Shown here one piece after another: positions 1 through 64,000 of a stretch of 64,000 bases of DNA. A program made the translations under genes and the position numbers. A model generated the notes under the pieces. That model saw only the letters and a list, made by a program, of their open reading frames with translations, was not told the DNA's origin and did no database searches. Within the stretch, counting starts at the first letter, position 1. Every line of letters starts with the position of its first letter. The DNA is from Candidatus Nitricoxidivorans perseverans (GTDB lineage: Bacteria > Pseudomonadota > Gammaproteobacteria > Burkholderiales > Rhodocyclaceae), in contig CP107246.1 of the NCBI GenBank assembly GCA_030246985.1, positions 2,358,282 to 2,422,281 on the forward strand, read 5' to 3'.

Positions 1-189
1 ATCGGCGACCTGTATCTGGCCGGCCATCCGCTGCTGGCCGCCTTTTCCGCCCACAAGTCCGGCCATGCCATGAACAACCGCCTGCTGCGGGAACTCCTGG
101 CGGACGCCTCGGCCTGGGAATGGGCGAGCTTCGAGCGGGAGGAGACCACCCCCGCGGCCGTCTCCGGCCTCTACCCGCAACCCGCCTGA
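1..189 (+). CDS. lpxC: UDP-3-O-acyl-N-acetylglucosamine deacetylase, C-terminal end only
   Basis: Only the last 62 codons are in the window and the 5' part lies off the left edge. The segment starting [11 protein letters not shown] and continuing through [18 protein letters not shown] matches the conserved C-terminal part of LpxC. It includes the histidine of the HKSGH motif that belongs to the active site. LpxC is the cytosolic zinc enzyme that commits UDP-acyl-GlcNAc to lipid A synthesis. The stop codon overlaps the ATG of the next small gene (ATGA-type overlap). A dciA gene and then secA follow, which is the usual neighbourhood in betaproteobacteria. Family assignment is confident, but only this fragment can be judged. 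Confidence 0.93.
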
Positions 190-380
190 TGCTGTTGCTG
201 AGAGTGGTCGGCATTCTGACGGCCATCGCCATCGGCGCCGGCATCGCGGCCTTTCTCTTCACCGGCGACCGGCGCTACCTCCGTCTTTCGGGCCGCATCG
301 TCCGGTATGCGATTGTCTTCGTGCTGGCGGTGCTGGCGCTGTTCCTCCTCGAACGGGGCGTCGTCATGCTGCCGTTCTGA
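189..380 (+). CDS. small two-helix membrane protein, unknown function
   Basis: A 63-residue protein beginning [10 protein letters not shown]. The ATG shares its A with the lpxC stop codon, so translation is probably coupled to lpxC. Two hydrophobic stretches (about residues 3-24 and 38-57) are separated by a short basic segment with TGDRRYLR, so it is likely a two-pass inner-membrane protein with both ends on the same side. The same frame continues upstream, but that part overlaps lpxC and is not needed. The last 17 bases overlap the 3' end of the convergent dciA. I do not recognise a named family, and the function is unknown. Confidence 0.7.
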   Translation: MLLLRVVGILTAIAIGAGIAAFLFTGDRRYLRLSGRIVRYAIVFVLAVLALFLLERGVVMLPF

Positions 381-816
381 CCAGCCGGGTGATCGCAGCC
401 CGGAGCGGAGATTCTTCCGACAGGCTGTCGGCGAGCGACGTGAGTCCACGCTTCTGGTTTTCGCCAAGTGTGGCGTGACGAGGTTTCCCCGGCTTGGTCA
501 ATCCTCGAATCCGGGGTTGCACCCGTATTTCGATTCCGGTAACCTCCGCCGTTTCAGAACGAAAAACGTCGACGAGAGTAGGGGCAATTTGCTTCAGCTT
601 CGCGGCGACCGCGCCGTTGGCGGCGTGGATGACGATGTTCCCTGACTTGAGATTTGCGATCCGGGCGCCGCTTGATAGCGGAGTGGCCGCCTCGAGGAGG
701 CGCTGCATGCGCAGCAGACGGTCGGCATGCCCGGTGAGCCGGGCCAATCCGGCGTCTGCCTTCAAGCAGGCGGCCAGGCTGCGGGCTCCTCGTTGCACGG
801 GTTGCATGGGTCGCAT
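364..816 (-). CDS. dciA: DciA family protein (DUF721), predicted replicative helicase loader/operator
   Basis: A 150-aa protein with the layout of the DUF721/DciA family: an N-terminal variable helix, then a KH-like core (about residues 50-105) containing NLKSGNIVIHAANGAVAAKLKQ, and a tail with IEIRVQPR. DciA proteins interact with the replicative helicase DnaB in bacteria lacking DnaC. The position between lpxC and secA is the usual one for this gene in betaproteobacteria. It is convergent with the lpxC end and divergent from the M23 peptidase gene. The start used is the first ATG; an in-frame ATG three codons later (at 807) is possible. Family call is good; the helicase role is inferred from the family. 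Confidence 0.82.
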   Translation of the reverse strand: MRPMQPVQRGARSLAACLKADAGLARLTGHADRLLRMQRLLEAATPLSSGARIANLKSGNIVIHAANGAVAAKLKQIAPTLVDVFRSETAEVTGIEIRVQPRIRGLTKPGKPRHATLGENQKRGLTSLADSLSEESPLRAAITRLVRTAA

Positions 817-841
817 GATTTATTTTCGAGAGGAGTAGGGG

Positions 842-1798
842 ATGCATATTATTCTCGTCTCAGACCGGCTGGCAACAGCGAAGACCATTACCGTCACGGG
901 TCGTCACGTGCTCCTGACCCTGGCGATGCTCTCGGCGCTGATCATCGGCCTGTCTTCCCTGTTTTCCTACGTGACCGTGCGCCATGCGGCGGAAATCCGC
1001 CTGCCCTTCCTGCAGGAACTCCTGCGCACCGTGAGCGCCGAGGAAACGCAAAAGAGCCGCGAGTTCGTGAAGGAAAACCTCAACGCCATGGCCGTCAAGC
1101 TTGGCCAGATGCAGGCCCAGGTGATGCGCCTCGATTCCATGGGCGAGCGGCTGGCGGCCATGGCCGGCGTCAAGCCTCAGGAGCTCAAGAGCCAGGAGAC
1201 CGTTCCGGCGGCGCAAAAAGATGGCCGCGGCGGCCCGCTCGTTTCGCCCCCTCCTCTCTCGGCGGAGGAATTGGAACAGGCCCTCGAATCGCTTTCTCGC
1301 GAGGTGGATGTCAAGAAGGACATCCTTTCGCTGCTGGAATCCCGGATGTTCGACGAACGGATCCGAAGAAGCCTGCTGCCGTCCACCCTGCCCGTCGAAG
1401 CCCAGTGGAACGCTTCTGGCTTCGGCTGGCGCGTCGATCCCTTTACCGGCGAGACGGCGCTTCACGAAGGCATCGACTTCGTCGCCGAGCCCGGCACGCC
1501 GATCAAGGCCGCCGCCGCCGGCGTGGTGACCGCCGCCGAAGCCCATCCCCAGTACGGCAACATGATCGAGATCGACCACGGCAACGACATGACCACCCGC
1601 TATGCCCATGCATCCAGGATTCACGTGCAGGCGGGCGCGCTGGTCAAGCGCGGGCAGATGATCGCCGAGGTGGGCTCGACCGGGCGTTCCACCGGGCCGC
1701 ACCTGCACTTCGAGGTGCGCGTCAAGGGCATCGCACAGAACCCGAACCGGTTCCTGCGGCAGGCGCAAGTCAACGACACGAAGCTGGCCCGGAAATAG
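842..1798 (+). CDS. M23 family metallopeptidase (LytM/peptidoglycan endopeptidase type)
   Basis: A 318-aa protein. A short cytoplasmic N-terminus leads into one membrane segment (about residues 22-45), followed by a helical, probably coiled-coil stretch (about 50-190) and a C-terminal LytM/M23 domain. Zinc-site motifs are visible: LHEGIDF (first His, and the Asp of HxxxD), and GPHLHFEVR (HxH). This arrangement fits a periplasmic peptidoglycan DD-endopeptidase or amidase-activator protein anchored in the inner membrane. A good ribosome-binding site (AGGAG, about 831-835) precedes the ATG. It lies directly upstream of secA. The family is certain; the cleaved bond is not determinable. Confidence 0.9.
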   Translation: MHIILVSDRLATAKTITVTGRHVLLTLAMLSALIIGLSSLFSYVTVRHAAEIRLPFLQELLRTVSAEETQKSREFVKENLNAMAVKLGQMQAQVMRLDSMGERLAAMAGVKPQELKSQETVPAAQKDGRGGPLVSPPPLSAEELEQALESLSREVDVKKDILSLLESRMFDERIRRSLLPSTLPVEAQWNASGFGWRVDPFTGETALHEGIDFVAEPGTPIKAAAAGVVTAAEAHPQYGNMIEIDHGNDMTTRYAHASRIHVQAGALVKRGQMIAEVGSTGRSTGPHLHFEVRVKGIAQNPNRFLRQAQVNDTKLARK

Positions 1799-1813
1799 CC
1801 CCCGCAGCTGCTA

Positions 1814-1845
1814 GAATGCCGCCTTTGCCTTGTCGGGCGGCATTC
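1814..1845 (+). promoter_or_regulatory. perfect 10-bp inverted repeat in the secA leader
   Basis: GAATGCCGCC (1814-1823) and GGCGGCATTC (1836-1845) are perfect inverted repeats around a 12-base loop, ending two bases before the secA ATG at 1848. A -10-like TAGAAT (1812-1817) overlaps the left arm. No Shine-Dalgarno sequence stands outside the hairpin. It could act as a weak terminator for the upstream gene, a DNA operator, or an RNA fold that controls secA initiation. There is no U-tract, so a simple terminator is less likely. Confidence 0.55.
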
Positions 1846-1847
1846 CC

Positions 1848-4586
<2,739 letters not shown>

Positions 4587-4591
4587 GGGAG

Positions 4592-5549
<958 letters not shown>

Positions 5550-5557
<8 letters not shown>

Positions 5558-6341
5558 CATCCTGAACAGGATCCTCGCCGTCAAGCGCGAGGAAGTGGCC
5601 GCCGCGCGGGTCGCCCGCGACTTTTCCGCACTGCGCGCCGAGGCCGAGGCCCAGCCTCCCGCCCGCGACTTCGAAGGCGGCATCCGCGCGAAAGTCAGCG
5701 CCGGCGGCACGGCGATCATCGCCGAGATCAAGAAGGCGAGCCCGTCGAAGGGGGTGCTGCGCGATGACTTCCGCCCCGCCGAGATTGCGGCGAGCTACGA
5801 GCGGCACGGCGCCGCCTGCCTTTCAGTGCTCACCGACCGGCAGTTTTTCCAGGGCGCGCCGGAATACCTGCAAGCCGCCCGCGCCGCCTGCAACCTTCCC
5901 GTCCTGCGCAAGGACTTCATGGTTGACGAATGGCAGGTCTGGGAAGCGCGCGCCATGGGCGCCGACGCCATCCTGCTCATCGTCGCCGCGCTCGACGCGC
6001 CGCGGATGAGGGACATGGAGACGCTCGCCCGCGAGCTGGGCATGGCCGTGCTGGTCGAAGCCCACGACGCCGCCGAGGTCGACGCCGCGCTGCGGCTTCA
6101 AACGCCGCTCATCGGCATCAACAACCGGAATCTCCGCACCTTCGAGGTCAGCCTGGACACCACCCTCGACCAGCTCGACCGCATCCCGGAAGGCCGCATC
6201 GTCGTCACCGAATCCGGCATCCTCGCGCCGGAAGACGTCGCCCGCATGCGCGGCCGGGGCGTCAACGCCTACCTCGTCGGCGAAGCCTTCATGCGCGCCC
6301 CCGATCCCGGCGCGGAACTGGCGAGGCTGTTCGGCCTGTAA
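5550..6341 (+). CDS. trpC: indole-3-glycerol phosphate synthase
   Basis: A 263-aa monofunctional TrpC (beta/alpha barrel) that closes the indole ring in tryptophan synthesis. Signatures: [13 protein letters not shown] (catalytic Lys region), [39 protein letters not shown] and VTESGI. The ATG at 5550 overlaps the end of mtnA by 8 bases. An in-frame GTG further up is ignored because it lies inside mtnA and adds non-homologous residues. The other anthranilate-branch genes (trpE, trpG, trpD) are 20 kb away on the opposite strand, so trpC has been separated from them. Confidence 0.96.
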
Positions 6342-6530
6342 AGGGCGTTGCAAAAAACCAACACCTCTTCCCCTGCGACTCTGGCAATCCGCCCTTCTTC
6401 TTGCCCGTCCCGGCGCCGTGGGCGAGAATCCTTCGCAGCTTTCCAAATGGGAAGTCCCGCGGGATCAGTGACCAACCACGTGGAGTCATTGAAACCGCAA
6501 GCAGTCCAACTTTCATCAGGAGATTTATCC

Positions 6531-7646
6531 ATGCAAAAGAAACTCATCGCCCTGGCCGTCGCCGCCGTCGCCGCCGCCCCGGTCTTCGCGCAATCGAACG
6601 TCACCATCTACGGCCAGGTGCGCGTGTCGGTCGATCATTTCGACATGAATAACGCCACTGGCGACAGCTGGGGCGTCAATGACCAAGCCTCTCGCATCGG
6701 TTTCAAGGGCGCGGAAGACCTGGGCAACGGCCTCAAGGCCGTGTGGCAGTGGGAATCCAGCCTGAACACCACCAATGCCAACGGCGTCACCTCCGGCGCT
6801 TCCGCCTCTGTCGGTGCCCACACCCAGCGCAACACCTTCCTCGGCCTGGCCGGCGGTTTCGGCACCGTGCTGTTCGGCACGCATGACACCCCCTACAAGC
6901 TGGGCGGCTCCGCCGACCTGTTCGGCGACACCGCCGCCGACGCGCAGGGCACCGCCGCCGCTTCCGGCATCATCGGTCGCAACGGCTGGGACAACCGCCT
7001 TGGCAACGTTCTCGCCTACGTGTCCCCGACCTGGTCCGGCTTCCACTTCGCCGTCGGCCTGGTTGCGGGTGAGACCGCCGCCGACAACGCCGCCTACAAG
7101 GACGCGGACGGCCTGGCCGACGCCCAGTCCTATGTGGCGGTCTATGAGAACGGCCCCTTCAAGGCCACCCTGGGCCATGAACTCGTCACCAAGGAGCTCT
7201 TCAACAGCCTGACCGGCGACAGCGACCTGTTGGTGAAGGCCAAGGCCACGAAGCTGAACCTCGGCTACAAGATGGGCGCCATCGGCCTGGGCTACACCTA
7301 TGAGTCCTCCACCGCCGGCACGACCTCGGTCTCCGCTCTTGCTGGTGGCGGCAGCGCCAACATTGGCTCGCTGGTCAAGGACAAGGGTCAGCTGGCTTCC
7401 ATCTCCTACACCACGGGCGCCACGACCTTCGGCCTGCAGATGGGCAAGTTTGACGACAGGGGCACGGTTACGACCGGCGACGGCAACAGCGACGTGAATA
7501 CCTGGACGGTCGGCGCCTACCACGGCCTGTCCAAGCGCACCACGGCCTATATCGGCTACCACAATGCCAAGGTCAAGGACGGCATCGCCGCCGGCTCCGA
7601 CCTCAAGGTCAAGGCCCTTACCATGGGTCTGAACCACAGCTTCTGA
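6531..7646 (+). CDS. outer-membrane general porin (Gram-negative porin, Neisseria/Bordetella type)
   Basis: A 371-aa precursor with a classic signal peptide: MQKKLIALAVAAVAAAPVFA, cleaved before QSNVTIYG. The mature protein opens with the typical first strand NVTIYGQVRVSVD and contains RIGFKGAEDLGNGLKAVWQ, NTFLGLAGGFGTVLFGTHDTP and a final beta-strand ending in F (MGLNHSF), the Omp85 recognition end. This is the 16-strand trimeric diffusion porin of betaproteobacteria. An SD (CAGGAGA, about 6518-6524) precedes the ATG. The 189-base region upstream of it holds no gene. A strong terminator follows at 7673. It is likely expressed alone. Confidence 0.95.
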   Translation: MQKKLIALAVAAVAAAPVFAQSNVTIYGQVRVSVDHFDMNNATGDSWGVNDQASRIGFKGAEDLGNGLKAVWQWESSLNTTNANGVTSGASASVGAHTQRNTFLGLAGGFGTVLFGTHDTPYKLGGSADLFGDTAADAQGTAAASGIIGRNGWDNRLGNVLAYVSPTWSGFHFAVGLVAGETAADNAAYKDADGLADAQSYVAVYENGPFKATLGHELVTKELFNSLTGDSDLLVKAKATKLNLGYKMGAIGLGYTYESSTAGTTSVSALAGGGSANIGSLVKDKGQLASISYTTGATTFGLQMGKFDDRGTVTTGDGNSDVNTWTVGAYHGLSKRTTAYIGYHNAKVKDGIAAGSDLKVKALTMGLNHSF

Positions 7647-7672
7647 TCGACTCCAGTCGATTCGCAGTTGTT

Positions 7673-7702
7673 AAAACGGCCGCCTTCGGGCGGCCGTTTT
7701 TT
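7673..7702 (+). terminator. rho-independent terminator of the porin gene
   Basis: AAAACGGCCGCC (7673-7684), a TTCG tetraloop, and GGCGGCCGTTTT (7689-7700), then two more T. It is a perfect 12-bp stem 27 bases after the porin stop. A near-identical copy occurs at 8016. Confidence 0.95.
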
Positions 7703-7742
7703 CGTCTAGAATGCGGGCTGGCACTTTTGATATGGAATCAGC

Positions 7743-7991
7743 ATGGGCGCGATTACCTTCGATACCCTCAAGTTCGCCAACCGTCTCAAGACGGCAGGCG
7801 TGTCGTCTGCTCAGGCAGAAGCCGAGGCCGAAGCGTTGGCCGAGGTGTTCGACCTCGCCGGGCGCGATCTGGTGACCAAGGAATATCTGGATGCCAAGCT
7901 CATGCAACTCGAACAGCGGATGATCATCAAGCTCGGCGCCCTGATGGTGGTGGCCGTGGGTGCGGTTGCGACGCTCGTCAAACTGCTCTGA
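7743..7991 (+). CDS. DUF1640-like small coiled-coil membrane protein
   Basis: An 82-aa protein: MGAITFDTLKFANRLKTAGV, then a helical coiled-coil stretch rich in Ala/Glu (residues 20-58), and a C-terminal membrane helix with KLGALMVVAVGAVATLVKLL. This matches the short bacterial DUF1640 proteins, which are distantly related to mitochondrial CCDC90/MCUR1. Their bacterial role is unknown. The gene sits alone between two nearly identical terminators, with a -10-like TAGAAT at 7707-7712, so it looks like a single-gene transcription unit. Family call is from sequence memory of the layout; no function is claimed. Confidence 0.75.
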   Translation: MGAITFDTLKFANRLKTAGVSSAQAEAEAEALAEVFDLAGRDLVTKEYLDAKLMQLEQRMIIKLGALMVVAVGAVATLVKLL

Positions 7992-8015
7992 TCGTTTCCC
8001 GATTCGCAGCTGCTC

Positions 8016-8043
8016 AAACGGCCGCCTTCGGGCGGCCGTTTTT
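8016..8043 (+). terminator. rho-independent terminator after the DUF1640-like gene
   Basis: AAACGGCCGCC (8016-8026), TTCG loop, GGCGGCCGTTT (8031-8041) and further T. Together with its upstream flank it is 40 of 44 bases identical to the porin terminator region (7659-7702 versus 8001-8044). Confidence 0.95.
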
Positions 8044-8054
8044 ATTGGGCCTGC

Positions 8055-8084
8055 TTCAGACAACCGATACTCTGGAGCTACAAT
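8055..8084 (+). promoter_or_regulatory. predicted sigma-70 promoter of the DUF1902-like gene
   Basis: TTCAGA (8055-8060), an 18-base spacer and TACAAT (8079-8084), 30 bases before the ATG. The -35 matches consensus at four of six positions. Prediction only. Confidence 0.45.
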
Positions 8085-8114
8085 GGGACATCTTTAACAA
8101 TTGGAGGAAACGCC

Positions 8115-8351
8115 ATGCCAAGAATCTACTTCATCCGTGCCGAATGGGATGACGAGGCCTCTGTGTGGGTTGCGACCTCCGACGATGTGCCGGGTCTGGC
8201 AACGGAAGCAGATACGCTGGAAGTTTTATCCGCCAAGCTCGAAAGCCTCGTCCCCGAGCTTCTGGATGCCAACGGACAGGAGGGTGGCACGGAGGTGCCT
8301 TTTGAACTGCTTGCCAGAAAGTTCGCCATTGCCCACCGGAATGCTTGCTGA
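8115..8351 (+). CDS. DUF1902/HicB-like small protein
   Basis: A 78-aa protein beginning MPRIYFIRAEWDDEASVWVA and continuing through SDDVPGLATEADTLEVLSAKL. This is the DUF1902 fold, related to the partial RNase-H-like fold of HicB antitoxins. A strong SD (GGAGG, 8103-8107) precedes the ATG. A HicA toxin (small dsRBD-like protein) would normally lie adjacent to a HicB, but none is present on either side. The next gene is the convergent antiporter, which ends one base after this stop. It is therefore either a solitary member or the remnant of a toxin-antitoxin pair. No DNA-binding tail is visible. Confidence 0.75.
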   Translation: MPRIYFIRAEWDDEASVWVATSDDVPGLATEADTLEVLSAKLESLVPELLDANGQEGGTEVPFELLARKFAIAHRNAC

Positions 8352-8352
8352 T

Positions 8353-10053
8353 TTATTTCTCCCGCCGCGTCGCGTCGCGCCGCTGTTCGCGCAGTTCCCG
8401 CACGTGATCCATGAAACGATCGGGGGGTACGCCGACGAAGGCCAGCGCGTGGGTCGCCAGCATCACCGAGGATTCGAGCGCTTCGGGCACGACCTCGGCG
8501 GCGCCGGCGGCGAGAAGCTCCCCGGCGTCGGCCTGCTCGCGCGTGCGCACGACCACGGGCACGTCGGGACGCAGCGCGCGCACGCGGGCGAGCAGGCGCA
8601 GGGCGGCCTGCAGGTCGGCGAAGGTGACGACGACGACGCTGGCGCGCGCGATGCCCGCGGCCAGCAGCGTTTCCCGGCGCGTGCAGTCGCCGTAGGAGAC
8701 GGAATCCCGTGTGCCGGCGGCCTCGCGCACCCGCTCGGGGTCGAGGTCGAGCGCCGTGAAGGAGATGTTCTCCCTTTCCAGGAAGCGGGCCAGGTGCTGG
8801 CCGGTGCGGCCGTAGCCGCAGAGGAGGGCGTGCTTGTCCGCGGCGATCGAACGGGCGGCGATCTGCGTGAGCTGCATCGAGCGCGTCAGCCATTCGGAGG
8901 CCACCAGGCGAAGCACGATGCGATCGGAGAAATGGACGATCAGCGGCGCCGCCATCATCGACAGCACGAGAGCCGCGAGCACCGGCTGCAAGGGGCCGCC
9001 GGCCAGCAGGCCCATGCGCTCGCCCTGGGCCAGCAGCACGAAGCCGAACTCGCCGCCGGCGCATAGCCATAATCCCGTGCGCAGCGCCGTGCCCGGCGGC
9101 GCGCCGAGCAGGCGCGAGGCGCACCATGCGAGAAACAGCTTGCCGGCCAGCAGCGCGGCCAGCACGCCCGCCACGATGGTCCATTCACGCAGGATGACGG
9201 GGATGTCCAGCATCATGCCGATGGAGATGAAGAACAGGCCCATCAGCACGTCGCGGAAGGGCTTGATGTCCTCTTCCACCGCGTAGCGATACTCGGTTTC
9301 GGAGATCAGCATGCCGGCGATGAAGGCGCCCAGCGCAAGCGAGAGGCCGGCCAGCTCGGTGACCCAGGCGAGGCTCAGGGTGATGAGCAGCACGTTGAGC
9401 ATGAAGAGCTCGCCCGACTTCTTCCTCGCCACGAGGGCGAACCATCCGCGCATCAGCCGCTGGCCGAAGACCAGCACCAGGGTCAGCAACGCCGCCGCCT
9501 TGACGAAGGCCAGCGCCAGGGCGCCGGCCATCGCCCCCATCGGCTGCGAGAGCGCGGGGATCAGCACCAGCAGCGGCACCACGGCGAGGTCCTGGAACAG
9601 CAGCACGCCCATGACTTCGCGGCCGTGCCGGGCGCCCAGTTCCCGCCGGTCGGCGAGGAGCCTGGAGAGGATGGCCGTCGACGACATGGCCAGCGCGCCG
9701 CCCAGCGCGATGCCCGCCGACCAGGAAACGCCCGCCGTGCTTGATGCGACGAGGGCGACGGCGGCCAGCGTGACGGCGACCTGCGCCGTGCCCAGGCCGA
9801 AGACGATGCGCTTCATGGCGAAGAGCCTCGGCAGCGAGAATTCCAGGCCGATGGAGAACATCAGGAACACCACGCCGAATTCCGCGAGCGCCCGCGCCCC
9901 ATCGGCGTCGGGCAGCAGGTCGAGCGCGCGCGGGCCGACGACGACGCCCACCAGCAGGTAGCCGAGAATGGGCGGCAGGCCGAGCGAGCGGAAGGCCGCG
10001 ACCACCAGCACGGAGGCGGAAAGCAGCAGCAGGACGAGTTGCAGGGTATTCAC
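8353..10053 (-). CDS. monovalent cation:proton antiporter, CPA2 family with TrkA-N domain (KefB/YbaL-like)
   Basis: A 566-aa inner-membrane transporter. Residues 1-380 form the Na+/H+-exchanger-type membrane domain (LGLPPILGYLLVGVVVGP, FGVVFLMFSIGLEFSL). A C-terminal cytoplasmic Rossmann TrkA-N domain begins HALLCGYGRTGQHLARFL and binds NAD(H) or a related ligand. This fits K+ or Na+ efflux in exchange for protons. No TrkA-C domain is seen. The GTG at 10053 gives the family-typical VNTLQLVLLLL opening; upstream ATG at 10092 would add 13 unconserved residues. It is divergent from kdsD, with the start regions only about 60 bases apart. Ion specificity cannot be read from sequence. Confidence 0.88.
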   Translation of the reverse strand: MNTLQLVLLLLSASVLVVAAFRSLGLPPILGYLLVGVVVGPRALDLLPDADGARALAEFGVVFLMFSIGLEFSLPRLFAMKRIVFGLGTAQVAVTLAAVALVASSTAGVSWSAGIALGGALAMSSTAILSRLLADRRELGARHGREVMGVLLFQDLAVVPLLVLIPALSQPMGAMAGALALAFVKAAALLTLVLVFGQRLMRGWFALVARKKSGELFMLNVLLITLSLAWVTELAGLSLALGAFIAGMLISETEYRYAVEEDIKPFRDVLMGLFFISIGMMLDIPVILREWTIVAGVLAALLAGKLFLAWCASRLLGAPPGTALRTGLWLCAGGEFGFVLLAQGERMGLLAGGPLQPVLAALVLSMMAAPLIVHFSDRIVLRLVASEWLTRSMQLTQIAARSIAADKHALLCGYGRTGQHLARFLERENISFTALDLDPERVREAAGTRDSVSYGDCTRRETLLAAGIARASVVVVTFADLQAALRLLARVRALRPDVPVVVRTREQADAGELLAAGAAEVVPEALESSVMLATHALAFVGVPPDRFMDHVRELREQRRDATRREK

Positions 10054-10079
10054 GGAAGGCTGTCCGAAGGGCGGTTGGG

Positions 10080-10085
10080 TATAAT
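10080..10085 (+). promoter_or_regulatory. -10 element (TATAAT) of the kdsD operon
   Basis: A perfect TATAAT stands 31 bases before the kdsD GTG, within the short divergent region shared with the antiporter. No good -35 is visible 17 bases upstream, so this is a partial promoter call. Confidence 0.45.
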
Positions 10086-10116
10086 TCCGCATCAATCATA
10101 GCGGACTATTCCCAGC

Positions 10117-11121
10117 GTGCCCCCTGCACCCACTCCCGCCCTCCGGAATACGACCACCGACCACGCCCTGGAGATGGCCCGGCGGGTGCTGCGCATCGAG
10201 GCGGAAGCGGTGGCGGCGCTCGGCGCTCGGCTGGACGGCGAGTTCCGGCGCGCCGTCGAGCTGATCCTCGCGAGCCCGGGCCGCGTCATCGTCAGCGGCA
10301 TCGGCAAGTCCGGCCACGTCGCGCGCAAGATCGCCGCCACGATGGCCAGTACCGGCACGCCCGCCTATTTCGTGCACGCCGCCGAGGCGGTGCACGGCGA
10401 CCTGGGCATGATCGCCCGCGACGACGTGCTGATCGCGCTGTCCAATTCCGGCGAGAACGACGAGCTGCTGACCATCGTGCCGGTGGTGAAGCGCCGGGGC
10501 GGGCGGCTGATCGCCATCACCGGCAACGCGGATTCGCCGCTGGCGCGCGAGGCCGACGTGCACCTCGACGCGCGCGTCGCGGAGGAGGCCTGCCCGCTCA
10601 ACCTCGCGCCGACGGCCAGCACGACGGCGGCGCTGGCGCTCGGCGACGCCCTGGCCGTGGCGCTGCTCGACGCGCGCGGCTTCGGCGCGGAGGACTTCGC
10701 GCGGTCCCACCCCGGCGGCGCGCTGGGCAGGAAACTGCTGACCCATGTCCGCGACGTCATGCGCCCGGCCGACCAGGTTCCACAGCTCTCCGAGGACACG
10801 CCGGTCGTCGCGAGCCTGTTGCCCATCTCGAGGGGCGGGCTGGGCATGGCCGTCGTGAACGACGCGGCCGGCCGGCCGGCCGGCATCTTCACCGACGGCG
10901 ACCTGCGCCGGGCGATGGAACGGCTGGGCGACCTGCGGACGACGCGGGTGGGCGAGGTGATGACGCGCAATCCTCACGCCATCGACGCCGGCCGGCTGGC
11001 GGTGGAGGCGGTGGAGATGATGGAGCGGCACCGGATCAACCAGTTGCTGGTGACGGACGCCGGCGGCAACCTCGCCGGCGCGCTCAACATGCACGACCTG
11101 TTCCGGGCGAAAGTCGTCTGA
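10117..11121 (+). CDS. kdsD: D-arabinose-5-phosphate isomerase (KpsF/GutQ family)
   Basis: A 334-aa enzyme that converts ribulose-5-phosphate to arabinose-5-phosphate, the first step to Kdo. The SIS sugar-isomerase domain (about residues 40-175) shows VSGIGKSGHVARKIAATMASTGTPA and HGDLGMI. Two CBS domains follow (about 210-330), with RDVMRPADQVPQL and EVMTRNPHAI. The start is GTG at 10117; an ATG at 10174 would remove part of the first helix. The stop overlaps the kdsC ATG. It is first in a kdsD-kdsC-lptC-lptA operon for Kdo synthesis and LPS transport. Confidence 0.95.
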   Translation: MPPAPTPALRNTTTDHALEMARRVLRIEAEAVAALGARLDGEFRRAVELILASPGRVIVSGIGKSGHVARKIAATMASTGTPAYFVHAAEAVHGDLGMIARDDVLIALSNSGENDELLTIVPVVKRRGGRLIAITGNADSPLAREADVHLDARVAEEACPLNLAPTASTTAALALGDALAVALLDARGFGAEDFARSHPGGALGRKLLTHVRDVMRPADQVPQLSEDTPVVASLLPISRGGLGMAVVNDAAGRPAGIFTDGDLRRAMERLGDLRTTRVGEVMTRNPHAIDAGRLAVEAVEMMERHRINQLLVTDAGGNLAGALNMHDLFRAKVV

Positions 11122-11630
11122 TGGACCTTGCGAATCTTCGGCTGATGGGCTTCGACATCGACGGCGTCATGACCGACGGCCGCCTCTGGTACAGCCCGCG
11201 CGGCGACGAGATGAAGGCGTTCTTCGTCCGCGACGGCCTCGGGCTCAAGATGCTGGAACAGTCCGGCGTGCGCGTCGCCATCATCACCGGGCGGGATTCG
11301 CCCATCGTCGCGGAACGCGCCCGCGATCTGGGCATCGGCCTCGTCCGGCAGGGCGTCAAGGACAAGCGCGCGGTCATGGCCGAGATGCTGGCCGGCCTTT
11401 CCCTGTCCTTCGGGGAGGCCGGCTACATGGGCGACGACGTGGTCGACCTGGCCGTCATGGCGGCCTGCGGCTTCGCCGCCTCCGTGCCCGACGGCCATCC
11501 CCTCGCCCGGCGGCGCGCCCACTACGTGGCGCTGGCGCCGGCCGGCGGAGGCGCCGTGCGCGAGGTCTGCGAGCTGATTCTGCGCGCCCAGGGCAACTGG
11601 GACGCCGCTCTGGGCAATTCCCCCGTCTGA
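11121..11630 (+). CDS. kdsC: 3-deoxy-D-manno-octulosonate 8-phosphate phosphatase
   Basis: A 169-aa HAD-superfamily phosphatase of usual KdsC length, without a cap domain. The nucleophile motif is GFDIDGVMTDG (D12, D14). Others are AIITGRDSP (motif II) and YMGDDVVDLAVM (motif IV). It removes the phosphate from Kdo-8-phosphate to give Kdo. It overlaps kdsD by one base (ATGA type) and lptC by one base, so the three are translationally coupled. Confidence 0.96.
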   Translation: MDLANLRLMGFDIDGVMTDGRLWYSPRGDEMKAFFVRDGLGLKMLEQSGVRVAIITGRDSPIVAERARDLGIGLVRQGVKDKRAVMAEMLAGLSLSFGEAGYMGDDVVDLAVMAACGFAASVPDGHPLARRRAHYVALAPAGGGAVREVCELILRAQGNWDAALGNSPV

Positions 11631-12199
11631 TGAGACCCACGGGCGCCTCTCTGTTTCCCATCCTCCTGCTGGCCCTGCTGGCGGGCCTGACCTTCTGGCT
11701 GGAACGGGCGACCCAGACCGACGCGACACGCGGCGGCGAGGAGCGGCACGATCCGGATTTCATCGTCGAACGCTTCCAGGTGCGCCGCTACGACACCGAC
11801 GGCGCCTTGCGGCACACGCTGATTGCGGACAGAATGCTGCATTATGCCGACGACGAAAGCAGCGACGTGATCGCCCCGCACCTGACCTACCACCGTCAGC
11901 GGCCGACGGCCGTGACCTCGCGTACCGCCTGGATGGACAAGGACGGCGAGCATATACGGCTCGACGGCGACGTCCGGGTCGTTCGGGCCGGCGCCGACGG
12001 CGGCCCGGAGACCGTGATCGCGACGAGCGTGCTCCATGTCATCCCCGACGACGAATTCGCCTACACCCATGCGCCGGTGACCATTACCCAGGGGTGGAGC
12101 GTGATCGACGGCGTCGGCCTGACGGCCGACGACAAGTCGCAGATCGCCGTCCTTTCCGGACCCGTGCACGGCATCATTCACCGGAACCCGCCCCAATGA
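11630..12199 (+). CDS. lptC: LPS export system protein LptC
   Basis: A 189-aa protein with one N-terminal membrane anchor (about residues 8-25, LFPILLLALLAGLTFWL) and a periplasmic beta-jellyroll domain. The segment PDFIVERFQVRRYDTDG is typical of LptC. LptC receives LPS from LptBFG and hands it to LptA. The gene lies between kdsC and lptA with overlapping stop and start codons at both ends. The family is weakly conserved in sequence, but length, topology and position agree. Confidence 0.93.
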   Translation: MRPTGASLFPILLLALLAGLTFWLERATQTDATRGGEERHDPDFIVERFQVRRYDTDGALRHTLIADRMLHYADDESSDVIAPHLTYHRQRPTAVTSRTAWMDKDGEHIRLDGDVRVVRAGADGGPETVIATSVLHVIPDDEFAYTHAPVTITQGWSVIDGVGLTADDKSQIAVLSGPVHGIIHRNPPQ

Positions 12200-12813
12200 A
12201 GACCTCCCTTCCCACGATCCTCTCCGTTCTCCTTGCCCTGCTGGCGGTGCGGCCCGCGTTCGCGGAGCGCGCCGACCGCGACAAGCCGATCCAACTCGAA
12301 GCCGACCGCATTACCGTCGACGACGCGAAAAAGGTGCATATCCTCGAAGGCAACGTCCAACTCATCCGGGGCACGATGGTCATCCGCACCGCCCGGCTGG
12401 TCGTCACCCAGGACGAGTCGGGCTTCCAGAAGGGCGTCGCCACCGGCGGCGAGGGCGGGCTGGCGCGCTTCCGCCAGAAGCGCGAGGGCCGGGACGAGTA
12501 CGTGGAAGGCGAGGCCGAGCGCATCGAGCACGACGGGAAGGAGGAGAAGACCGAGTTCTTCCAGCGCGCCATGGTCAAGAGCGGGCTCGACGAAGTGCGC
12601 GGCCCGTATGTTTCCTTCGACGGCCTCACCGAAAATTACCTGGTTTCCAGCGGCCCCGGCGGCGCCAAAAGCACGGGGAACGCCGCCGCCCGCAAGGAGC
12701 GCGTCCGCGCCGTGATCCAGCCCAAGGGCAAGGGCGACGGCAAGGCTGCGCCGGCGAAATCCGATCCCGCCCTGAAGGCGGCTCCAGAACTCGCCACGCC
12801 GCGTCAGGAGTAG
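12196..12813 (+). CDS. lptA: LPS transport periplasmic protein LptA
   Basis: A 205-aa precursor. The signal peptide ends near VRPAFA. An OstA/LptA jellyroll follows: PIQLEADRITVDDAKKVHIL and LEGNVQLIRGTMVIRTARL. The tail after residue 160 is Lys/Ala/Pro-rich and probably disordered. LptA forms the periplasmic bridge that carries LPS to LptDE. The ATG overlaps the lptC stop. In most relatives lptB and rpoN follow directly; here the next gene is the convergent hrpA, whose stop overlaps lptA by 10 bases, so lptB is elsewhere. Confidence 0.95.
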   Translation: MKTSLPTILSVLLALLAVRPAFAERADRDKPIQLEADRITVDDAKKVHILEGNVQLIRGTMVIRTARLVVTQDESGFQKGVATGGEGGLARFRQKREGRDEYVEGEAERIEHDGKEEKTEFFQRAMVKSGLDEVRGPYVSFDGLTENYLVSSGPGGAKSTGNAAARKERVRAVIQPKGKGDGKAAPAKSDPALKAAPELATPRQE

Positions 12814-15800
12814 CGTCCTCCCCACATCTTCTGCAACCGCTTGACCGATACCGGCGAGGGCGTCTTCAGTTCCTGCGCGAACAGCGCGACGCGCAATTCC
12901 TCCAACAGCCAGCGGAATTCTTCCAGAAACGGGTCCGTCACGCCCGATTTCCCCATCGCCGCGCGCTCGCGCTCGAAGGGGCGGGCGAGGCCCTGCCACT
13001 CGGCCATCAGCCGCGCGTCGCGGGCAGGGTCGCTGCGCGCCTTGTCCAGGCGCAGGCTGGCGGCCTTGAGGTAGCGCGGGAAGTGCGCCAGCCGTTCGTG
13101 GGGCGTGGCGGCGATGAAATTCTTTGCCAGCAGGGCGCAGGCCTGCGCCGCGATGTCGGCGCAGGCCTGCGGGAACGCCTTCTGCATCGCGGCGAGCTTC
13201 TTCTGCAAGGCAGTGTGCTCGGTGAGGATCGTGCCGACCAGGCGGGCGATCTCCTGAGCCACCAGCGCCACCTTGCCTTTCGCCATCGCAACCCGCGCTT
13301 CGAAAGCCTTTTCATCTTCCGGCAGCGGCTCGGCGAGGCAGATGCGCCCGATGGTCGCCGCGACGATCTGTTCCTTCAGCTCCTTCTCGGCGCCCAGCGG
13401 CATGAATAGCATGCCCAGTTCTCGCGGCAGGCTCTTCTCCGCGAACTTGATCTGTGGGTTGAGCGCGGCCGCGAAGCGGTCGGAGAGGCTCACACGCTCG
13501 GCCTCGGCCGCCTTCTCCTCGGACGGTTCGGCGAAGTCGCCGTACTCCGCGCGCAATTCCGCGAGATTGCGCGACATGGCCAGCGTGCCGCCATGCTCGT
13601 CCTCCAGCCGGAAGTTCATCAGCAGGTGCGGACGCAGCTCGCCGGGCCGGAAGGCGTCGAGCGGCAGCTTGAGGGCGATCTTTTCCTCCACCGCACGAGT
13701 CAGCGACCTGACCAGCGGTTCGTCGATATCGAGGTCGGCATCGCAAAAAGTTTCCGCGAAGGCGTCGACGGGCTGTACCCGGTGGCGATACTTCTGCGGC
13801 AGCGTCTTCAGCAGCGCCACGATCTTTTCCTTCAGCAGTCCCGGAACCAGCCATTCGCAGCGCGTCGCCGACATGCGATTGAGCATTGCAAGCGGCAGCG
13901 AAAGCGTCACGCCGTCGTCCGCCGCGCCGGGGTCGTGCTTGTAGGTCAGATGGAACCCGTTCAGCTCCGGCGGAAAGGCGTCGGTGGTGATGCCCGCCGC
14001 CTCGTGGCGCATGAGCTGGTCTTTTTCGAGGAACAGCAGCTTTGGCGCCCCGATCTCCGCTTCGCGCCGCCACTTGTCGAAGGCGGCCAGCGTGGCGGTG
14101 CCTTCGGGCACCTTCGCGTCGAAGAAGGCGTGGATCAGCTCCTCGTCCACCAGCACGTCGGGCCGGCGCGACTTGTGTTCGAGGCGCTCGATCTCCTCCA
14201 CGAGTTTCAGATTGTGCTGGAGGAATTTCCATTTCCGCAGCCAGTCCTCGCCCACCTCGCCCTGCACCAGCGCGCGGCGGATGAGGATTTCGCGGGAGAG
14301 CTTCGCGTCGAGCGGACCATAGTGAATGCGCCGCTTGCCGTGCAGCAGCAGGCCGTGCAGCGTCACCCGTTCCCACGCCACCACCTGGCCGGGGCCTTTC
14401 TCCCAGTGCGGCTCGAACACATGCCTGCGGACGAGGTGCGCGCCGACTTCCTCCAGCCACTCCGGTTCTATTTTCGCGATGCAGCGCGCGAACAGGCGCG
14501 AGGTCTCGACCAGTTCCGCCGCCACGATCCAGCGCCCCGCCTTCTTCACCAGCGTCGAGCCCGGATGGATGAAGAACTTGATGCCGCGCGCACCGAGGTA
14601 GTTCTTGTCCTCCTCGTTGACGAGGCCGATGTGGCCGAGCAGGCCCGTCAGCAGCGCCTTGTGGATGGCATCGAAGCTCGCCGGGAGCTGGTTCTCCTTC
14701 CACGAATGCTCGTGGCACATCGTCGCGAGCTGACCATGCACGTCGCGCCATTCGCGCACGCGCAGCCAGGAGAGGAACTCGCGCCGGCACCAGGCGCGCT
14801 GCTTGTTGGTGGATTCGTTCTTCCAGACTTCCTCCGTTGCGGCCCAGAGCTTGAGATACGACAGGAACTCGGACTTCTCGTCCTTCCACTTCGCATGCGC
14901 CTGGTCGGCAGACCCGGCGGCTTCCTGGGGACGCTCGCGCGGATCCTGCACCGAGAGCGCCGCGGCGATGACGAGCATCTCCTTGAGGCAGCCGTGGCGC
15001 CGCGCGGCGAGGATCATGCGGCCGATCTTCGGGTCGAGTGGGAGTTTCGCCAGTTCCAGGCCGACCGGCGTCAGTCCCTTCGCCTCGTCGATGGCGCCGA
15101 GTTCCCCGAGCAGTCCGTAGCCGTCGGCGATCATGCGCGGCAACGGCACTTCGAGGAAGGGGAAGTTTTCGACATCGCCGAGATGCAGCGACTTCATGCG
15201 CAGGATCACGCCGGCCAGCGAGGAGCGCAGGATCTCCGGATCGGTGTAGGGCGGCCGCTTGTTGAAATCCTCCTCCGAATAGAGCCGGAAGCAGACGCCC
15301 GCCGCGACGCGCCCGCAGCGGCCGGCCCGCTGCTTCGCCGCCGCCTGCGAGATCGGCTCGACCTGCAACTGCTCCACCTTGTTGCGGTGGCTGTAGCGCT
15401 TCACGCGCGCCAGTCCCGTGTCGACCACATAGCGGATGCCCGGCACCGTCAGCGAGGTTTCGGCGACGTTGGTCGCCAGCACTACGCGGCGTCCCTGGTG
15501 CGGCGAAAACACCCGGCTTTGTTCCTGCGCCGACTGGCGAGCGAACAACGGCAATATCTCCAATCCCGGAGGGTGGTGTTTTCTCAAGGCTTCCGCGGCC
15601 TCGCGGATCTCGCGCTCGCCGGGCAGGAAGACCAGCACGTCGCCCGCGCCTTCGCGATGCGCCTCGGCCACCGCATCCACGATGGCATCATTGATGTCAC
15701 GATCTTCATCGAACGGCCGCCAGCGCGTCTCGATGGGAAAGAGCCGGCCCGAGACCTCGATCACCGGCGCATCGCCGAAGTGCTTCGAGAAACGCTCCGC

Positions 15801-16358
15801 GTCCAGCGTCGCCGACGTCACGATCACCTTCAGGTCGCGCCGTTTCGCCAGCACCGACTTCAGGTAGCCGAGCAGGAAGTCGATGTTGAGCGAGCGTTCG
15901 TGCGCTTCGTCGATGAGGAGTGTGTCGTATTGCCTGAGCAGCGGATCGGTCTGCGTCTCGGCCAGCAGGATGCCGTCGGTCATCAGCTTGATGTAGGTGT
16001 CGCCCGACACCCGGTCGGTGAAGCGGATCTTGTAGCCGACGTATTTTCCAAGTTCGGACTTCAGCTCCTGCGCGATGCGCGCCGCGGTGGCGCGCGCGGC
16101 GATGCGGCGCGGCTGTGTATGGCCGATGAGGCCGTGGATGCCGCGGCCCATTTCGAGGCAGATCTTCGGCAGCTGCGTGGTCTTGCCCGAACCCGTCTCG
16201 CCGCAGACGACCACGACCTGATGCGCGGCGATCGCCTCGGCGATCTCGTCGCGGCGCGCGTTGATCGGCAGCGCCTCGTCATAGGCGACGGCCGGCCGCG
16301 CGGCCAGGCGGGCAGCGGGGTCGGGCTTCAGGCTGGGCGGCTCCGGATCATATGTCAC
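12804..16358 (-). CDS. hrpA: ATP-dependent RNA helicase HrpA
   Basis: An 1184-aa DEAH-box helicase, slightly shorter than the 1300-aa E. coli protein. In order: Walker A GETGSGKTTQLPK, DEAHERS (Walker B), SAT (motif III), and QRAGRCGR (motif VI). HA2/OB-fold regions and the long DUF3418 C-terminal region of HrpA follow. HrpA acts on mRNA and on collided ribosomes. No ATG exists near the conserved N-terminus. The GTG at 16358 begins VTYDPEPPSL and shares bases with the stop of the decayed antitoxin gene (GTGA overlap), so it may once have been translationally coupled to it. Confidence 0.95.
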   Translation of the reverse strand: MTYDPEPPSLKPDPAARLAARPAVAYDEALPINARRDEIAEAIAAHQVVVVCGETGSGKTTQLPKICLEMGRGIHGLIGHTQPRRIAARATAARIAQELKSELGKYVGYKIRFTDRVSGDTYIKLMTDGILLAETQTDPLLRQYDTLLIDEAHERSLNIDFLLGYLKSVLAKRRDLKVIVTSATLDAERFSKHFGDAPVIEVSGRLFPIETRWRPFDEDRDINDAIVDAVAEAHREGAGDVLVFLPGEREIREAAEALRKHHPPGLEILPLFARQSAQEQSRVFSPHQGRRVVLATNVAETSLTVPGIRYVVDTGLARVKRYSHRNKVEQLQVEPISQAAAKQRAGRCGRVAAGVCFRLYSEEDFNKRPPYTDPEILRSSLAGVILRMKSLHLGDVENFPFLEVPLPRMIADGYGLLGELGAIDEAKGLTPVGLELAKLPLDPKIGRMILAARRHGCLKEMLVIAAALSVQDPRERPQEAAGSADQAHAKWKDEKSEFLSYLKLWAATEEVWKNESTNKQRAWCRREFLSWLRVREWRDVHGQLATMCHEHSWKENQLPASFDAIHKALLTGLLGHIGLVNEEDKNYLGARGIKFFIHPGSTLVKKAGRWIVAAELVETSRLFARCIAKIEPEWLEEVGAHLVRRHVFEPHWEKGPGQVVAWERVTLHGLLLHGKRRIHYGPLDAKLSREILIRRALVQGEVGEDWLRKWKFLQHNLKLVEEIERLEHKSRRPDVLVDEELIHAFFDAKVPEGTATLAAFDKWRREAEIGAPKLLFLEKDQLMRHEAAGITTDAFPPELNGFHLTYKHDPGAADDGVTLSLPLAMLNRMSATRCEWLVPGLLKEKIVALLKTLPQKYRHRVQPVDAFAETFCDADLDIDEPLVRSLTRAVEEKIALKLPLDAFRPGELRPHLLMNFRLEDEHGGTLAMSRNLAELRAEYGDFAEPSEEKAAEAERVSLSDRFAAALNPQIKFAEKSLPRELGMLFMPLGAEKELKEQIVAATIGRICLAEPLPEDEKAFEARVAMAKGKVALVAQEIARLVGTILTEHTALQKKLAAMQKAFPQACADIAAQACALLAKNFIAATPHERLAHFPRYLKAASLRLDKARSDPARDARLMAEWQGLARPFERERAAMGKSGVTDPFLEEFRWLLEELRVALFAQELKTPSPVSVKRLQKMWGGRYS

Positions 16359-16518
16359 GGCTTCCAGAGATTCACGGTGCCTGGCCCGCGCATGGCCTCG
16401 AACTCGGCGGCATTGAGCACCGATTCCTCCGGCAGCGCGCGCCATCCTGCTCGACCCGACGAATGACGTCGAGGCAATGCGGCTTGAACTCCGAAACGCT
16501 GACGGCGTTAGTAGTCAT
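16355..16518 (-). pseudogene. decayed Phd/YefM-type antitoxin gene
   Basis: The reading frame starts MTTNAVSVSEFKPHCLDVIRRV, the typical N-terminus of Phd/YefM antitoxins, with a good SD (GGAGAG) just before it. After VEQDGA the frame runs into unrelated sequence and stops at 16372. In another frame the DNA continues with LPEESVLNAAEFEAMRGPGTVNLWKP and a stop at 16355, which resembles the toxin-binding C-terminus of such antitoxins. The middle (the usual variable-loop and DNA-binding wing residues) is missing. I read this as an internal deletion with a frameshift. No toxin gene follows; hrpA begins at the same stop codon. Confidence 0.72.
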
Positions 16519-16597
16519 TTTGACTCTCCAGACGGCTATTTTAAAACGGTAACACAGGCCTGCCGTGCCGGCCACGTGTCGAATCGCCTATCCACCC

Positions 16598-17698
16598 TTA
16601 TCTTCGAAAGCCATTGCCAGCCAGCCGGCGCCGTTCGCCGATGGCCCAGAGTTCGAAGCGGTCCGGCGGGATGCCGGACCGCGCCAGCGCCGGCGGCAGG
16701 TCGTCCAGCGGCTGGTCCGCCGGTTCGTCGCAGTGCCGGAAGGTTCCCCAGTGGATGCCGAGGGTGTAGCGCGCGCCGAGATCGAGGTGCGCGCGCGCCG
16801 CCTCCGCCGGATTGACGTGCTGCTTGCCCATGAACCAGCGCGGCTCGTGGCAGCCGACAGGGATCATCGCCAGGTCGAAGCCGCCGTAGCGCCGGCCGAT
16901 TTCCCCGAAGTGCGGCCCGTAGCCGGTGTCGCCGGCGAAGTAGGCGCTGACGCCGCCGCCGCGGACGACATAGCCGCCCCAGAGCGTCCGGTTGGTGTCC
17001 GCCAATGTGCGCCGGCTCCAGTGCTGCGCCGGTACCAGGTCGATGTCGACGGCGTCGCCGTTCCGGGCAATCGTCGCGCCCCGCCACCAGTCGAGCGCCG
17101 TCACCGGCCCGATGCCTTGTTCGGCGAACCAGCGCTCGACGCCCAGGGGAACGAGAAAGCGCGTGCGTCCTCCGCCGCGCCCGAACAGCGCCCGCAGCGT
17201 CGGCTCGTCGAGGTGGTCGTAGTGGTTGTGCGAGATCAGCACGGCGTCGATCGGTGGCAGGTCGTCGAGGCGCAGGGGCAGCGGCACCAGTCGTTCCGCA
17301 CCCGTCCCCGACAGGGGCGCCGGCCGCGGCGAGAACACCGGGTCGGTGATCAGGTTGAGTCCGTCGATCTGCAACAGTACCGTGGCATGGCCGATCCAAC
17401 TTACCCGCCAGCCGGATTCCGGCTTGTGCAGCGCCGAGGGATCGAGCGCCGTCACCGGCACGCGGCCCGGATTGTCCGGCGCCATCGCCTGCCACAGGCG
17501 ATCCCACTTCCAGCGCAGGAAGGCGGCAAAGCCGGGATTGGCGACGTCGTTCGGATTGCGGAAGCCTTCGGGCGTGTGGTGGGCCCTGGCCGGATCGAAA
17601 TGCGGATTACGGGCGCCGCAGCCGGCCAGCGCCGCGACGAATGCCGCCGCCAGCATGACGCGGGCCGCCCATGCATGCGGCCGGAGCCGCGGCTTCAT
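16598..17698 (-). CDS. metallo-beta-lactamase-fold lipoprotein, NAPE-PLD/UlaG-like
   Basis: A 366-aa protein. The N-terminus has a lipoprotein signal with lipobox LAGC (AALAGCG), so it is likely anchored to a membrane facing the periplasm. The hydrolase domain begins WRVSWIGHATVLLQIDG. It contains the metal site ISHNHYDHLDEPTL (HxHxDH), then YFAGDTGYGPHF and a final IHWGTF histidine. This pattern is that of N-acyl-phosphatidylethanolamine phospholipase D-like enzymes. The substrate here is unknown. The ATG overlaps the crcB stop (ATGA), so the two are cotranscribed. Confidence 0.85.
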   Translation of the reverse strand: MKPRLRPHAWAARVMLAAAFVAALAGCGARNPHFDPARAHHTPEGFRNPNDVANPGFAAFLRWKWDRLWQAMAPDNPGRVPVTALDPSALHKPESGWRVSWIGHATVLLQIDGLNLITDPVFSPRPAPLSGTGAERLVPLPLRLDDLPPIDAVLISHNHYDHLDEPTLRALFGRGGGRTRFLVPLGVERWFAEQGIGPVTALDWWRGATIARNGDAVDIDLVPAQHWSRRTLADTNRTLWGGYVVRGGGVSAYFAGDTGYGPHFGEIGRRYGGFDLAMIPVGCHEPRWFMGKQHVNPAEAARAHLDLGARYTLGIHWGTFRHCDEPADQPLDDLPPALARSGIPPDRFELWAIGERRRLAGNGFRR

Positions 17699-18078
17699 GC
17701 GTTCAGGCGCTGAATGGTCAGGATGCCCAGCCCCGTCATCAGCAGAGATCCCATCAGGTGGGCGCCGGCGGCGAGGAAGGCCCATCCGTACTGGGCGGTG
17801 CGGATCAGCGCCACGACTTCGGCGGAGAAGGTGGAGAAGGTGGTGAGCGCGCCCAGGAAGCCGGTGATGAAGAAGAGCTTGGCCTCGGGCGGCAGCTCCA
17901 GGTTGATGTGGAAGACCATGACCGCGGCCCCCACCAGGTAGCCGCCGATGAGGTTGGCCGCCAGCGTGCCGAGCGGCACGGTGGTGAAGACAGGGTTGAG
18001 CCAGAGGCCCAGACCCCAGCGCAGCCAGGCGCCGAGCACGGCGCCGATGGCGATGGCGATGGAAGCGGCCCAAGTCAT
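17695..18078 (-). CDS. crcB: fluoride efflux channel CrcB/Fluc
   Basis: A 127-aa four-helix membrane protein. The Fluc signature GFLGALTTFSTFSAE is present, as is the N-terminal GAVLGAWLRWGL (conserved Arg) and NLIGGYLVG. Fluc proteins work as dual-topology dimers that let F- leave the cytoplasm. It overlaps the downstream lipoprotein gene by four bases. I do not see a fluoride riboswitch in the 60-base divergent region before glnS; that region is too short to hold a usual one. Confidence 0.93.
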   Translation of the reverse strand: MTWAASIAIAIGAVLGAWLRWGLGLWLNPVFTTVPLGTLAANLIGGYLVGAAVMVFHINLELPPEAKLFFITGFLGALTTFSTFSAEVVALIRTAQYGWAFLAAGAHLMGSLLMTGLGILTIQRLNA

Positions 18079-18138
18079 ATCGCGATTTTACGCCGAGTCG
18101 GTAGAATTGCCGCCTTGCATCCTCCGCGCGATCCCGAC

Positions 18139-19824
18139 ATGGCCGAAGAAGCGAAAGTCTCGAATTTCATCCGTAACCTCATCGACGCCGACCTGGCATC
18201 GGGCAGGTATGGGGGGCGCGTGTGCACCCGCTTTCCCCCGGAACCCAACGGCCACCTGCACTTCGGCCACGCCAAGAGCATCTGCCTGAACTTCGGCCTC
18301 GCGCTGGACTACGGCGGCGAGTGCCACCTGCGCTTCGACGACACCAACCCGGAAAAGGAGGAGCGGGAATACGTGGACGCCATCGTCGATGCCGTGAAAT
18401 GGCTGGGCTTCGACTGGGGCGACGACCTCTACTACGCTTCCGGCTACTTCGATTTCATGAGCCGGGCGGCGGAAGCCCTCATCGGCGCGGGCCACGCCTA
18501 CGTCGATTCGCAATCGGCCGAGGAAATGCGCGCGAACCGCGGCACGCTGACCGAGCCGGGCCGCGCGAGCCCGTTCCGCAATCGAAGCGCCGCCGAGAAC
18601 CTCGACCTCTTCCGGCGCATGCGGGCCGGCGAGTTCGCCGACGGCGCCCACGTGCTGCGCGCGAAGATCGACATGGCCGCGCCCAACATGAACCTGCGCG
18701 ATCCGGCTCTTTATCGCATTAAAAGAGCCACGCACCACAACACCGGCGACAAGTGGTGCATCTACCCGATGTACACCTACGCCCATCCGATCGAGGACGC
18801 GCTGGAGCGCATCACCCACTCGATCTGCACGCTGGAGTTCGAGGACCAGCGGCCCTTCTACGACTGGCTGCTGGAGCGGCTGGCGGAAACCGGCCTTGTG
18901 CAGCGGCCCCTGCCCCGGCAGATCGAGTTCGCGCGCCTCAACCTATCCTACGTCGTGCTATCCAAGCGCAAGCTCATCCAGCTCGTCGAGGAGAAGCATG
19001 TCGACGGCTGGGACGACCCGCGCCTGCCGACGCTGATCGGCGCGCGCCGGCGCGGCTTCACGCCCGAAGGCTTCCGGCGCTTCGCCGAGATGATCGGCGT
19101 GGCCAAGTCCGACGCATGGATCGACATGAGCGTGCTCGAAGGCTGCATGCGCGACCATCTCAACGAGACGGCGCCGCGCCGCATCGCCGTGCTCGACCCG
19201 CTGAAGCTCGTCATCGACAACTACCCGGAGGGGCGGGAGGAAACCTGCGAGGCGCCCAACCATCCGCAGAAGCCGGAGTGGGGCAAGCGGCCCGTTCCGT
19301 TCTCGAAGGAACTGTGGATCGAGCGCGAGGACTTTTCGGAGGCGCCGCCCAAGGGCTATTTCCGGCTATTCCCCGGCAACAGCGTGCGCCTGCGCTACGG
19401 CTACGTGGTGAAGTGCCTCGGCGCCGAAAAGGATTCCGGCGGCAACGTCGTCGCGGTGCATTGCGAGTATCTGCCCGAAACGAAGTCGGGCACGCCCGGC
19501 GCCGACAGCGTCAAGGTCAAGGGCAACATCCACTGGGTCTGCGCGAAGCACGCCCACGCCGCCGAGGTGCGGCTCTACGACCGCCTGTTCCGTGCCGAGA
19601 ACCCCGGCGCCGGCGGCCGCGACTTCATCGCCGACCTGAATCCGGACTCCCGGAAAATCATCACTGCGATGCTGGAATCGGCCCTGAAGGCCGCTCGTCC
19701 GGAGGAACGGTTCCAGTTCGAGCGCCACGGCTATTTCGTCGCCGACCGGGTAGACTCCCGGCCAGGCGCTCCGGTCTTCAACCGGACGGTGACCCTCAAG
19801 GACTCCTGGACAGCCAAGCCATGA
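18139..19824 (+). CDS. glnS: glutaminyl-tRNA synthetase
   Basis: A 561-aa class I synthetase. The HIGH-type motif is in PEPNGHLHFGHAKSI, and the KMSKS-type motif appears as VVLSKRKLIQLV. Two C-terminal anticodon-binding beta-barrels follow. The ATG at 18139 gives the normal N-terminus; in-frame sequence farther upstream lies inside crcB and is rejected. A -10-like TAGAAT is at 18102-18107, 32 bases upstream. The stop overlaps the ATG of the response regulator by four bases, so that gene is probably cotranscribed with this housekeeping gene. Confidence 0.97.
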   Translation: MAEEAKVSNFIRNLIDADLASGRYGGRVCTRFPPEPNGHLHFGHAKSICLNFGLALDYGGECHLRFDDTNPEKEEREYVDAIVDAVKWLGFDWGDDLYYASGYFDFMSRAAEALIGAGHAYVDSQSAEEMRANRGTLTEPGRASPFRNRSAAENLDLFRRMRAGEFADGAHVLRAKIDMAAPNMNLRDPALYRIKRATHHNTGDKWCIYPMYTYAHPIEDALERITHSICTLEFEDQRPFYDWLLERLAETGLVQRPLPRQIEFARLNLSYVVLSKRKLIQLVEEKHVDGWDDPRLPTLIGARRRGFTPEGFRRFAEMIGVAKSDAWIDMSVLEGCMRDHLNETAPRRIAVLDPLKLVIDNYPEGREETCEAPNHPQKPEWGKRPVPFSKELWIEREDFSEAPPKGYFRLFPGNSVRLRYGYVVKCLGAEKDSGGNVVAVHCEYLPETKSGTPGADSVKVKGNIHWVCAKHAHAAEVRLYDRLFRAENPGAGGRDFIADLNPDSRKIITAMLESALKAARPEERFQFERHGYFVADRVDSRPGAPVFNRTVTLKDSWTAKP

Positions 19825-21440
19825 TCGAACTCGGCGACAAGCGCGGCCTGCTGATCGACGACATCCCCGAGATGCGCTCCGCCGTTCGCATCCAGCTCAC
19901 CGACGCGGGCCTGGACAAGTGCGACCAGGCCCGCAACATCAAGGAAGCCATCGAGAAGCTCACGGCCCACCGTTATGACCTGATCGTCTGCGACTACAAC
20001 CTCGGCCAGGGGGCGGACGGCCAGCAGTTCCTGGAGCTGGTCCGCCGCCGCCGCCTGCTGCCCATGACGACGGCCTTCTTGATGGTCACCGGCGAAACCG
20101 GCTACGAGCAGGTGTCCACCGCCGCCGAATTCGCGCCTGACGACTACCTGCTCAAGCCCTTTACCTCCGGCACCCTGCGCACCCGCCTCGAGCGCGTCCT
20201 CGAAAAGAAGGAGGCGCTCAAACCGATCTACATGCACATGGGCGAGCGGAGCAATGCGGCAAAGGCGCTGGCCGCCTGCGACGAGCTTCTCGGCCAGTCC
20301 ACCCGCCACGCGCTGGACGTGCTGCGCATCAAGGGCGACCTGCTGCTGGCCCTGGAACGCGCCGACGAGGCCGGCGCCCTCTATGAGGACGTGCTTCGCC
20401 AGCGGGCGACGCCCTGGGCGGAGGTCGGCAAGGCGCGGGCGCTGGCGGCCCAGGGCGAGGAAGCGTCGGCGCGCGGCTACCTGGAGAGGGCGCTGGACGC
20501 CTATCCGAACTACCTGGCCGCCTACGATTCCCTGGCCGACCTCCTGAAGAAGACGGACACCGGCGCCGCCCAGCGGGTGGTCGAGCGCGCCCTGAAGGTG
20601 GCCCCCTCCACGCGCCGCCAGCGGACGCTCGGCGGGCTGGCCATGGGCAACCGGGATTTCTCCCGCGCCGAACAGGCTTTTCGCCGCGCCGTCGAGAAGG
20701 ACCGCACGGGATTTTTCAAGAGCCATGACGACTATGCCGGCCTGGCCAAGAGTTGCAGCGAGCAGGGCAAGACCCTGGAGGCGCTCACCGCCGTCAAGGA
20801 AATGGGCACCGCCTTCAGCCGCTCGCCGGAACTGGCGGCGCGTCAGGCGGCGGTCGAGAGCATCGTGCAGGCCAAGGCCGGCAATGCGGCGGCGGCCGCC
20901 GCCGCCGCCGAGCGCGCACTGGCCGTCCAGGGCGGCGATGGCTTTGATCCGGCCACGTCGCTGGAAATCGCCCAGGCCTGCTTCGCCAGCGGCAAGGCCG
21001 ACGAGGCCCGCCGGATCATCCAGCAAGTGGCCGAGGACCATCATGACGACGACGAGATATTCGGCCAGGCCCGGACGGTCTTTGCCGCCGCCGGCCTCGT
21101 CGAGGAGGGGGACGCATTCCTCGACGCCACGAGGAAGCGCATGGTCAAGCTCAACAACGATGCCGTCGCGCTGGCCAAGACCGGCGAGCTCGACCGCGCC
21201 GTCGCGATGCTTACGGAGGCCGCGGACCGGCTGGTCAACAACAGCCAGATCGCGGTCAACGCCGCCCTGGCCCTGCTGATGCACGTCCAGACGAAGGGCC
21301 GGGACGTCGAGCGCCTGACCCTGGCCCGGCGCTACATCCTCCAGGCGCGCCGCGCCAACCCGGACCATCCCAAGCTGGGCGACGTGACGGCCTTCTACGC
21401 CAAAGTCGATCCCGCGGGCGCGGCCGCCCTCGAAAAATAG
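19821..21440 (+). CDS. response regulator with C-terminal tetratricopeptide repeats
   Basis: A 539-aa protein. Residues 8-125 form a CheY-type receiver with the acidic pair LIDDIP, phosphoacceptor D58 in YDLIVCDYN, and the conserved Lys in DDYLLKPF. The rest is a helical solenoid of TPR-like repeats (ALDAYPNYLAAYDSLADLL, GNRDFSRAEQAFRRAVEKD and others). There is no DNA-binding or enzymatic output domain, so the output is probably protein-protein contact. The ATG overlaps the glnS stop by four bases. A small kinase gene follows 16 bases downstream and is the likely partner. Confidence 0.9.
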   Translation: MIELGDKRGLLIDDIPEMRSAVRIQLTDAGLDKCDQARNIKEAIEKLTAHRYDLIVCDYNLGQGADGQQFLELVRRRRLLPMTTAFLMVTGETGYEQVSTAAEFAPDDYLLKPFTSGTLRTRLERVLEKKEALKPIYMHMGERSNAAKALAACDELLGQSTRHALDVLRIKGDLLLALERADEAGALYEDVLRQRATPWAEVGKARALAAQGEEASARGYLERALDAYPNYLAAYDSLADLLKKTDTGAAQRVVERALKVAPSTRRQRTLGGLAMGNRDFSRAEQAFRRAVEKDRTGFFKSHDDYAGLAKSCSEQGKTLEALTAVKEMGTAFSRSPELAARQAAVESIVQAKAGNAAAAAAAAERALAVQGGDGFDPATSLEIAQACFASGKADEARRIIQQVAEDHHDDDEIFGQARTVFAAAGLVEEGDAFLDATRKRMVKLNNDAVALAKTGELDRAVAMLTEAADRLVNNSQIAVNAALALLMHVQTKGRDVERLTLARRYILQARRANPDHPKLGDVTAFYAKVDPAGAAALEK

Positions 21441-21456
21441 TCTGTCGGATACCCCA

Positions 21457-22095
21457 ATGGACATCCTCTTCGCCGCCGCCATCCACGACGCCAAGAACGT
21501 CCTCAACGCGCTCAACGCCGCGCTCGGCGAGGCCGGCCGTAACTGCCCGTCGCCGGCGCTCGACCGGGCGCGGGACATGGCGGCCCGGGTGTCCGCGCAG
21601 CTCGTCGAGCTGCTGGCCATCTACCGGGAAGGGCAGGGCAGCCTGCGGCTCGCCATCGACGACCACGACGTGGGCGACTTTCTCGACGACACGCTGGCCG
21701 AGCTGGATGCCGGGCCCGGCGGCATCGTGCCGGCCTGCGACCCCGGCCCGGCGCGCGAAATCGGCGCCTGGGCTTTTGACGCCTACCAGGTGCGATTCGT
21801 GCTGCTCGACGCCTTGCGCAACGCCCTGCGTCACGCGCGAAGCGCGGTGCGCCTCTCCTTCGTGAGGGAGCCTTTGGGCGGCGTGCGATTCACCGTCGCC
21901 GACAACGGTCCGGGCTTCCCGGAAAGCGTGCTTGCCGGCGGGCAGGGCGCCATGTCGTCGGCGTCGAGCGGCCTGGGCCTCACCTTCGCCCGGACCATCG
22001 CCGAGCGCCACGCCACCCCCGACGGCCGCCGCGGCCGCGTCGCGCTGGAGAACGCCCCGGAAGGCGGCGCGCGGTTTTCCCTGATACTGCCCTGA
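21457..22095 (+). CDS. small soluble sensor histidine kinase
   Basis: A 212-aa protein with no membrane segment and no sensing domain. It begins directly with a dimerisation/phosphoacceptor helix, [18 protein letters not shown] (H-box HDxKN). The ATP-binding domain follows: ALRNALRHA (N box), VADNGPGFP (G1) and [16 protein letters not shown] (G2). The full catalytic set is present, so it should be active, and the signal must come from a partner protein. It follows the TPR response regulator by 16 bases and probably phosphorylates it. Confidence 0.88.
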
Positions 22096-22109
22096 CCCCG
22101 ACTTTTCCC

Positions 22110-23171
22110 ATGTCCCGATTCTGGAACCCCCTCGTCGCCTCCCTGTCGCCCTACGTTCCCGGCGAGCAACCGAAGGTCGACAACCTCGTCAAGCTCAACA
22201 CCAACGAGAATCCCTACGGCCCTTCCCCGCGCGCGGTCGAGGCTATCCGCGCCGCGACCGATGACGGCCTGCGGCTCTATCCCGACCCGACGGCACGGCG
22301 CCTGCGGGAGGCTGCGGCAACCTTCTTCGGCATCGCGCCGGAGCAGGTGTTCGCCGGCAACGGCTCTGACGAGGTGCTGGCCTTCGCATTCCTCGGCCTG
22401 CTCAGGCACGCGGGCCGGCCGCTGCTGTTCCCGGACGTCACCTACAGCTTCTATCCCGTCTATTGCGGCCTGTACGGCATCGAGTGGCGGCAGGTGCCGC
22501 TCGACGACGGGTTCGGCATCCGCGTCGCCGACTACTGTGTTCCCAACGGCGGCATCATCTTCCCGAACCCGAACGCGCCCACCGGCCGGGCGATCCCGCG
22601 CGCCGACATCGAATGGCTGCTCGAGCGCAACCGGGATTCCGTGGTGGTCGTCGACGAGGCCTACGTCGATTTCGGCGGAGAGTCGGCCGTGCCGCTGATC
22701 GACCGATTCCCCAACCTGCTGGTGGTGCAGACGCTCTCCAAGTCGCGTTCGCTGGCGGGCCTTCGCGTGGGGCTGGCGATGGGCCACCCCGACCTGATCG
22801 AATGCCTCGTGCGCCTCAAGGACAGCTTCAATTCCTACCCGCTGGACCGCCTGGCGCTGGCCGGCGCCACCGCCGCGCTGGAAGACCGCGAGCACTTCGA
22901 GAAGACCCGCCGGGCTGTGATGAGGAGCCGTGGATGGCTGGCGGAACGACTCGCACGGCTGGGCTTCGCGGTGCTGCCTTCCGCCGCCAACTTCGTATTC
23001 TGCCGCCCGCCGGACGGGAACGCGGCGGAGCTTGCCCAGCGGCTGCGGGAGAACAAAGTGCTCGTCCGCCACTTCAAGGGGCCGCGCACGGGCGAATTCC
23101 TGCGCATCACCGTCGGCACCGACGAACAGTGCGCGATCCTCGTCAACACGCTCGAAAAGCTGCTCTCATGA
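22110..23171 (+). CDS. hisC: histidinol-phosphate aminotransferase
   Basis: A 353-aa fold-type I PLP enzyme. The PLP lysine is K211 in [27 protein letters not shown] and PNPNAPTGR are the usual HisC signatures, and the C-terminal Arg region is FLRITVGT. It converts imidazole-acetol phosphate to histidinol phosphate and may also serve aromatic amino acids. It lies 14 bases after the kinase gene and away from any other his gene in the window. Many betaproteobacteria carry two hisC copies, so this may be the second one. It overlaps the next gene by four bases. Confidence 0.92.
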
Positions 23172-25138
23172 CCGTCAATCTCTGGAATGATGCGGACGCC
23201 CCGGAGGGCGATCTCGCGCAGCGCGTGTACACCTCCCGCCTGCTCGGCCGCGATAAGTCGCTGGTGCTGCACGGCGGCGGCAACACCTCCGTCAAGATCC
23301 GCGAGATGAATCTCGTCGGCGAGGAGGAGGACATCCTCTACATCAAGGGCAGCGGCTGGGACCTGGAGACCATCGAAGCCGGCGGCTTCGCGCCCGTGCG
23401 CCTCGCCCACTGCCTGAAGCTCGCGGAACTCGAATCGCTTTCCGACCCGCAGATGGTCAACGAGCTTCGCACCCACATGACGCAGGCTTCCGCGCCCACG
23501 CCCTCGGTCGAGACCATCCTCCACGCGCTCCTGCCGTGGAAGTTCGTCGACCACACGCACGCCGACGCAATAGTCAGCATCACCAACACGGAGGACGGCG
23601 CGGAACGCATCCGCGAACTCTACGGCGACAAGGTGGTGGTCGTGCCCTACGTGATGCCGGGCTTCGACCTCGCCCGCATCTGCGCGCTGGGTTTTCCGCT
23701 CCAGCGCAAGCCCGCCACGATCGGCATGGTGCTCCTGAACCACGGCATCTTCTCCTTTGGCGACACGGCGAAGGAACCCTACGATCGCATGATCGAGTTG
23801 GTGACGATGGCGGAGGACTACCTCAAGACGAGAGGAGCATGGGACGACGAGCCTGCGTCGCTTGCGCCCGACGATAGTGCGTGGCGTTTCGACCTCGCGG
23901 CCCTGCGCCGCGAGATATCGAAGGCCGCGGGATCGCCGATGCTCGTATGCACCCATGCGAATTCGAAGGCCCTCGCATTCGCGCGCCGCGCCGACCTCGC
24001 GCCCATCTCGCAGCAGGGCACGGCCACGCCCGACCACGTGATCCGCACCAAGCGGTTGCCGATGCTCGGTCGCGACGTCGCCGCCTACGCGGACGCCTAT
24101 CGCGCCTACTTCGCCGAGCACGCGAAGAAGGCGGGCGGCATCCGCACCATGCTCGACCCCGCGCCGCGCGTGATCCTCGATCCGGAATGGGGCATGGCCA
24201 CGGTGGGCCGGAGTGCGAAGGACGCCGAGATCGTGGCGGACATCTACGACCACACCATCGACGTCATCGCGCGCGCCACGAGGCTCGGCGGCTTCCGCAC
24301 GCTCGCGCCCAAGGAGCTGTTCGAGGTCGAGTACTGGGATCTCGAACAGGCCAAGCTGAAGAAATCCGGCAAGCCGCCGGCGTTCGCGGGCGAGATCGCA
24401 TTGGTGACCGGCGCATTCTCCGGCATCGGCCGCGCCTGCGTCGATTCGCTGCTTTCGCGCGGCGCGGCGGTGATCGGACTGGACATCAACCCGGCCATCG
24501 AAACGATGATTTCCCGCCCCGACTTCCTCGGCGTGACCTGCGACGTCGGCGATCCCTCGCAGATCGTCGCCGCCATCGAGCAGGGCGCGCGGCGCTTCGG
24601 TGGACTGGACATGCTGGTCCTCAACGCCGGCGTATTTCCCGGCGGCTGCCGCATCGAGAGCCTCGCGGACGACGAATGGCGGCGCGTCATGGCGATCAAC
24701 CTCGACGCCAACCTCGCCTTCCTGCGCGAATGCCATCCGCTCTTGAAGCTTGCGCCAAGGCGGGGCCGCGTGGTCATCATTGGATCGAAGAACGTCCCCG
24801 CGCCCGGCCCCGGCGCGGCGGCCTACTCGGCCTCGAAGGCGGCGCTCAACCAGCTCGCCCGCGTGGCGGCGCTCGAATGGGGCGCGGACGGCATCCGCAT
24901 CAATTCGCTGCACCCCAACGCAGTCTTCGACACCGGCCTATGGACGCCGGAAGTGCTGGAATCGCGCGCGAAGCACTACGGCCTGACGGTCGAGCAGTAC
25001 AAGACCAACAACGTCCTGAAGGTCGAGGTGACCAGCCGTGACGTGGCCGAACTGGCGGCCGAGATGTGCGGCCCGCTGTTCGCCAAGACGACGGCCGCCC
25101 AGGTGCCCGTCGACGGCGGCAACGAGCGGGTGATCTGA
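23168..25138 (+). CDS. bifunctional class II aldolase / short-chain dehydrogenase
   Basis: A 656-aa fusion. The N-terminal half (about residues 15-390) is a class II aldolase/adducin domain with metal-binding HTHADA (H129, H131) and a later histidine in LLNHGIFSF. The C-terminal half (about 405-656) is an SDR dehydrogenase with VTGAFSGIG (NAD-binding), NAG, and YSASK near residue 553. This architecture is known for rhamnulose-1-phosphate aldolase/lactaldehyde dehydrogenase-type proteins. No sugar kinase, isomerase or transporter lies nearby, so the substrate is not deducible. The ATG overlaps the hisC stop by four bases. Confidence 0.9.
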
Positions 25139-25151
25139 CGGGAAAGGCCCT

Positions 25152-25174
25152 CAGGATCAGGGAGTCTGACCCTG
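25152..25174 (-). terminator. hairpin between the aldolase fusion and the ATPase gene
   Basis: Arms 25152-25160 (CAGGATCAG) and 25166-25174 (CTGACCCTG) enclose a 5-base loop. Read as minus-strand RNA the single mismatch becomes a G-U pair, so it best fits the end of the ATPase transcript. There is no clear U-tract. The GGGTCAGACTCC-like core also resembles short dispersed repeats common in betaproteobacteria. Confidence 0.45.
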
Positions 25175-25181
25175 TTGGCCG

Positions 25182-26336
25182 TCACGGCAGCCAGCCGATG
25201 TCGCTCCCGAAGCCGCGCCGGCGCACGGCGGCGTTCATCGCTTCCTCGCCTTCGCCCTGGTCGACGATCCATCCTGCCGTCGCGCCGATGTCCGGCAGGG
25301 TTTCGGCCATGTGGCGCGCTTGCCGGGGCGTGCCGACGCCCGCCTTGATTTCGATCGCGCTCATGGCATCGCCGCGCTGGAACAGCAGGTCGACTTCGGC
25401 GCCGGCGGCCGTGCGCCAGAAGAAGGGTTGGGAAAACGGCCGCGCGAGGCGCTCGCGGCGCAGCATGTCCTCGATGACGAAGGTTTCCCAGCTTGCGCCG
25501 CGCACCGGATGGGCATCCAGTTCCGCGAGTGACCCGATGTTGAGCAGGTGGTGCAGGAGCCCCGTGTCGCGCAGGTAGGTCTTGGGCGATTTCGTCAGGC
25601 GCTTGCCCGCGTTTCGGAAGAAAGGCGGCAGTCGCCGCAGCAGGAAGGTCTGCTCGAAGATGTCGATGGCGCGGCTAATGCGCCCATGGGTGACGCCCAT
25701 CGATCCGGCCAGCGCGGCGATGTTGAGCAGCCCGCCCTGCTGGTGGGCCAGCATGGTGAGCAACCGCCGGAAGAACAGGGGATCGGCGTCGATGCCCAGT
25801 TGCGGCAGGTCGCGCTCGATGTAGGTGCGCAGGTAGGCCTCGTGCCATTCCCGGAAGTCGCCGCGGATCGCGTCGGGAAAGCCGCCGGCGAGCCACAGGC
25901 GCCGCCAGTCCGCGGGCGCCGGCCCGCCGGACGCCTCGGCGGCCGTCAGCGGGTCCAGTTCCAGGATGCCTACGCGCCCGGCCAGGGATTCCGACACGCC
26001 GCGCACCGGTTGCGGCTGCGCCGAGCCGAGCAGCACGAAGCTCCCGCGGCGGGCGCGGTCCTCGTCGATGATGCCGCGCAGGGCGGCGAACACCTGCGGT
26101 ACCGCCTGGGCCTCGTCGAGGATCAGGCCGCCGCCGGCGCGCGAGCGAATCTGGAACGCGGCGTCCCCGGCGAACAGTTCGCGCAGCCGCGGCGTTTCCA
26201 GGTCGGTGTAGGCGTGTCCCGGAAATGCCGCCTTCGCCAGGGTCGTCTTGCCCACCTGGCGCGCGCCGAGGATGAGCACGGCAGGAAACTGCGCGGCGAG
26301 GGATTTCAGGCGTTCGGCGGCAAGGCGGGGGAACAT
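25182..26336 (-). CDS. AAA ATPase with DUF4143 (ATP-binding protein)
   Basis: A 384-aa protein. Walker A is ILGARQVGKTT (residues 22-32) and Walker B is LILDEAQAVP. A winged-helix segment and a C-terminal DUF4143/PD-(D/E)XK-like region with AEVDLLF and AIEIKAG follow. Such ATPases are common and patchily distributed; their role is not established, though a DNA- or protein-remodelling role is often guessed. It has its own AT-rich upstream region and predicted promoter, and sits just past the end of the trp series, where trpC would normally be. This suggests horizontal arrival. Confidence 0.88.
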   Translation of the reverse strand: MFPRLAAERLKSLAAQFPAVLILGARQVGKTTLAKAAFPGHAYTDLETPRLRELFAGDAAFQIRSRAGGGLILDEAQAVPQVFAALRGIIDEDRARRGSFVLLGSAQPQPVRGVSESLAGRVGILELDPLTAAEASGGPAPADWRRLWLAGGFPDAIRGDFREWHEAYLRTYIERDLPQLGIDADPLFFRRLLTMLAHQQGGLLNIAALAGSMGVTHGRISRAIDIFEQTFLLRRLPPFFRNAGKRLTKSPKTYLRDTGLLHHLLNIGSLAELDAHPVRGASWETFVIEDMLRRERLARPFSQPFFWRTAAGAEVDLLFQRGDAMSAIEIKAGVGTPRQARHMAETLPDIGATAGWIVDQGEGEEAMNAAVRRRGFGSDIGWLP

Positions 26337-26368
26337 GGGGAACGGAGCGGGCGGGTTAATATGCCCGC

Positions 26369-26398
26369 ATTATTCATCATGCACAGTAAAAAATGCAA
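26369..26398 (-). promoter_or_regulatory. predicted promoter of the ATPase gene
   Basis: On the minus strand TTGCAT (26398-26393), an 18-base spacer and AATAAT (26374-26369). The 100-base gap is markedly AT-richer than its surroundings. A GCGGG/CCCGC hairpin (26351-26368) lies in the predicted leader. Confidence 0.42.
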
Positions 26399-26437
26399 GG
26401 ATATTAAGCGCCGATCCGATGGGATTCCCGGCAGGCC

Positions 26438-27463
26438 CTAGCCCAGCTTGCGCGTGAAGGCCACGAACTCGTCGACCTTCTTCCTTGCCGCGCCGCTGGC
26501 GATGGCTTCGCGGGCCTTTGCGATGCCGGCACCGATGTCCGGCGCGAGGTTTGCGCTGTAGAGTGCCGCGCCGGCGTTCAGCGCCACGATCTCGCGCGCC
26601 GTGCCGGGCTGGTTCTCCAGCGCGGCGAGCAGCATGGCTTTCGATTCCTGCGCGTCGGCGACGCGGATGCGCCGGTTGGAGACCATCTGGAGGCCAAAGT
26701 CCTCCGGGTGGATCTCGTACTCGCGGATTTCATCGTCCTTGAGCTCGGCCACCTGGGTGGCGGCGCCCAGCGAGATCTCGTCCATGCCGTCCTTGCCCCA
26801 GACGACCAGCACGTGGCTGGCGCCGAGCTTCTGCATGACGCGCGCCTGGATGCCGACGAGGTCGGGATGGAATACGCCCATCAGCGTATTGGGCGCGCCA
26901 GCCGGGTTGGTGAGCGGGCCGAGGATGTTGAAGATCGTGCGCACGCCCATCTCGCGTCGCACCGGCACCACGTTCTTCATCGCCGGGTGGTGGTTGGGCG
27001 CGAACATGAAGCCCATGCCGACGGCTTGCAGGCACTCGGCCACCTGCGGGGCCTGGAGGTCGATCTTCGCGCCCAGCGCCTCGAGCACATCGGCCGAGCC
27101 GGACTTCGACGAGACGCCGCGGTTGCCGTGCTTGGCCACCGTCGCGCCGGCCGCGGCGGCGACGAAGGCGGATGCCGTGGAGATGTTGAAGGTGTGGGTG
27201 GAGTCGCCACCCGTGCCGACGATGTCCACGAAGTGGGGGTTGTGGGGCGCCTCGACCTTCGTGCACAGATCGCGCATTACGGTCGCGGCGGCGGCGATCT
27301 CGCCGATCGTCTCCTTCTTGCAGCGCAGGCCGATGAGAATCGCCGCCGTCATGACGGGACTGACTTCTCCGTTCATGATGAGCCGCATCAGGTGCAGCAT
27401 CTCGTCGTGGAAGAGCTCGCGGCCCTCGATGACGCGTTGCAGGGCTTCCTGTGGCGTGATCAT
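26438..27463 (-). CDS. trpD: anthranilate phosphoribosyltransferase
   Basis: A 341-aa enzyme that joins anthranilate to PRPP. Family motifs: [18 protein letters not shown] (PRPP-binding GTGGD), [21 protein letters not shown], and [11 protein letters not shown]. Length is standard. The ATG overlaps the trpG stop by four bases. It is the last trp gene of the minus-strand series; trpC, which normally follows, is at 5550. Confidence 0.97.
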
Positions 27464-28032
27464 GGGCGGCTCCCTTCGAGGAAGTTCTTGAGCAGGTCGT
27501 GGCCGTGCTCGGTCAGGATGGATTCCGGATGGAACTGCACGCCTTCCACGGCGAATTCGCGGTGGCGTACGCCCATGACCTCCCCATCCTCGGTCCAGGC
27601 GGTGATCTCCAGGCAGTCGGGCAGCGTCGCGCGCTCGATGGCGAGCGAGTGGTAGCGCGTCGCGGTGAAGGGGTTGGGCAGGCCGCGGAACACGCCCTTG
27701 TTCGCGTGGAAGACCGGCGAGAGCTTGCCGTGCATGGGTTTTTGCGCATGGACGATGCGCCCGCCGAAGGCCTCGCCGATGGCCTGGTGGCCGAGGCAGA
27801 CGCCCAGGAGCGGCACCTTGCCCGCGAAGGCCTTGATCGTCGCCACCGAGATGCCCGCCTGCGCCGGTGCGCAGGGGCCGGGGGAGATGACGATGCGGTC
27901 CGGCCTCAGCGCGGCGATCCCCTCGACGGTGATCGCGTCGTTGCGGAACACGCGCACGTCCTCGCCCAACTCGCCGAAGTACTGGACGAGGTTGTAGGTG
28001 AAGGAGTCGTAGTTGTCCACCATCAGTAGCAT
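27460..28032 (-). CDS. trpG: anthranilate synthase component II (glutamine amidotransferase)
   Basis: A 190-aa class I amidotransferase. The opening [19 protein letters not shown], the nucleophile C79 in LLGVCLGHQ, and the His-Glu pair in VQFHPESI complete the catalytic triad. It supplies ammonia to TrpE and in many bacteria also to PabB. It starts ten bases after trpE. Confidence 0.96.
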
Positions 28033-28042
28033 GGTCGTCGCC

Positions 28043-29521
28043 TCAGTCGAGTTTCGTGTCGAGGCCGGCCTCGGCCATCTCGGCGGCGCGCAGCTGGGCG
28101 CGGGCCTTGTTCAGCGTCTCGTGCCATTCCGAGTCGGGATCGGAGTCGGCGACGATGCCGGCCCCCGCCTGCACGAAGATGCGCCCGTCCTTGACCACCG
28201 CCGTGCGGATGGCGATGGCGAGGTCCATGTCGCCGTTGAAGCCGAGGTAGCCGACGGCGCCGGCGTAGATGCCGCGCTTGGTGGGCTCCAGTTCGTCGAT
28301 GATCTCCATGGCGCGCACCTTGGGCGCCCCGGAGACGGTGCCGGCCGGGAAGCTGGCCTTGAGCACCGATACGGCGTCCTCGCCCTCTTTCAGCCGGCCC
28401 TCGACGTTGGAGACGATGTGCATGACGTGGGAGTAGCGCTCGATGACGTACTGCTCGGTGACGCGCACCGAGCCGGTCTGCGCCACGCGGCCGACGTCGT
28501 TGCGGCCGAGGTCGAGCAGTTGCAGGTGCTCGGCGCGCTCCTTCGGGTCGGCCAGCAGTTCCTCGGCCAGCGCGGCGTCCTGTTCGGCGTTCGCCCCGCG
28601 TTTTCTCGTCCCCGCGATGGGTCGAAGCGTGATCATGCCGTCTTCCAGCCGCACGAGGATCTCCGGCGAGGCGCCGACGACATGGAAATCCCCGAAGTCG
28701 AAATAGAACATGTAGGGCGAGGGGTTGAGCGTGCGCAGGCAGCGGTAGAGCGCCAGCGGGCTTGCCGCGAAGGGGCGGCTCATGCGCTGGGCGAGCACCA
28801 CCTGCATGACGTCGCCGTCGACGATGTACTGCTTGGCGCGGCGCACGGCGGCCTTGAAGGCCTCCTCGCCCCATTCCGACGTGGCGGACTCGGCGGGGGC
28901 GGCCTGTGCATCCACGGGGATAGCGACGGGCTCGCGCAGCTTCGCGAGCAGCGCCTTGAGTCGTTCGCGGGTGCGCGCCCAGGCGCCAGCGACATTCGGG
29001 TCGGCATAGACGACCAGCGTGAGCCGGCCCGACAGGTTGTCGACGATGGCGATCTCTTCAGAGAGCGTGAGCAGGATGTCGGGCGCGCCGATGGGGTCGG
29101 GCTTCGCGACGTTGGCCAGCTTCGGCTCGATGTATCGCACGGTGTCGTAGCCGAACACGCCGACCAGCCCGCCCGCGAAGCGCGGGAGATTGGGCAGGTC
29201 CGGCACCTTGAATCGCGCCATGAACGCGGCGACGAATGCCATCGGGTCGGCGTTCTCGTGCCGCTCGACCACGCGGTCGCCTTCGAGCACCGTGAGCGTC
29301 GTCCCGCTGACGGAGATGCGCGTCGGGCTCGACAGGCCGATGAAGGAGTAGCGGCCGAAACGCTCGCCCCCCTGCACGGATTCGAGGAGATAGGAGCCGG
29401 GGCCGCCCGCGAGCTTCAGGTAAACCGACAGCGGCGTGTCGAGGTCGGCGAAGGTCTCGAGGGTGACGGGGATCCGGTTGTGGCCTTCGGCGGCCAGCCG
29501 GTTGAATTCGGTTTCAGTCAT
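28043..29521 (-). CDS. trpE: anthranilate synthase component I
   Basis: A 492-aa chorismate-using enzyme. The feedback-inhibition region near the N-terminus has the LLES motif ([19 protein letters not shown]), which binds tryptophan in TrpE. The catalytic region carries [18 protein letters not shown] and [12 protein letters not shown]. The stop lies 10 bases before trpG. The ATG overlaps the gph stop (ATGA). No leader peptide or attenuator can exist in this arrangement, so tryptophan control must act upstream or only by allostery. Confidence 0.97.
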
Positions 29522-30180
29522 AGACTTTGGGCGGCTTCGAGGATCGAGCCGACTATAGCATCGGCCTCCAGCTCGCGCACGTCCCGGCCCTCGTTATAGC
29601 CGTAGGGCACGAGGAAGATGCGGCAGCCGGCGGCGCGGGCGGCGCGGGCGTCGTTCACGGAATCGCCGATCATCAGCGCGTCGGCGGGGGAGACGCCGAG
29701 CCGGCCGCAGGCCCAGACCACGGGCATGGGGTCTGGTTTCGACTTCGGCAGCGTGTCGCCGCCGACCACGACGTCGAAGAAGGGAAGAAGTCCCGTGCGA
29801 TCGAGCAGCGGGCGCACGAAGTCGGCGGCCTTGTTGGTGATGACGCCCATCGGCAGGCCCTTCGCCTTCAGCAAAGTCAGTCCCTCCAGTACGCCGGGAT
29901 AGATGGCGGTGTGGCGGCCGTTGACCTCGGCGTAGTGGCGGCGGAAAGCGGCCAGCGCGTCGGCCGGCGGCGGTGCGGGATCGTCGGCCGCGTCGAGGCT
30001 TTCCGCGAGCAGCCGCTTGACGAGATTGGGGATGCCCCGGCCGACGTAGCGCCGCATCGCGTCGACACCCACCTCGGGCCGCCCCAGCTCGCGCAGCATC
30101 GCGTTGGCGGCGAGGTGGAGGTCGGGAACGGTGTCGAGCAGCGTGCCGTCGAGATCCAGCAGTACGGCTTTGGGGTTCAA
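29518..30180 (-). CDS. gph: phosphoglycolate phosphatase
   Basis: A 220-aa HAD hydrolase with a helical cap. Motif I is [15 protein letters not shown], motif II is GVITNK, and the last motif is [16 protein letters not shown]. It removes phosphate from 2-phosphoglycolate. The placement rpe-gph-trpE is the common betaproteobacterial/gammaproteobacterial order and supports the specific assignment within the HAD family. It overlaps both neighbours by four bases. Confidence 0.92.
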
Positions 30181-30860
30181 GCCTTGGCCAGCTCCGAGCG
30201 CATCGCCGCGATGACCGAGTCGTAGCGGTGGGGGTCGGAGTCCTTGCCGGCGCCGAAAATCGCCGAGCCGGCGACGAAGGTGTCCACGCCGGCGCGAGCG
30301 ACTTCCGCGATGTTGGCCGGGCCGACGCCGCCGTCGATCTCCAGGCTCACGGAAAGGCCGCGCTCGTCGATCATCCTGCGCACGCGGCGCGCCTTCTCAA
30401 GCACGTAGGGGATGAACTTCTGGCCGCCGAAGCCGGGGTTCACGCTCATCAGCAGCACCATGTCCAGCTTGTCGATCGTCCATTCCAGAACGTCGAGCGG
30501 CGTGGCCGGGTTGAACACGAGGCCGGGCTTGCAGCCGCTCTCGCGGATGAGCCCGATGGTGCGGTCGATGTGCTCGGAGGCCTCCGGGTGGAATGTGATG
30601 TAGGTGGCGCCAGCCTTGGCGAAGTCCGGGACGATGCGGTCGACCGGCGAGACCATCAGGTGCGCGTCGATGGGCGCGGTGACGCCGTGCTTCCGGAGCG
30701 CCTCGCAGATCAGCGGGCCGATGGTGAGGTTCGGGACGTAGTGGTTGTCCATGACGTCGAAGTGAACGATGTCGGCGCCGGCGGCCAGGACGTTGTCGAC
30801 CTCTTCGCCCAACTTCGCAAAGTTGGCGGAGAGGATGGAGGGGGCGATGCGGAAGGCCAT
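30177..30860 (-). CDS. rpe: ribulose-phosphate 3-epimerase
   Basis: A 227-aa TIM-barrel enzyme interconverting ribulose-5-phosphate and xylulose-5-phosphate. Signatures: [48 protein letters not shown] and [11 protein letters not shown], including the metal-binding His and Asp residues. The ATG at 30860 gives the standard MAFRIAPS start; frame sequence farther upstream overlaps the methyltransferase gene and is rejected. Confidence 0.97.
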
Positions 30861-30892
30861 GGCGGGATCTCTCAAAGGGGGGTACCCGGATT

Positions 30893-31489
30893 TTACAGGT
30901 GCTTCCAGGGCAGCGGGATCAATCCCGGCACCTTCTCCATGTAGCGGCGGTAATCGTCGCCGTATCGCGCGATGAGTTTTTTCTCCTCCAGCTTCGAGCC
31001 GATGACCAGATAGGCGCTGATCGCCAGGGCGGATACCAGCAGCGGCAGCGTCTTGTCGCCAGCCCAGACCAGCACCAGGCCGAAGGCGTACCACGGGTGG
31101 CGCACGTAGTGGTGGAAAGGGGAAAGACTCAGTCCCTCGTTTCCGTCGGGCCGGCGGTCGTGTTCGCGGATCTGCCGCAGGCCGAGAAAGGTGTCCATGT
31201 CGTACCAGCGGGCGGTGGCGATGAAGCCGGCGATAGCCGCCAGCGCCAGCCCGTTCGAAAGCCAGCGCCAAGCGCCCGTCCATTGCCACAGCATTGGCCC
31301 GTCGAGCGCGTAGGACAGCCAGACGATGGGCAGGACGGCCGTGAGCGAGAGCCCGTTGAAGGCCAGCCGATACCAGCGCGCGGCCGCCGGCCAGCGCCGG
31401 GTCACCCGTTCCTTGGCGCCGAGCGAGGCGAGCGCGGAATGAACGAAGGCGAAGGCGATCCAGGCCAGCGCGATCCAGGCAAGTTTCAC
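30893..31489 (-). CDS. membrane methyltransferase-like protein (NnrU/ICMT/phospholipid methyltransferase family)
   Basis: A 198-aa membrane protein with about five hydrophobic segments. The C-terminal signature of the isoprenylcysteine/phospholipid methyltransferase group is present: [17 protein letters not shown], followed by [25 protein letters not shown]. These enzymes use S-adenosylmethionine at the membrane; the substrate here is unknown. The start is GTG at 31489, overlapping the argJ stop (GTGA), so it is translated after argJ. Longer readings upstream lie inside argJ. Confidence 0.82.
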
Positions 31490-32709
31490 GACCGGTAGTC
31501 GGCGTTGATCTTCACGTAGTCGTAGCTGAAGTCGCAGGTCCAGACGCTGGCCGAGGCGCCGCCGCGGCCGAGGTCGACGCGGACGGCGATTTCCGCCGGC
31601 TTCATGGCGGCGGCGCCATCCTCCTCCCGGTAGCTCGGGGCGCGACCGCCGTTTTCGGCCACCAGGACATCGCCGAGCCAGAGCTTGATTCCGTCGACAT
31701 CGAGGTCGGCAATGCCCGCGTTGCCGATGGCGCCCAGTATCCTGCCAAGGTTGGGGTCGGAGGCGAAAAAAGCGGTCTTGACGAGCGGCGAGTGGGCGAT
31801 GGCGTAGCCGACGGCCTTGCACTCCTCGCGCGAACGTCCGCCTTCGACGGCGATGTCGATGTACTTGGTGGCGCCCTCGCCGTCGCGCACGATGGCCTGG
31901 GCGAGTTCGCGCGCGACGCCGATGACGGCGGCCTTGAAGTCCTCCCAGCCCGGCGCGCCGGGGGATTCGAATCTGGCGGTGCCCTGGCCGGTGGCGATCA
32001 GCACGAATGAATCGTTGGTCGAGGTGTCGCCGTCGACGGTGATGCAGTTGAATGATTCGTCGGCGGCCTCCCTGGCCAGCCGTTCCAGCATCGGCTGGCC
32101 GACCGCCGCGTCGGTGGCGACGAAGCCGAGCATGGTCGCCATGTTGGGCCGGATCATGCCGGCGCCTTTCGAGATGCCGGTGATCGTTGCGGAAAAGTCA
32201 GCGCCTGCGATACGGCGCGACGCGGCCTTGGCCACGGTGTCGGTGGTCATGATGGCGTGGGCGGCGTCGAACCAGCCGTCCGACCGGAGCGCCGTCTTGC
32301 AGGCCGGCAGGCCGGCGCGGATGCGTTCGACGGGCAGCGGCTCCATGATGACGCCGGTGGAGAAGGGCAGCACCTGGTCGGCGCGGATGTCCATCAGCAT
32401 CGCCGTGGCGGCGCAGGTGGCGTTGGCTGCCGCCAGGCCCGGTTCGCCGGTGCCGGCGTTGGCGATGCCGGTGTTGATGACCAGCGCGCGGATGCCTTCC
32501 TGCGCGAGGTGTTTTCGGCAGACCTGGACGGGCGCGGCGCAGAAGCGGTTCTGCGTGAACACGCCGGCCGCGCGGCTGCCGGGCGCGAGCTCGATCAGCG
32601 TGAGATCCGTGCGGCCGGCCTTTCGGATGCCGGCACCGGCGACGCCGAGTCGCACGCCGGCGACGGGATGGAGCTGGTCGGGGGAGGGGGTGGCGTAATT
32701 GACGGTCAT
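31486..32709 (-). CDS. argJ: bifunctional ornithine acetyltransferase / N-acetylglutamate synthase
   Basis: A 407-aa ArgJ. The self-cleavage site lies in [11 protein letters not shown], with the threonine after Ala as the new N-terminal nucleophile of the beta chain. [11 protein letters not shown] and [13 protein letters not shown] are further signatures. It recycles the acetyl group in arginine synthesis. It follows glnE by five bases and precedes the methyltransferase with an overlap. This places arginine and nitrogen-control genes in one transcription unit with the trp genes. Confidence 0.97.
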
Positions 32710-32714
32710 GATGT

Positions 32715-35324
32715 TCAGTCCTTCGTGAAAACGTGGTTCCAGAGTTTTTGCACGGCGGCGACCTGCGAGGCCACCGATGCGGGATCGACGTGGCTATTCT
32801 GGCTGTTGAGGCGCAGGGCGTGCTGCATGCGCCGGCAGTCGCGGTAGGCGTTTCGAACGGCCTCGGCGAGGTCGGACGGAATCAGGCCGCGGTCGGCGGC
32901 GAACTTCAGCAGGGCGATGTTGCCCTTGTTGCCGGTCAGCTCCGGGTATTCCCATGAGTGGCCGAGCACCAGGAACTGGACGATGAACTCGACGTCGATG
33001 AGGCCGCCGGGGTCCTGCTTGAGGTCGAAACTTTCACGCAAATGAGCACTCTTCCCCGCATGGGCGTCATACATTTTTCGCCGCATGGCCAGCACTTCCT
33101 CGCGCAGCTTTGCGGGGTCGCGCCGCAGGCGGAGCACCTCGCGGCGGATATCCTCGAATGCCGCGCCGATCGCCGGATCGCCGGCGCAGAAGCGGGCGCG
33201 CGTGATCGCCTGGTGCTCCCAGGCCCAGGCGGCCTCGATCTGGTACTTGCGGAAGGCTTCCAGCGAGGTGACGACGAGGCCGGCGTCGCCGTTGGGCCGC
33301 AGGCGCAGGTCGGTCTCGAAGAGCTGGCCGGCGGAGGTCTGCGCGGAGAGCCAGGTGTTGAGCCTCGTCGCCAGGCGCGAGTAGATCTTCGCCGCTTCGG
33401 GGTGATCGTCATCGAAGATGAATACGAGGTCGAGGTCGGATGCGTAGCCGAGTTCCTTGCCGCCGAGCTTGCCGTAGGCGATGACGGCGAAGCGGGGGCG
33501 TTCCATGTGTCGCGCGGGGAGCTTTCGCCAGGAATAGTCGAGCGCAAACCCGACCATGAGGTCGGCCAGGTCGGAGAGATGGTCGGAAAGCCGCTCCACG
33601 GTGAGGAGGCCCGCGATGTCCTGCGCCAGCAGCCGGAAGACCTGTGCGTGGTGCGCCTCGCGCATCAGGTCCATCTGCCGCTCGATGTCGGGCTCCACGT
33701 CGTCCAGCGACTGCCGGAGTTGCTCCATGAAGGGGGAAAGGTCGACGGCGTCCTCGAGCAGGCGAGGGTCGAGCAGCTCGTCGAGCAGCACGGGATGGCG
33801 CTTCAGGTAGTCGGCGGCCCAGCTGGAGCTGGCCGCCATGTGGACGACCTTTTCGAGCGCCAGCGGATACTCGCGGAGGAGCACGAGGTAGGTCGGGCGG
33901 CGGGCGATGGATTCGAGCAGGTCCAGGCAACGGGTCGCGCAGGCGTCCGCGTTTCCCGTCCGGGCGGCGATCCGGAGGACGCCCGGAATCAGGGACTCGA
34001 ACAGGGTGCGCGCGGACTCCGACATCTGGCGGTAGCGCGCGCCTTCGCGCAGCTCTGAAAGCCGCGGATGGTCGGGCTCATCGTTTATTGCGTCCGCCGT
34101 GTCCCGCGCGGCGAAGATGGCCTCGAAGTGGTTCGAGACGTTCTGGCGATGGTCGTCCAGCTCCGCGAGCATTGCCCCGAAGGAGCCGAAATTCATGGCG
34201 CGCGCCACGAGGTCGCGGTCTTCGGGCTTCTCGGGCAGGCGGTGCGTCTGCGCGTCGTCGAGATACTGGAGGCGATGCTCCAGCCGGCGCAGGAAATCGT
34301 AGGCGGCAGCCAGTTCGACGCCGGCGTCGAGGGAGATCTGGCGGCGTTCGACGAGCAGGGAGAGGACGGCGAGCGTGGGCCTGGCCTGGAGCGCGCGGTC
34401 GCGCCCGCCGCGGATCAGCTGGAAGACCTGGGCGATGAACTCGATCTCGCGGATGCCGCCGGGGCCGAGCTTGACGTTGTCGGCCATGTCCTTCCGGGCC
34501 ACCTCGCGCCGGATCTGGGCGTGCAGGTCGCGCATGGCGTCGATCGTGCCGAAGTCCAGATATTTTCGGAATACGAAGGGGCGGCGGATGGCTTCCAGCT
34601 CGTCCAGTTTTCCGCCGGTGAGCGGTCGGGCCTTGATCCACGCGTAGCGCTCCCACTCGCGGCCCTGGGTGACGAAGTAGTTCTCCAGCATCTCGAATGA
34701 GGCGGCGAGCGGCCCGGAGTCGCCGTCGGGGCGCAGCCGCATGTCGACGCGGAACACGTAGCCGTCCGAGGTGACTTCGGAAATCGCGGCGATCAGGGCG
34801 CGACCCAGGCGGGTGAAGAATTCGAAGTTGGAAATTCGTTTCGGTCCATCCGTCTCGCCATCTTCGGGATAAACGAAGATGAGGTCGATGTCGGAGGAGA
34901 CGTTGAGTTCGCGCCCGCCCAGCTTGCCCATGCCGACGACGATCAGTTGCTGGGCTTCGCCCGCCTCGTTCCGGGGCGTGCCGTAGCGCGCGGCAAGCGC
35001 ACCGGTCAGCACCCGAACGGCCGTCGTCACGGCGGTTTCGGCGATCAGCGTCATGCCCTCCGTGACCTCGGCGAGCGTCGCCGCGCCCGCGAGGTCGCGC
35101 GCGGCGATGCGGGCGCCGGCCCGCTGCTTCAGGCGGCGCAGCGACGGCTTGAGGGTGTCCTCGGTGAGGGTTTCGGCGGCCAGCCAGCCTTTCAGTTCTC
35201 CCGAGGTCACGGGGCGGCGGAAGCCATCTTCGATTTCGCCGGCGAGGTCCGGGCGGGCGTCGCACAGGCGGGCCAGGTGGCGCGACAGGGGCAGAACGTC
35301 GGGAAGGGCGTGAGGGGGGGGCAT
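32715..35324 (-). CDS. glnE: bifunctional glutamine synthetase adenylyltransferase/adenylyl-removing enzyme
   Basis: An 869-aa protein, a little shorter than the ~945-aa E. coli form at the N-terminus. Two nucleotidyltransferase domains are visible. The first has [21 protein letters not shown] and the second has [20 protein letters not shown], each with the catalytic SDxDL. Helical linker regions with the PII-responsive domain lie between them. GlnE modifies glutamine synthetase according to nitrogen status. It is the first gene of the minus-strand series down to trpD. Confidence 0.96.
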
Positions 35325-35328
35325 GGTT

Positions 35329-35363
35329 TAGAATCGCGGCATCATTTTCCGCCTGCCATTGTA
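35329..35363. promoter_or_regulatory. divergent -10 elements between glnE and the yhdP-like gene
   Basis: In the 52-base divergent gap, TAGAAT (35329-35334) faces the plus-strand gene and TACAAT (minus strand, 35363-35358) faces glnE. The two promoters would overlap. No good -35 boxes are visible, so this is a partial prediction. Confidence 0.4.
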
Positions 35364-35376
35364 GCCCGCCGGGCCC

Positions 35377-38300
35377 ATGCGCCTTTCCTCCCTTCCCTCT
35401 CTTCGCTCCCTGCTGCGTCTGACCGGCTGGACCCTCCTGGCGTCCTGGTTCGCCTTCGCGTTGCTTGTGCTGGCGCTGCGCCACGCCGTGCTGCCGAACA
35501 TCGACGCATGGCGCGGCGACATCGAGCAGGCGCTCTCGGGCGCCCTGCGCCTGCCGGTGTCCATTCGCGCCATCGACGCCCGCTGGTCGGGCCTGCGGCC
35601 CGGTTTGACGTTGCACGGCCTGGAGCTTCGCGACACGCAGGGCCGGCCGGCACTGTCCTTTGACCATGTCGAGGCCGATATTTCATGGACGTCCCTGTGG
35701 CGCCTTTCCCCGCATTTTTCCCGCCTGGAGATCGTCGCGCCGACGCTCGACGTCCGCCGTGACGCCGAGGGCAGGGTATTCGTCGCCGGCCTCCCGATCG
35801 ATATGCGGAGCCGGGACACCGATTTTCCCGACTGGCTGCTGGCCCAGGGCCGGATCGTCGTGCGCGAGGCGACCGTCGTCTGGCACGACGAACTGCGCGG
35901 CGCGCCGCCGCTGCCGCTTGCCCGCCTCAACCTCGACCTGCGCAACGGCGGCGGCCGCCACCGCTTCGGCCTGACGGCCGCGCCGCCGCGCGAACTCGCG
36001 TCGCGCATGGACATGCGCGGCGATTTCCGGGGCGATGTCGCCGACGGGCTGGGCGAGTTTTATTTCGAGCTCGACCATGCCGACCTGGCCGGCTGGCGCG
36101 CCTGGGCCGATTATCCCGTGGAGCTGCCCCGCGGCAGCGGCGGCCTGCGCCTGTGGGTCGATGTGGCCGACCGGATGCCGAAGAAACTGGTGGCCGATGT
36201 CCGGCTTGCCGACGTGCGGATACGGCTGGCGCCGGAGCTGCAGATGCTCGACCTGGAGCGCATGGAGGGCCGGTTGTCCGGCCAGCGATCCGGCCGGCAA
36301 TGGGCTGATGGCTTCGAGGCGGGCGCGAAGGGACTGGCCCTGGCCCGCCGCGACGGCAGCCGCATCGAGCCGACCGACTTTTCGCTGCGCTGGCGACCGG
36401 GCCGTCTCGATGGGTCGGCCAACCGCCTCGACCTGGCCGTCCTGCGCGATCTTGCGAAGCACTTTCCCGTCGAGGCGGGCGTGCATGAGCGCTTGGCCGT
36501 CCTGTCCCCCCAGGGGCGGCTCCATGACCTGCGCTTCGCGTGGAGCGGCGGCGGCGATCCGGTTTCCGGCTATGCCATCCATGCCCGCTTCGAAGACCTG
36601 GGCATGAAGGCGCAGGGATCGATGCCGGGCTTTTCCGGCATCGACGGGCGCATCGACGGCTCCGAGACGGGTGGCACCCTTGAACTGGCCAGCCGCGACG
36701 CGGTCGTCGAGATGCCGGCCGTGTTCGCCGAACCGCGGGTGGCTTTCGCCGCCCTGGACGCGCAGGCGAGCTGGAAGGTCAAGGATGGCACGCTGTCCGC
36801 CCGCATCGAGCGTGCCGCCTTCCGGAACGCCGACGCCGAAGGTTCCGCGAGCGGCCGCTGGCGGGGGAAGCCCGGCGAGCGCGGAGAGATCGACCTGTCG
36901 GCGGAGGTCCGAAACGCCACTGGCGGCGTCGTCTGGCGCTACATGCCGCTGGTGGTCAACCAGGACACGCGCGACTGGCTCCGGGATTCCATCGCCGGCG
37001 GCACGGCCTCGGCGAAGCTCAGGCTCAAGGGCGACCTCGCCCGCTTCCCCTTCCGCGACGGTTCCGGCGTCTTCGAGGTCAGGGGGCCGTTTTCGGGCGC
37101 GACGCTGCGCTACGCGCCGAGCTGGCCGCCGTTCGACGACGTGGCCGGCGAGCTTGCCTTCGTCGGCGAACGCATGACCATCCGCGCCGACCGCGCGCGG
37201 CTCTGGGGCGTGGCGCTTTCCGGCGTCAAGGCCGAGATCGCCGATCTTGAGCTGCCCGAGGAGATCATGACCATCACCGGCGCCGCACGGGGCCCGACGG
37301 CGGATTTCCTGCGCTTCGTCGAGGCGAGCCCCGTGGGCGACCGCATCGACCATTTCACCGAGGACATGACGGCGAGCGGCAACGGCGAGCTGAATCTCAA
37401 ATTGGTGATGAACCTGCGCCATCTCGCCGATACCATCGTTTCGGGCCGCTATCGCTTCATGAACAACGGCTTGACCTTCGACGCCGACCTGCCGCCGCTT
37501 TCCGGCATCGACGGCGACCTGCGATTCACCGCCGACCGCCTGGAGGCGAAGGGAATTCGCGCATCGCTGCTCGGCGCGCCCATGACGGTCGATGTCTCGA
37601 CCGGCGAGGGGGGCGTCGCCGTCAGGGCCGGCGGCATGCTGGCCGTGAGCGGTCTGCGCAAGCAGTACGACCATCCGGTGCTCGATCATTTGTCGGGCGC
37701 CGCGCCGTGGAACGGCACGATCAAGGTCCGGAAGAAGGCGGCCGAGGTGCGCGTCGAGTCCTCCCTGCAGGGCATTTCGTCGAGCCTGCCCGAACCCTTC
37801 AACAAGAGCGCGGGCAGCGCTCTGCCGTTGGCGTTTGAGCGCAAGCCGGCGGGCGCGGGACGCGACCAGGTGGCGGCGAGCCTGGGCGAAGCGCTCAAGG
37901 CGCAGCTCGTCCGCCGTCACGAGGGAGGCAAGTCGATCGTGGAGCGGGGCGCCATCGCCGTCGGCGCGGCGCCTCTGCGCCTGCCGGAACGGGGCGTCGC
38001 CCTGTCGGTTCGCGGCGAGCGTTTCGACGCCGATTTCTGGCGCCGGCTGGCCGATGGCGGCAATGACGGCGGAAACGGCGCCAATGGCGACAATGGGCTG
38101 CCGCTGACGATTGCGGACGTGCGCGCCGACGAACTCACCGCATTCGGCCGGACCTTCAATGGCTTCCGGATGACGGGCGTGCGGGAGGCCGGCCTCTGGA
38201 AAGGCGAGATCGCCAGCCAGGAAGCCAACGGCGATTTCGAGTGGAGCGACGCCGGCGCCGGCAGCCTCACCGCGCGGCTTTCGAGGCTGGCGGTACCCGA

Positions 38301-39162
38301 CGGTTCCGACGGCAAAGGCGGCGCCGTCTTCGGCGAAACCCTGCGGGAACTGCCGGCCATCCGGCTGACGGCAAAGCATTTCCTGTTGCGGGGCAAGGAT
38401 CTCGGCGAGCTCGGGCTCGATGCCGAGAACCACGAGGGCGCATGGAATGCCCGGCTCGACATCAAGAACGACGACGGCGCCCTGTCCGGCGCGGGGCGGT
38501 GGCGGCCCGGCGCCGATGCCGGAACCCGGCTGGACTTCAAACTATCCGCGAAGAGCATCGAGAAGCTGCTCGCGCGCCTGGGCCATGCCGGCATGGTCCG
38601 GCGTGGCACGGCGACCCTCGACGGCGCCGTGTCCTGGCGCGGCGCACCGGTCTCCATCGACTACCCGACGCTGTCCGGCAATCTCAAGCTGGAGGCGGAA
38701 AGCGGCCAGTTCAACAAGCTCGAACCCGGCGTCGGCCGCCTGCTCGGCATCCTCTCGCTGCAATCGCTGCCGCGGCGGATCACGCTGGACTTCCGCGACG
38801 TCTTCAGCGAGGGCTTCGCTTTCGACGGCATCGATGGCCAATTCGTCGTCCGGGGCGGCGTCATGGAAACGAAGGATTTGCAGATCCGCGGGCCTTCCGC
38901 CAAGGTATTCATGACCGGCAGCGTCGACCTGGGCCAGGAAACACAGAACCTGCGGGTGCGCGTCCAGCCGGCCGTGGGCGAAACCCTGGCCACCGGCGTG
39001 TTGCTGGCCCATCCGGCCACCGGCGCAGTCGTCTGGCTGGCCGACAAGCTGCTGAGGGATCCGCTTGGCAAGGCCTTTGCCTTCGAGTACGCGGTGACGG
39101 GCGAATGGGCCGATCCGAAGGTTGAAAAAATCCAATCCACCCCAACGGAAGAGAAACAATGA
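35377..39162 (+). CDS. YhdP/AsmA-like large membrane-anchored protein (TIGR02099 type)
   Basis: A 1261-aa protein with one N-terminal membrane helix (about residues 13-36). A DUF3971 region follows (FSRLEIVAPTLDVRRDAEGR), then a long beta-rich periplasmic part. The AsmA-type C-terminus contains LEAESGQFNKLEPGVGRLL and GILSLQSLPRRITLDFRDVF. This matches YhdP, one of the bridge-like proteins thought to carry phospholipids from the inner to the outer membrane. Length is right (E. coli YhdP is 1266 aa). Its stop overlaps the next gene's ATG by four bases, and tldD follows, a common order in proteobacteria. Confidence 0.93.
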   Translation: MRLSSLPSLRSLLRLTGWTLLASWFAFALLVLALRHAVLPNIDAWRGDIEQALSGALRLPVSIRAIDARWSGLRPGLTLHGLELRDTQGRPALSFDHVEADISWTSLWRLSPHFSRLEIVAPTLDVRRDAEGRVFVAGLPIDMRSRDTDFPDWLLAQGRIVVREATVVWHDELRGAPPLPLARLNLDLRNGGGRHRFGLTAAPPRELASRMDMRGDFRGDVADGLGEFYFELDHADLAGWRAWADYPVELPRGSGGLRLWVDVADRMPKKLVADVRLADVRIRLAPELQMLDLERMEGRLSGQRSGRQWADGFEAGAKGLALARRDGSRIEPTDFSLRWRPGRLDGSANRLDLAVLRDLAKHFPVEAGVHERLAVLSPQGRLHDLRFAWSGGGDPVSGYAIHARFEDLGMKAQGSMPGFSGIDGRIDGSETGGTLELASRDAVVEMPAVFAEPRVAFAALDAQASWKVKDGTLSARIERAAFRNADAEGSASGRWRGKPGERGEIDLSAEVRNATGGVVWRYMPLVVNQDTRDWLRDSIAGGTASAKLRLKGDLARFPFRDGSGVFEVRGPFSGATLRYAPSWPPFDDVAGELAFVGERMTIRADRARLWGVALSGVKAEIADLELPEEIMTITGAARGPTADFLRFVEASPVGDRIDHFTEDMTASGNGELNLKLVMNLRHLADTIVSGRYRFMNNGLTFDADLPPLSGIDGDLRFTADRLEAKGIRASLLGAPMTVDVSTGEGGVAVRAGGMLAVSGLRKQYDHPVLDHLSGAAPWNGTIKVRKKAAEVRVESSLQGISSSLPEPFNKSAGSALPLAFERKPAGAGRDQVAASLGEALKAQLVRRHEGGKSIVERGAIAVGAAPLRLPERGVALSVRGERFDADFWRRLADGGNDGGNGANGDNGLPLTIADVRADELTAFGRTFNGFRMTGVREAGLWKGEIASQEANGDFEWSDAGAGSLTARLSRLAVPDGSDGKGGAVFGETLRELPAIRLTAKHFLLRGKDLGELGLDAENHEGAWNARLDIKNDDGALSGAGRWRPGADAGTRLDFKLSAKSIEKLLARLGHAGMVRRGTATLDGAVSWRGAPVSIDYPTLSGNLKLEAESGQFNKLEPGVGRLLGILSLQSLPRRITLDFRDVFSEGFAFDGIDGQFVVRGGVMETKDLQIRGPSAKVFMTGSVDLGQETQNLRVRVQPAVGETLATGVLLAHPATGAVVWLADKLLRDPLGKAFAFEYAVTGEWADPKVEKIQSTPTEEKQ

Positions 39163-39968
39163 GCGACATACCACGGATCGCGGCGATCCAGATGATTTCC
39201 GGCCCGGAAGTGGCGCCGAACCTGCGCGACGCCGACCGGCTGATCGGCCGGGCGGCGGGCGATGGCGCGAGGCTCGTCGTCCTGCCGGAATACTTCCCGC
39301 TGATCGGCGCCTCGGATGCCGACCGCCTGTTGGCGCGCGAGTCGGACGGCGCGGGGCCGATCCAGGACTTCCTGGCGATGGCTGCGGCGAAGCACGGCGT
39401 CTGGCTGGTAGGCGGTTCGCTGCCCATGGTGGCCGACGATCCCGGAAAGATGCGCAACGCCTGCCTGGTCCATGACGATACGGGCGCTTGCGTCGCCCGC
39501 TACGACAAGATTCACTTGTTCGCCTTCCGCAAGGGCGCGGAGGCCTACGAGGAAGCCGCCACCATCGAGTCCGGCAGCGAGGTCGTCGCCTTCGATTCGC
39601 CCTTCGGCCGCGTCGGCCTGGCCGTCTGTTACGACCTGCGCTTCCCGGAGCTTTTCCGGGCGATGGGCGAGGTGGACCTGCTGGTGATTCCCGCCGCCTT
39701 CACCGAGACCACCGGCCGTGCCCACTGGGAGTTGCTCGTGCGCGCCCGCGCCGTGGAAAACCAGTGCTACGCCATCGCTTCCGCGCAGGGAGGCCGGCAT
39801 CCGACGGGCCGTCTCACGCACGGCAACAGCATGATCGTCGACCCTTGGGGCAAGGTGCTGGCCCGCCTGGACAAGGGCGAGGGCGTCATCGTGGCGGAAC
39901 TCGACCCCAAACGCATTGCCGAAGTGCGATCCAGCCTGCCGGCCCTCAAACATCGAAAACTCAAATGA
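39159..39968 (+). CDS. carbon-nitrogen hydrolase (nitrilase superfamily, Nit1/omega-amidase-like)
   Basis: A 269-aa protein with the full Glu-Lys-Cys triad: E44 in VVLPEYFPL, K117 in RYDKIHLF, and C157 in LAVCYDLRFPELF. This family includes deaminated-glutathione amidases and omega-amidases. The HLFAF loop and the position between yhdP and tldD resemble the Nit1/YbeM-like proteins that repair deaminated glutathione, but the substrate is not proven. It overlaps both neighbours by four bases, so the three are cotranscribed. Confidence 0.9.
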   Translation: MSDIPRIAAIQMISGPEVAPNLRDADRLIGRAAGDGARLVVLPEYFPLIGASDADRLLARESDGAGPIQDFLAMAAAKHGVWLVGGSLPMVADDPGKMRNACLVHDDTGACVARYDKIHLFAFRKGAEAYEEAATIESGSEVVAFDSPFGRVGLAVCYDLRFPELFRAMGEVDLLVIPAAFTETTGRAHWELLVRARAVENQCYAIASAQGGRHPTGRLTHGNSMIVDPWGKVLARLDKGEGVIVAELDPKRIAEVRSSLPALKHRKLK

Positions 39969-41419
39969 CCGCCCCCGACACTCTCTACCGCACCGCCGAG
40001 CAATGTCTGCTCGCCCCCTACGGCCTCACGCCGGGGAAGATTTCCTCCGTCTTCGGCGAGCTTTTCGGCCACCGCATCGACTACGCCGACCTCTATTTCC
40101 AGTATGCCCGCTCCGAGGCCTGGAGCCTGGAGGAGGGCATCGTCAAGTCGGGCAGCTTCAACATCGAGCAGGGCGTCGGCGTGCGCGCCGTTAGCGGCGA
40201 CAAGACGGCTTTCGCCTATTCGGACGAGATCAGCCTGCCGGTCCTGCGCTCGGCCGCGCGGGCGACGCGGGCCATCGCCGCCGCCGGCGCAGCCAGTGTG
40301 GCCCCCGCCCTGAGGGGCCGCGGCCTGCCGGTGCCCCGGTCGCTCTACGCCGCCCATGACCCCATCGCCTCGTTGTCGGACAGCGAGAAGGTCCGCCTGC
40401 TGGAACGGCTGGAAGGCTTTGCGCGCGCCGCAGATTCGCGGGTGACGGAAGTCATGGCCCATGTCGCCGGCAGCTGGGAGGTGGTGCTGGTGGCCCGCTC
40501 CGATGGGCATCTGGCGGCGGATGTGCGGCCGCTGGTGCGCGTCTCTGTCACGGTGATCATGAAGGACGGCGACATGCGCGAGCAGGGGTCGGGCGGCGGC
40601 GGCGGCCGCTTCGACTATGGCTACTTCACGGACGACATGCTTCGGGAATACGCCCGGCAGGCCGTGCACCAGGCCAGCGTCAACCTCGCCGCGAAGCCGG
40701 CGCCGGCCGGCACGATGACCGTGGTGCTCGGCAGCGGCTGGCCGGGCATCCTGCTGCACGAGGCCATCGGCCACGGGCTGGAGGGCGATTTCAACCGCAA
40801 GGGCAGCTCCGCTTTCTCGGGCCGCGTCGGGAGCCGTGTCGCCGCGAAGGGCGTGACGGTGGTGGACGACGGCACGATTCCCGACCGGCGCGGCTCGCTC
40901 TCCATCGACGACGAGGGCAATCCGACACGGCGCACGGTGCTGATCGAGGATGGCATCCTGACCGGCTATATGCAGGATGTCCTCAACGCCCGCCTGATGG
41001 ACACCGAACCGACGGGCAACGGCCGGCGCGAATCCTTCGCGCACCTGCCGATCCCGCGCATGACCAACACGGTGATGCTGAACGGGGACAAGCCGCCGGA
41101 GGAAATCATCCGCTCGGTGAAGAAGGGCCTCTACGCCGCCAATTTCGGCGGAGGGCAGGTGGACATCACCAACGGCAAATTCGTCTTTTCCGCCGCCGAG
41201 GCCTATCTCATCGAAGACGGCAGGATCACGACGCCGGTCAAGGGCGCGACGCTGATCGGCAACGGACCGGACGTGCTCAAGCGCGTGTCGATGATCGGCA
41301 ACGACATGGCGCTCGATCCAGGCGTCGGCACCTGCGGCAAGGACGGCCAGAGCGTGCCCGTCGGCGTCGGCCAGCCGACGGTGAGAATCGACGGGCTGAC
41401 GGTGGGAGGCACGGGTTGA
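39965..41419 (+). CDS. tldD: metalloprotease TldD
   Basis: A 484-aa protein of normal TldD length. The metal-binding HExxxH is LLHEAIGHGLEGD (H265, E266, H270). A glycine-rich GSGGGGGRFDYGYFT and C-terminal MALDPGVGTCGKDGQSVPVGVGQP are family marks. TldD pairs with TldE/PmbA to degrade unfolded peptides and mature some antibiotics; the pmbA gene is not in the window. The ATG at 39965 overlaps the upstream stop; longer in-frame sequence lies inside the hydrolase gene. Confidence 0.96.
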   Translation: MTAPDTLYRTAEQCLLAPYGLTPGKISSVFGELFGHRIDYADLYFQYARSEAWSLEEGIVKSGSFNIEQGVGVRAVSGDKTAFAYSDEISLPVLRSAARATRAIAAAGAASVAPALRGRGLPVPRSLYAAHDPIASLSDSEKVRLLERLEGFARAADSRVTEVMAHVAGSWEVVLVARSDGHLAADVRPLVRVSVTVIMKDGDMREQGSGGGGGRFDYGYFTDDMLREYARQAVHQASVNLAAKPAPAGTMTVVLGSGWPGILLHEAIGHGLEGDFNRKGSSAFSGRVGSRVAAKGVTVVDDGTIPDRRGSLSIDDEGNPTRRTVLIEDGILTGYMQDVLNARLMDTEPTGNGRRESFAHLPIPRMTNTVMLNGDKPPEEIIRSVKKGLYAANFGGGQVDITNGKFVFSAAEAYLIEDGRITTPVKGATLIGNGPDVLKRVSMIGNDMALDPGVGTCGKDGQSVPVGVGQPTVRIDGLTVGGTG

Positions 41420-41475
41420 GCGCCGTGCTGCGATAGAATCCCACTTTTGTAATAGAGCCGAGCCGCCAAGCCGCC

Positions 41476-42543
41476 ATGAAACACATCGTCGACGACGTTC
41501 GCATCCGCGAGATCAAGGAACTCTCGCCCCCCGCCCACATCCTGCGCGAGTTCCCCGCCACCGAAAAGGCTTCGGAGACGACCTTCGAAGCCCGCGCCGG
41601 CATCCACCGCATCCTTCACGGGGCCGACGACCGCCTGCTCGTCGTCGTCGGCCCCTGCTCGATCCACGACGCCGACCAGGCGGTGGAGTACGCGCGCCGG
41701 CTCAAGACCGAGCACGACCGGCTCTCCGGCGATCTTCTGATCCTGATGCGCGTCTATTTCGAGAAGCCGCGCACGACGGTCGGCTGGAAAGGGCTCATCA
41801 ACGACCCGCACCTCGACGGCAGCTTCAGGATCAACGAGGGCCTGCGCCTGGCCCGCCGGCTGCTGTGGGAGATCAACGAGCTGGGCCTGCCCTGCGGCAC
41901 CGAGTTCCTCGACACCATCACGCCGCAATACACGGCCGACCTCATCGCCTGGGGCGCCATCGGCGCGCGCACCACCGAGAGCCAGGTGCACCGCGAGCTG
42001 GCGTCCGGCCTGTCGTGCTCCGTCGGCTTCAAGAACGGCACCGACGGCAACGTCAGGATCGCCGTCGACGCCATCAAGGCGGCGGCGAGCCCGCACCACT
42101 TCCTGTCGGTGACCAAGGCCGGCCATTCGGCCATCGTCTCGACCAACGGCAACGAGGACTGCCACCTGATCCTGCGCGGCGGCAAGCACCCGAATTTCGA
42201 CGCAGCCAGCGTCGAGGCCGCCTGCGCGGAACTGGGCAGGGCGGGCCTGGCGGCGCGGGTGATGGTCGACTTCTCCCACGCCAACAGCCGCAAGGATTAC
42301 AAGCGGCAGATGGAGGTGGCAACCGACGTGGGCGCGCAGCTCGCGGCCGGCGACGAGCGCATCTTCGGCGTCATGGTCGAATCCCACCTCAAGGAAGGCC
42401 GCCAGGACATCAAGCCCGGCATGGCGCTCGACCACGGCGTTTCCGTCACCGACGCCTGCATCGGCTGGGAGGACACGGTGGCGATGCTGGATCTCCTCGC
42501 CGACGCCGTGAACAAGCGCCGGCTGGCGCTTGCCGACCGCTAG
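41476..42543 (+). CDS. aroG: 3-deoxy-7-phosphoheptulonate synthase, class I
   Basis: A 355-aa AroF/G/H-type DAHP synthase that condenses PEP and erythrose-4-phosphate. Motifs: VVVGPCSIHD, MRVYFEKPRTTVGWKGLINDP, KNGTDG, and DFSHANSRKDYKRQ. The N-terminal RIREIKELSPPAHI extension, where the aromatic amino acid regulator binds, is present. A -10-like TAGAAT lies at 41434-41439. Which amino acid inhibits it cannot be read here; the gene symbol is for the family as a whole. Confidence 0.93.
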   Translation: MKHIVDDVRIREIKELSPPAHILREFPATEKASETTFEARAGIHRILHGADDRLLVVVGPCSIHDADQAVEYARRLKTEHDRLSGDLLILMRVYFEKPRTTVGWKGLINDPHLDGSFRINEGLRLARRLLWEINELGLPCGTEFLDTITPQYTADLIAWGAIGARTTESQVHRELASGLSCSVGFKNGTDGNVRIAVDAIKAAASPHHFLSVTKAGHSAIVSTNGNEDCHLILRGGKHPNFDAASVEAACAELGRAGLAARVMVDFSHANSRKDYKRQMEVATDVGAQLAAGDERIFGVMVESHLKEGRQDIKPGMALDHGVSVTDACIGWEDTVAMLDLLADAVNKRRLALADR

Positions 42544-42558
42544 CCCGCGGATTTCAAG

Positions 42559-44088
42559 ATGACCTACGGCGGCCCCGATTCCCGCCGCCTTTTCTGGGCG
42601 CTGCTGCCGCTCGCGCTGGCTTTCCGCTTCTGGCTGGCGGCGGCTTTCCCCATCACCGGCGACGAGGCGTATTTCGTCGATTGGGGCCGGCATCCCGACT
42701 GGGGATTCTACGATCATCCGCCGATGGTCGGCTGGTGGCTGGCGGCGCTGCTTTCCGTCTCCGGCGCTGAATGGTGGCTGCGGCTGCCCGCGGTCGTGCA
42801 ACCCGCGTTTCTCGCCCTGGCCGTGGCCTGGACGCTCTCGTCCGTCTGCCGCGACGTGGAGCGGGAGCGCGCCTGGTGGGCGGCCCTGCTGGTGTTGCTC
42901 GCCCCCGTCGATGTCTGGAACGTCTTCATCACCACCGACACGCCGCTCGTCTATTTCGCGGTGCTGTCCGGCCTGGCCTGGCTCAAGGCGGGGCGCAGCG
43001 ACGACGACCCGCGCTGGTACCTGGCCGCCGGCCTCCTGCTGGCGGGCGCCGTGCTGTCCAAGTATTTCGCCGCCCTGCTCGGTTTCGCTTATCTGATCGA
43101 CGTATTGCTGGTGCGCCGGCGACCGCGGGCCTGGGCGGGGCTGGCCGTCGCCTACGCCGCCGTCCTGCCGGCGCTGACGCTCATGGCCTGGTGGAACGCC
43201 GGCCATTGCTGGACGAACGTCCTCTTCAACTTCGTCAATCGCCACGAGGATGCCGGTTTTTCCTGGCGCACGCCGCTGCTCTATGCGGCGACGCTGGCCT
43301 ATGTGCTGACGCCGCCGGGCCTGTGGCTGCTCCTGCGCGGCGATCCCTCCCGCGTTGGGCGGCGCTCGCTGGCGATGCTGTCCGCCATTCCCTTCCTGAT
43401 CTTCGCCGGCCTGTCGCTGGTCAAGACCGTCGGCCTGCACTGGCTGCTCGCCTTCGTGCCCTTCGCGCTCCTCTGGCTGGCCCTGTCCCTGCCCCTGCCG
43501 ACCCTGCGCCGGCTGGCGACGTTCTTCATCGGGTTCGCCGCGCTGCATGTGGCGGCGATCGCCGTCGCTTCCCGCCTGCCGCTGGAAACCTGGCAGCGGC
43601 TGAAAATCCACAACGGCGTCGTGCTGACCTTCGAATCGCAGGCCCTGCTGGAGCGACTCAAACCCTTCGGGGCGGATCATGTATTCGCAATGGACGGCTA
43701 TTCCAGCGCATCGACGCTTGGATTCAACTCGCAAAAGGCGGGCGGACAGCGGTTCATCGTCCTCGGGCCGGGATCGAGCCACGCGCGCAACGACGACTTC
43801 CTGACCGACTTCCGGACGCTGGACGGAAAGAACATCCTCGTGCTGAGGAAGACCGAGCCGCGGCCCGACGAGTACAGGCCCTGGTTCCGCGAAGTGGCCA
43901 TCGAGCGCTTCGATCATCGCGGCGCTCGGTTCTGGGTGGTGCGGGGCCGCGGCTTCGACTATGTCGCCTACCGGGACGGCGTGCTGGCGAAGGCGCGCGA
44001 TGCCTGGTACGCCGTGCCGCGGTGGCTGCCGCAGACGGGCTGTTATTTCTGCGACCGTTATTTCGGCGGTTCTTCATGCATCCGCTGA
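42559..44088 (+). CDS. glycosyltransferase family 39 membrane protein (ArnT/PMT_2-like)
   Basis: A 509-aa integral membrane protein with many hydrophobic helices in residues 10-345. The first periplasmic loop carries ITGDEAYFVDWGRHPDWGFYDHPP, with the acidic residue and the DHPP pattern typical of GT39/GT-C enzymes that take sugars from lipid-linked donors. A soluble periplasmic C-terminal domain of about 140 residues follows. It overlaps a prenyl-phosphate phosphoribosyltransferase-like gene by 13 bases, so the donor may be a polyprenyl-phosphate pentose. The acceptor (lipid A, glycan or protein) is unknown. Confidence 0.88.
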   Translation: MTYGGPDSRRLFWALLPLALAFRFWLAAAFPITGDEAYFVDWGRHPDWGFYDHPPMVGWWLAALLSVSGAEWWLRLPAVVQPAFLALAVAWTLSSVCRDVERERAWWAALLVLLAPVDVWNVFITTDTPLVYFAVLSGLAWLKAGRSDDDPRWYLAAGLLLAGAVLSKYFAALLGFAYLIDVLLVRRRPRAWAGLAVAYAAVLPALTLMAWWNAGHCWTNVLFNFVNRHEDAGFSWRTPLLYAATLAYVLTPPGLWLLLRGDPSRVGRRSLAMLSAIPFLIFAGLSLVKTVGLHWLLAFVPFALLWLALSLPLPTLRRLATFFIGFAALHVAAIAVASRLPLETWQRLKIHNGVVLTFESQALLERLKPFGADHVFAMDGYSSASTLGFNSQKAGGQRFIVLGPGSSHARNDDFLTDFRTLDGKNILVLRKTEPRPDEYRPWFREVAIERFDHRGARFWVVRGRGFDYVAYRDGVLAKARDAWYAVPRWLPQTGCYFCDRYFGGSSCIR

Positions 44089-44939
44089 TCCGGCTGCTTC
44101 GCCCCCATCAATGGGTCAAGAACGGCTTCGTCTTCGTCGGCCTGCTGTTCGGCCACGCCTGGGACGACGCGCGCATGCCCCTGCTGGCGGCGATCGCCTT
44201 CGCGGCCTTCTGCCTGCTGTCCTCGGCGGTCTATGTGATGAACGACATCGTCGACCGGGAACAGGACCGGCTGCACCCGGAAAAGAAGCTCCGGCCCCTG
44301 GCCAGCGGAGCCGTCGGCATCGAAGCCGCCATCGCCCTGGGCGCCGCCTGCCTTGCCGGCGGGCTGGCGCTGGCCGTGGCGGGCGGCGGCGCGCTTGCGG
44401 CGATCCTCGGCGCCTACCTGCTGCTGAACCTCGCCTACAGCCACGGCCTCAAGCACGTGGTGGTGCTCGACGTATTCCTCATCGCCGCCGGCTTCATGCT
44501 GCGGCTGCTGGCCGGCACCGTCGGCATCGGCATCGAACCTTCCCGCTGGCTGCTGCTGTGCGGCCTGATGCTGACGCTGTTCCTCGGCTTCGCCAAGCGC
44601 CGGGCGGAACTCAACGCGCTGATGGCCGAAAGCGGCGGCCACCGCCGGGTGCTGGACCACTACACGCCGGCCATGCTCGACCAGTTCATCACCGTCGTCG
44701 CCGCCGCGACCGTGATCGCCTACAGCCTCTACACCGTCAGCCCCGAAACCGAGGCCCTTCACGGCACGCCCTGGCTGATCGCCACCGTCCCCCTCGTGCT
44801 GTACGGCCTGCTGCGCTACCTGTTCCTGTTGCATCGTCGCGGCGGCGGCGGCGACCCGTCGCGGGAACTCCTGACCGATCGGCACCTGATGGCCGCCTTT
44901 CTCGGCTGGCTGGCGCTGGTGGTGTTCCTGCTGGCTTGA
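44076..44939 (+). CDS. UbiA-family prenyltransferase, decaprenyl-phosphate phosphoribosyltransferase-like
   Basis: A 287-aa membrane protein. LRPHQWVKNGFVFVGLLFGH and the Mg-binding MNDIVDREQDRLHPEKKLRPL (NDxxDxxxD) are the marks of the UbiA branch that transfers phosphoribose to a polyprenyl phosphate, and FAKRRAELNAL is a third typical segment. In mycobacteria this enzyme starts synthesis of decaprenyl-phosphate arabinose. The ATG lies inside the end of the GT39 gene, suggesting coupled translation. No DprE1/DprE2 epimerase genes are nearby. Its stop codon lies inside the -35 box of the tmRNA promoter. Confidence 0.9.
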   Translation: MHPLIRLLRPHQWVKNGFVFVGLLFGHAWDDARMPLLAAIAFAAFCLLSSAVYVMNDIVDREQDRLHPEKKLRPLASGAVGIEAAIALGAACLAGGLALAVAGGGALAAILGAYLLLNLAYSHGLKHVVVLDVFLIAAGFMLRLLAGTVGIGIEPSRWLLLCGLMLTLFLGFAKRRAELNALMAESGGHRRVLDHYTPAMLDQFITVVAAATVIAYSLYTVSPETEALHGTPWLIATVPLVLYGLLRYLFLLHRRGGGGDPSRELLTDRHLMAAFLGWLALVVFLLA

Positions 44940-44964
44940 ATTCGCGCCCGCCTCCCCCCATAAT
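44936..44964 (+). promoter_or_regulatory. sigma-70 promoter of the tmRNA gene
   Basis: TTGAAT (44936-44941), exactly 17 bases, then CATAAT (44959-44964). It sits just upstream of the acceptor piece and overlaps the stop codon of the preceding gene. Transcription would start near 44971. Confidence 0.65.
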
Positions 44965-44970
44965 GACGGC

Positions 44971-45190
44971 ACGGTCGTAATTCCGGCAAACCGGAAGCGT
45001 TCTGGACGCGGGTTCGATTCCCGCCACCTCCACCACTGGGGGGGTGTACTGGCTTCGACAGGGCGACAGATGGCGAGCAGGCGGCCCGAAAGGCGACGGA
45101 CGTAATCCGCGCAAATCCACAAACGCCAACGATGAGCGTTTTGCACTGGCCGCCTAAGGCCTATGCCGAGGCCGCTTTAGCCTTGTAACC
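44971..45190 (+). ncRNA. ssrA: transfer-messenger RNA, circularly permuted two-piece (betaproteobacterial type)
   Basis: The 3' tRNA-like half comes first: a T-arm GCGGG-TTCGATT-CCCGC and acceptor strand CACCTCC-A-CCA ending at 45035. Only four bases later the 5' half begins with GGGGGTG at 45040, which pairs with CACCTCC over seven positions, then GTACTGGCTTCGACA (D-loop-like). The tag frame at 45125-45157 reads ANDERFALAA followed by TAA, a betaproteobacterial tmRNA tag. This order, acceptor piece before coding piece, is the permuted form in which processing yields two RNA chains. tmRNA with SmpB rescues stalled ribosomes and tags proteins for proteolysis. The outer ends are approximate. 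Confidence 0.9.
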
Positions 45191-45200
45191 AAAGAAAAGC

Positions 45201-45226
45201 CGGCGGGGACCTTCGGGTTCCCGCCG
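45201..45226 (+). terminator. terminator of the tmRNA gene
   Basis: GGCGGGGACC (45202-45211), TTCG loop, GGTTCCCGCC (45216-45225), one G-T pair, extended by C45201-G45226. The following TCATTTCC is only weakly T-rich. Confidence 0.85.
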
Positions 45227-45258
45227 TCATTTCCAGGGAGGTTTCCGGCGCGGTGGAA

Positions 45259-47412
45259 TCAGTCGTGCCGCCGCGATGCCGCGACGAAGGTGTCGCTGCG
45301 CGCGGGCGGCTTGAGCGGGTCGTCCTCGCCGGCGTACTCGGCGCGCGAATAAACCTTTTCGAGCGCCTGGTCGGCGGTGGAGAAGAAGCGGTGCTCGCCG
45401 ATCATTTTCCACAGCCCGGTGGCCTGCATGACGTCGATCACCTGTTTCTTGAGGCCCGAGAAAAGCACGACGACGCCGCTTTCGTTGAGCCGTTCGACCA
45501 GATGATGGATCACTTCTTCGCCGGAGGCGTCGATGTCGTTGATGCCGTCGCCGACGATGAGCACGTAGGGTGCGTCCGGGTTGTTCGCCACCGCCTCGAG
45601 TACGGCGTCCTCGAAATAGGAGACGTTGGCGAAGTAGAGGCGGCCGTCGAAGCGGATCGCCGTGACCACGTTGGAGGCCGGCAGGTGATGGACCTTCGCG
45701 TCGCGCAGCGTACCGTCGTGGAAGCGGCCGAGGATGGCGACGCGCGGCTTCATCGTCTGGTAGAGGAACAGCACCAGCGCGAGGCCGGCGCCGACCATGA
45801 TGCCGCGGTCCAGGTGCGGCGCCGCCAGCAGGGTGACGGCGAAGGTGGCGACGGCGACGATGCCGTCGACGCGGCTGGCCTTCCATGCGTGCTTGATCGC
45901 CTTTGGCGTGACGAGACTCGTCACCGCCAGCAGGATGATGACCGCCAGCACGGCCTTGGGCAGGTGATAGAGATACGGGGTCAGGAACAGCAGCGTGACG
46001 GCGACGAATACGCCGTTGAACACCGAGGCCAGGCCCGTCTTCGCGCCGGCCTGGAGGTTGATCGCCGAGCCGGTGAAGGAGCCGCAGGACGGATAGGCCT
46101 GGAAGAAGGCGCCGCCGAGGTTCGACAGACCCTGCCCGATCAGCTCCTGGTTCGGGTCGAGGCGCTGCTTGGTCTGCGCCGCCAGCGCCTTGGCCATGGA
46201 GATCGTCTCCATGAAGGCGACCAGAGCGACGATGAAGGCGGCGGACAGCAGGGACAGCAGAGCGTCCCAGGTCAGCGTCGGCAGCCGGAAGGAAGGCAGG
46301 CCGGCGGGAATGCTGCCCACGACGTCGCCCCCCCCCGACAGCAGCATCTCGCCCTTCTCGATCTTCTTGACATGCCAGTCGTGGCCGTCGATTTGCGCGC
46401 CGGCGGGCGCCGCGCCCCTGACATGGATCTGCGCCGCTCCGCCCTCCGCGGCCGGCACGAGCTCGAAGTGCAGGCGGTTGATCTTGGCCTTGCGCGCCTT
46501 GTTCTGCGCCTCCAGGGATTTCAGTTGGATCTGCAACAGGTCGAGATCGTGGCGCAGATCCGCCGTGGCATGGGCATCGTGCGCCTTCTCGGCGGCGCGC
46601 AGTCGCGTCGATTTTGCCGTGAATTCCGTCATCAGCTCGCCGATCCTGCGGTCGGCCTCGACATAGCCCGTCACGAGTTCCCGCGCGGCGGGATCGACGA
46701 TCTGGTCCGGACCGGCCTTGGCCTTCTTCTCGTAGCCGGTGGCCACGCTGACGAGAATGGTGATGACCACGGTGATCAGCACGCTGGGCTTGGCGAGCGC
46801 GGGAATCTTCTTCAGCCCCAGCATGAGCGCCAGCGCCAGGAGGGACATGGCGAGCGTCGGCAGGTGGGTCTGCGGCAGGTAGCCCATCATCTCCCAGATG
46901 TCCTTGAGGAAGGAATCCGAGCGGCCCTTGGGGATGCCCAGGAACATGTCGAGCTGGGACAGCGCGATGATGATGGCCGCCGCGTTGATGAAGCCCAGGA
47001 TGACCGGGTGCGAGACGAAATTGACGATGGTGCCCAGCTTGAAGGCCCCCATGCCGAACTGGATGACGCCCACCATCAGCGTCAGCAGTAGCGCCAGGCC
47101 GATGTATTCCTCGGTGAAGGGCACCGCCAGCGGCGTGACGGCGGCGGCGGTCATCAGGGAAACGATGGCCACCGGCCCGGAGAGCAGTTGCCGCGAGGAA
47201 CCCCAGAGCGCACCCAGGATGGCCGGGATGAACGCCGTGTAGAGACCGAAATAGATCGGCAGGCCCGAAAGCTGCGCGTAGGCCATCGCCTTGGGCACCA
47301 GCACCAGCGCGCCGACGATGCCGGCCATCAAATCGCCGCGAAAGACGACCGAATTGATCGGGAACCAGGACAGGAAAGGGAAAAGGCGCAGCAGCAGCGT
47401 GTTGGCGAACAT
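45259..47412 (-). CDS. SulP family anion transporter with STAS domain and an extra internal insert
   Basis: A 717-aa transporter. The membrane domain begins FRGDLMAGIVGALVLVPKAMAYAQLSGLP; the SulP signature NQELIGQGLSNLGGAFFQAYPSCGSFTGSAIN is present, and a STAS domain occupies the C-terminal ~150 residues. SulP proteins carry sulfate, bicarbonate and related anions. Between two membrane segments (about residues 227-362) lies a charged, helical, coiled-coil-like insert that its paralogue at 51796 lacks. A good SD (GAGGA) supports the ATG at 47412; earlier in-frame starts are weaker. It is divergent from a carbonic anhydrase gene, which hints at bicarbonate. Confidence 0.9.
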   Translation of the reverse strand: MFANTLLLRLFPFLSWFPINSVVFRGDLMAGIVGALVLVPKAMAYAQLSGLPIYFGLYTAFIPAILGALWGSSRQLLSGPVAIVSLMTAAAVTPLAVPFTEEYIGLALLLTLMVGVIQFGMGAFKLGTIVNFVSHPVILGFINAAAIIIALSQLDMFLGIPKGRSDSFLKDIWEMMGYLPQTHLPTLAMSLLALALMLGLKKIPALAKPSVLITVVITILVSVATGYEKKAKAGPDQIVDPAARELVTGYVEADRRIGELMTEFTAKSTRLRAAEKAHDAHATADLRHDLDLLQIQLKSLEAQNKARKAKINRLHFELVPAAEGGAAQIHVRGAAPAGAQIDGHDWHVKKIEKGEMLLSGGGDVVGSIPAGLPSFRLPTLTWDALLSLLSAAFIVALVAFMETISMAKALAAQTKQRLDPNQELIGQGLSNLGGAFFQAYPSCGSFTGSAINLQAGAKTGLASVFNGVFVAVTLLFLTPYLYHLPKAVLAVIILLAVTSLVTPKAIKHAWKASRVDGIVAVATFAVTLLAAPHLDRGIMVGAGLALVLFLYQTMKPRVAILGRFHDGTLRDAKVHHLPASNVVTAIRFDGRLYFANVSYFEDAVLEAVANNPDAPYVLIVGDGINDIDASGEEVIHHLVERLNESGVVVLFSGLKKQVIDVMQATGLWKMIGEHRFFSTADQALEKVYSRAEYAGEDDPLKPPARSDTFVAASRRHD

Positions 47413-47587
47413 GGGAATCCTCGGGGACGTATCGGGCATTGGCGTAAAATGCGCACCCGAATGATGCGAACTACAACGGATACGCTGCAAACCGCAGCAT
47501 TTTATCCCCGCTATGCGGCGCGAACGAGCAAGGCGTGTTATTTGGGTATCACCCTGATTTATCCCTTCCAATCTCAAAGGAAAGACC

Positions 47588-48148
47588 GTGATCCGAAAGA
47601 ATCCCAGCGGCGACCTGCCGCTGATCCACGAGTCCGCCTATGTGGACGCCACGGCCATCATCTGCGGCAAGGTGGTCATCGCCGAGAACGTCTTCGTCGG
47701 CCCCTACGCGGTGATTCGCGCCGACGAGGTGAACCAGGCGGGCGGGATGGAGCCGGTCCTGATCGGCGCGCATTCCAACATCCAGGATGGCGTGGTGATC
47801 CACTCGAAGGCCGGCGGCCTGGTCATGATCGGCGAGCATACGTCGATCGCCCACCGATCCATCGTCCATGGGCCCTGCGAGGTGGGCAGCCACGTCTTCA
47901 TTGGCTTCAACTCGGTGCTGTTCAACTGCACCGTGGGCGACCGCTCGGTCGTGCGCCACAACTCGGTGGTGGAGGGTTGCCGCATTCCGCCGGGCTTCCA
48001 CATTCCGTCGACCAGCAACATTCGCTCGGACGCCGATCTCGCCGGCATCGAGCAGGTGACGCCGCAGGCGGCCGACTTCTCGGAATCGGTGGCCCTCGCC
48101 AACCACGAGCTGGTCAAGGGCTACAAGAAGCTCCAGAACGAGTTCTGA
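47588..48148 (+). CDS. gamma-class carbonic anhydrase-like protein (left-handed beta-helix)
   Basis: A 186-aa left-handed parallel beta-helix protein built from hexapeptide repeats. The three zinc-binding histidines of gamma carbonic anhydrases are conserved: H72 in NIQDGVVIH, and H89 and H94 in IAHRSIVHG. A loop EVNQAGGMEPV interrupts the helix as in Cam-type enzymes. The start is GTG at 47588 with SD AAAGGA. It is divergent from the SulP gene across a 175-base region, so the pair may act together in CO2/bicarbonate handling. Activity is inferred from the histidines only. Confidence 0.88.
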   Translation: MIRKNPSGDLPLIHESAYVDATAIICGKVVIAENVFVGPYAVIRADEVNQAGGMEPVLIGAHSNIQDGVVIHSKAGGLVMIGEHTSIAHRSIVHGPCEVGSHVFIGFNSVLFNCTVGDRSVVRHNSVVEGCRIPPGFHIPSTSNIRSDADLAGIEQVTPQAADFSESVALANHELVKGYKKLQNEF

Positions 48149-48152
48149 CCGC

Positions 48153-49511
48153 CTATTCCATCTCGAGCTGGTAGCGCTTGAGCTTGCGCCACAGCGAGAC
48201 GCGGTCGATGCCGAGGATCTGCGCGGCCAGCGTCTGGTTTCCGCCGGTTTCCTGGAGCACCCAGCGGATGTAGTCGCGCTCCTGCTCCTCCAGCGAGGGC
48301 AGCCGGCCTTCCTTCTTGCGGAAGGTGCGGATGGTCAGCTCGCGCAGGTCGTCGGGAAGATGGGCGGACTCGATGGTGTCGCCGGTGGCGATGGCGACCC
48401 CGCGCTCGATGATGTTCTCCAACTCGCGCACGTTGCCGGGAAAGTCGTAGGCCTTGAGGATGTCCAGTGCCTCGGCGGAAATTTCCGCCACCGGTTTGCC
48501 CATGCGGACCGCGCATTTCTTGAGGAAATGGTAGGCCAGTAGCGGCACGTCGTCGCGGCGCCGCGACAGCGGCGGGATGTGGAGATTGACGACATTGAGC
48601 CGGAAATAGAGGTCCTGGCGGAACTCTCCCTGTTTCACCATGTCCTGCATGTCCCGGTTGGTGGCGGCGACAAAGCGCACATCCACCTTCACTGGTGTCG
48701 TGGCGCCCAGGGGAAGCACTTCCCGTTCCTGGATGACCCGCAGCAGCTTGACCTGCATGGCCAGGGGCATCTCGGTGATTTCGTCGAGGAACAAGGTGCC
48801 GCCGTCTGCCGCCACCAGCAGACCTTTCTTGTCGGTGGCGGCGCCGGTGAAGGCGCCCCTGACGTGGCCGAAGAGCTCGTTGGCGAGCAGCTCCTCGTTG
48901 AATGCGCCGCAATTGACGGCCAGGAAGTGCCCTTCCGCCCGTCGGCTGTGGTGGTGCAGATACTGGGCAAAGAGTTCCTTCCCGGTGCCCGATTCTCCGG
49001 TGATCAGTACGTTGCAGTCGGTGGGGGCGATCTGACGGGACATGTCCAGCAGCCGCTGCATTTCGCCATCCTGAGTGATGATGCGCACCTTGCCCTGGAA
49101 ACTCTCGACCTGTTCGCGCAGGGCGCAGTTCTCCCGGCGCAGGCGGATTTTTTCCATTGCCTCCGCCACCACTTTGCGCACCTCGTCGAGACGAAAGGGC
49201 TTGGCGATATAGTAGAAGGCGCCTTGCTTCATGGCGTCCACCGCCGATTCCAGCGTGGCGTAGCCAGTGATGAGAATGACTTCCGTGTCGGGACAGCTTT
49301 CCCGGCATTTTTTCAGAATCTGCAAGCCGTCCACTTTCTCCATGCGCAGGTCGGTGAGGACGACATCGAATTGCTGCTTGTCGAGGTGGGTCAGTGCGTT
49401 GGCGCCGCTCTGGGTGGCGGTCACCTCGTAGCCTTCCTTCTTCAGCACGTGTTCGAGATTCTTCACGGCGATCTTTTCATCGTCCACGATCAGCAGTTTT
49501 CCGTTAGACAT
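48153..49511 (-). CDS. sigma-54-dependent response regulator (NtrC family)
   Basis: A 452-aa regulator in three parts. The receiver (1-120) has D54 in FDVVLTDLRM. The AAA+ domain (about 140-375) has Walker A GESGTGKE (172-179), the sigma-54-contacting GAFTGA (219-224), and Walker B FLDEITEMP. A Fis-type helix-turn-helix closes the protein (NQTLAAQILGIDRVSLWRKL). It should activate a sigma-54 promoter when phosphorylated; a matching promoter lies 1.6 kb away at 51156. Starts at 49511 and 49517 are both possible. It overlaps the end of the kinase gene by eight bases, so both are cotranscribed. Confidence 0.95.
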   Translation of the reverse strand: MSNGKLLIVDDEKIAVKNLEHVLKKEGYEVTATQSGANALTHLDKQQFDVVLTDLRMEKVDGLQILKKCRESCPDTEVILITGYATLESAVDAMKQGAFYYIAKPFRLDEVRKVVAEAMEKIRLRRENCALREQVESFQGKVRIITQDGEMQRLLDMSRQIAPTDCNVLITGESGTGKELFAQYLHHHSRRAEGHFLAVNCGAFNEELLANELFGHVRGAFTGAATDKKGLLVAADGGTLFLDEITEMPLAMQVKLLRVIQEREVLPLGATTPVKVDVRFVAATNRDMQDMVKQGEFRQDLYFRLNVVNLHIPPLSRRRDDVPLLAYHFLKKCAVRMGKPVAEISAEALDILKAYDFPGNVRELENIIERGVAIATGDTIESAHLPDDLRELTIRTFRKKEGRLPSLEEQERDYIRWVLQETGGNQTLAAQILGIDRVSLWRKLKRYQLEME

Positions 49512-50955
49512 GCGCATCCCCCAATGGCAAGCGGACGAAGAAGGCCGTCCCCTTGCCGGGCTGGCTTTCCACGGCGATGCAGCCGCCGTGTTCCTCGATG
49601 ATTTCGAAAACGATGAACAGCCCCAGCCCCAGGCCCCTGCCCACCTCCTTGGTGGTGAAGAAGGGGTCGAAGATGCGGGGCAGGATGTCGGCGGCAATCC
49701 CGATGCCGTCGTCGCGGATCTCGATTTCCGCCGCTTCGCCATGACCGGCGCACTGGCCGAAAACCAGCCGGCCTGGCGGGCAGGGGCTGTGGTCGTCGCG
49801 GACAGTGCGTGCCGTGATCTGGACATTGCCGACGCCCGCCACCGCCTCGACGGCGTTGCGGATCAGGTTGAGGAATGCCTGTTGCAGGCGCTGCTTGTCG
49901 CCCAGTATCGCTAGGTCTGCGGGAATCTGGCTCGACACCGATACCTGGGCCGGAATCTGGCCACGGATCAGGCGCAGGGTTTCCTCGACCAAGGAGGCGA
50001 TAAGCAGGGATTCCCGAATGAACTCGCGGTCGCGGGCATAGTCGAGGAGCGAGCGCACGATCTGGCGCGCGCGCCAGGTTTCTCCGTTGATCTGGTCGAG
50101 AAGATCCTGCCTGTAGGTCAGGTCGGCATCCTCGATTTCCTCAACCAGGATTTGGCAGGAAGTGGCGATGTTGGACAGGGGGTTGTTGAGTTCGTGGGCA
50201 ACGCCGGAAAGCAGCGTGCCCAGGGCGGCGAGTTTCTCCGAACGCACCAGTTGCCGCTGGCGCAGTTCAAGTTCCTGGATCACGTGGTTGAAGGCCTGGG
50301 TCAGCGAGATGATTTCACGGTCTTCGGCGGCCATTTCCAGCTTGGCGAGCTGGTTGGCGGCCACCGCCTCCATACTCGCCTCCATCTGCTTGAGGGGACG
50401 AGCGACCCGGCGCGAGAGCAACTGGCCGATGATGATCACCAGCAGCGTCACCCCGGTGACGGAGCCGATCAATATCTGGCGGTGCCGGTCCAGCAGGGCC
50501 TGGAGGGTACGGCGCTCTGCCTTGGCCAGGGCTTCGGCGACGGTGACTATTTCCTTGCCGGTCTTCCGGATGACGCCTGCCAGTGCCTCGTTGTCGCCTC
50601 CCCGTCCGTATTCCTCCATCAGTGCGGCATAGCGTTCCAGGTCGCCCGCCAGCCAGCCGATGCGAGCGGGCTCGTCAAGAGCCTCGAAGAGCGGGTCGCG
50701 TCCACGCAGCAGGGCGCTGGCGCGACCGACGTATTCCCGGTTTTCGGCCAGGTCGGCCGCCTGTCGGTACAGGAAGTAATTCTTCTCGAAACGCCGGATC
50801 TCGAGGGAGATGTCGAAGAACTCGGCGATACGTTCGCCGGCGGCGATTTTCCGCTCCAGCAGTTGCAGTTCGATAAAGGAAAGCAGCGACAGGCCGATCA
50901 CCAGGACGCCGATGACCGAGTAGCCGAAGATGATTTTCTGACGCAGGGAATTCAT
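49504..50955 (-). CDS. membrane sensor histidine kinase with HAMP domain
   Basis: A 483-aa kinase. Two membrane helices (about 7-29 and 161-181) flank a helical periplasmic sensing domain of about 130 residues. HAMP follows (about 182-235), then the H-box GVAHELNNPLSNI with H254 and an HATPase domain (NLIRNAVEAV, RDDGIGIA, GRGLGLGLFIVFEII). The HELNNPL form is typical of NtrB/DctB-type kinases that feed sigma-54 activators. The periplasmic domain is a four-helix type without a recognisable ligand motif. Its start lies 20 bases from a TTGCA palindrome, so it may be autoregulated. Confidence 0.93.
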   Translation of the reverse strand: MNSLRQKIIFGYSVIGVLVIGLSLLSFIELQLLERKIAAGERIAEFFDISLEIRRFEKNYFLYRQAADLAENREYVGRASALLRGRDPLFEALDEPARIGWLAGDLERYAALMEEYGRGGDNEALAGVIRKTGKEIVTVAEALAKAERRTLQALLDRHRQILIGSVTGVTLLVIIIGQLLSRRVARPLKQMEASMEAVAANQLAKLEMAAEDREIISLTQAFNHVIQELELRQRQLVRSEKLAALGTLLSGVAHELNNPLSNIATSCQILVEEIEDADLTYRQDLLDQINGETWRARQIVRSLLDYARDREFIRESLLIASLVEETLRLIRGQIPAQVSVSSQIPADLAILGDKQRLQQAFLNLIRNAVEAVAGVGNVQITARTVRDDHSPCPPGRLVFGQCAGHGEAAEIEIRDDGIGIAADILPRIFDPFFTTKEVGRGLGLGLFIVFEIIEEHGGCIAVESQPGKGTAFFVRLPLGDAHV

Positions 50956-50974
50956 GGATGATAGCCGCAAATAA

Positions 50975-50987
50975 TTGCATTATGCAA
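50975..50987. promoter_or_regulatory. distal activator-binding palindrome (UAS 1)
   Basis: TTGCATTATGCAA, a perfect TTGCA-N3-TGCAA palindrome about 170 bases upstream of the -24 element at 51156 and 20 bases from the kinase start. It shares its half-sites with the site at 51063. Confidence 0.68.
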
Positions 50988-51062
50988 CATATCGCAATCC
51001 AATTGCAACGATATCCCCACCTCCGTCAAATTCACGTTAAGACGCATTCGATCTAAGGGTGG

Positions 51063-51075
51063 TTGCAAAGTGCAA
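51063..51075. promoter_or_regulatory. proximal activator-binding palindrome (UAS 2)
   Basis: TTGCAAAGTGCAA, again TTGCA-N3-TGCAA, about 80 bases upstream of the -24 element. Further single half-sites (TTGCA at 51003, TTGCG at 51098) lie between and after the two. The spacing is normal for NtrC-family activators. Confidence 0.7.
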
Positions 51076-51155
51076 CGTTTCGTCGACCGACCCGATGTTG
51101 CGTAATGGTACGGATAGTTTCCCGTAATCAAACTCTTAGGGCGGAGCTGGCGTCA

Positions 51156-51170
51156 TGGCACGAATGCTGC
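51156..51170 (+). promoter_or_regulatory. sigma-54 (-24/-12) promoter
   Basis: TGGCACGAATGCTGC matches TGGCACG-N4-TTGC at all but one position, with the GG and GC elements at the required distance. The start of transcription would be near 51182, ahead of an AAGGAG ribosome site and the GTG at 51211. Confidence 0.85.
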
Positions 51171-51210
51171 GATGACTCCGCCAAGTTTGTCCCAATCAAG
51201 GAGAGTCGCC

Positions 51211-51435
51211 GTGTGGTCTGCCTGGTTCAAGAGATTGAAAGCCCGTGTCACCGACATCTTCGCCGGAGCGAGTGAATTTGAGGCGGCCCGCGAAAACGCT
51301 TACGTCGCGGAACGCCTGGAAAATAACTTCCTGATTTCGACGAATTCAAACAGTATGCCGATGGCGCTAACTGCCCATGACTCGCTTCAAGCACGATCGC
51401 AAAGTGTTGCTTGCCGTCCGTGCCGGGCGCATTGA
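51211..51435 (+). CDS. small protein of unknown function, first gene of the sigma-54 operon
   Basis: A 74-aa protein starting at GTG after a strong ribosome site (AAGGAG, about 51198-51203). It begins MWSAWFKRLKARVTDIFAG, an amphipathic helix with a Trp-rich, basic end that could touch a membrane. EFEAARENAYVAERLENNF and STNSNSMPMALTAHDSL follow. Its last 59 bases overlap the UspA-like gene in another frame, so its C-terminal tail (RSQSVACRPCRAH) may be less constrained. I do not recognise a family. As the first gene after a sigma-54 promoter it should be expressed whenever the operon is on. Confidence 0.65.
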   Translation: MWSAWFKRLKARVTDIFAGASEFEAARENAYVAERLENNFLISTNSNSMPMALTAHDSLQARSQSVACRPCRAH

Positions 51436-51778
51436 TCCGCGCCTGCTGGCTTCGGCCCGCAGCCTGAGCCAGCGCATGGACGCCGACCTCGACATCCTCG
51501 TGCTGGCCGCCGGCGCCGGTGACGCGATCCCGGCGGAGGTCGATGCCTTCGTCAGGACCCTGCGCGACGAGGGCGTCGCCTACACGCTGACCGTGAAGCC
51601 TGGCTTGCGCCGACGGGACATCGTGCAGTACGCCAACACCCACGAGTGCATCGCCACGGTGGTGATCGATTCCATCGAGGGCTGGGAGAGCGTGGCCGCG
51701 GACCGCGCCTCCGATCCGTGGGCGAGGCTCGCTTGCCCGCTCGTGACCGCCGCTCCGGCCAAGACTTCAAATCACTGA
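51377..51778 (+). CDS. UspA-like small alpha/beta protein
   Basis: A 133-aa protein with the start of a universal-stress-protein fold: KVLLAVRAGRIDPRLLASARSLSQRMDADLDILVLAAG, a nucleotide-binding-type alpha/beta layout. The usual C-terminal G-2x-G-9x-G(S/T) ATP motif is not visible, so it may not bind ATP. It lies between the novel small protein and the second SulP gene, with 17 bases to the latter. No good ribosome site precedes it, which points to coupling with the overlapping upstream gene. A regulator of the transporter is possible but is inference. Confidence 0.68.
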   Translation: MTRFKHDRKVLLAVRAGRIDPRLLASARSLSQRMDADLDILVLAAGAGDAIPAEVDAFVRTLRDEGVAYTLTVKPGLRRRDIVQYANTHECIATVVIDSIEGWESVAADRASDPWARLACPLVTAAPAKTSNH

Positions 51779-51795
51779 TATCCGACAGACCCATC

Positions 51796-53529
51796 GTGAA
51801 ACTTTCCCCCAAGGCCTTGTTTCCCTTCCTGCGCTGGCTGCCCTACCGGGGCGAGACCCTGCGCGCCGATTTCATCGCCGGCCTGACCGTGGCCCTCGTG
51901 CTGGTGCCGCAGTCCATGGCCTACGCCCAGCTCGCCGGGCTACCCGCCTACTACGGCCTCTACGCGGCCTTCCTGCCGGTGATGGTGGCGGTTCTGTGGG
52001 GGTCTTCCAACCAGCTCGGCACCGGGCCGGTGGCGGTGGTCTCGCTGCTGACGGCGTCCTCCCTCTCGGTCTTCGCCGCGCCGGGTTCCGACGAGTTCGT
52101 GGCGCTGGCGATCATGCTGGCCCTGCTGGTGGGCGTCGTCCAGCTCGCGCTGGGCGTGTTCAAGCTCGGCGTCATCGTCAACTTCCTCTCGCATCCGGTC
52201 ATCGTCGGCTTCACCAACGCCGCCGCCATGATCATCGGCCTGTCGCAGGTCAACAAGTTGATCGGCGTGCCCATGGGCCGCTCCGAGCATTTCATCCAGG
52301 ACATCTGGGGCGTGATCCAAAAGACCGGCGACACGCACCTGCCGACGCTGGCCATGGGCGTCGTCGCCATCGCCATCATGTGGGCGATCCGCCGGAAGGC
52401 GCCGAAGCTGCCGGGGGTGCTGATCGCCGTGGCCATCACCACCACGGCTTCCTGGGCGATGGATTTCGAAGCCGCGCTCGGCGGAAAGGTCGTGGGCGGC
52501 ATTCCGGAAGGTCTGCCCTCGCTCAGCCTGCCGACGATCTCCTGGGACAAGGTCGGCAGCCTGCTTTCCGCCGCCATCGTCATCTCGCTCGTGGGCTTCA
52601 TGGAGGCGATCTCCATCGCCAAGGCCATCGCCGCACGGACCAAGCAGCGCATCGACCCGAACCAGGAACTCATCGGCCAGGGCTTGGCCAACATCGTCGG
52701 CGCCATGAGCCAGGCCTTTCCGGTGTCCGGCTCCTTCTCGCGCTCGGCGGTCAACATCAACGCCGGCGCCCTCACGGGGATGTCCTCGGTGTTCACGGGC
52801 CTCTTCGTGCTGCTGACCCTGCTGCTGCTGACGCCGCTGCTCTACCACCTGCCGCAGGCGGTGCTGGCGGCGGTGATCATCATGGCGGTGATCGGCCTCA
52901 TCAACTTCGACGCCGTCAAGCATGCCTGGCACGCCAACAAGCACGACGGCATCGCCGCCGTTGTCACCTTCATCGCCACGCTGGCCGCCGCGCCCCATCT
53001 CGACAACGGCATCATGGTCGGCGCGGGGCTGGCAATCGGCCTCTATCTCTATCGCACCATGTCGCCGCGCGTGGCCATCCTCGGCCGCTATCACGACGGC
53101 ACGCTGCGCGATGCGAGGGTGCATCACCTGCCGGCCTCCGACGTGGTCACCGCCGTGCGCTTCGACGGGCGCCTGTATTTCGCCAACGTCGCCTACTTCG
53201 AGGACGCCATCCTCGAAGCCGTGGCCGAAAACCCGAAGGCCCGCCACCTGCTGGTGGTGGCCGACGGCATCAACGAGATGGACGCCTCCGGCGAGGAGGT
53301 GATGCACCACATCGTCGAGCGTCTGCGCGGCGGCGGCGTGACCGTGGCGTTCTCCGGCCTCAAGAAACAGGTGATCGACGTCATGCGCGCCACCGGCCTG
53401 TTCGAGGCCATCGGCCAGGCCAACATCCACGCCACCGCCGACCATGCCCTGGCCGCGATCTACGCCCAGGCGGGCGACGGCGGCCGCGAGGACGCCCTGC
53501 GGCCCATCCGGGCAACCGCGGCGGCCTGA
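51796..53529 (+). CDS. SulP family anion transporter with STAS domain
   Basis: A 577-aa transporter of standard length. It begins at GTG; the first helices contain RADFIAGLTVALVLVPQSMAYAQLAGLP. The SulP signature NQELIGQGLANIVGAMSQAFPVSGSFSRSAVN and a C-terminal STAS domain (VRFDGRLYFANVAYFEDAI, INEMDASGEEVMHHIVERL) follow. Its STAS domain and last helices are very close to those of the SulP at 45259, so the two are recent paralogues, but this one lacks the insert. It lies inside the sigma-54 operon and is followed 18 bases later by hyfB. Sulfate or bicarbonate are the likely substrates; sequence does not decide. Confidence 0.92.
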   Translation: MKLSPKALFPFLRWLPYRGETLRADFIAGLTVALVLVPQSMAYAQLAGLPAYYGLYAAFLPVMVAVLWGSSNQLGTGPVAVVSLLTASSLSVFAAPGSDEFVALAIMLALLVGVVQLALGVFKLGVIVNFLSHPVIVGFTNAAAMIIGLSQVNKLIGVPMGRSEHFIQDIWGVIQKTGDTHLPTLAMGVVAIAIMWAIRRKAPKLPGVLIAVAITTTASWAMDFEAALGGKVVGGIPEGLPSLSLPTISWDKVGSLLSAAIVISLVGFMEAISIAKAIAARTKQRIDPNQELIGQGLANIVGAMSQAFPVSGSFSRSAVNINAGALTGMSSVFTGLFVLLTLLLLTPLLYHLPQAVLAAVIIMAVIGLINFDAVKHAWHANKHDGIAAVVTFIATLAAAPHLDNGIMVGAGLAIGLYLYRTMSPRVAILGRYHDGTLRDARVHHLPASDVVTAVRFDGRLYFANVAYFEDAILEAVAENPKARHLLVVADGINEMDASGEEVMHHIVERLRGGGVTVAFSGLKKQVIDVMRATGLFEAIGQANIHATADHALAAIYAQAGDGGREDALRPIRATAAA

Positions 53530-53547
53530 TAGAATCCGGCCCGCACC

Positions 53548-55563
53548 ATGCTGAACCCGCTGCCCACGCTGTTGCCGATAGACGCCCTGCTGATCGCCGC
53601 CTGCGCGTGGCTGGCGGTCGGGCTGGCGGGGTTGGTGGCGCCGCGCCGCTTCATCGGCAAGTTCCTGTTTTCAGTCGGTGCGCTGATCGGCTTCTCCGTC
53701 GGCGTCACGGCGCTGTGCTTCCTCGGCCAGCCCGCGGAAACCGCGGTGCTCGCCATCGGCCTGCCGACGCTGCCCTTCCACCTGCGCCTGGACAGCCTGA
53801 CGGCCGTCTTCGCGTTGCTGCTCGGCCTCGCATCGGTCGGCATCTCGGTCTATTCCGCCGGCTATTTCCGGTCGGGCGAAGGGGCGGCGCCGGGCCTGCT
53901 CTGCTTCGAATATCACGTCTTCCTCGCCAGCATGCTTATGGTGCTGCTGGCCGACGACGCCTACGCCTTCATGGTGGCCTGGGAGGGCATGGCCCTGTCG
54001 TCCTTCTTCCTGGTCACGACCAACCATCGCGACGAGGAGATCCGCCGCGCCGGCTATCTCTACCTCCTGATCGCGCATATCGGCGCCATCAGCATCCTGC
54101 TGTCCTTCGGCGTCATGACGGGCGGAGCGGGCGACTATACCTTCGCCGGCATGCGCGCGCAGCAGCTCTCGCCCTTCTGGGCATCGTGCGCCTTCCTGCT
54201 CGCGCTCTTCGGCTTCGGCGCCAAGGCGGGCCTCGTGCCCGTCCATGTCTGGCTGCCGGAGGCGCACCCGGCGGCGCCCTCGCCGGTGTCGGCCATGATG
54301 TCCGGCGTCATGCTCAAGACCGCGATCTACGGCCTGCTGCGCGTCTCATTCGACCTGCTCGGCTCGCCGCTCTGGTGGTGGGGCGTGACGGCGATGGCGG
54401 TCGGCCTCGTCACCGCGCTGTTCGGCGTCCTCTACGCCACGGTGCAGAACGACATGAAGCGCCTGCTCGCCTATTCCTCGATCGAGAACATCGGCCTCCT
54501 GGCCGTCGGCATCGGGCTGGCCATGATCTTCCACGCCTTCCGCATGGAGGCGCTGGCCGCCCTGGCGATGACGGCGGTGCTCTACCACTGCCTTGCCCAT
54601 GCCGGCTTCAAAAGCCTGCTGTTCCTGTGCACCGGCTCGGTGCTGCACGCCACCGGCGAGCGCAGCCTCTCCAGGCTCGGCGGCCTCATCCACCGCATGC
54701 CCTGGGTGGCGTGGCTCGCGCTCGCCGGCGTCATCAGTGGCGCCGGCCTGCCGCCGTTGTCGGGCTTCGTGTCCGAGTGGCTGCTGCTCCAGGCCTTCCT
54801 GTTCTCGCCCGGCCTGCCGCATTCCTGGCTCAATATGGCGGTACCCGTGGCCGCCGCGCTGGTGGCGCTGGTGGCGGCGCTGGCCGGCTTCGCCATGGTC
54901 AAGTTCTTCGGCATCATCTTCCTCGGCCAGATGCGCGATCCGGCGCTCAAGGACGCCCACGACGCCGGTCCCTGGGAGAAGGCGGGCCTCGTCTGGCTGA
55001 CGGGCCTGACCGTGCTGCTGGGTGTAATGCCCTCCACCGTGATCTCCGCCATCGACGCCGCCACCCGGCAGATGCTGGGCGCGGGGCTGGCCGACAAGGT
55101 AAGCGAGCACGGCTGGTGGATGCTGGCGCCCATCTCGCCCGACCGGGCCAGCTACGAGCCGCTGATCTTCCTCGCCACCATCGCCGCCGTCCTGCTGCTG
55201 GGCCGCTGGCTGGTCGTGCGCCTCTACCACGGCCGCCTGCGGCGCACGACGCCCTGGGATTGCGGCTATGTCTTTGGCGGCCCGCGCGCCCAGGACACGG
55301 CCGAGGGCTTTTCGCAGCCGATCCGCCGCATCTTCGAGCCCATGTTCCGCATGGAATTCCGCCTCCCGTCCATCCGGGACGCCGCGCCCCGCTACGGCGT
55401 CAAGGTCGAGGATCATTTCTGGCACTGGCTCTATCTGCCCCTGGCGCGCCTGGTCGGCTGGATTTCCACCCTCGTCACGACCCTGCAGGGCGGGCGCATC
55501 GCCATCTACCTGCTCTACAGTTTCCTGACGCTCATCGTTCTGCTGCTGGTGGCCCGGCCATGA
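53548..55563 (+). CDS. hyfB: hydrogenase-4/complex I-like membrane subunit HyfB (NuoL/MrpA-type)
   Basis: A 671-aa multi-helix antiporter-like subunit. The proton-translocation core shows AWEGMALSSFFLVTTNH (key Glu), FGFGAKAGLVPVHVWLPEAHPAAPSPVSAMMSGVMLKTAIYGL (Lys and His residues), and LLAYSSIENIGLLAVGIG. This is the HyfB/HycC type of group 4 hydrogenases and Ehr complexes. A -10-like TAGAAT overlaps the end of the SulP gene at 53530, only 12 bases before the ATG, so it may be chance. The stop overlaps the next ATG by four bases. Confidence 0.93.
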   Translation: MLNPLPTLLPIDALLIAACAWLAVGLAGLVAPRRFIGKFLFSVGALIGFSVGVTALCFLGQPAETAVLAIGLPTLPFHLRLDSLTAVFALLLGLASVGISVYSAGYFRSGEGAAPGLLCFEYHVFLASMLMVLLADDAYAFMVAWEGMALSSFFLVTTNHRDEEIRRAGYLYLLIAHIGAISILLSFGVMTGGAGDYTFAGMRAQQLSPFWASCAFLLALFGFGAKAGLVPVHVWLPEAHPAAPSPVSAMMSGVMLKTAIYGLLRVSFDLLGSPLWWWGVTAMAVGLVTALFGVLYATVQNDMKRLLAYSSIENIGLLAVGIGLAMIFHAFRMEALAALAMTAVLYHCLAHAGFKSLLFLCTGSVLHATGERSLSRLGGLIHRMPWVAWLALAGVISGAGLPPLSGFVSEWLLLQAFLFSPGLPHSWLNMAVPVAAALVALVAALAGFAMVKFFGIIFLGQMRDPALKDAHDAGPWEKAGLVWLTGLTVLLGVMPSTVISAIDAATRQMLGAGLADKVSEHGWWMLAPISPDRASYEPLIFLATIAAVLLLGRWLVVRLYHGRLRRTTPWDCGYVFGGPRAQDTAEGFSQPIRRIFEPMFRMEFRLPSIRDAAPRYGVKVEDHFWHWLYLPLARLVGWISTLVTTLQGGRIAIYLLYSFLTLIVLLLVARP

Positions 55564-56507
55564 CAGGCATCCTCGGACAGCTGTTCGCCATCGTGCTGGC
55601 CCTCATCCTGGCGCCGCTGCTCACGGGATGGGTGAACCAGTGCCGCGCGTGGTTCCAGAACCGGACGGCGCCGCCGCTGCGGCAGCAGTACTACATGCTG
55701 CACAAGCTGTTCCACAAGGATGTGGTGCTGGCCCACGGCGCCTCGCCGCTCTTCCGCTTCGCGCCCTTCCTGGTATTCGGCTGCATGGTGCTGGCCTGCG
55801 GCATCATCCCCAGCCTGTCGACCGACCTGCCGTTTGCGCCGGCGGCGGACGTCATCGCGCTGGTGGGCGTCTTCGGCCTGGCGCGCGTATTCATTTCGCT
55901 GGCGGCCATGGACATCGGCACCTCCTTCGGCAGCCTGGGCGGGCGGCGCGAGATGCTGGTCGGCTTCCTGGCCGAGCCGGCGCTGCTGATGGTGATCTTC
56001 ACCGTGGCCATGATCGCCCAATCGACCTCCATGACCACCATCGTCGAGACCCTGGCGCACAAAGAGTATGTGATCTATCCGAGCCTGGCCTTCGCCGGCA
56101 TCGCCTTCACCTTCGTTTCGTTCGCGGAGAACGCCCGCGTGCCGGTGGACAACCCCGCCACCCACCTCGAACTGACCATGATCCACGAGGCCATGATCCT
56201 GGAGTACTCCGGGCGCCACCTCGCGCTGATCGAGTGGGCGTCGAGCCTCAAGCTCTACGCCTATTCCTGCCTGGGCCTCGCGCTGTTCTTCCCCTGGGGC
56301 ATCGCCGAGCGCGACAACCTCATGGCGCTGGTCGCGGCGATCCCGCTGCTCGTGTTCAAGCTCGCCATCGGCGGCTTCCTGCTGGCGCTGATCGAGACCA
56401 TCAACGCCAAGGTGCGCATCTTCCGCGTACCCGAGTTCCTGGGCACCGCCTTCCTGCTGGCGGTGCTGGGCCTGCTGGTGCGGCTGCTGCTGGAGGTGAG
56501 GGCATGA
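55560..56507 (+). CDS. hyfC: HyfC/NuoH-like membrane subunit
   Basis: A 315-aa membrane protein of the NuoH/HycD/HyfC type, the subunit that connects the membrane arm to the Fe-S arm. Conserved segments: PLRQQYYMLHKLFHKD, FAENARVPVDNPATHLELTMIHEAMILEYSGRHLAL with the run of acidic residues, and ALIETINAKVRIFRVPEFL. The ATG overlaps the hyfB stop; its own stop overlaps the hyfE ATG. Confidence 0.95.
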   Translation: MTGILGQLFAIVLALILAPLLTGWVNQCRAWFQNRTAPPLRQQYYMLHKLFHKDVVLAHGASPLFRFAPFLVFGCMVLACGIIPSLSTDLPFAPAADVIALVGVFGLARVFISLAAMDIGTSFGSLGGRREMLVGFLAEPALLMVIFTVAMIAQSTSMTTIVETLAHKEYVIYPSLAFAGIAFTFVSFAENARVPVDNPATHLELTMIHEAMILEYSGRHLALIEWASSLKLYAYSCLGLALFFPWGIAERDNLMALVAAIPLLVFKLAIGGFLLALIETINAKVRIFRVPEFLGTAFLLAVLGLLVRLLLEVRA

Positions 56508-57172
56508 GCGCCGCCATCCCATTGTCCGCGCAGCTCATCAATCTCTGCGCCTCGGTGATCCTGCTGCTGGCCTTCGCCATGCTGGCGCAGCGCCGGGTGC
56601 TGCCCCTCATCAACCTGTTCGCGCTCCAGGGCCTGACCCTGTCCATGTCGACCTTCGTGGTCGCATTCACCACCGGCCAGCGCCATCTGTACGCGTCGGC
56701 GGGGCTCACGCTTGCGCTCAAGGCGCTGCTGCTGCCCTGGATCCTGCGCCGGCTGGTGCGCAAGCTCTGGGCCAAGTGGGATGTCGAATCGCTCGTCAAC
56801 GTGCCCACCACCATGCTGATCGGCATCGTGCTGGTGATGATCGCCTTCAACGTCGCGCAGCCCATTTCGCTGCTCTCGCATACCATCAGCCGCGGCACGC
56901 TGGGCATCGCGCTGGCCACCGTCATGCTTGCCTTCTTGATGATGATCACCCGCACCAAGGCCATCCCGCAGGTGATCGGCTTCCTGGCGATGGAGAACGG
57001 CCTTTTCCTCGCCGCCACCAGCGCCACCTACGGCATGCCGATGGTGGTCGAGCTGGGCATCGCGCTCGACGTGCTGGTCGGCGTCATCATCCTCGGCGTG
57101 TTCTTCTTCCAGATCCGCGACCAGTTCGACAGCCTGGACATCCGCCACATGGAACGCCTGAAGGAAAGATGA
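56504..57172 (+). CDS. hyfE: HyfE-like membrane subunit
   Basis: A 222-aa membrane protein of the HyfE family, whose C-terminal half is NuoK-like (TRTKAIPQVIGFLAMENGLFLAATSATYGMPMVVELGIALDVLV, with the buried Glu residues that conduct protons in NuoK). About six or seven hydrophobic segments. HyfE is found in hydrogenase-4, Ehr and related complexes but not in complex I or hydrogenase-3. Overlaps hyfC and hyfF by four bases each. Confidence 0.93.
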   Translation: MSAAIPLSAQLINLCASVILLLAFAMLAQRRVLPLINLFALQGLTLSMSTFVVAFTTGQRHLYASAGLTLALKALLLPWILRRLVRKLWAKWDVESLVNVPTTMLIGIVLVMIAFNVAQPISLLSHTISRGTLGIALATVMLAFLMMITRTKAIPQVIGFLAMENGLFLAATSATYGMPMVVELGIALDVLVGVIILGVFFFQIRDQFDSLDIRHMERLKER

Positions 57173-58623
57173 TGGATTTCTTCATCCTCGTCCTCGCCAT
57201 CCCCCTCGTCAGCGGCGTGCTGCTGACGGTGCTCGGGGAGCGCGAATGGGCGCCCAACCTCAACATCATCGCCAGCGGCGGCACATTCCTCGCCTCGGCG
57301 CTGCTGACGGCCGAGATCATCGCCCACGGCCCGCGCTTCGCCTTCGGCGAGCTGTTCTTCATCGACTCGATGAACGTGTTCTTCGTGACGCTCACCGCCT
57401 TCGTCGGGATGACGACCAGCATCTTCTCCGGCCCCTACATGAAGAACGAGCGCGAGCACGGAAAGCTCACGGTGCAGCGCCTGCGCCTCTACAAGAGCAT
57501 GTTTCAGCTCTTCATGTTCACCATGCTCGTGGCGCTCACCACCAACAACCTCGGCATCCTCTGGGTGGCGATGGAGGCGGCGACGCTGACCACCGTGCTT
57601 CTCGTCTCGCTCTACCGCTCGCCGGCCTCCCTTGAGGCGGCCTGGAAGTATTTCATCCTCTGCGGCGTCGGCATCGCCCAGGCCCTGTTCGGCACCATCC
57701 TGCTCTACTTCGCCGCCGAGCGCGTGCTGGGCGAGACCGGCAACGCCCTGCTCTGGACCCACCTGGTGGATGTGAAGGGGCAGCTCGAACCGACCATCAT
57801 GGCGCTCTCGTTCATCTTCCTGCTGGTCGGCTACGGTACCAAGGTTGGACTCGCGCCGCTGCACAACTGGCTGCCCGACGCCCACGCCGAGGGCCCGACG
57901 CCGGTCTCCGCGGTGCTTTCCGGCCTGCTGCTCAACGTTGCGCTCTACGCCATCCTGCGGGTGAAGGTGCTGGCCGACGGCGCGATCCCGGGCAACTACG
58001 CCGGCAATCTGATGATGGGCTTCGGGCTGCTGACGCTGCTGGTGGCGGCCTTCTTTCTCTCCAGGCAGCGCGACATCAAGCGCATGTTCGCCTATTCGTC
58101 CATCGAGCACATGGGCCTCATCACCTTCGCGTTCGGCATGGGCGGCGCGGTGGCGAACTTCGCCGGGCTGCTGCACATGACGATGCACTCGCTGACCAAG
58201 TCGGCCATCTTCTTCGCCGTCGGCCATGCCGCGCAGAAGATGGGAACGCAGATCATGGAGGACATCCGCGGCCTTATCAAGGTCAATCCGCTGATCGGCT
58301 GGGGGCTGATGCTGGGCACGCTGGCCATCCTCGGCATGCCGCCCTTCGGCGTGTTCGCCAGCGAGTTCATGATCCTCACGCATGCGATGAAGCATTACCC
58401 GTGGGCCACGCCGATCCTGCTGACGGCGCTGGGCGTCGCCTTCGCGGCCATCTTCGGCAAGGTGCAGCCGATGGTCTTCGACGAGACCCGCGCGAAGCCG
58501 CTGCCGCATGCGCCGGCCATCACGCCGGTCTTCCTGCACCTGGCCATCGTGCTGATGATGGGCCTGTACATTCCCCCCTATCTCACGCGCTGGTTCCATG
58601 AGGCCGCAAGGATGATGGGATGA
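57169..58623 (+). CDS. hyfF: HyfF/NuoN-like membrane subunit
   Basis: A 484-aa antiporter-like subunit. It shows AMEAATLTTVLLVSLYRSPASLEAAWKY (key Glu), VGYGTKVGLAPLHNWLPDAHAEGPTPVSAVLSGLLLNVALYAI and MFAYSSIEHMGLITFAFG, the Glu/Lys/His set needed for proton movement. Second antiporter-like subunit of the complex beside HyfB. Two adjacent ATG codons (57169 and 57172) are possible starts; the first continues the ATGA overlap used throughout this operon. Confidence 0.94.
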   Translation: MMDFFILVLAIPLVSGVLLTVLGEREWAPNLNIIASGGTFLASALLTAEIIAHGPRFAFGELFFIDSMNVFFVTLTAFVGMTTSIFSGPYMKNEREHGKLTVQRLRLYKSMFQLFMFTMLVALTTNNLGILWVAMEAATLTTVLLVSLYRSPASLEAAWKYFILCGVGIAQALFGTILLYFAAERVLGETGNALLWTHLVDVKGQLEPTIMALSFIFLLVGYGTKVGLAPLHNWLPDAHAEGPTPVSAVLSGLLLNVALYAILRVKVLADGAIPGNYAGNLMMGFGLLTLLVAAFFLSRQRDIKRMFAYSSIEHMGLITFAFGMGGAVANFAGLLHMTMHSLTKSAIFFAVGHAAQKMGTQIMEDIRGLIKVNPLIGWGLMLGTLAILGMPPFGVFASEFMILTHAMKHYPWATPILLTALGVAFAAIFGKVQPMVFDETRAKPLPHAPAITPVFLHLAIVLMMGLYIPPYLTRWFHEAARMMG

Positions 58624-60188
58624 GTACGGTACGGTTTCTCGACCAGCCCATCGAATTCGCCGAACAGGAGGGCGTGGGCGCCCCGGTCTGGATCGGGCAG
58701 GCGCCGGACGGCGCCGGCTTGCTGGCCTTCGCCGTCGCTGCGCACCGCGCCGGTGGCCGGCTGGCGGCGATCTGGGGCTCGGACGAGCGGAAGAACGGCC
58801 AGGGTTTCCGCGTCAATTGCGTCTTCGGCATCGACGCCGGACACGCCTGGGTGAGACTCGACCTCGCCGAGGACAACCCCGTCTATCCCGACCTTGCAGG
58901 CATCTTCCCCGCCGCCAACCGCATGCAGCGCGCCACGCGCGACATGGTCGGCATCGCCATCGACGGCGGAGATCAAAGGCCCTGGCTGCGCCACGGCGGC
59001 TGGCCGGCGGACTGGTTCCCGCTGCGCCACGACGCGCCGGCCGCCGACTTCCCCAACGGCCCCACCGACTACGACTTCGTCCGGGTCGAAGGCAAGGGCG
59101 CCCACGAGATTCCCGTCGGCCCCATCCACGCCGGCATCATCGAGCCCGGCCACTTCCGCTTCTCCGTCGTCGGCGAGCGCGTGCTGCGCCTGGAGCAGCG
59201 CCTGGGCTACCAGCACAAGGGCGTGGAGCGGCGCCTCATCGGCATGGACATCGATCGGGGCGCGAAGCTCGTCGGCCGCATCTCCGGCGACTCGACCTGC
59301 GCCTACGCCTGGGCCTACGCCGTGGCGGTGGAATCGGCCTGCGGCGTCGAGCCGCCGCCGCGCGCCCTGGGCCTGCGGGCGCTGATGCTGGAGCGCGAGC
59401 GCGTCGCCAACCATCTCGGCGACCTCGGCATGCTCGGCAACGACGCGGCCTTCGGCTTCGGTCTCACGCAGTTCTTCAAGCTCAAGGAAGACTGGGTGCG
59501 CCTGTCGCACCGGGCCTTCGGCCACCGCTTCATGATGGATTGCATCGTGCCCGGCGGAATTGTGGATACGGCCAACCCGGACGCTGCGCTGCGCTCCGCC
59601 ATGGCCGCGCAGTGCGACGTCGTCGAGCGCGAGGTACGGGAACTGAAGGTCCTCTACGACGAGCACGCCGGCCTGCAGGACCGCTTCCTCACTACCGGCG
59701 CCATCAACGACGCGCTGGCGCAGGAACTCTCGCTCACCGGCATCGCCGCCCGCGCGACCGGCACGCTGCTGGACGGGCGCGTATGGAGTCAGGGCTACGA
59801 GCCGCCGGTGCCCTACGCGGGCCTGGGCGTGCGGCCGGTTTCAGACGTGCGCGGCGACGTCGCGGCGCGCGCGGCCGTGCGCTTCGCCGAGGTCTTCGAG
59901 TCGCTGCGCCTGATCCGAAAGCTGGTGGCCGGCATGCCGGGCGGCTCCGCCCGCGCGAAGATCGCGCCCCGCGCCGGGAAGGGGCTGGGCGTCATCGAAG
60001 GCTGGCGCGGCGAGGTGCTGGTGGGCGTCGAGCTGGACGCCGAGGGCCGCATCCTCCGCGCCCATCCCCACGATCCCTCCTGGCAGGTCTGGCCGGCGCT
60101 CGAACACGCGGTGATGAAGGACATCGTTCCCGACTTCCCGCTCATCAACAAGTCGTTCAACCTTTCCTACTCCGGGCAAGACATATGA
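58620..60188 (+). CDS. hyfG: HyfG-like fused NuoC/NuoD subunit lacking the nickel site
   Basis: A 522-aa fusion. Residues 1-165 are NuoC-like (WVRLDLAEDNPVYPDLAGIFPAA) and the rest is a large-subunit/NuoD domain (IPVGPIHAGIIEPGHFRF, EQRLGYQHKGVERRLIG). In [NiFe] hydrogenases four cysteines hold nickel. Here the N-terminal site reads RISGDSTCAY (S222 and S225 in the two Cys positions), and the C-terminal site reads HDPSWQVW (S487 and V490). All four ligands are gone, so it cannot be a hydrogenase. This places it with energy-converting-hydrogenase-related (Ehr) complexes. ATGA overlaps on both sides. Confidence 0.93.
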   Translation: MSTVRFLDQPIEFAEQEGVGAPVWIGQAPDGAGLLAFAVAAHRAGGRLAAIWGSDERKNGQGFRVNCVFGIDAGHAWVRLDLAEDNPVYPDLAGIFPAANRMQRATRDMVGIAIDGGDQRPWLRHGGWPADWFPLRHDAPAADFPNGPTDYDFVRVEGKGAHEIPVGPIHAGIIEPGHFRFSVVGERVLRLEQRLGYQHKGVERRLIGMDIDRGAKLVGRISGDSTCAYAWAYAVAVESACGVEPPPRALGLRALMLERERVANHLGDLGMLGNDAAFGFGLTQFFKLKEDWVRLSHRAFGHRFMMDCIVPGGIVDTANPDAALRSAMAAQCDVVEREVRELKVLYDEHAGLQDRFLTTGAINDALAQELSLTGIAARATGTLLDGRVWSQGYEPPVPYAGLGVRPVSDVRGDVAARAAVRFAEVFESLRLIRKLVAGMPGGSARAKIAPRAGKGLGVIEGWRGEVLVGVELDAEGRILRAHPHDPSWQVWPALEHAVMKDIVPDFPLINKSFNLSYSGQDI

Positions 60189-60709
60189 TTCCCTTGCTCA
60201 AGCGCATCCTCAAGACCGGCATCCTCACCGAGCCGCCGGCGACCGTCGACATCGGCCCGCAGCCGGAGGTGGCGCGCCTGAACGACGAGGTTCTACGCAT
60301 CCTCGGCCGCGCGCTCACCATCCGCGAGGTCGACGCCGGTTCGTGCAACGGTTGCGAACTGGAGATCCACGCCCTCAACAACGCCTACTACAACATCGAG
60401 GGACGCGGCATCAAGTTCGTCGCCAGCCCCCGCCATGCCGACATGCTGCTCGTGACCGGCCCGGTCACGAAGAACATGGAGACCGCGCTGAAAGTCGCCT
60501 ACGACTGCACGCCCGATCCCAAGCTGGTGGTGGCGGTGGGCGATTGCGGCTGCGGCTGCGGCGAGGTCGGCGAGCTCTTCGGCCCGAACTACGCGACCTG
60601 CGGCGCCGTCGAAAATGTCATTCCCGTCGATGCGCGCGTGCCCGGCTGCCCGCCGACGCCAGTCGCGCTGATGCAGGGCATCCTCGCCGCCATCCGACCC
60701 CGCGGCTGA
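60185..60709 (+). CDS. hyfI: HyfI/NuoB-like Fe-S subunit
   Basis: A 174-aa NuoB/HycG-type protein. The ligands of the N2-type [4Fe-4S] cluster are intact: C54 and C57 in SCNGCELE, C121 in VAVGDCGCG, and C155 in RVPGCPP. So the electron-accepting cluster next to HyfG is retained although HyfG has lost nickel. It is the last gene of the complex. No HyfA, HyfD, HyfH (ferredoxin-like) or HyfJ gene is present here. Confidence 0.94.
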   Translation: MIPLLKRILKTGILTEPPATVDIGPQPEVARLNDEVLRILGRALTIREVDAGSCNGCELEIHALNNAYYNIEGRGIKFVASPRHADMLLVTGPVTKNMETALKVAYDCTPDPKLVVAVGDCGCGCGEVGELFGPNYATCGAVENVIPVDARVPGCPPTPVALMQGILAAIRPRG

Positions 60710-60763
60710 TCGGTCCCCCCGTCTGGCGACCGGCGCCCCGCCTGCCGCGGTTACAATCGAAGC

Positions 60764-61129
60764 ATGAGAGAGAAGCGGATCATCCCCATCGCGCCAGCGC
60801 CGGAGGCCGGGAGCGACGACGCATGCGCCGCCGCCGAAGCCTTCGCCCTGAGGGTGCTCGGCGACAGCATGGCGCCCGAGTTCGTCGAGGGCGACATCAT
60901 CGTCATCGAGCCCGAAGGCCTCGCCGGCGACGGTTCCTTCGTCCTGGCGCGGATCGGGGGCGAATGGACGTTCCGTCAGCTGGCGAGGGTGGGCGACGGC
61001 TGGCGGCTGCGCGCCCTCAACCCGGACTATCCCGATACCGCGATCGCCGACCTGTCGGCCGTCAAGGGTGTCATCATCCAGAAATCGAAACCCGGCCGGC
61101 GCCGGGCCGCCAAGCGATACGTCGAATAG
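60764..61129 (+). CDS. S24/LexA-like protein without DNA-binding domain, catalytic Lys replaced
   Basis: A 121-aa protein consisting only of the LexA/UmuD-like C-terminal domain. The serine motif VLGDSMAPEF (S35) and EGDIIVIEPEG are present. Aligned with LexA (ARIDDEVTVKRL), the segment ARIGGEWTFRQL puts R71 where the catalytic lysine should be, so self-cleavage is doubtful. There is no helix-turn-helix. A -10-like TACAAT ends six bases before the ATG, so the mRNA may be leaderless. It lies 54 bases after hyfI. Its function is unknown; a binding or chaperone-like role is only a guess. Confidence 0.8.
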   Translation: MREKRIIPIAPAPEAGSDDACAAAEAFALRVLGDSMAPEFVEGDIIVIEPEGLAGDGSFVLARIGGEWTFRQLARVGDGWRLRALNPDYPDTAIADLSAVKGVIIQKSKPGRRRAAKRYVE

Positions 61130-61146
61130 CCTTCAAAGGAATCCCC

Positions 61147-61380
61147 ATGCCCTACCACATCTACCGCGTCATCTCCGTTGGCCCCGTGCGGCAGTTGGAG
61201 AAGCTCGCCGAGCATGAGGCCTTCAAGACCGCATCCGCGCAGGCCAAGGCCCTGCGCAAGGAGGGCGGCCTGCCCGCCGGCGCCGAGATCAAGGTCATCT
61301 TCGCCGACAACGAGCTGCTGGCCGAGGAATTGCTGTCGCAGGTCAGGGAGCCCGAGCCGTTCATCGGCGACGACTATTGA
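61147..61380 (+). CDS. small acidic protein of unknown function
   Basis: A 77-aa protein beginning MPYHIYRVISVGPVRQLEKL, with a helical middle (EAFKTASAQAKALRKEG) and a final acidic tail ending FIGDDY. A ribosome site AAGGA lies just before the ATG. It sits 17 bases after the S24-like gene and 9 bases before the next one, so the three form a unit. I do not recognise the family. No membrane segment or metal motif is visible. Confidence 0.78.
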   Translation: MPYHIYRVISVGPVRQLEKLAEHEAFKTASAQAKALRKEGGLPAGAEIKVIFADNELLAEELLSQVREPEPFIGDDY

Positions 61381-61389
61381 CTTCCGGCC

Positions 61390-61827
61390 ATGGACGAAAC
61401 GGCCCACCGGTCCGCCAGGGGCGAGATCAACCGCCTGCCCTGTGTGTTCGAGAGGGCTCTGCGGGCGCGCTGCGCCGTTTGCGACCTGTCGGCGCCCCAT
61501 GCGCCGGCGGAGCGCGAATCGATCGCCTGCACCTCGCCCCTGGCCCGCGCCGCCTGCGGCGAGCTTGCGGGCCTGCTGCGCGAGAAATCGTCCTTCGCGC
61601 TCGGCCTCGCCCGGACCACCCGCATCCTGCCGCATGCCATGGTGATGAAAATCCAGTGCGGCGGGCTGGCCGGCCTCCAGCAGGTGCTCGATCCCGATGC
61701 GCCGGCGCCGGATGTGCATCGGCTGGTGCGCGCCGCGCGCGAGCGTTTCGGCAATCTGGCCGAGTTGCCGTTCTCGCGCATCGTGCAGGGTGTGGCGGCC
61801 TGGCGCGGACGCAGGCGGCATATATAA
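61390..61827 (+). CDS. cysteine-rich protein of unknown function
   Basis: A 145-aa soluble protein. Five of its first 60 residues are cysteines: C18, C28 and C31 (CAVC, a CxxC), C47 and C56. One more lies near residue 90 in KIQCGGLAGL. This spacing could hold a metal or Fe-S cluster, but no known motif is recognised. The C-terminal half is helical and basic. It is the third gene of the small unit with the S24-like and the 77-aa genes, which often suggests shared function. Confidence 0.72.
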   Translation: MDETAHRSARGEINRLPCVFERALRARCAVCDLSAPHAPAERESIACTSPLARAACGELAGLLREKSSFALGLARTTRILPHAMVMKIQCGGLAGLQQVLDPDAPAPDVHRLVRAARERFGNLAELPFSRIVQGVAAWRGRRRHI

Positions 61828-61879
61828 TCCGCAATATGGCTGGCGGCTCCGTCGCCGGGGATTTTCGGGAGGTGGCGGT

Positions 61880-62725
61880 ATGTCTGCGCGACTCATTTAC
61901 GCGGTTTTCGTGTCGGCGCTGTTCGCCAGCGGCGCGTTTGCGGCGGAGGAGGGCCCCCATTCCTTCGGCGTGCTTTCGCAGCGGAGCGCCGTCCTCACGG
62001 CCCAGTACTGGAACCCGATCTTCGAACATGTGAAGCGCAAGACCGGGATCGCTCTGCGCCTGAAGATCGCCCGCACGGCACCGGAGTCCAACGCCGCCAT
62101 CGCACGGGGCGAGTACGACTTCGTCTACTCCAACACCATCTTCCTGCCCGCCACCTCGGCGCCCGGCTACCAGGTCATCCTGCGGCCCCGTTCCGGCGCC
62201 ATCACCGGCCAGATCGTCACGCTGGAGGACTCGCCCATCCGCACGCTGGCCGATCTTCAGGGGCGCGAGGCGGGTTTTCCGTCGAAGGCCGCCTTCGTCG
62301 GCTACGCCGTGCCCATGGACCATCTTTTGCGGCAGGGCATCCAGGTGATACCGGTCTTCGGCGGCAACCAGGAGGGCATCATGGGCCAGCTCAAGGCCGG
62401 CAAGGTCGTCGTCGCCGGCGTGAACAACGAGGTCATGCGCGCTTTCGCCGCCCGCGAGAACGTGCGCTACCGCGTGCTGTGGGAGTCCGTGCCGTATCAC
62501 AACCTGCCCGTCGCCGTTCATCCGCGGGTGCCCGGCCCCGTCGCCGCGGCGGTGCAGTCGGCCATCGCCGACATGGCCGACGATCCCGAAGGCGCCGCGG
62601 TGCTCGAAGCCTCGGCCCGGATCATCGGCCAGAAGCCGCCGCTGGGCTTCCTTAAGTCCGGCCCGGCCGACTACCGGAACTACCTCGACTTCTATCGCCA
62701 GACCGTGGTGAAAGACATCGAGTGA
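61880..62725 (+). CDS. PhnD-like periplasmic substrate-binding protein
   Basis: A 281-aa precursor with signal peptide ending near GAFAAEE. The mature part (HSFGVLSQRSAVLTAQYWNP, GEYDFVYSNTIFLPA, GREAGFPSKAAFVGYAVPMDHLLRQG) is the type 2 periplasmic binding fold of the phosphate/phosphonate PhnD family. No permease or ATPase gene follows; its stop overlaps the start of a membrane sensor gene, so it probably presents a ligand to that sensor and not to an ABC transporter. Confidence 0.87.
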   Translation: MSARLIYAVFVSALFASGAFAAEEGPHSFGVLSQRSAVLTAQYWNPIFEHVKRKTGIALRLKIARTAPESNAAIARGEYDFVYSNTIFLPATSAPGYQVILRPRSGAITGQIVTLEDSPIRTLADLQGREAGFPSKAAFVGYAVPMDHLLRQGIQVIPVFGGNQEGIMGQLKAGKVVVAGVNNEVMRAFAARENVRYRVLWESVPYHNLPVAVHPRVPGPVAAAVQSAIADMADDPEGAAVLEASARIIGQKPPLGFLKSGPADYRNYLDFYRQTVVKDIE

Positions 62726-64000
62726 TCCCCCGAAGGATCGCAGCCCTCTGGGACCGTCTGCCGTTCACCGGACGGCTCCTGTTTACGGCCAGCTTCGCCC
62801 TGATAGTGGCGGGGGCGGTCATGTTGCACGCCTCGGCCCGCCAGGACGCGGAGCATGCGCGGGCCAACCTTTCCCGACATCTGGCCGACGAGCTGGATGT
62901 GCTGCCCTTCGCCCTTTCCGAGTCCGTGGTGGTCGGCGACTTCTCCACGCTGGAGCAGATGCTGAACCGTTTCGTTCGACGGCCCAACATCACCGTCATC
63001 CGCTACCGGGACGCCTCCGGAACGAACCTCGAAGTCCGCGGGCAACCCGTGGCGCCCCGTTCGCCCGCCTTCTTCAACGCATGGCTCGCCGGAATGGGCT
63101 TGTACGACATGAAGGGGGAGATGCCCGTGGACGTCGGGGGGCGGCGCTACGGCGTCCTGGAAATCGGGATCACCGCGCAGCCGGCCATCGACCGGGCCTG
63201 GATTCGCCTGCTCGGCCACCTGTCGATTCTCGGCCTGGCCATCCTGCTCGACTTCCTGGGCATCTGGCTGGTGCTGCGGGCGGGCCTCAAGCCCCTGCGG
63301 GACCTGGATGCCGGGGCCGCCCGGCTGGCCTCCGGCGATTACGCCGCGCGCATCAGGCCGCGGGGCAGCCCGGAGTTGCGCCGCTCCATCGTCGCTTTCA
63401 ACCAGATGGCCCGCTCGGTGGAGGAGTTCTTGCGCGCCGTCGGGTACGAGAAGGAGCGCCTTTTCGTCACGCTTTCCTCGATCGGCGACGCCGTCATCGC
63501 CACGGACGGACAGGGCCGGGTGGAATTCGTCAACATCGTGGCCGAGAAATTGACCGGCTGGGCCGCCGCGGAAGCCATCGGCAGGCCCTTGGGCGAAGTC
63601 TTCGTCGTCGTGAACGAACGCACCCGCCAGCCGGTGGAATGCCCGGTGATCCGTACCTTGCGGGAGGGCGTGGTGGTGGGGCTGGCCAACCATACGATCC
63701 TCGTCGCGAAGGATGGCGCAGAGCGCCCGATCGCCGACAGCGCGGCGCCGATCCGCGATGCCGGCGAGGTGGTCGGCGCCGTGCTGGTCTTCCGGGACCA
63801 GACGGAGGAACGGAGGCAAATCAACCAGCTTCAGCTGGCCGCCAGCGTCTTTCAGCACGCCCACGAGGGCATCGCCATCACCGACGCGAGGGGCCGGTTC
63901 CTGGAGGTGAATCCGACGTTCTGCCAGCTGACCGGCTACGGGCAGGAGGAGGTGATCGGCAGGACGCCGAGACTGCTGAAATCCGGCATCCAGGGCGACG
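62722..64000 (+). CDS. membrane sensor protein with HAMP and PAS domains, 3' end outside the window
   Basis: An open frame of at least 426 residues that runs off the right edge. Start GTG at 62722 overlaps the stop of the binding-protein gene (GTGA). Two membrane helices (about 15-35 and 165-190) flank a periplasmic domain. HAMP (LKPLRDLDAGAARLASGDYAARI) and two PAS domains (FVTLSSIGDAVIATDGQG; FQHAHEGIAITDARGRFLEVNPTF) follow. The output domain is not visible; a diguanylate cyclase or histidine kinase would be usual. The adjacent PhnD-like protein is the likely ligand carrier. Confidence 0.85.
   Translation, partial: MIPRRIAALWDRLPFTGRLLFTASFALIVAGAVMLHASARQDAEHARANLSRHLADELDVLPFALSESVVVGDFSTLEQMLNRFVRRPNITVIRYRDASGTNLEVRGQPVAPRSPAFFNAWLAGMGLYDMKGEMPVDVGGRRYGVLEIGITAQPAIDRAWIRLLGHLSILGLAILLDFLGIWLVLRAGLKPLRDLDAGAARLASGDYAARIRPRGSPELRRSIVAFNQMARSVEEFLRAVGYEKERLFVTLSSIGDAVIATDGQGRVEFVNIVAEKLTGWAAAEAIGRPLGEVFVVVNERTRQPVECPVIRTLREGVVVGLANHTILVAKDGAERPIADSAAPIRDAGEVVGAVLVFRDQTEERRQINQLQLAASVFQHAHEGIAITDARGRFLEVNPTFCQLTGYGQEEVIGRTPRLLKSGIQGD

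Follow-up and report, generated by a model that had tools for sequence, protein, structure and literature searches.

A conserved, predicted periplasmic domain between helices 7 and 8 in a branch of SulP/SLC26 transporters

In autotrophic Proteobacteria, SulP proteins are listed among the importers of inorganic carbon, though biochemical work on further members is needed (PMC10880623). In Thiomicrospira pelophila, a SulP encoded beside the carboxysome genes was reported to rescue carbonic-anhydrase-less E. coli (PMC12628692). For the SLC26 fold, the account of AtSULTR4;1 assigns TM1–4 and 8–11 to the core and TM5–7 and 12–14 to the gate; TM10 Arg393 supplies positive potential and leans on TM1 Gln112, and exchange of either residue for Ala nearly abolishes transport (PMC8298490). 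Among sulfate reducers, Marietou et al. 2018 describe long, ~710-aa group Ci SulPs with a ~90-residue insertion that adds a TM helix (PMC5840216).

The window analysed here, a 64,000-nucleotide stretch from Candidatus Nitricoxidivorans perseverans, encodes two SulP paralogues that differ by an extra stretch.

45259–47412, minus strand: SulP-A, insert-bearing SulP/SLC26 transporter with a C-terminal STAS domain (717 aa plus stop; Pfam, open frame, AlphaFold2 model)
46324–46731, minus strand: inserted domain, SulP-A residues 228–363 (MAFFT alignment, loop lengths, AlphaFold2)
51796–53529, plus strand: SulP-B, 577-aa paralogue without the insert, which it has probably lost, with the scar EAALGGKVVGG (alignment, loop lengths, trees)

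The SulP-A reading frame runs from 47412 to 45259, with an alternative open start nine codons upstream at 47439. Pfam recognised Sulfate_transp in two parts (343.4 bits; gathering threshold 23.2) followed by STAS (50.9 bits; gathering threshold 22.6), and TIGR00815 scored 400.8 bits at a cut-off of 380.45. Scores for the BicA equivalog NF050096 (119.2 bits; cut-off 880) and the DauA equivalog NF008660 (196.3 bits; cut-off 614) stayed below threshold. A tmRNA gene (tag ANDERFALAA; 44943–45248) is convergent with SulP-A and lies 10 bases from its end.

Aligned with MAFFT, SulP-A and SulP-B match over their whole length but for one long gap of ~136 residues (228–363). A preliminary description of this DNA, made from its letters alone, had reported ~135 extra residues at 46327–46734. 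The stretch is real and the flanks quoted for it, ITILVSVATGYE and VVGSIPAGLPSF, agree between the two proteins as claimed; its position, by our alignment, shifts by one codon.

The insert as a conserved, predicted soluble domain

Loop lengths between TM7 and TM8 were compared across 162 SulP proteins of more than 480 aa, drawn from loci of relatives and from the best 80 of 126 loci matching an insert-bearing query, after removal of 12 of 174 SulP matches (two duplicate loci and ten fragments of ≤480 aa). The proposed search for SulPs with the same insert was rewarding: 104 of the 162 proteins carry a homologous loop of 132–139 residues, the other 58 have 6–21 residues, and there are no intermediates. 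The extra stretch of SulP-A is one conserved homologous domain, far beyond chance, and SulP-A belongs to an insert-bearing subfamily with a homologous TM7–TM8 domain of about 125–139 residues; in the copy at L147, the hmm envelope of the insert spans 96 residues only. The best 80 of 126 loci carry no frequency information, the query being insert-bearing and one of its six peptide patterns lying inside the insert; by their record labels they come from Betaproteobacteria, Gammaproteobacteria, Magnetococcales, Desulfobulbaceae and other sulfate-reducer genera.

Scanning genomes in six frames with an insert profile gave matches in 17 of 398 Pseudomonadota genomes (18 when a doubtful match in G037 is kept); in the source organism's class the figure was 28 of 369. 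The matching frames are all of SulP size apart from three: one has an internal stop, one is slightly short and the third is the G037 match. Most SulP-bearing relatives lack the insert, which agrees with the preliminary description. The G037 match (L131; 161-aa frame, E 7.8e-6) was considered as a free-standing copy of the domain and rejected, as it covers positions 17–86 only, is helical and has no beta part; we read it as a chance match to a coiled coil. When plasmids were searched with SulP-A, a single record had one place covering at least 80% of the query, namely a mobilizable plasmid of Legionella adelaidensis. Its SulP (L159:5950-8097; NZ_LR134433.1) matches SulP-A over 95% of length, has a long TM7–TM8 loop and is annotated merely as a SulP family transporter.

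AlphaFold2 modelled full-length SulP-A with a pLDDT of 90.5 and a pTM of 0.84 (80-row alignment, the first row of which begins one codon earlier, so that residue numbers in the full model equal SulP-A numbering + 1). Modelled alone, the insert reached a pLDDT of 94.3 and comprised a strand, helices 241–276 and 280–312, and four strands. The predicted fold is an independent one: two helices paired as a coiled-coil hairpin, carried by a small beta subdomain.

46738–46785, minus strand: TM7, residues 210–225, end of the gate half before the insert (full AlphaFold2 model)
46714–46731, minus strand: first short strand of the beta subdomain, residues 228–233 (AlphaFold2)
46585–46692, minus strand: hairpin helix 1, residues 241–276 (AlphaFold2)
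46477–46575, minus strand: hairpin helix 2, residues 280–312 (AlphaFold2)
46330–46470, minus strand: beta subdomain, residues 315–361, with Pro336, Asp342, Trp346 and the terminal glycines 360–362; best conserved part (AlphaFold2 and conservation)
46171–46269, minus strand: TM8, residues 382–414, containing the conserved Glu402 (full AlphaFold2 model and alignment)

The models bear out both an extramembrane helical arm between membrane helices and the short beta-rich part that had been proposed, the latter with strands at 315–319, 328–331, 345–352 and 355–361. Hydropathy agrees with the first of these: in 104 inserts, no 19-residue Kyte–Doolittle window qualified as a transmembrane segment, the highest mean being 1.21 against a threshold of 1.6. 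That the insert adds a TM helix, as Marietou et al. 2018 state for group Ci (PMC5840216), was rejected on this hydropathy; with a soluble fold predicted at high confidence besides, it is a very improbable account of the inserts studied here.

No PDB structure matched the insert as a whole (best Foldseek E 0.064, with the VIA-align rows mainly on the hairpin), and its hairpin part resembles generic coiled coils in the PDB. A Pfam scan of the SulP-A insert gave no match over cut-off; across 88 inserts, the commonest Pfam-A match was ATG16 (9/88), itself a coiled-coil resemblance. Our literature search of open-licence PubMed Central found no published periplasmic or extracellular domain in a SulP.

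The nearest structures to the full SulP-A model were SLC26 proteins (Z 52 for prestin, Z 50 for AtSULTR4;1). With 551–558 residues aligned to AtSULTR4;1 and prestin at an rmsd of 4.1–4.2, the model has the 14-TM core and gate fold, with the insert between TM7 and TM8. Because the insert has seven helices ahead of it and a further seven before STAS begins, and because Lys and Arg are in excess in the inside loops (11 versus 3 outside, TM7–8 loop excluded), the insert would face the periplasm, opposite a cytosolic STAS domain. Given that TM5–7 belong to the gate and TM8–11 to the core in AtSULTR4;1, it would sit in the core–gate linker.

Conservation is uneven along the protein. In an 88-row alignment, median pairwise identity was 36% for the insert, 63% for STAS and as high as 76% and 74% for the two membrane halves. 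Positions conserved in at least 80% of rows fall mostly in the beta subdomain, where the conserved positions are an Arg (in the column of 318), Gly333, Pro336, Gly338, Asp342, Gly343, Trp346, Lys349–350, Gly354, Leu358 and Gly360–362; those of the hairpin are Arg272, Lys276, Leu286 and Asn304. When 20 additional members were aligned, the Trp346 column held Trp in all 20, while Lys349–350 were not kept. The low identity of the insert, together with several independent losses (below), could be taken to mean that it is a tolerated, nearly neutral decoration. Its length nevertheless stays within 132–139 residues in 104/104 cases despite the divergence, Pro336, Asp342, Trp346 and Gly361–362 are near-invariant, and the domain is retained across Pseudomonadota classes and Thermodesulfobacteriota, so we hold near-neutrality to be distinctly unlikely.

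History of the insert and its neighbouring genes

In a tree of the transporter built without the insert (161 rows), all insert-bearing SulPs group in a single branch that also contains five short-loop SulPs, SulP-B among them. The same branching appeared in a 127-row tree that includes distant members and for which L021, L042, L028 and roughly half the insert-bearing rows had been dropped or thinned. Separation of insert-bearing from short-loop rows was rejected by the AU test (p 3.7e-15; 53 rows, nine long-branched rows having been removed and others thinned further). The simplest reading of these trees is a single deep gain followed by several losses; repeated transfer or gene conversion may offer another route to the same distribution. 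The putative losses are the short-loop members inside the insert branch, that is SulP-B, L011, L066 and L064/L065. Their scars are alike and contain Gly-Gly (EAALGGK, VTELGGQ, EQTLGGK, ENAGGK). The nearest kin of SulP-B keep the insert, and their loci also hold HyfB-like genes. Since the domain would have been gained once, deep in the tree, and later lost by SulP-B, the SulP-A/SulP-B pair appears to bear no sign of a recent insertion. The preliminary description had attributed the 140-residue length difference to one insertion; trees and AU test argue instead that the insert is ancestral to both proteins and that SulP-B lost it.

The genes between the two SulP genes include the following.

47588–48148, plus strand: gamma carbonic anhydrase-like hexapeptide protein, divergent from SulP-A (profile matches)
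48153–49520, minus strand: sigma-54 (NtrC-type) response regulator, conserved neighbour (Pfam, locus comparison)
49504–50970, minus strand: histidine kinase with HAMP, HisKA and HATPase, conserved neighbour (Pfam, locus comparison)

A gamma carbonic anhydrase occurs in the flanks of 26 of the 80 close-relative loci (best 80 of 126). Genome-wide, the co-occurrence with insert-bearing SulPs raised in the preliminary description does not hold (2/50 insert-bearing genomes versus 6/30 without the insert). In one genome (G038:C13:93563-93679), a 39-residue piece 72% identical to the gamma carbonic anhydrase C-terminus lies just ahead of an insert SulP and is perhaps a gene remnant.

The regulator and kinase pair (48153–50970) is conserved beside SulPs with and without the insert. 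Docking of the arm onto the neighbouring histidine kinase, which would make a transporter–sensor pair, could draw on kinase matches at 41/80 and regulator matches at 42/80 loci (best 80 of 126; E ≤1e-10; some just 23–40% identical) and on a kinase sensor region found in 19/50 insert-bearing versus 4/30 other genomes. The kinase, however, tracks SulP loci rather than the insert: it also adjoins insert-less SulPs in G011 (63% identical kinase), G009 and G004 (short-loop copy), which weakens an insert-specific tie and leaves kinase docking unlikely.

Beside SulP-B, a Hyf/complex-I-like gene set extends from 53548 to 60709 (Pfam Proton_antipo_M, Complex1_49kDa/30kDa, Oxidored_q6); judged by eye, its large subunit appears to lack the NiFe hydrogenase cysteines. 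HyfB-like matches, some weak, were found in 18/80 related loci (best 80 of 126). Ahead of SulP-B, a 133-aa open reading frame (51377–51778) has no Pfam match and is conserved in 25/80 related loci (best 80 of 126). An additional 857-aa SulP near a SulP-A homologue (L037:10376-12949) carries STAS and universal stress protein domains by Pfam, and similar SulPs of 855–881 aa occur in other related loci. That these third SulPs are carbonic anhydrase fusions was considered and discarded, Pfam showing a universal stress protein domain in the one scanned, that of L037.

Carbon-fixation context and the anion site

Inorganic-carbon genes accompany the insert at genome level. RuBisCO or DabA was present in 48/50 insert-bearing genomes versus 13/30 controls, the latter being hand-picked (15 relatives and 15 of the same class; G001, G010 and G030, with SulP copies cut at contig ends, left out) and not phylogeny-matched, and related genomes not being independent, so that Fisher values serve as a rough guide. 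Taken singly and under the same limits, RuBisCO was found in 33/50 versus 11/30 and DabA in 29/50 versus 6/30; within the source organism's class alone, RuBisCO was found in 25/27 versus 5/15. In 9/27 insert-bearing genomes of that class, the insert SulP lies ≤15 kb from RuBisCO, with CsoS2 at 8/9 such loci.

Among Gammaproteobacteria, insert-bearing SulPs occur in or near alpha-carboxysome, SbtA and DabA loci. By Pfam, L140 holds RuBisCO, CsoS2, EutN/CcmL and BMC genes, L144 SbtA and a PII-like protein, and L146 DabA and an antiporter subunit, all among 20 locus stretches that were hand-chosen, nine of them for nearby RuBisCO. In L148, L149 and L152 the insert SulP was found by search and was absent from the gene picks, probably since only the longest overlapping frame was kept.

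Gene context and genome co-occurrence make bicarbonate the likeliest cargo of the insert-bearing family, most likely for the carboxysome-linked branch and less surely for the branch of SulP-A. The carboxysome link is absent from the latter, with CsoS2 at 0/80 and CbbL at 1/80 close-relative loci (best 80 of 126); the source genome has RuBisCO and lacks DabA. Against the carbon reading we count insert SulPs in Desulfobulbales and on the Legionella adelaidensis plasmid, whose hosts may not be autotrophs.

The SulP-A branch also departs from AtSULTR4;1 at the two residues named above.

47290–47292, minus strand: Lys41 in TM1, corresponding to Gln112 of AtSULTR4;1, one half of a charge swap (alignment)
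46069–46071, minus strand: Gly448 in TM10, corresponding to Arg393 of AtSULTR4;1, the other half (alignment)

SulP-A, with Lys41 and Gly448, thus lacks the SULTR-like sulfate site of TM1 Gln and TM10 Arg. Lys takes the place of the TM1 Gln in 82/104 insert-bearing SulPs; of these 82, 79 have Gly at the TM10 Arg position and 2 have Ala, the position being masked in the last one. The remaining 22 retain Gln and Arg. Insert loci L114–L130 (n = 17) divide into 14 with Lys and Gly and 3 with Gln and Arg. All 20 further insert members have Gln and Arg, as does SulP-B. In these alignments the TM1 and TM10 sites change together, as if the positive charge had moved, and the altered anion site of the SulP-A branch may signify another cargo.

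A possible role and comparison with known systems

In our reading, SulP-A is an SLC26/SulP transporter of 14 helices that has, besides its cytosolic STAS domain, an extra periplasmic TM7–TM8 domain for regulation or docking, and its presumed cargo is bicarbonate; taken as a whole, this reading stands in our judgement at an even balance. The insert would work as a periplasmic regulatory or docking module, an outside counterpart of STAS. The TM7–TM8 linker would join the gate half, or scaffold, to the mobile, anion-carrying core half, and the conserved base of the domain, the beta subdomain that contains the Trp and ends in Gly-Gly, could sit at this linker and set core mobility, while the hairpin (33–36 residues per helix, ~50 angstroms) may extend towards a partner or the second subunit's arm. 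Because conservation is stronger in the base than in the arm, we prefer a role at the linker to that of a generic coiled coil. That SulP-B, L011, L066 and L064/L065 do without the domain counts against a regulatory role; repeated loss also suggests that the domain modulates transport and that transport itself manages without it.

The hairpin might instead serve as a dimer arm, the coiled coils of both subunits pairing in the periplasm and stabilising the SLC26 homodimer. AtSULTR4;1 and other SLC26 proteins are described as homodimers (PMC8298490), and helix 2 carries extra conserved hydrophobics (284, 292, 295) and an aromatic/His position (288) near the tip, outside the main 3-4 stripe. Yet one stripe would already be buried in a monomeric antiparallel hairpin, and repeated domain loss presumably leaves dimers intact; we consider a dimer arm doubtful. 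Returning to regulation at the linker, a bolder and rather tentative extension is that in proteobacterial bicarbonate importers an outside domain at the hinge joining the mobile and fixed halves of an elevator-type transporter gates uptake from the periplasm, in response to carbonate species, pH or a partner, as STAS would from the cytosol, and that in one branch the binding-site charge has moved from TM10 to TM1.

Bicarbonate and sulfate SulPs fall into a single Pfam family, and a periplasmic domain that marks the carboxysome-, SbtA- or DabA-side branch would help to separate the two; the Gln–Lys/Arg–Gly swap is a second candidate marker of specificity. Natural domain-less paralogues, arisen several times, provide a clean comparison for the role of the domain, and the insert itself is a new handle on the possible control of bicarbonate uptake in carbon-fixing bacteria.

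With AtSULTR4;1, prestin, SLC26Dg and BicA, SulP-A shares the 14-TM core and gate fold and the STAS domain, and its acidic residue in TM8 is as in AtSULTR4;1. In profile alignments, AtSULTR4;1, prestin and rice SPDT show no more than some 30 residues opposite about 130–155 of SulP-A, leaving no room for a TM7–TM8 domain. BicA, a bicarbonate-type SulP, is a distant match. Thiomicrospira pelophila SulP-CS is described as lying beside a carboxysome locus and an SbtA gene (PMC12628692), as the SulPs do in L144 and L145, a likeness of gene neighbourhood alone. The group Ci SulPs are, in the published description, putative sulfate transporters with Firmicutes members and a 90-residue insertion that adds a TM helix, whereas the insert here has 136 residues and is predicted to be soluble. 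They resemble the insert family in their ~710-aa length and in their Desulfobulbus and Desulfomicrobium members, and the Leu that group Ci has at the PXYGLY proline (PMC5840216) is also present in L102, L107, L108, L110, L111 and L113. Set side by side with that description by length, genera and the PXYGLY Leu, group Ci likely overlaps the insert-bearing family.
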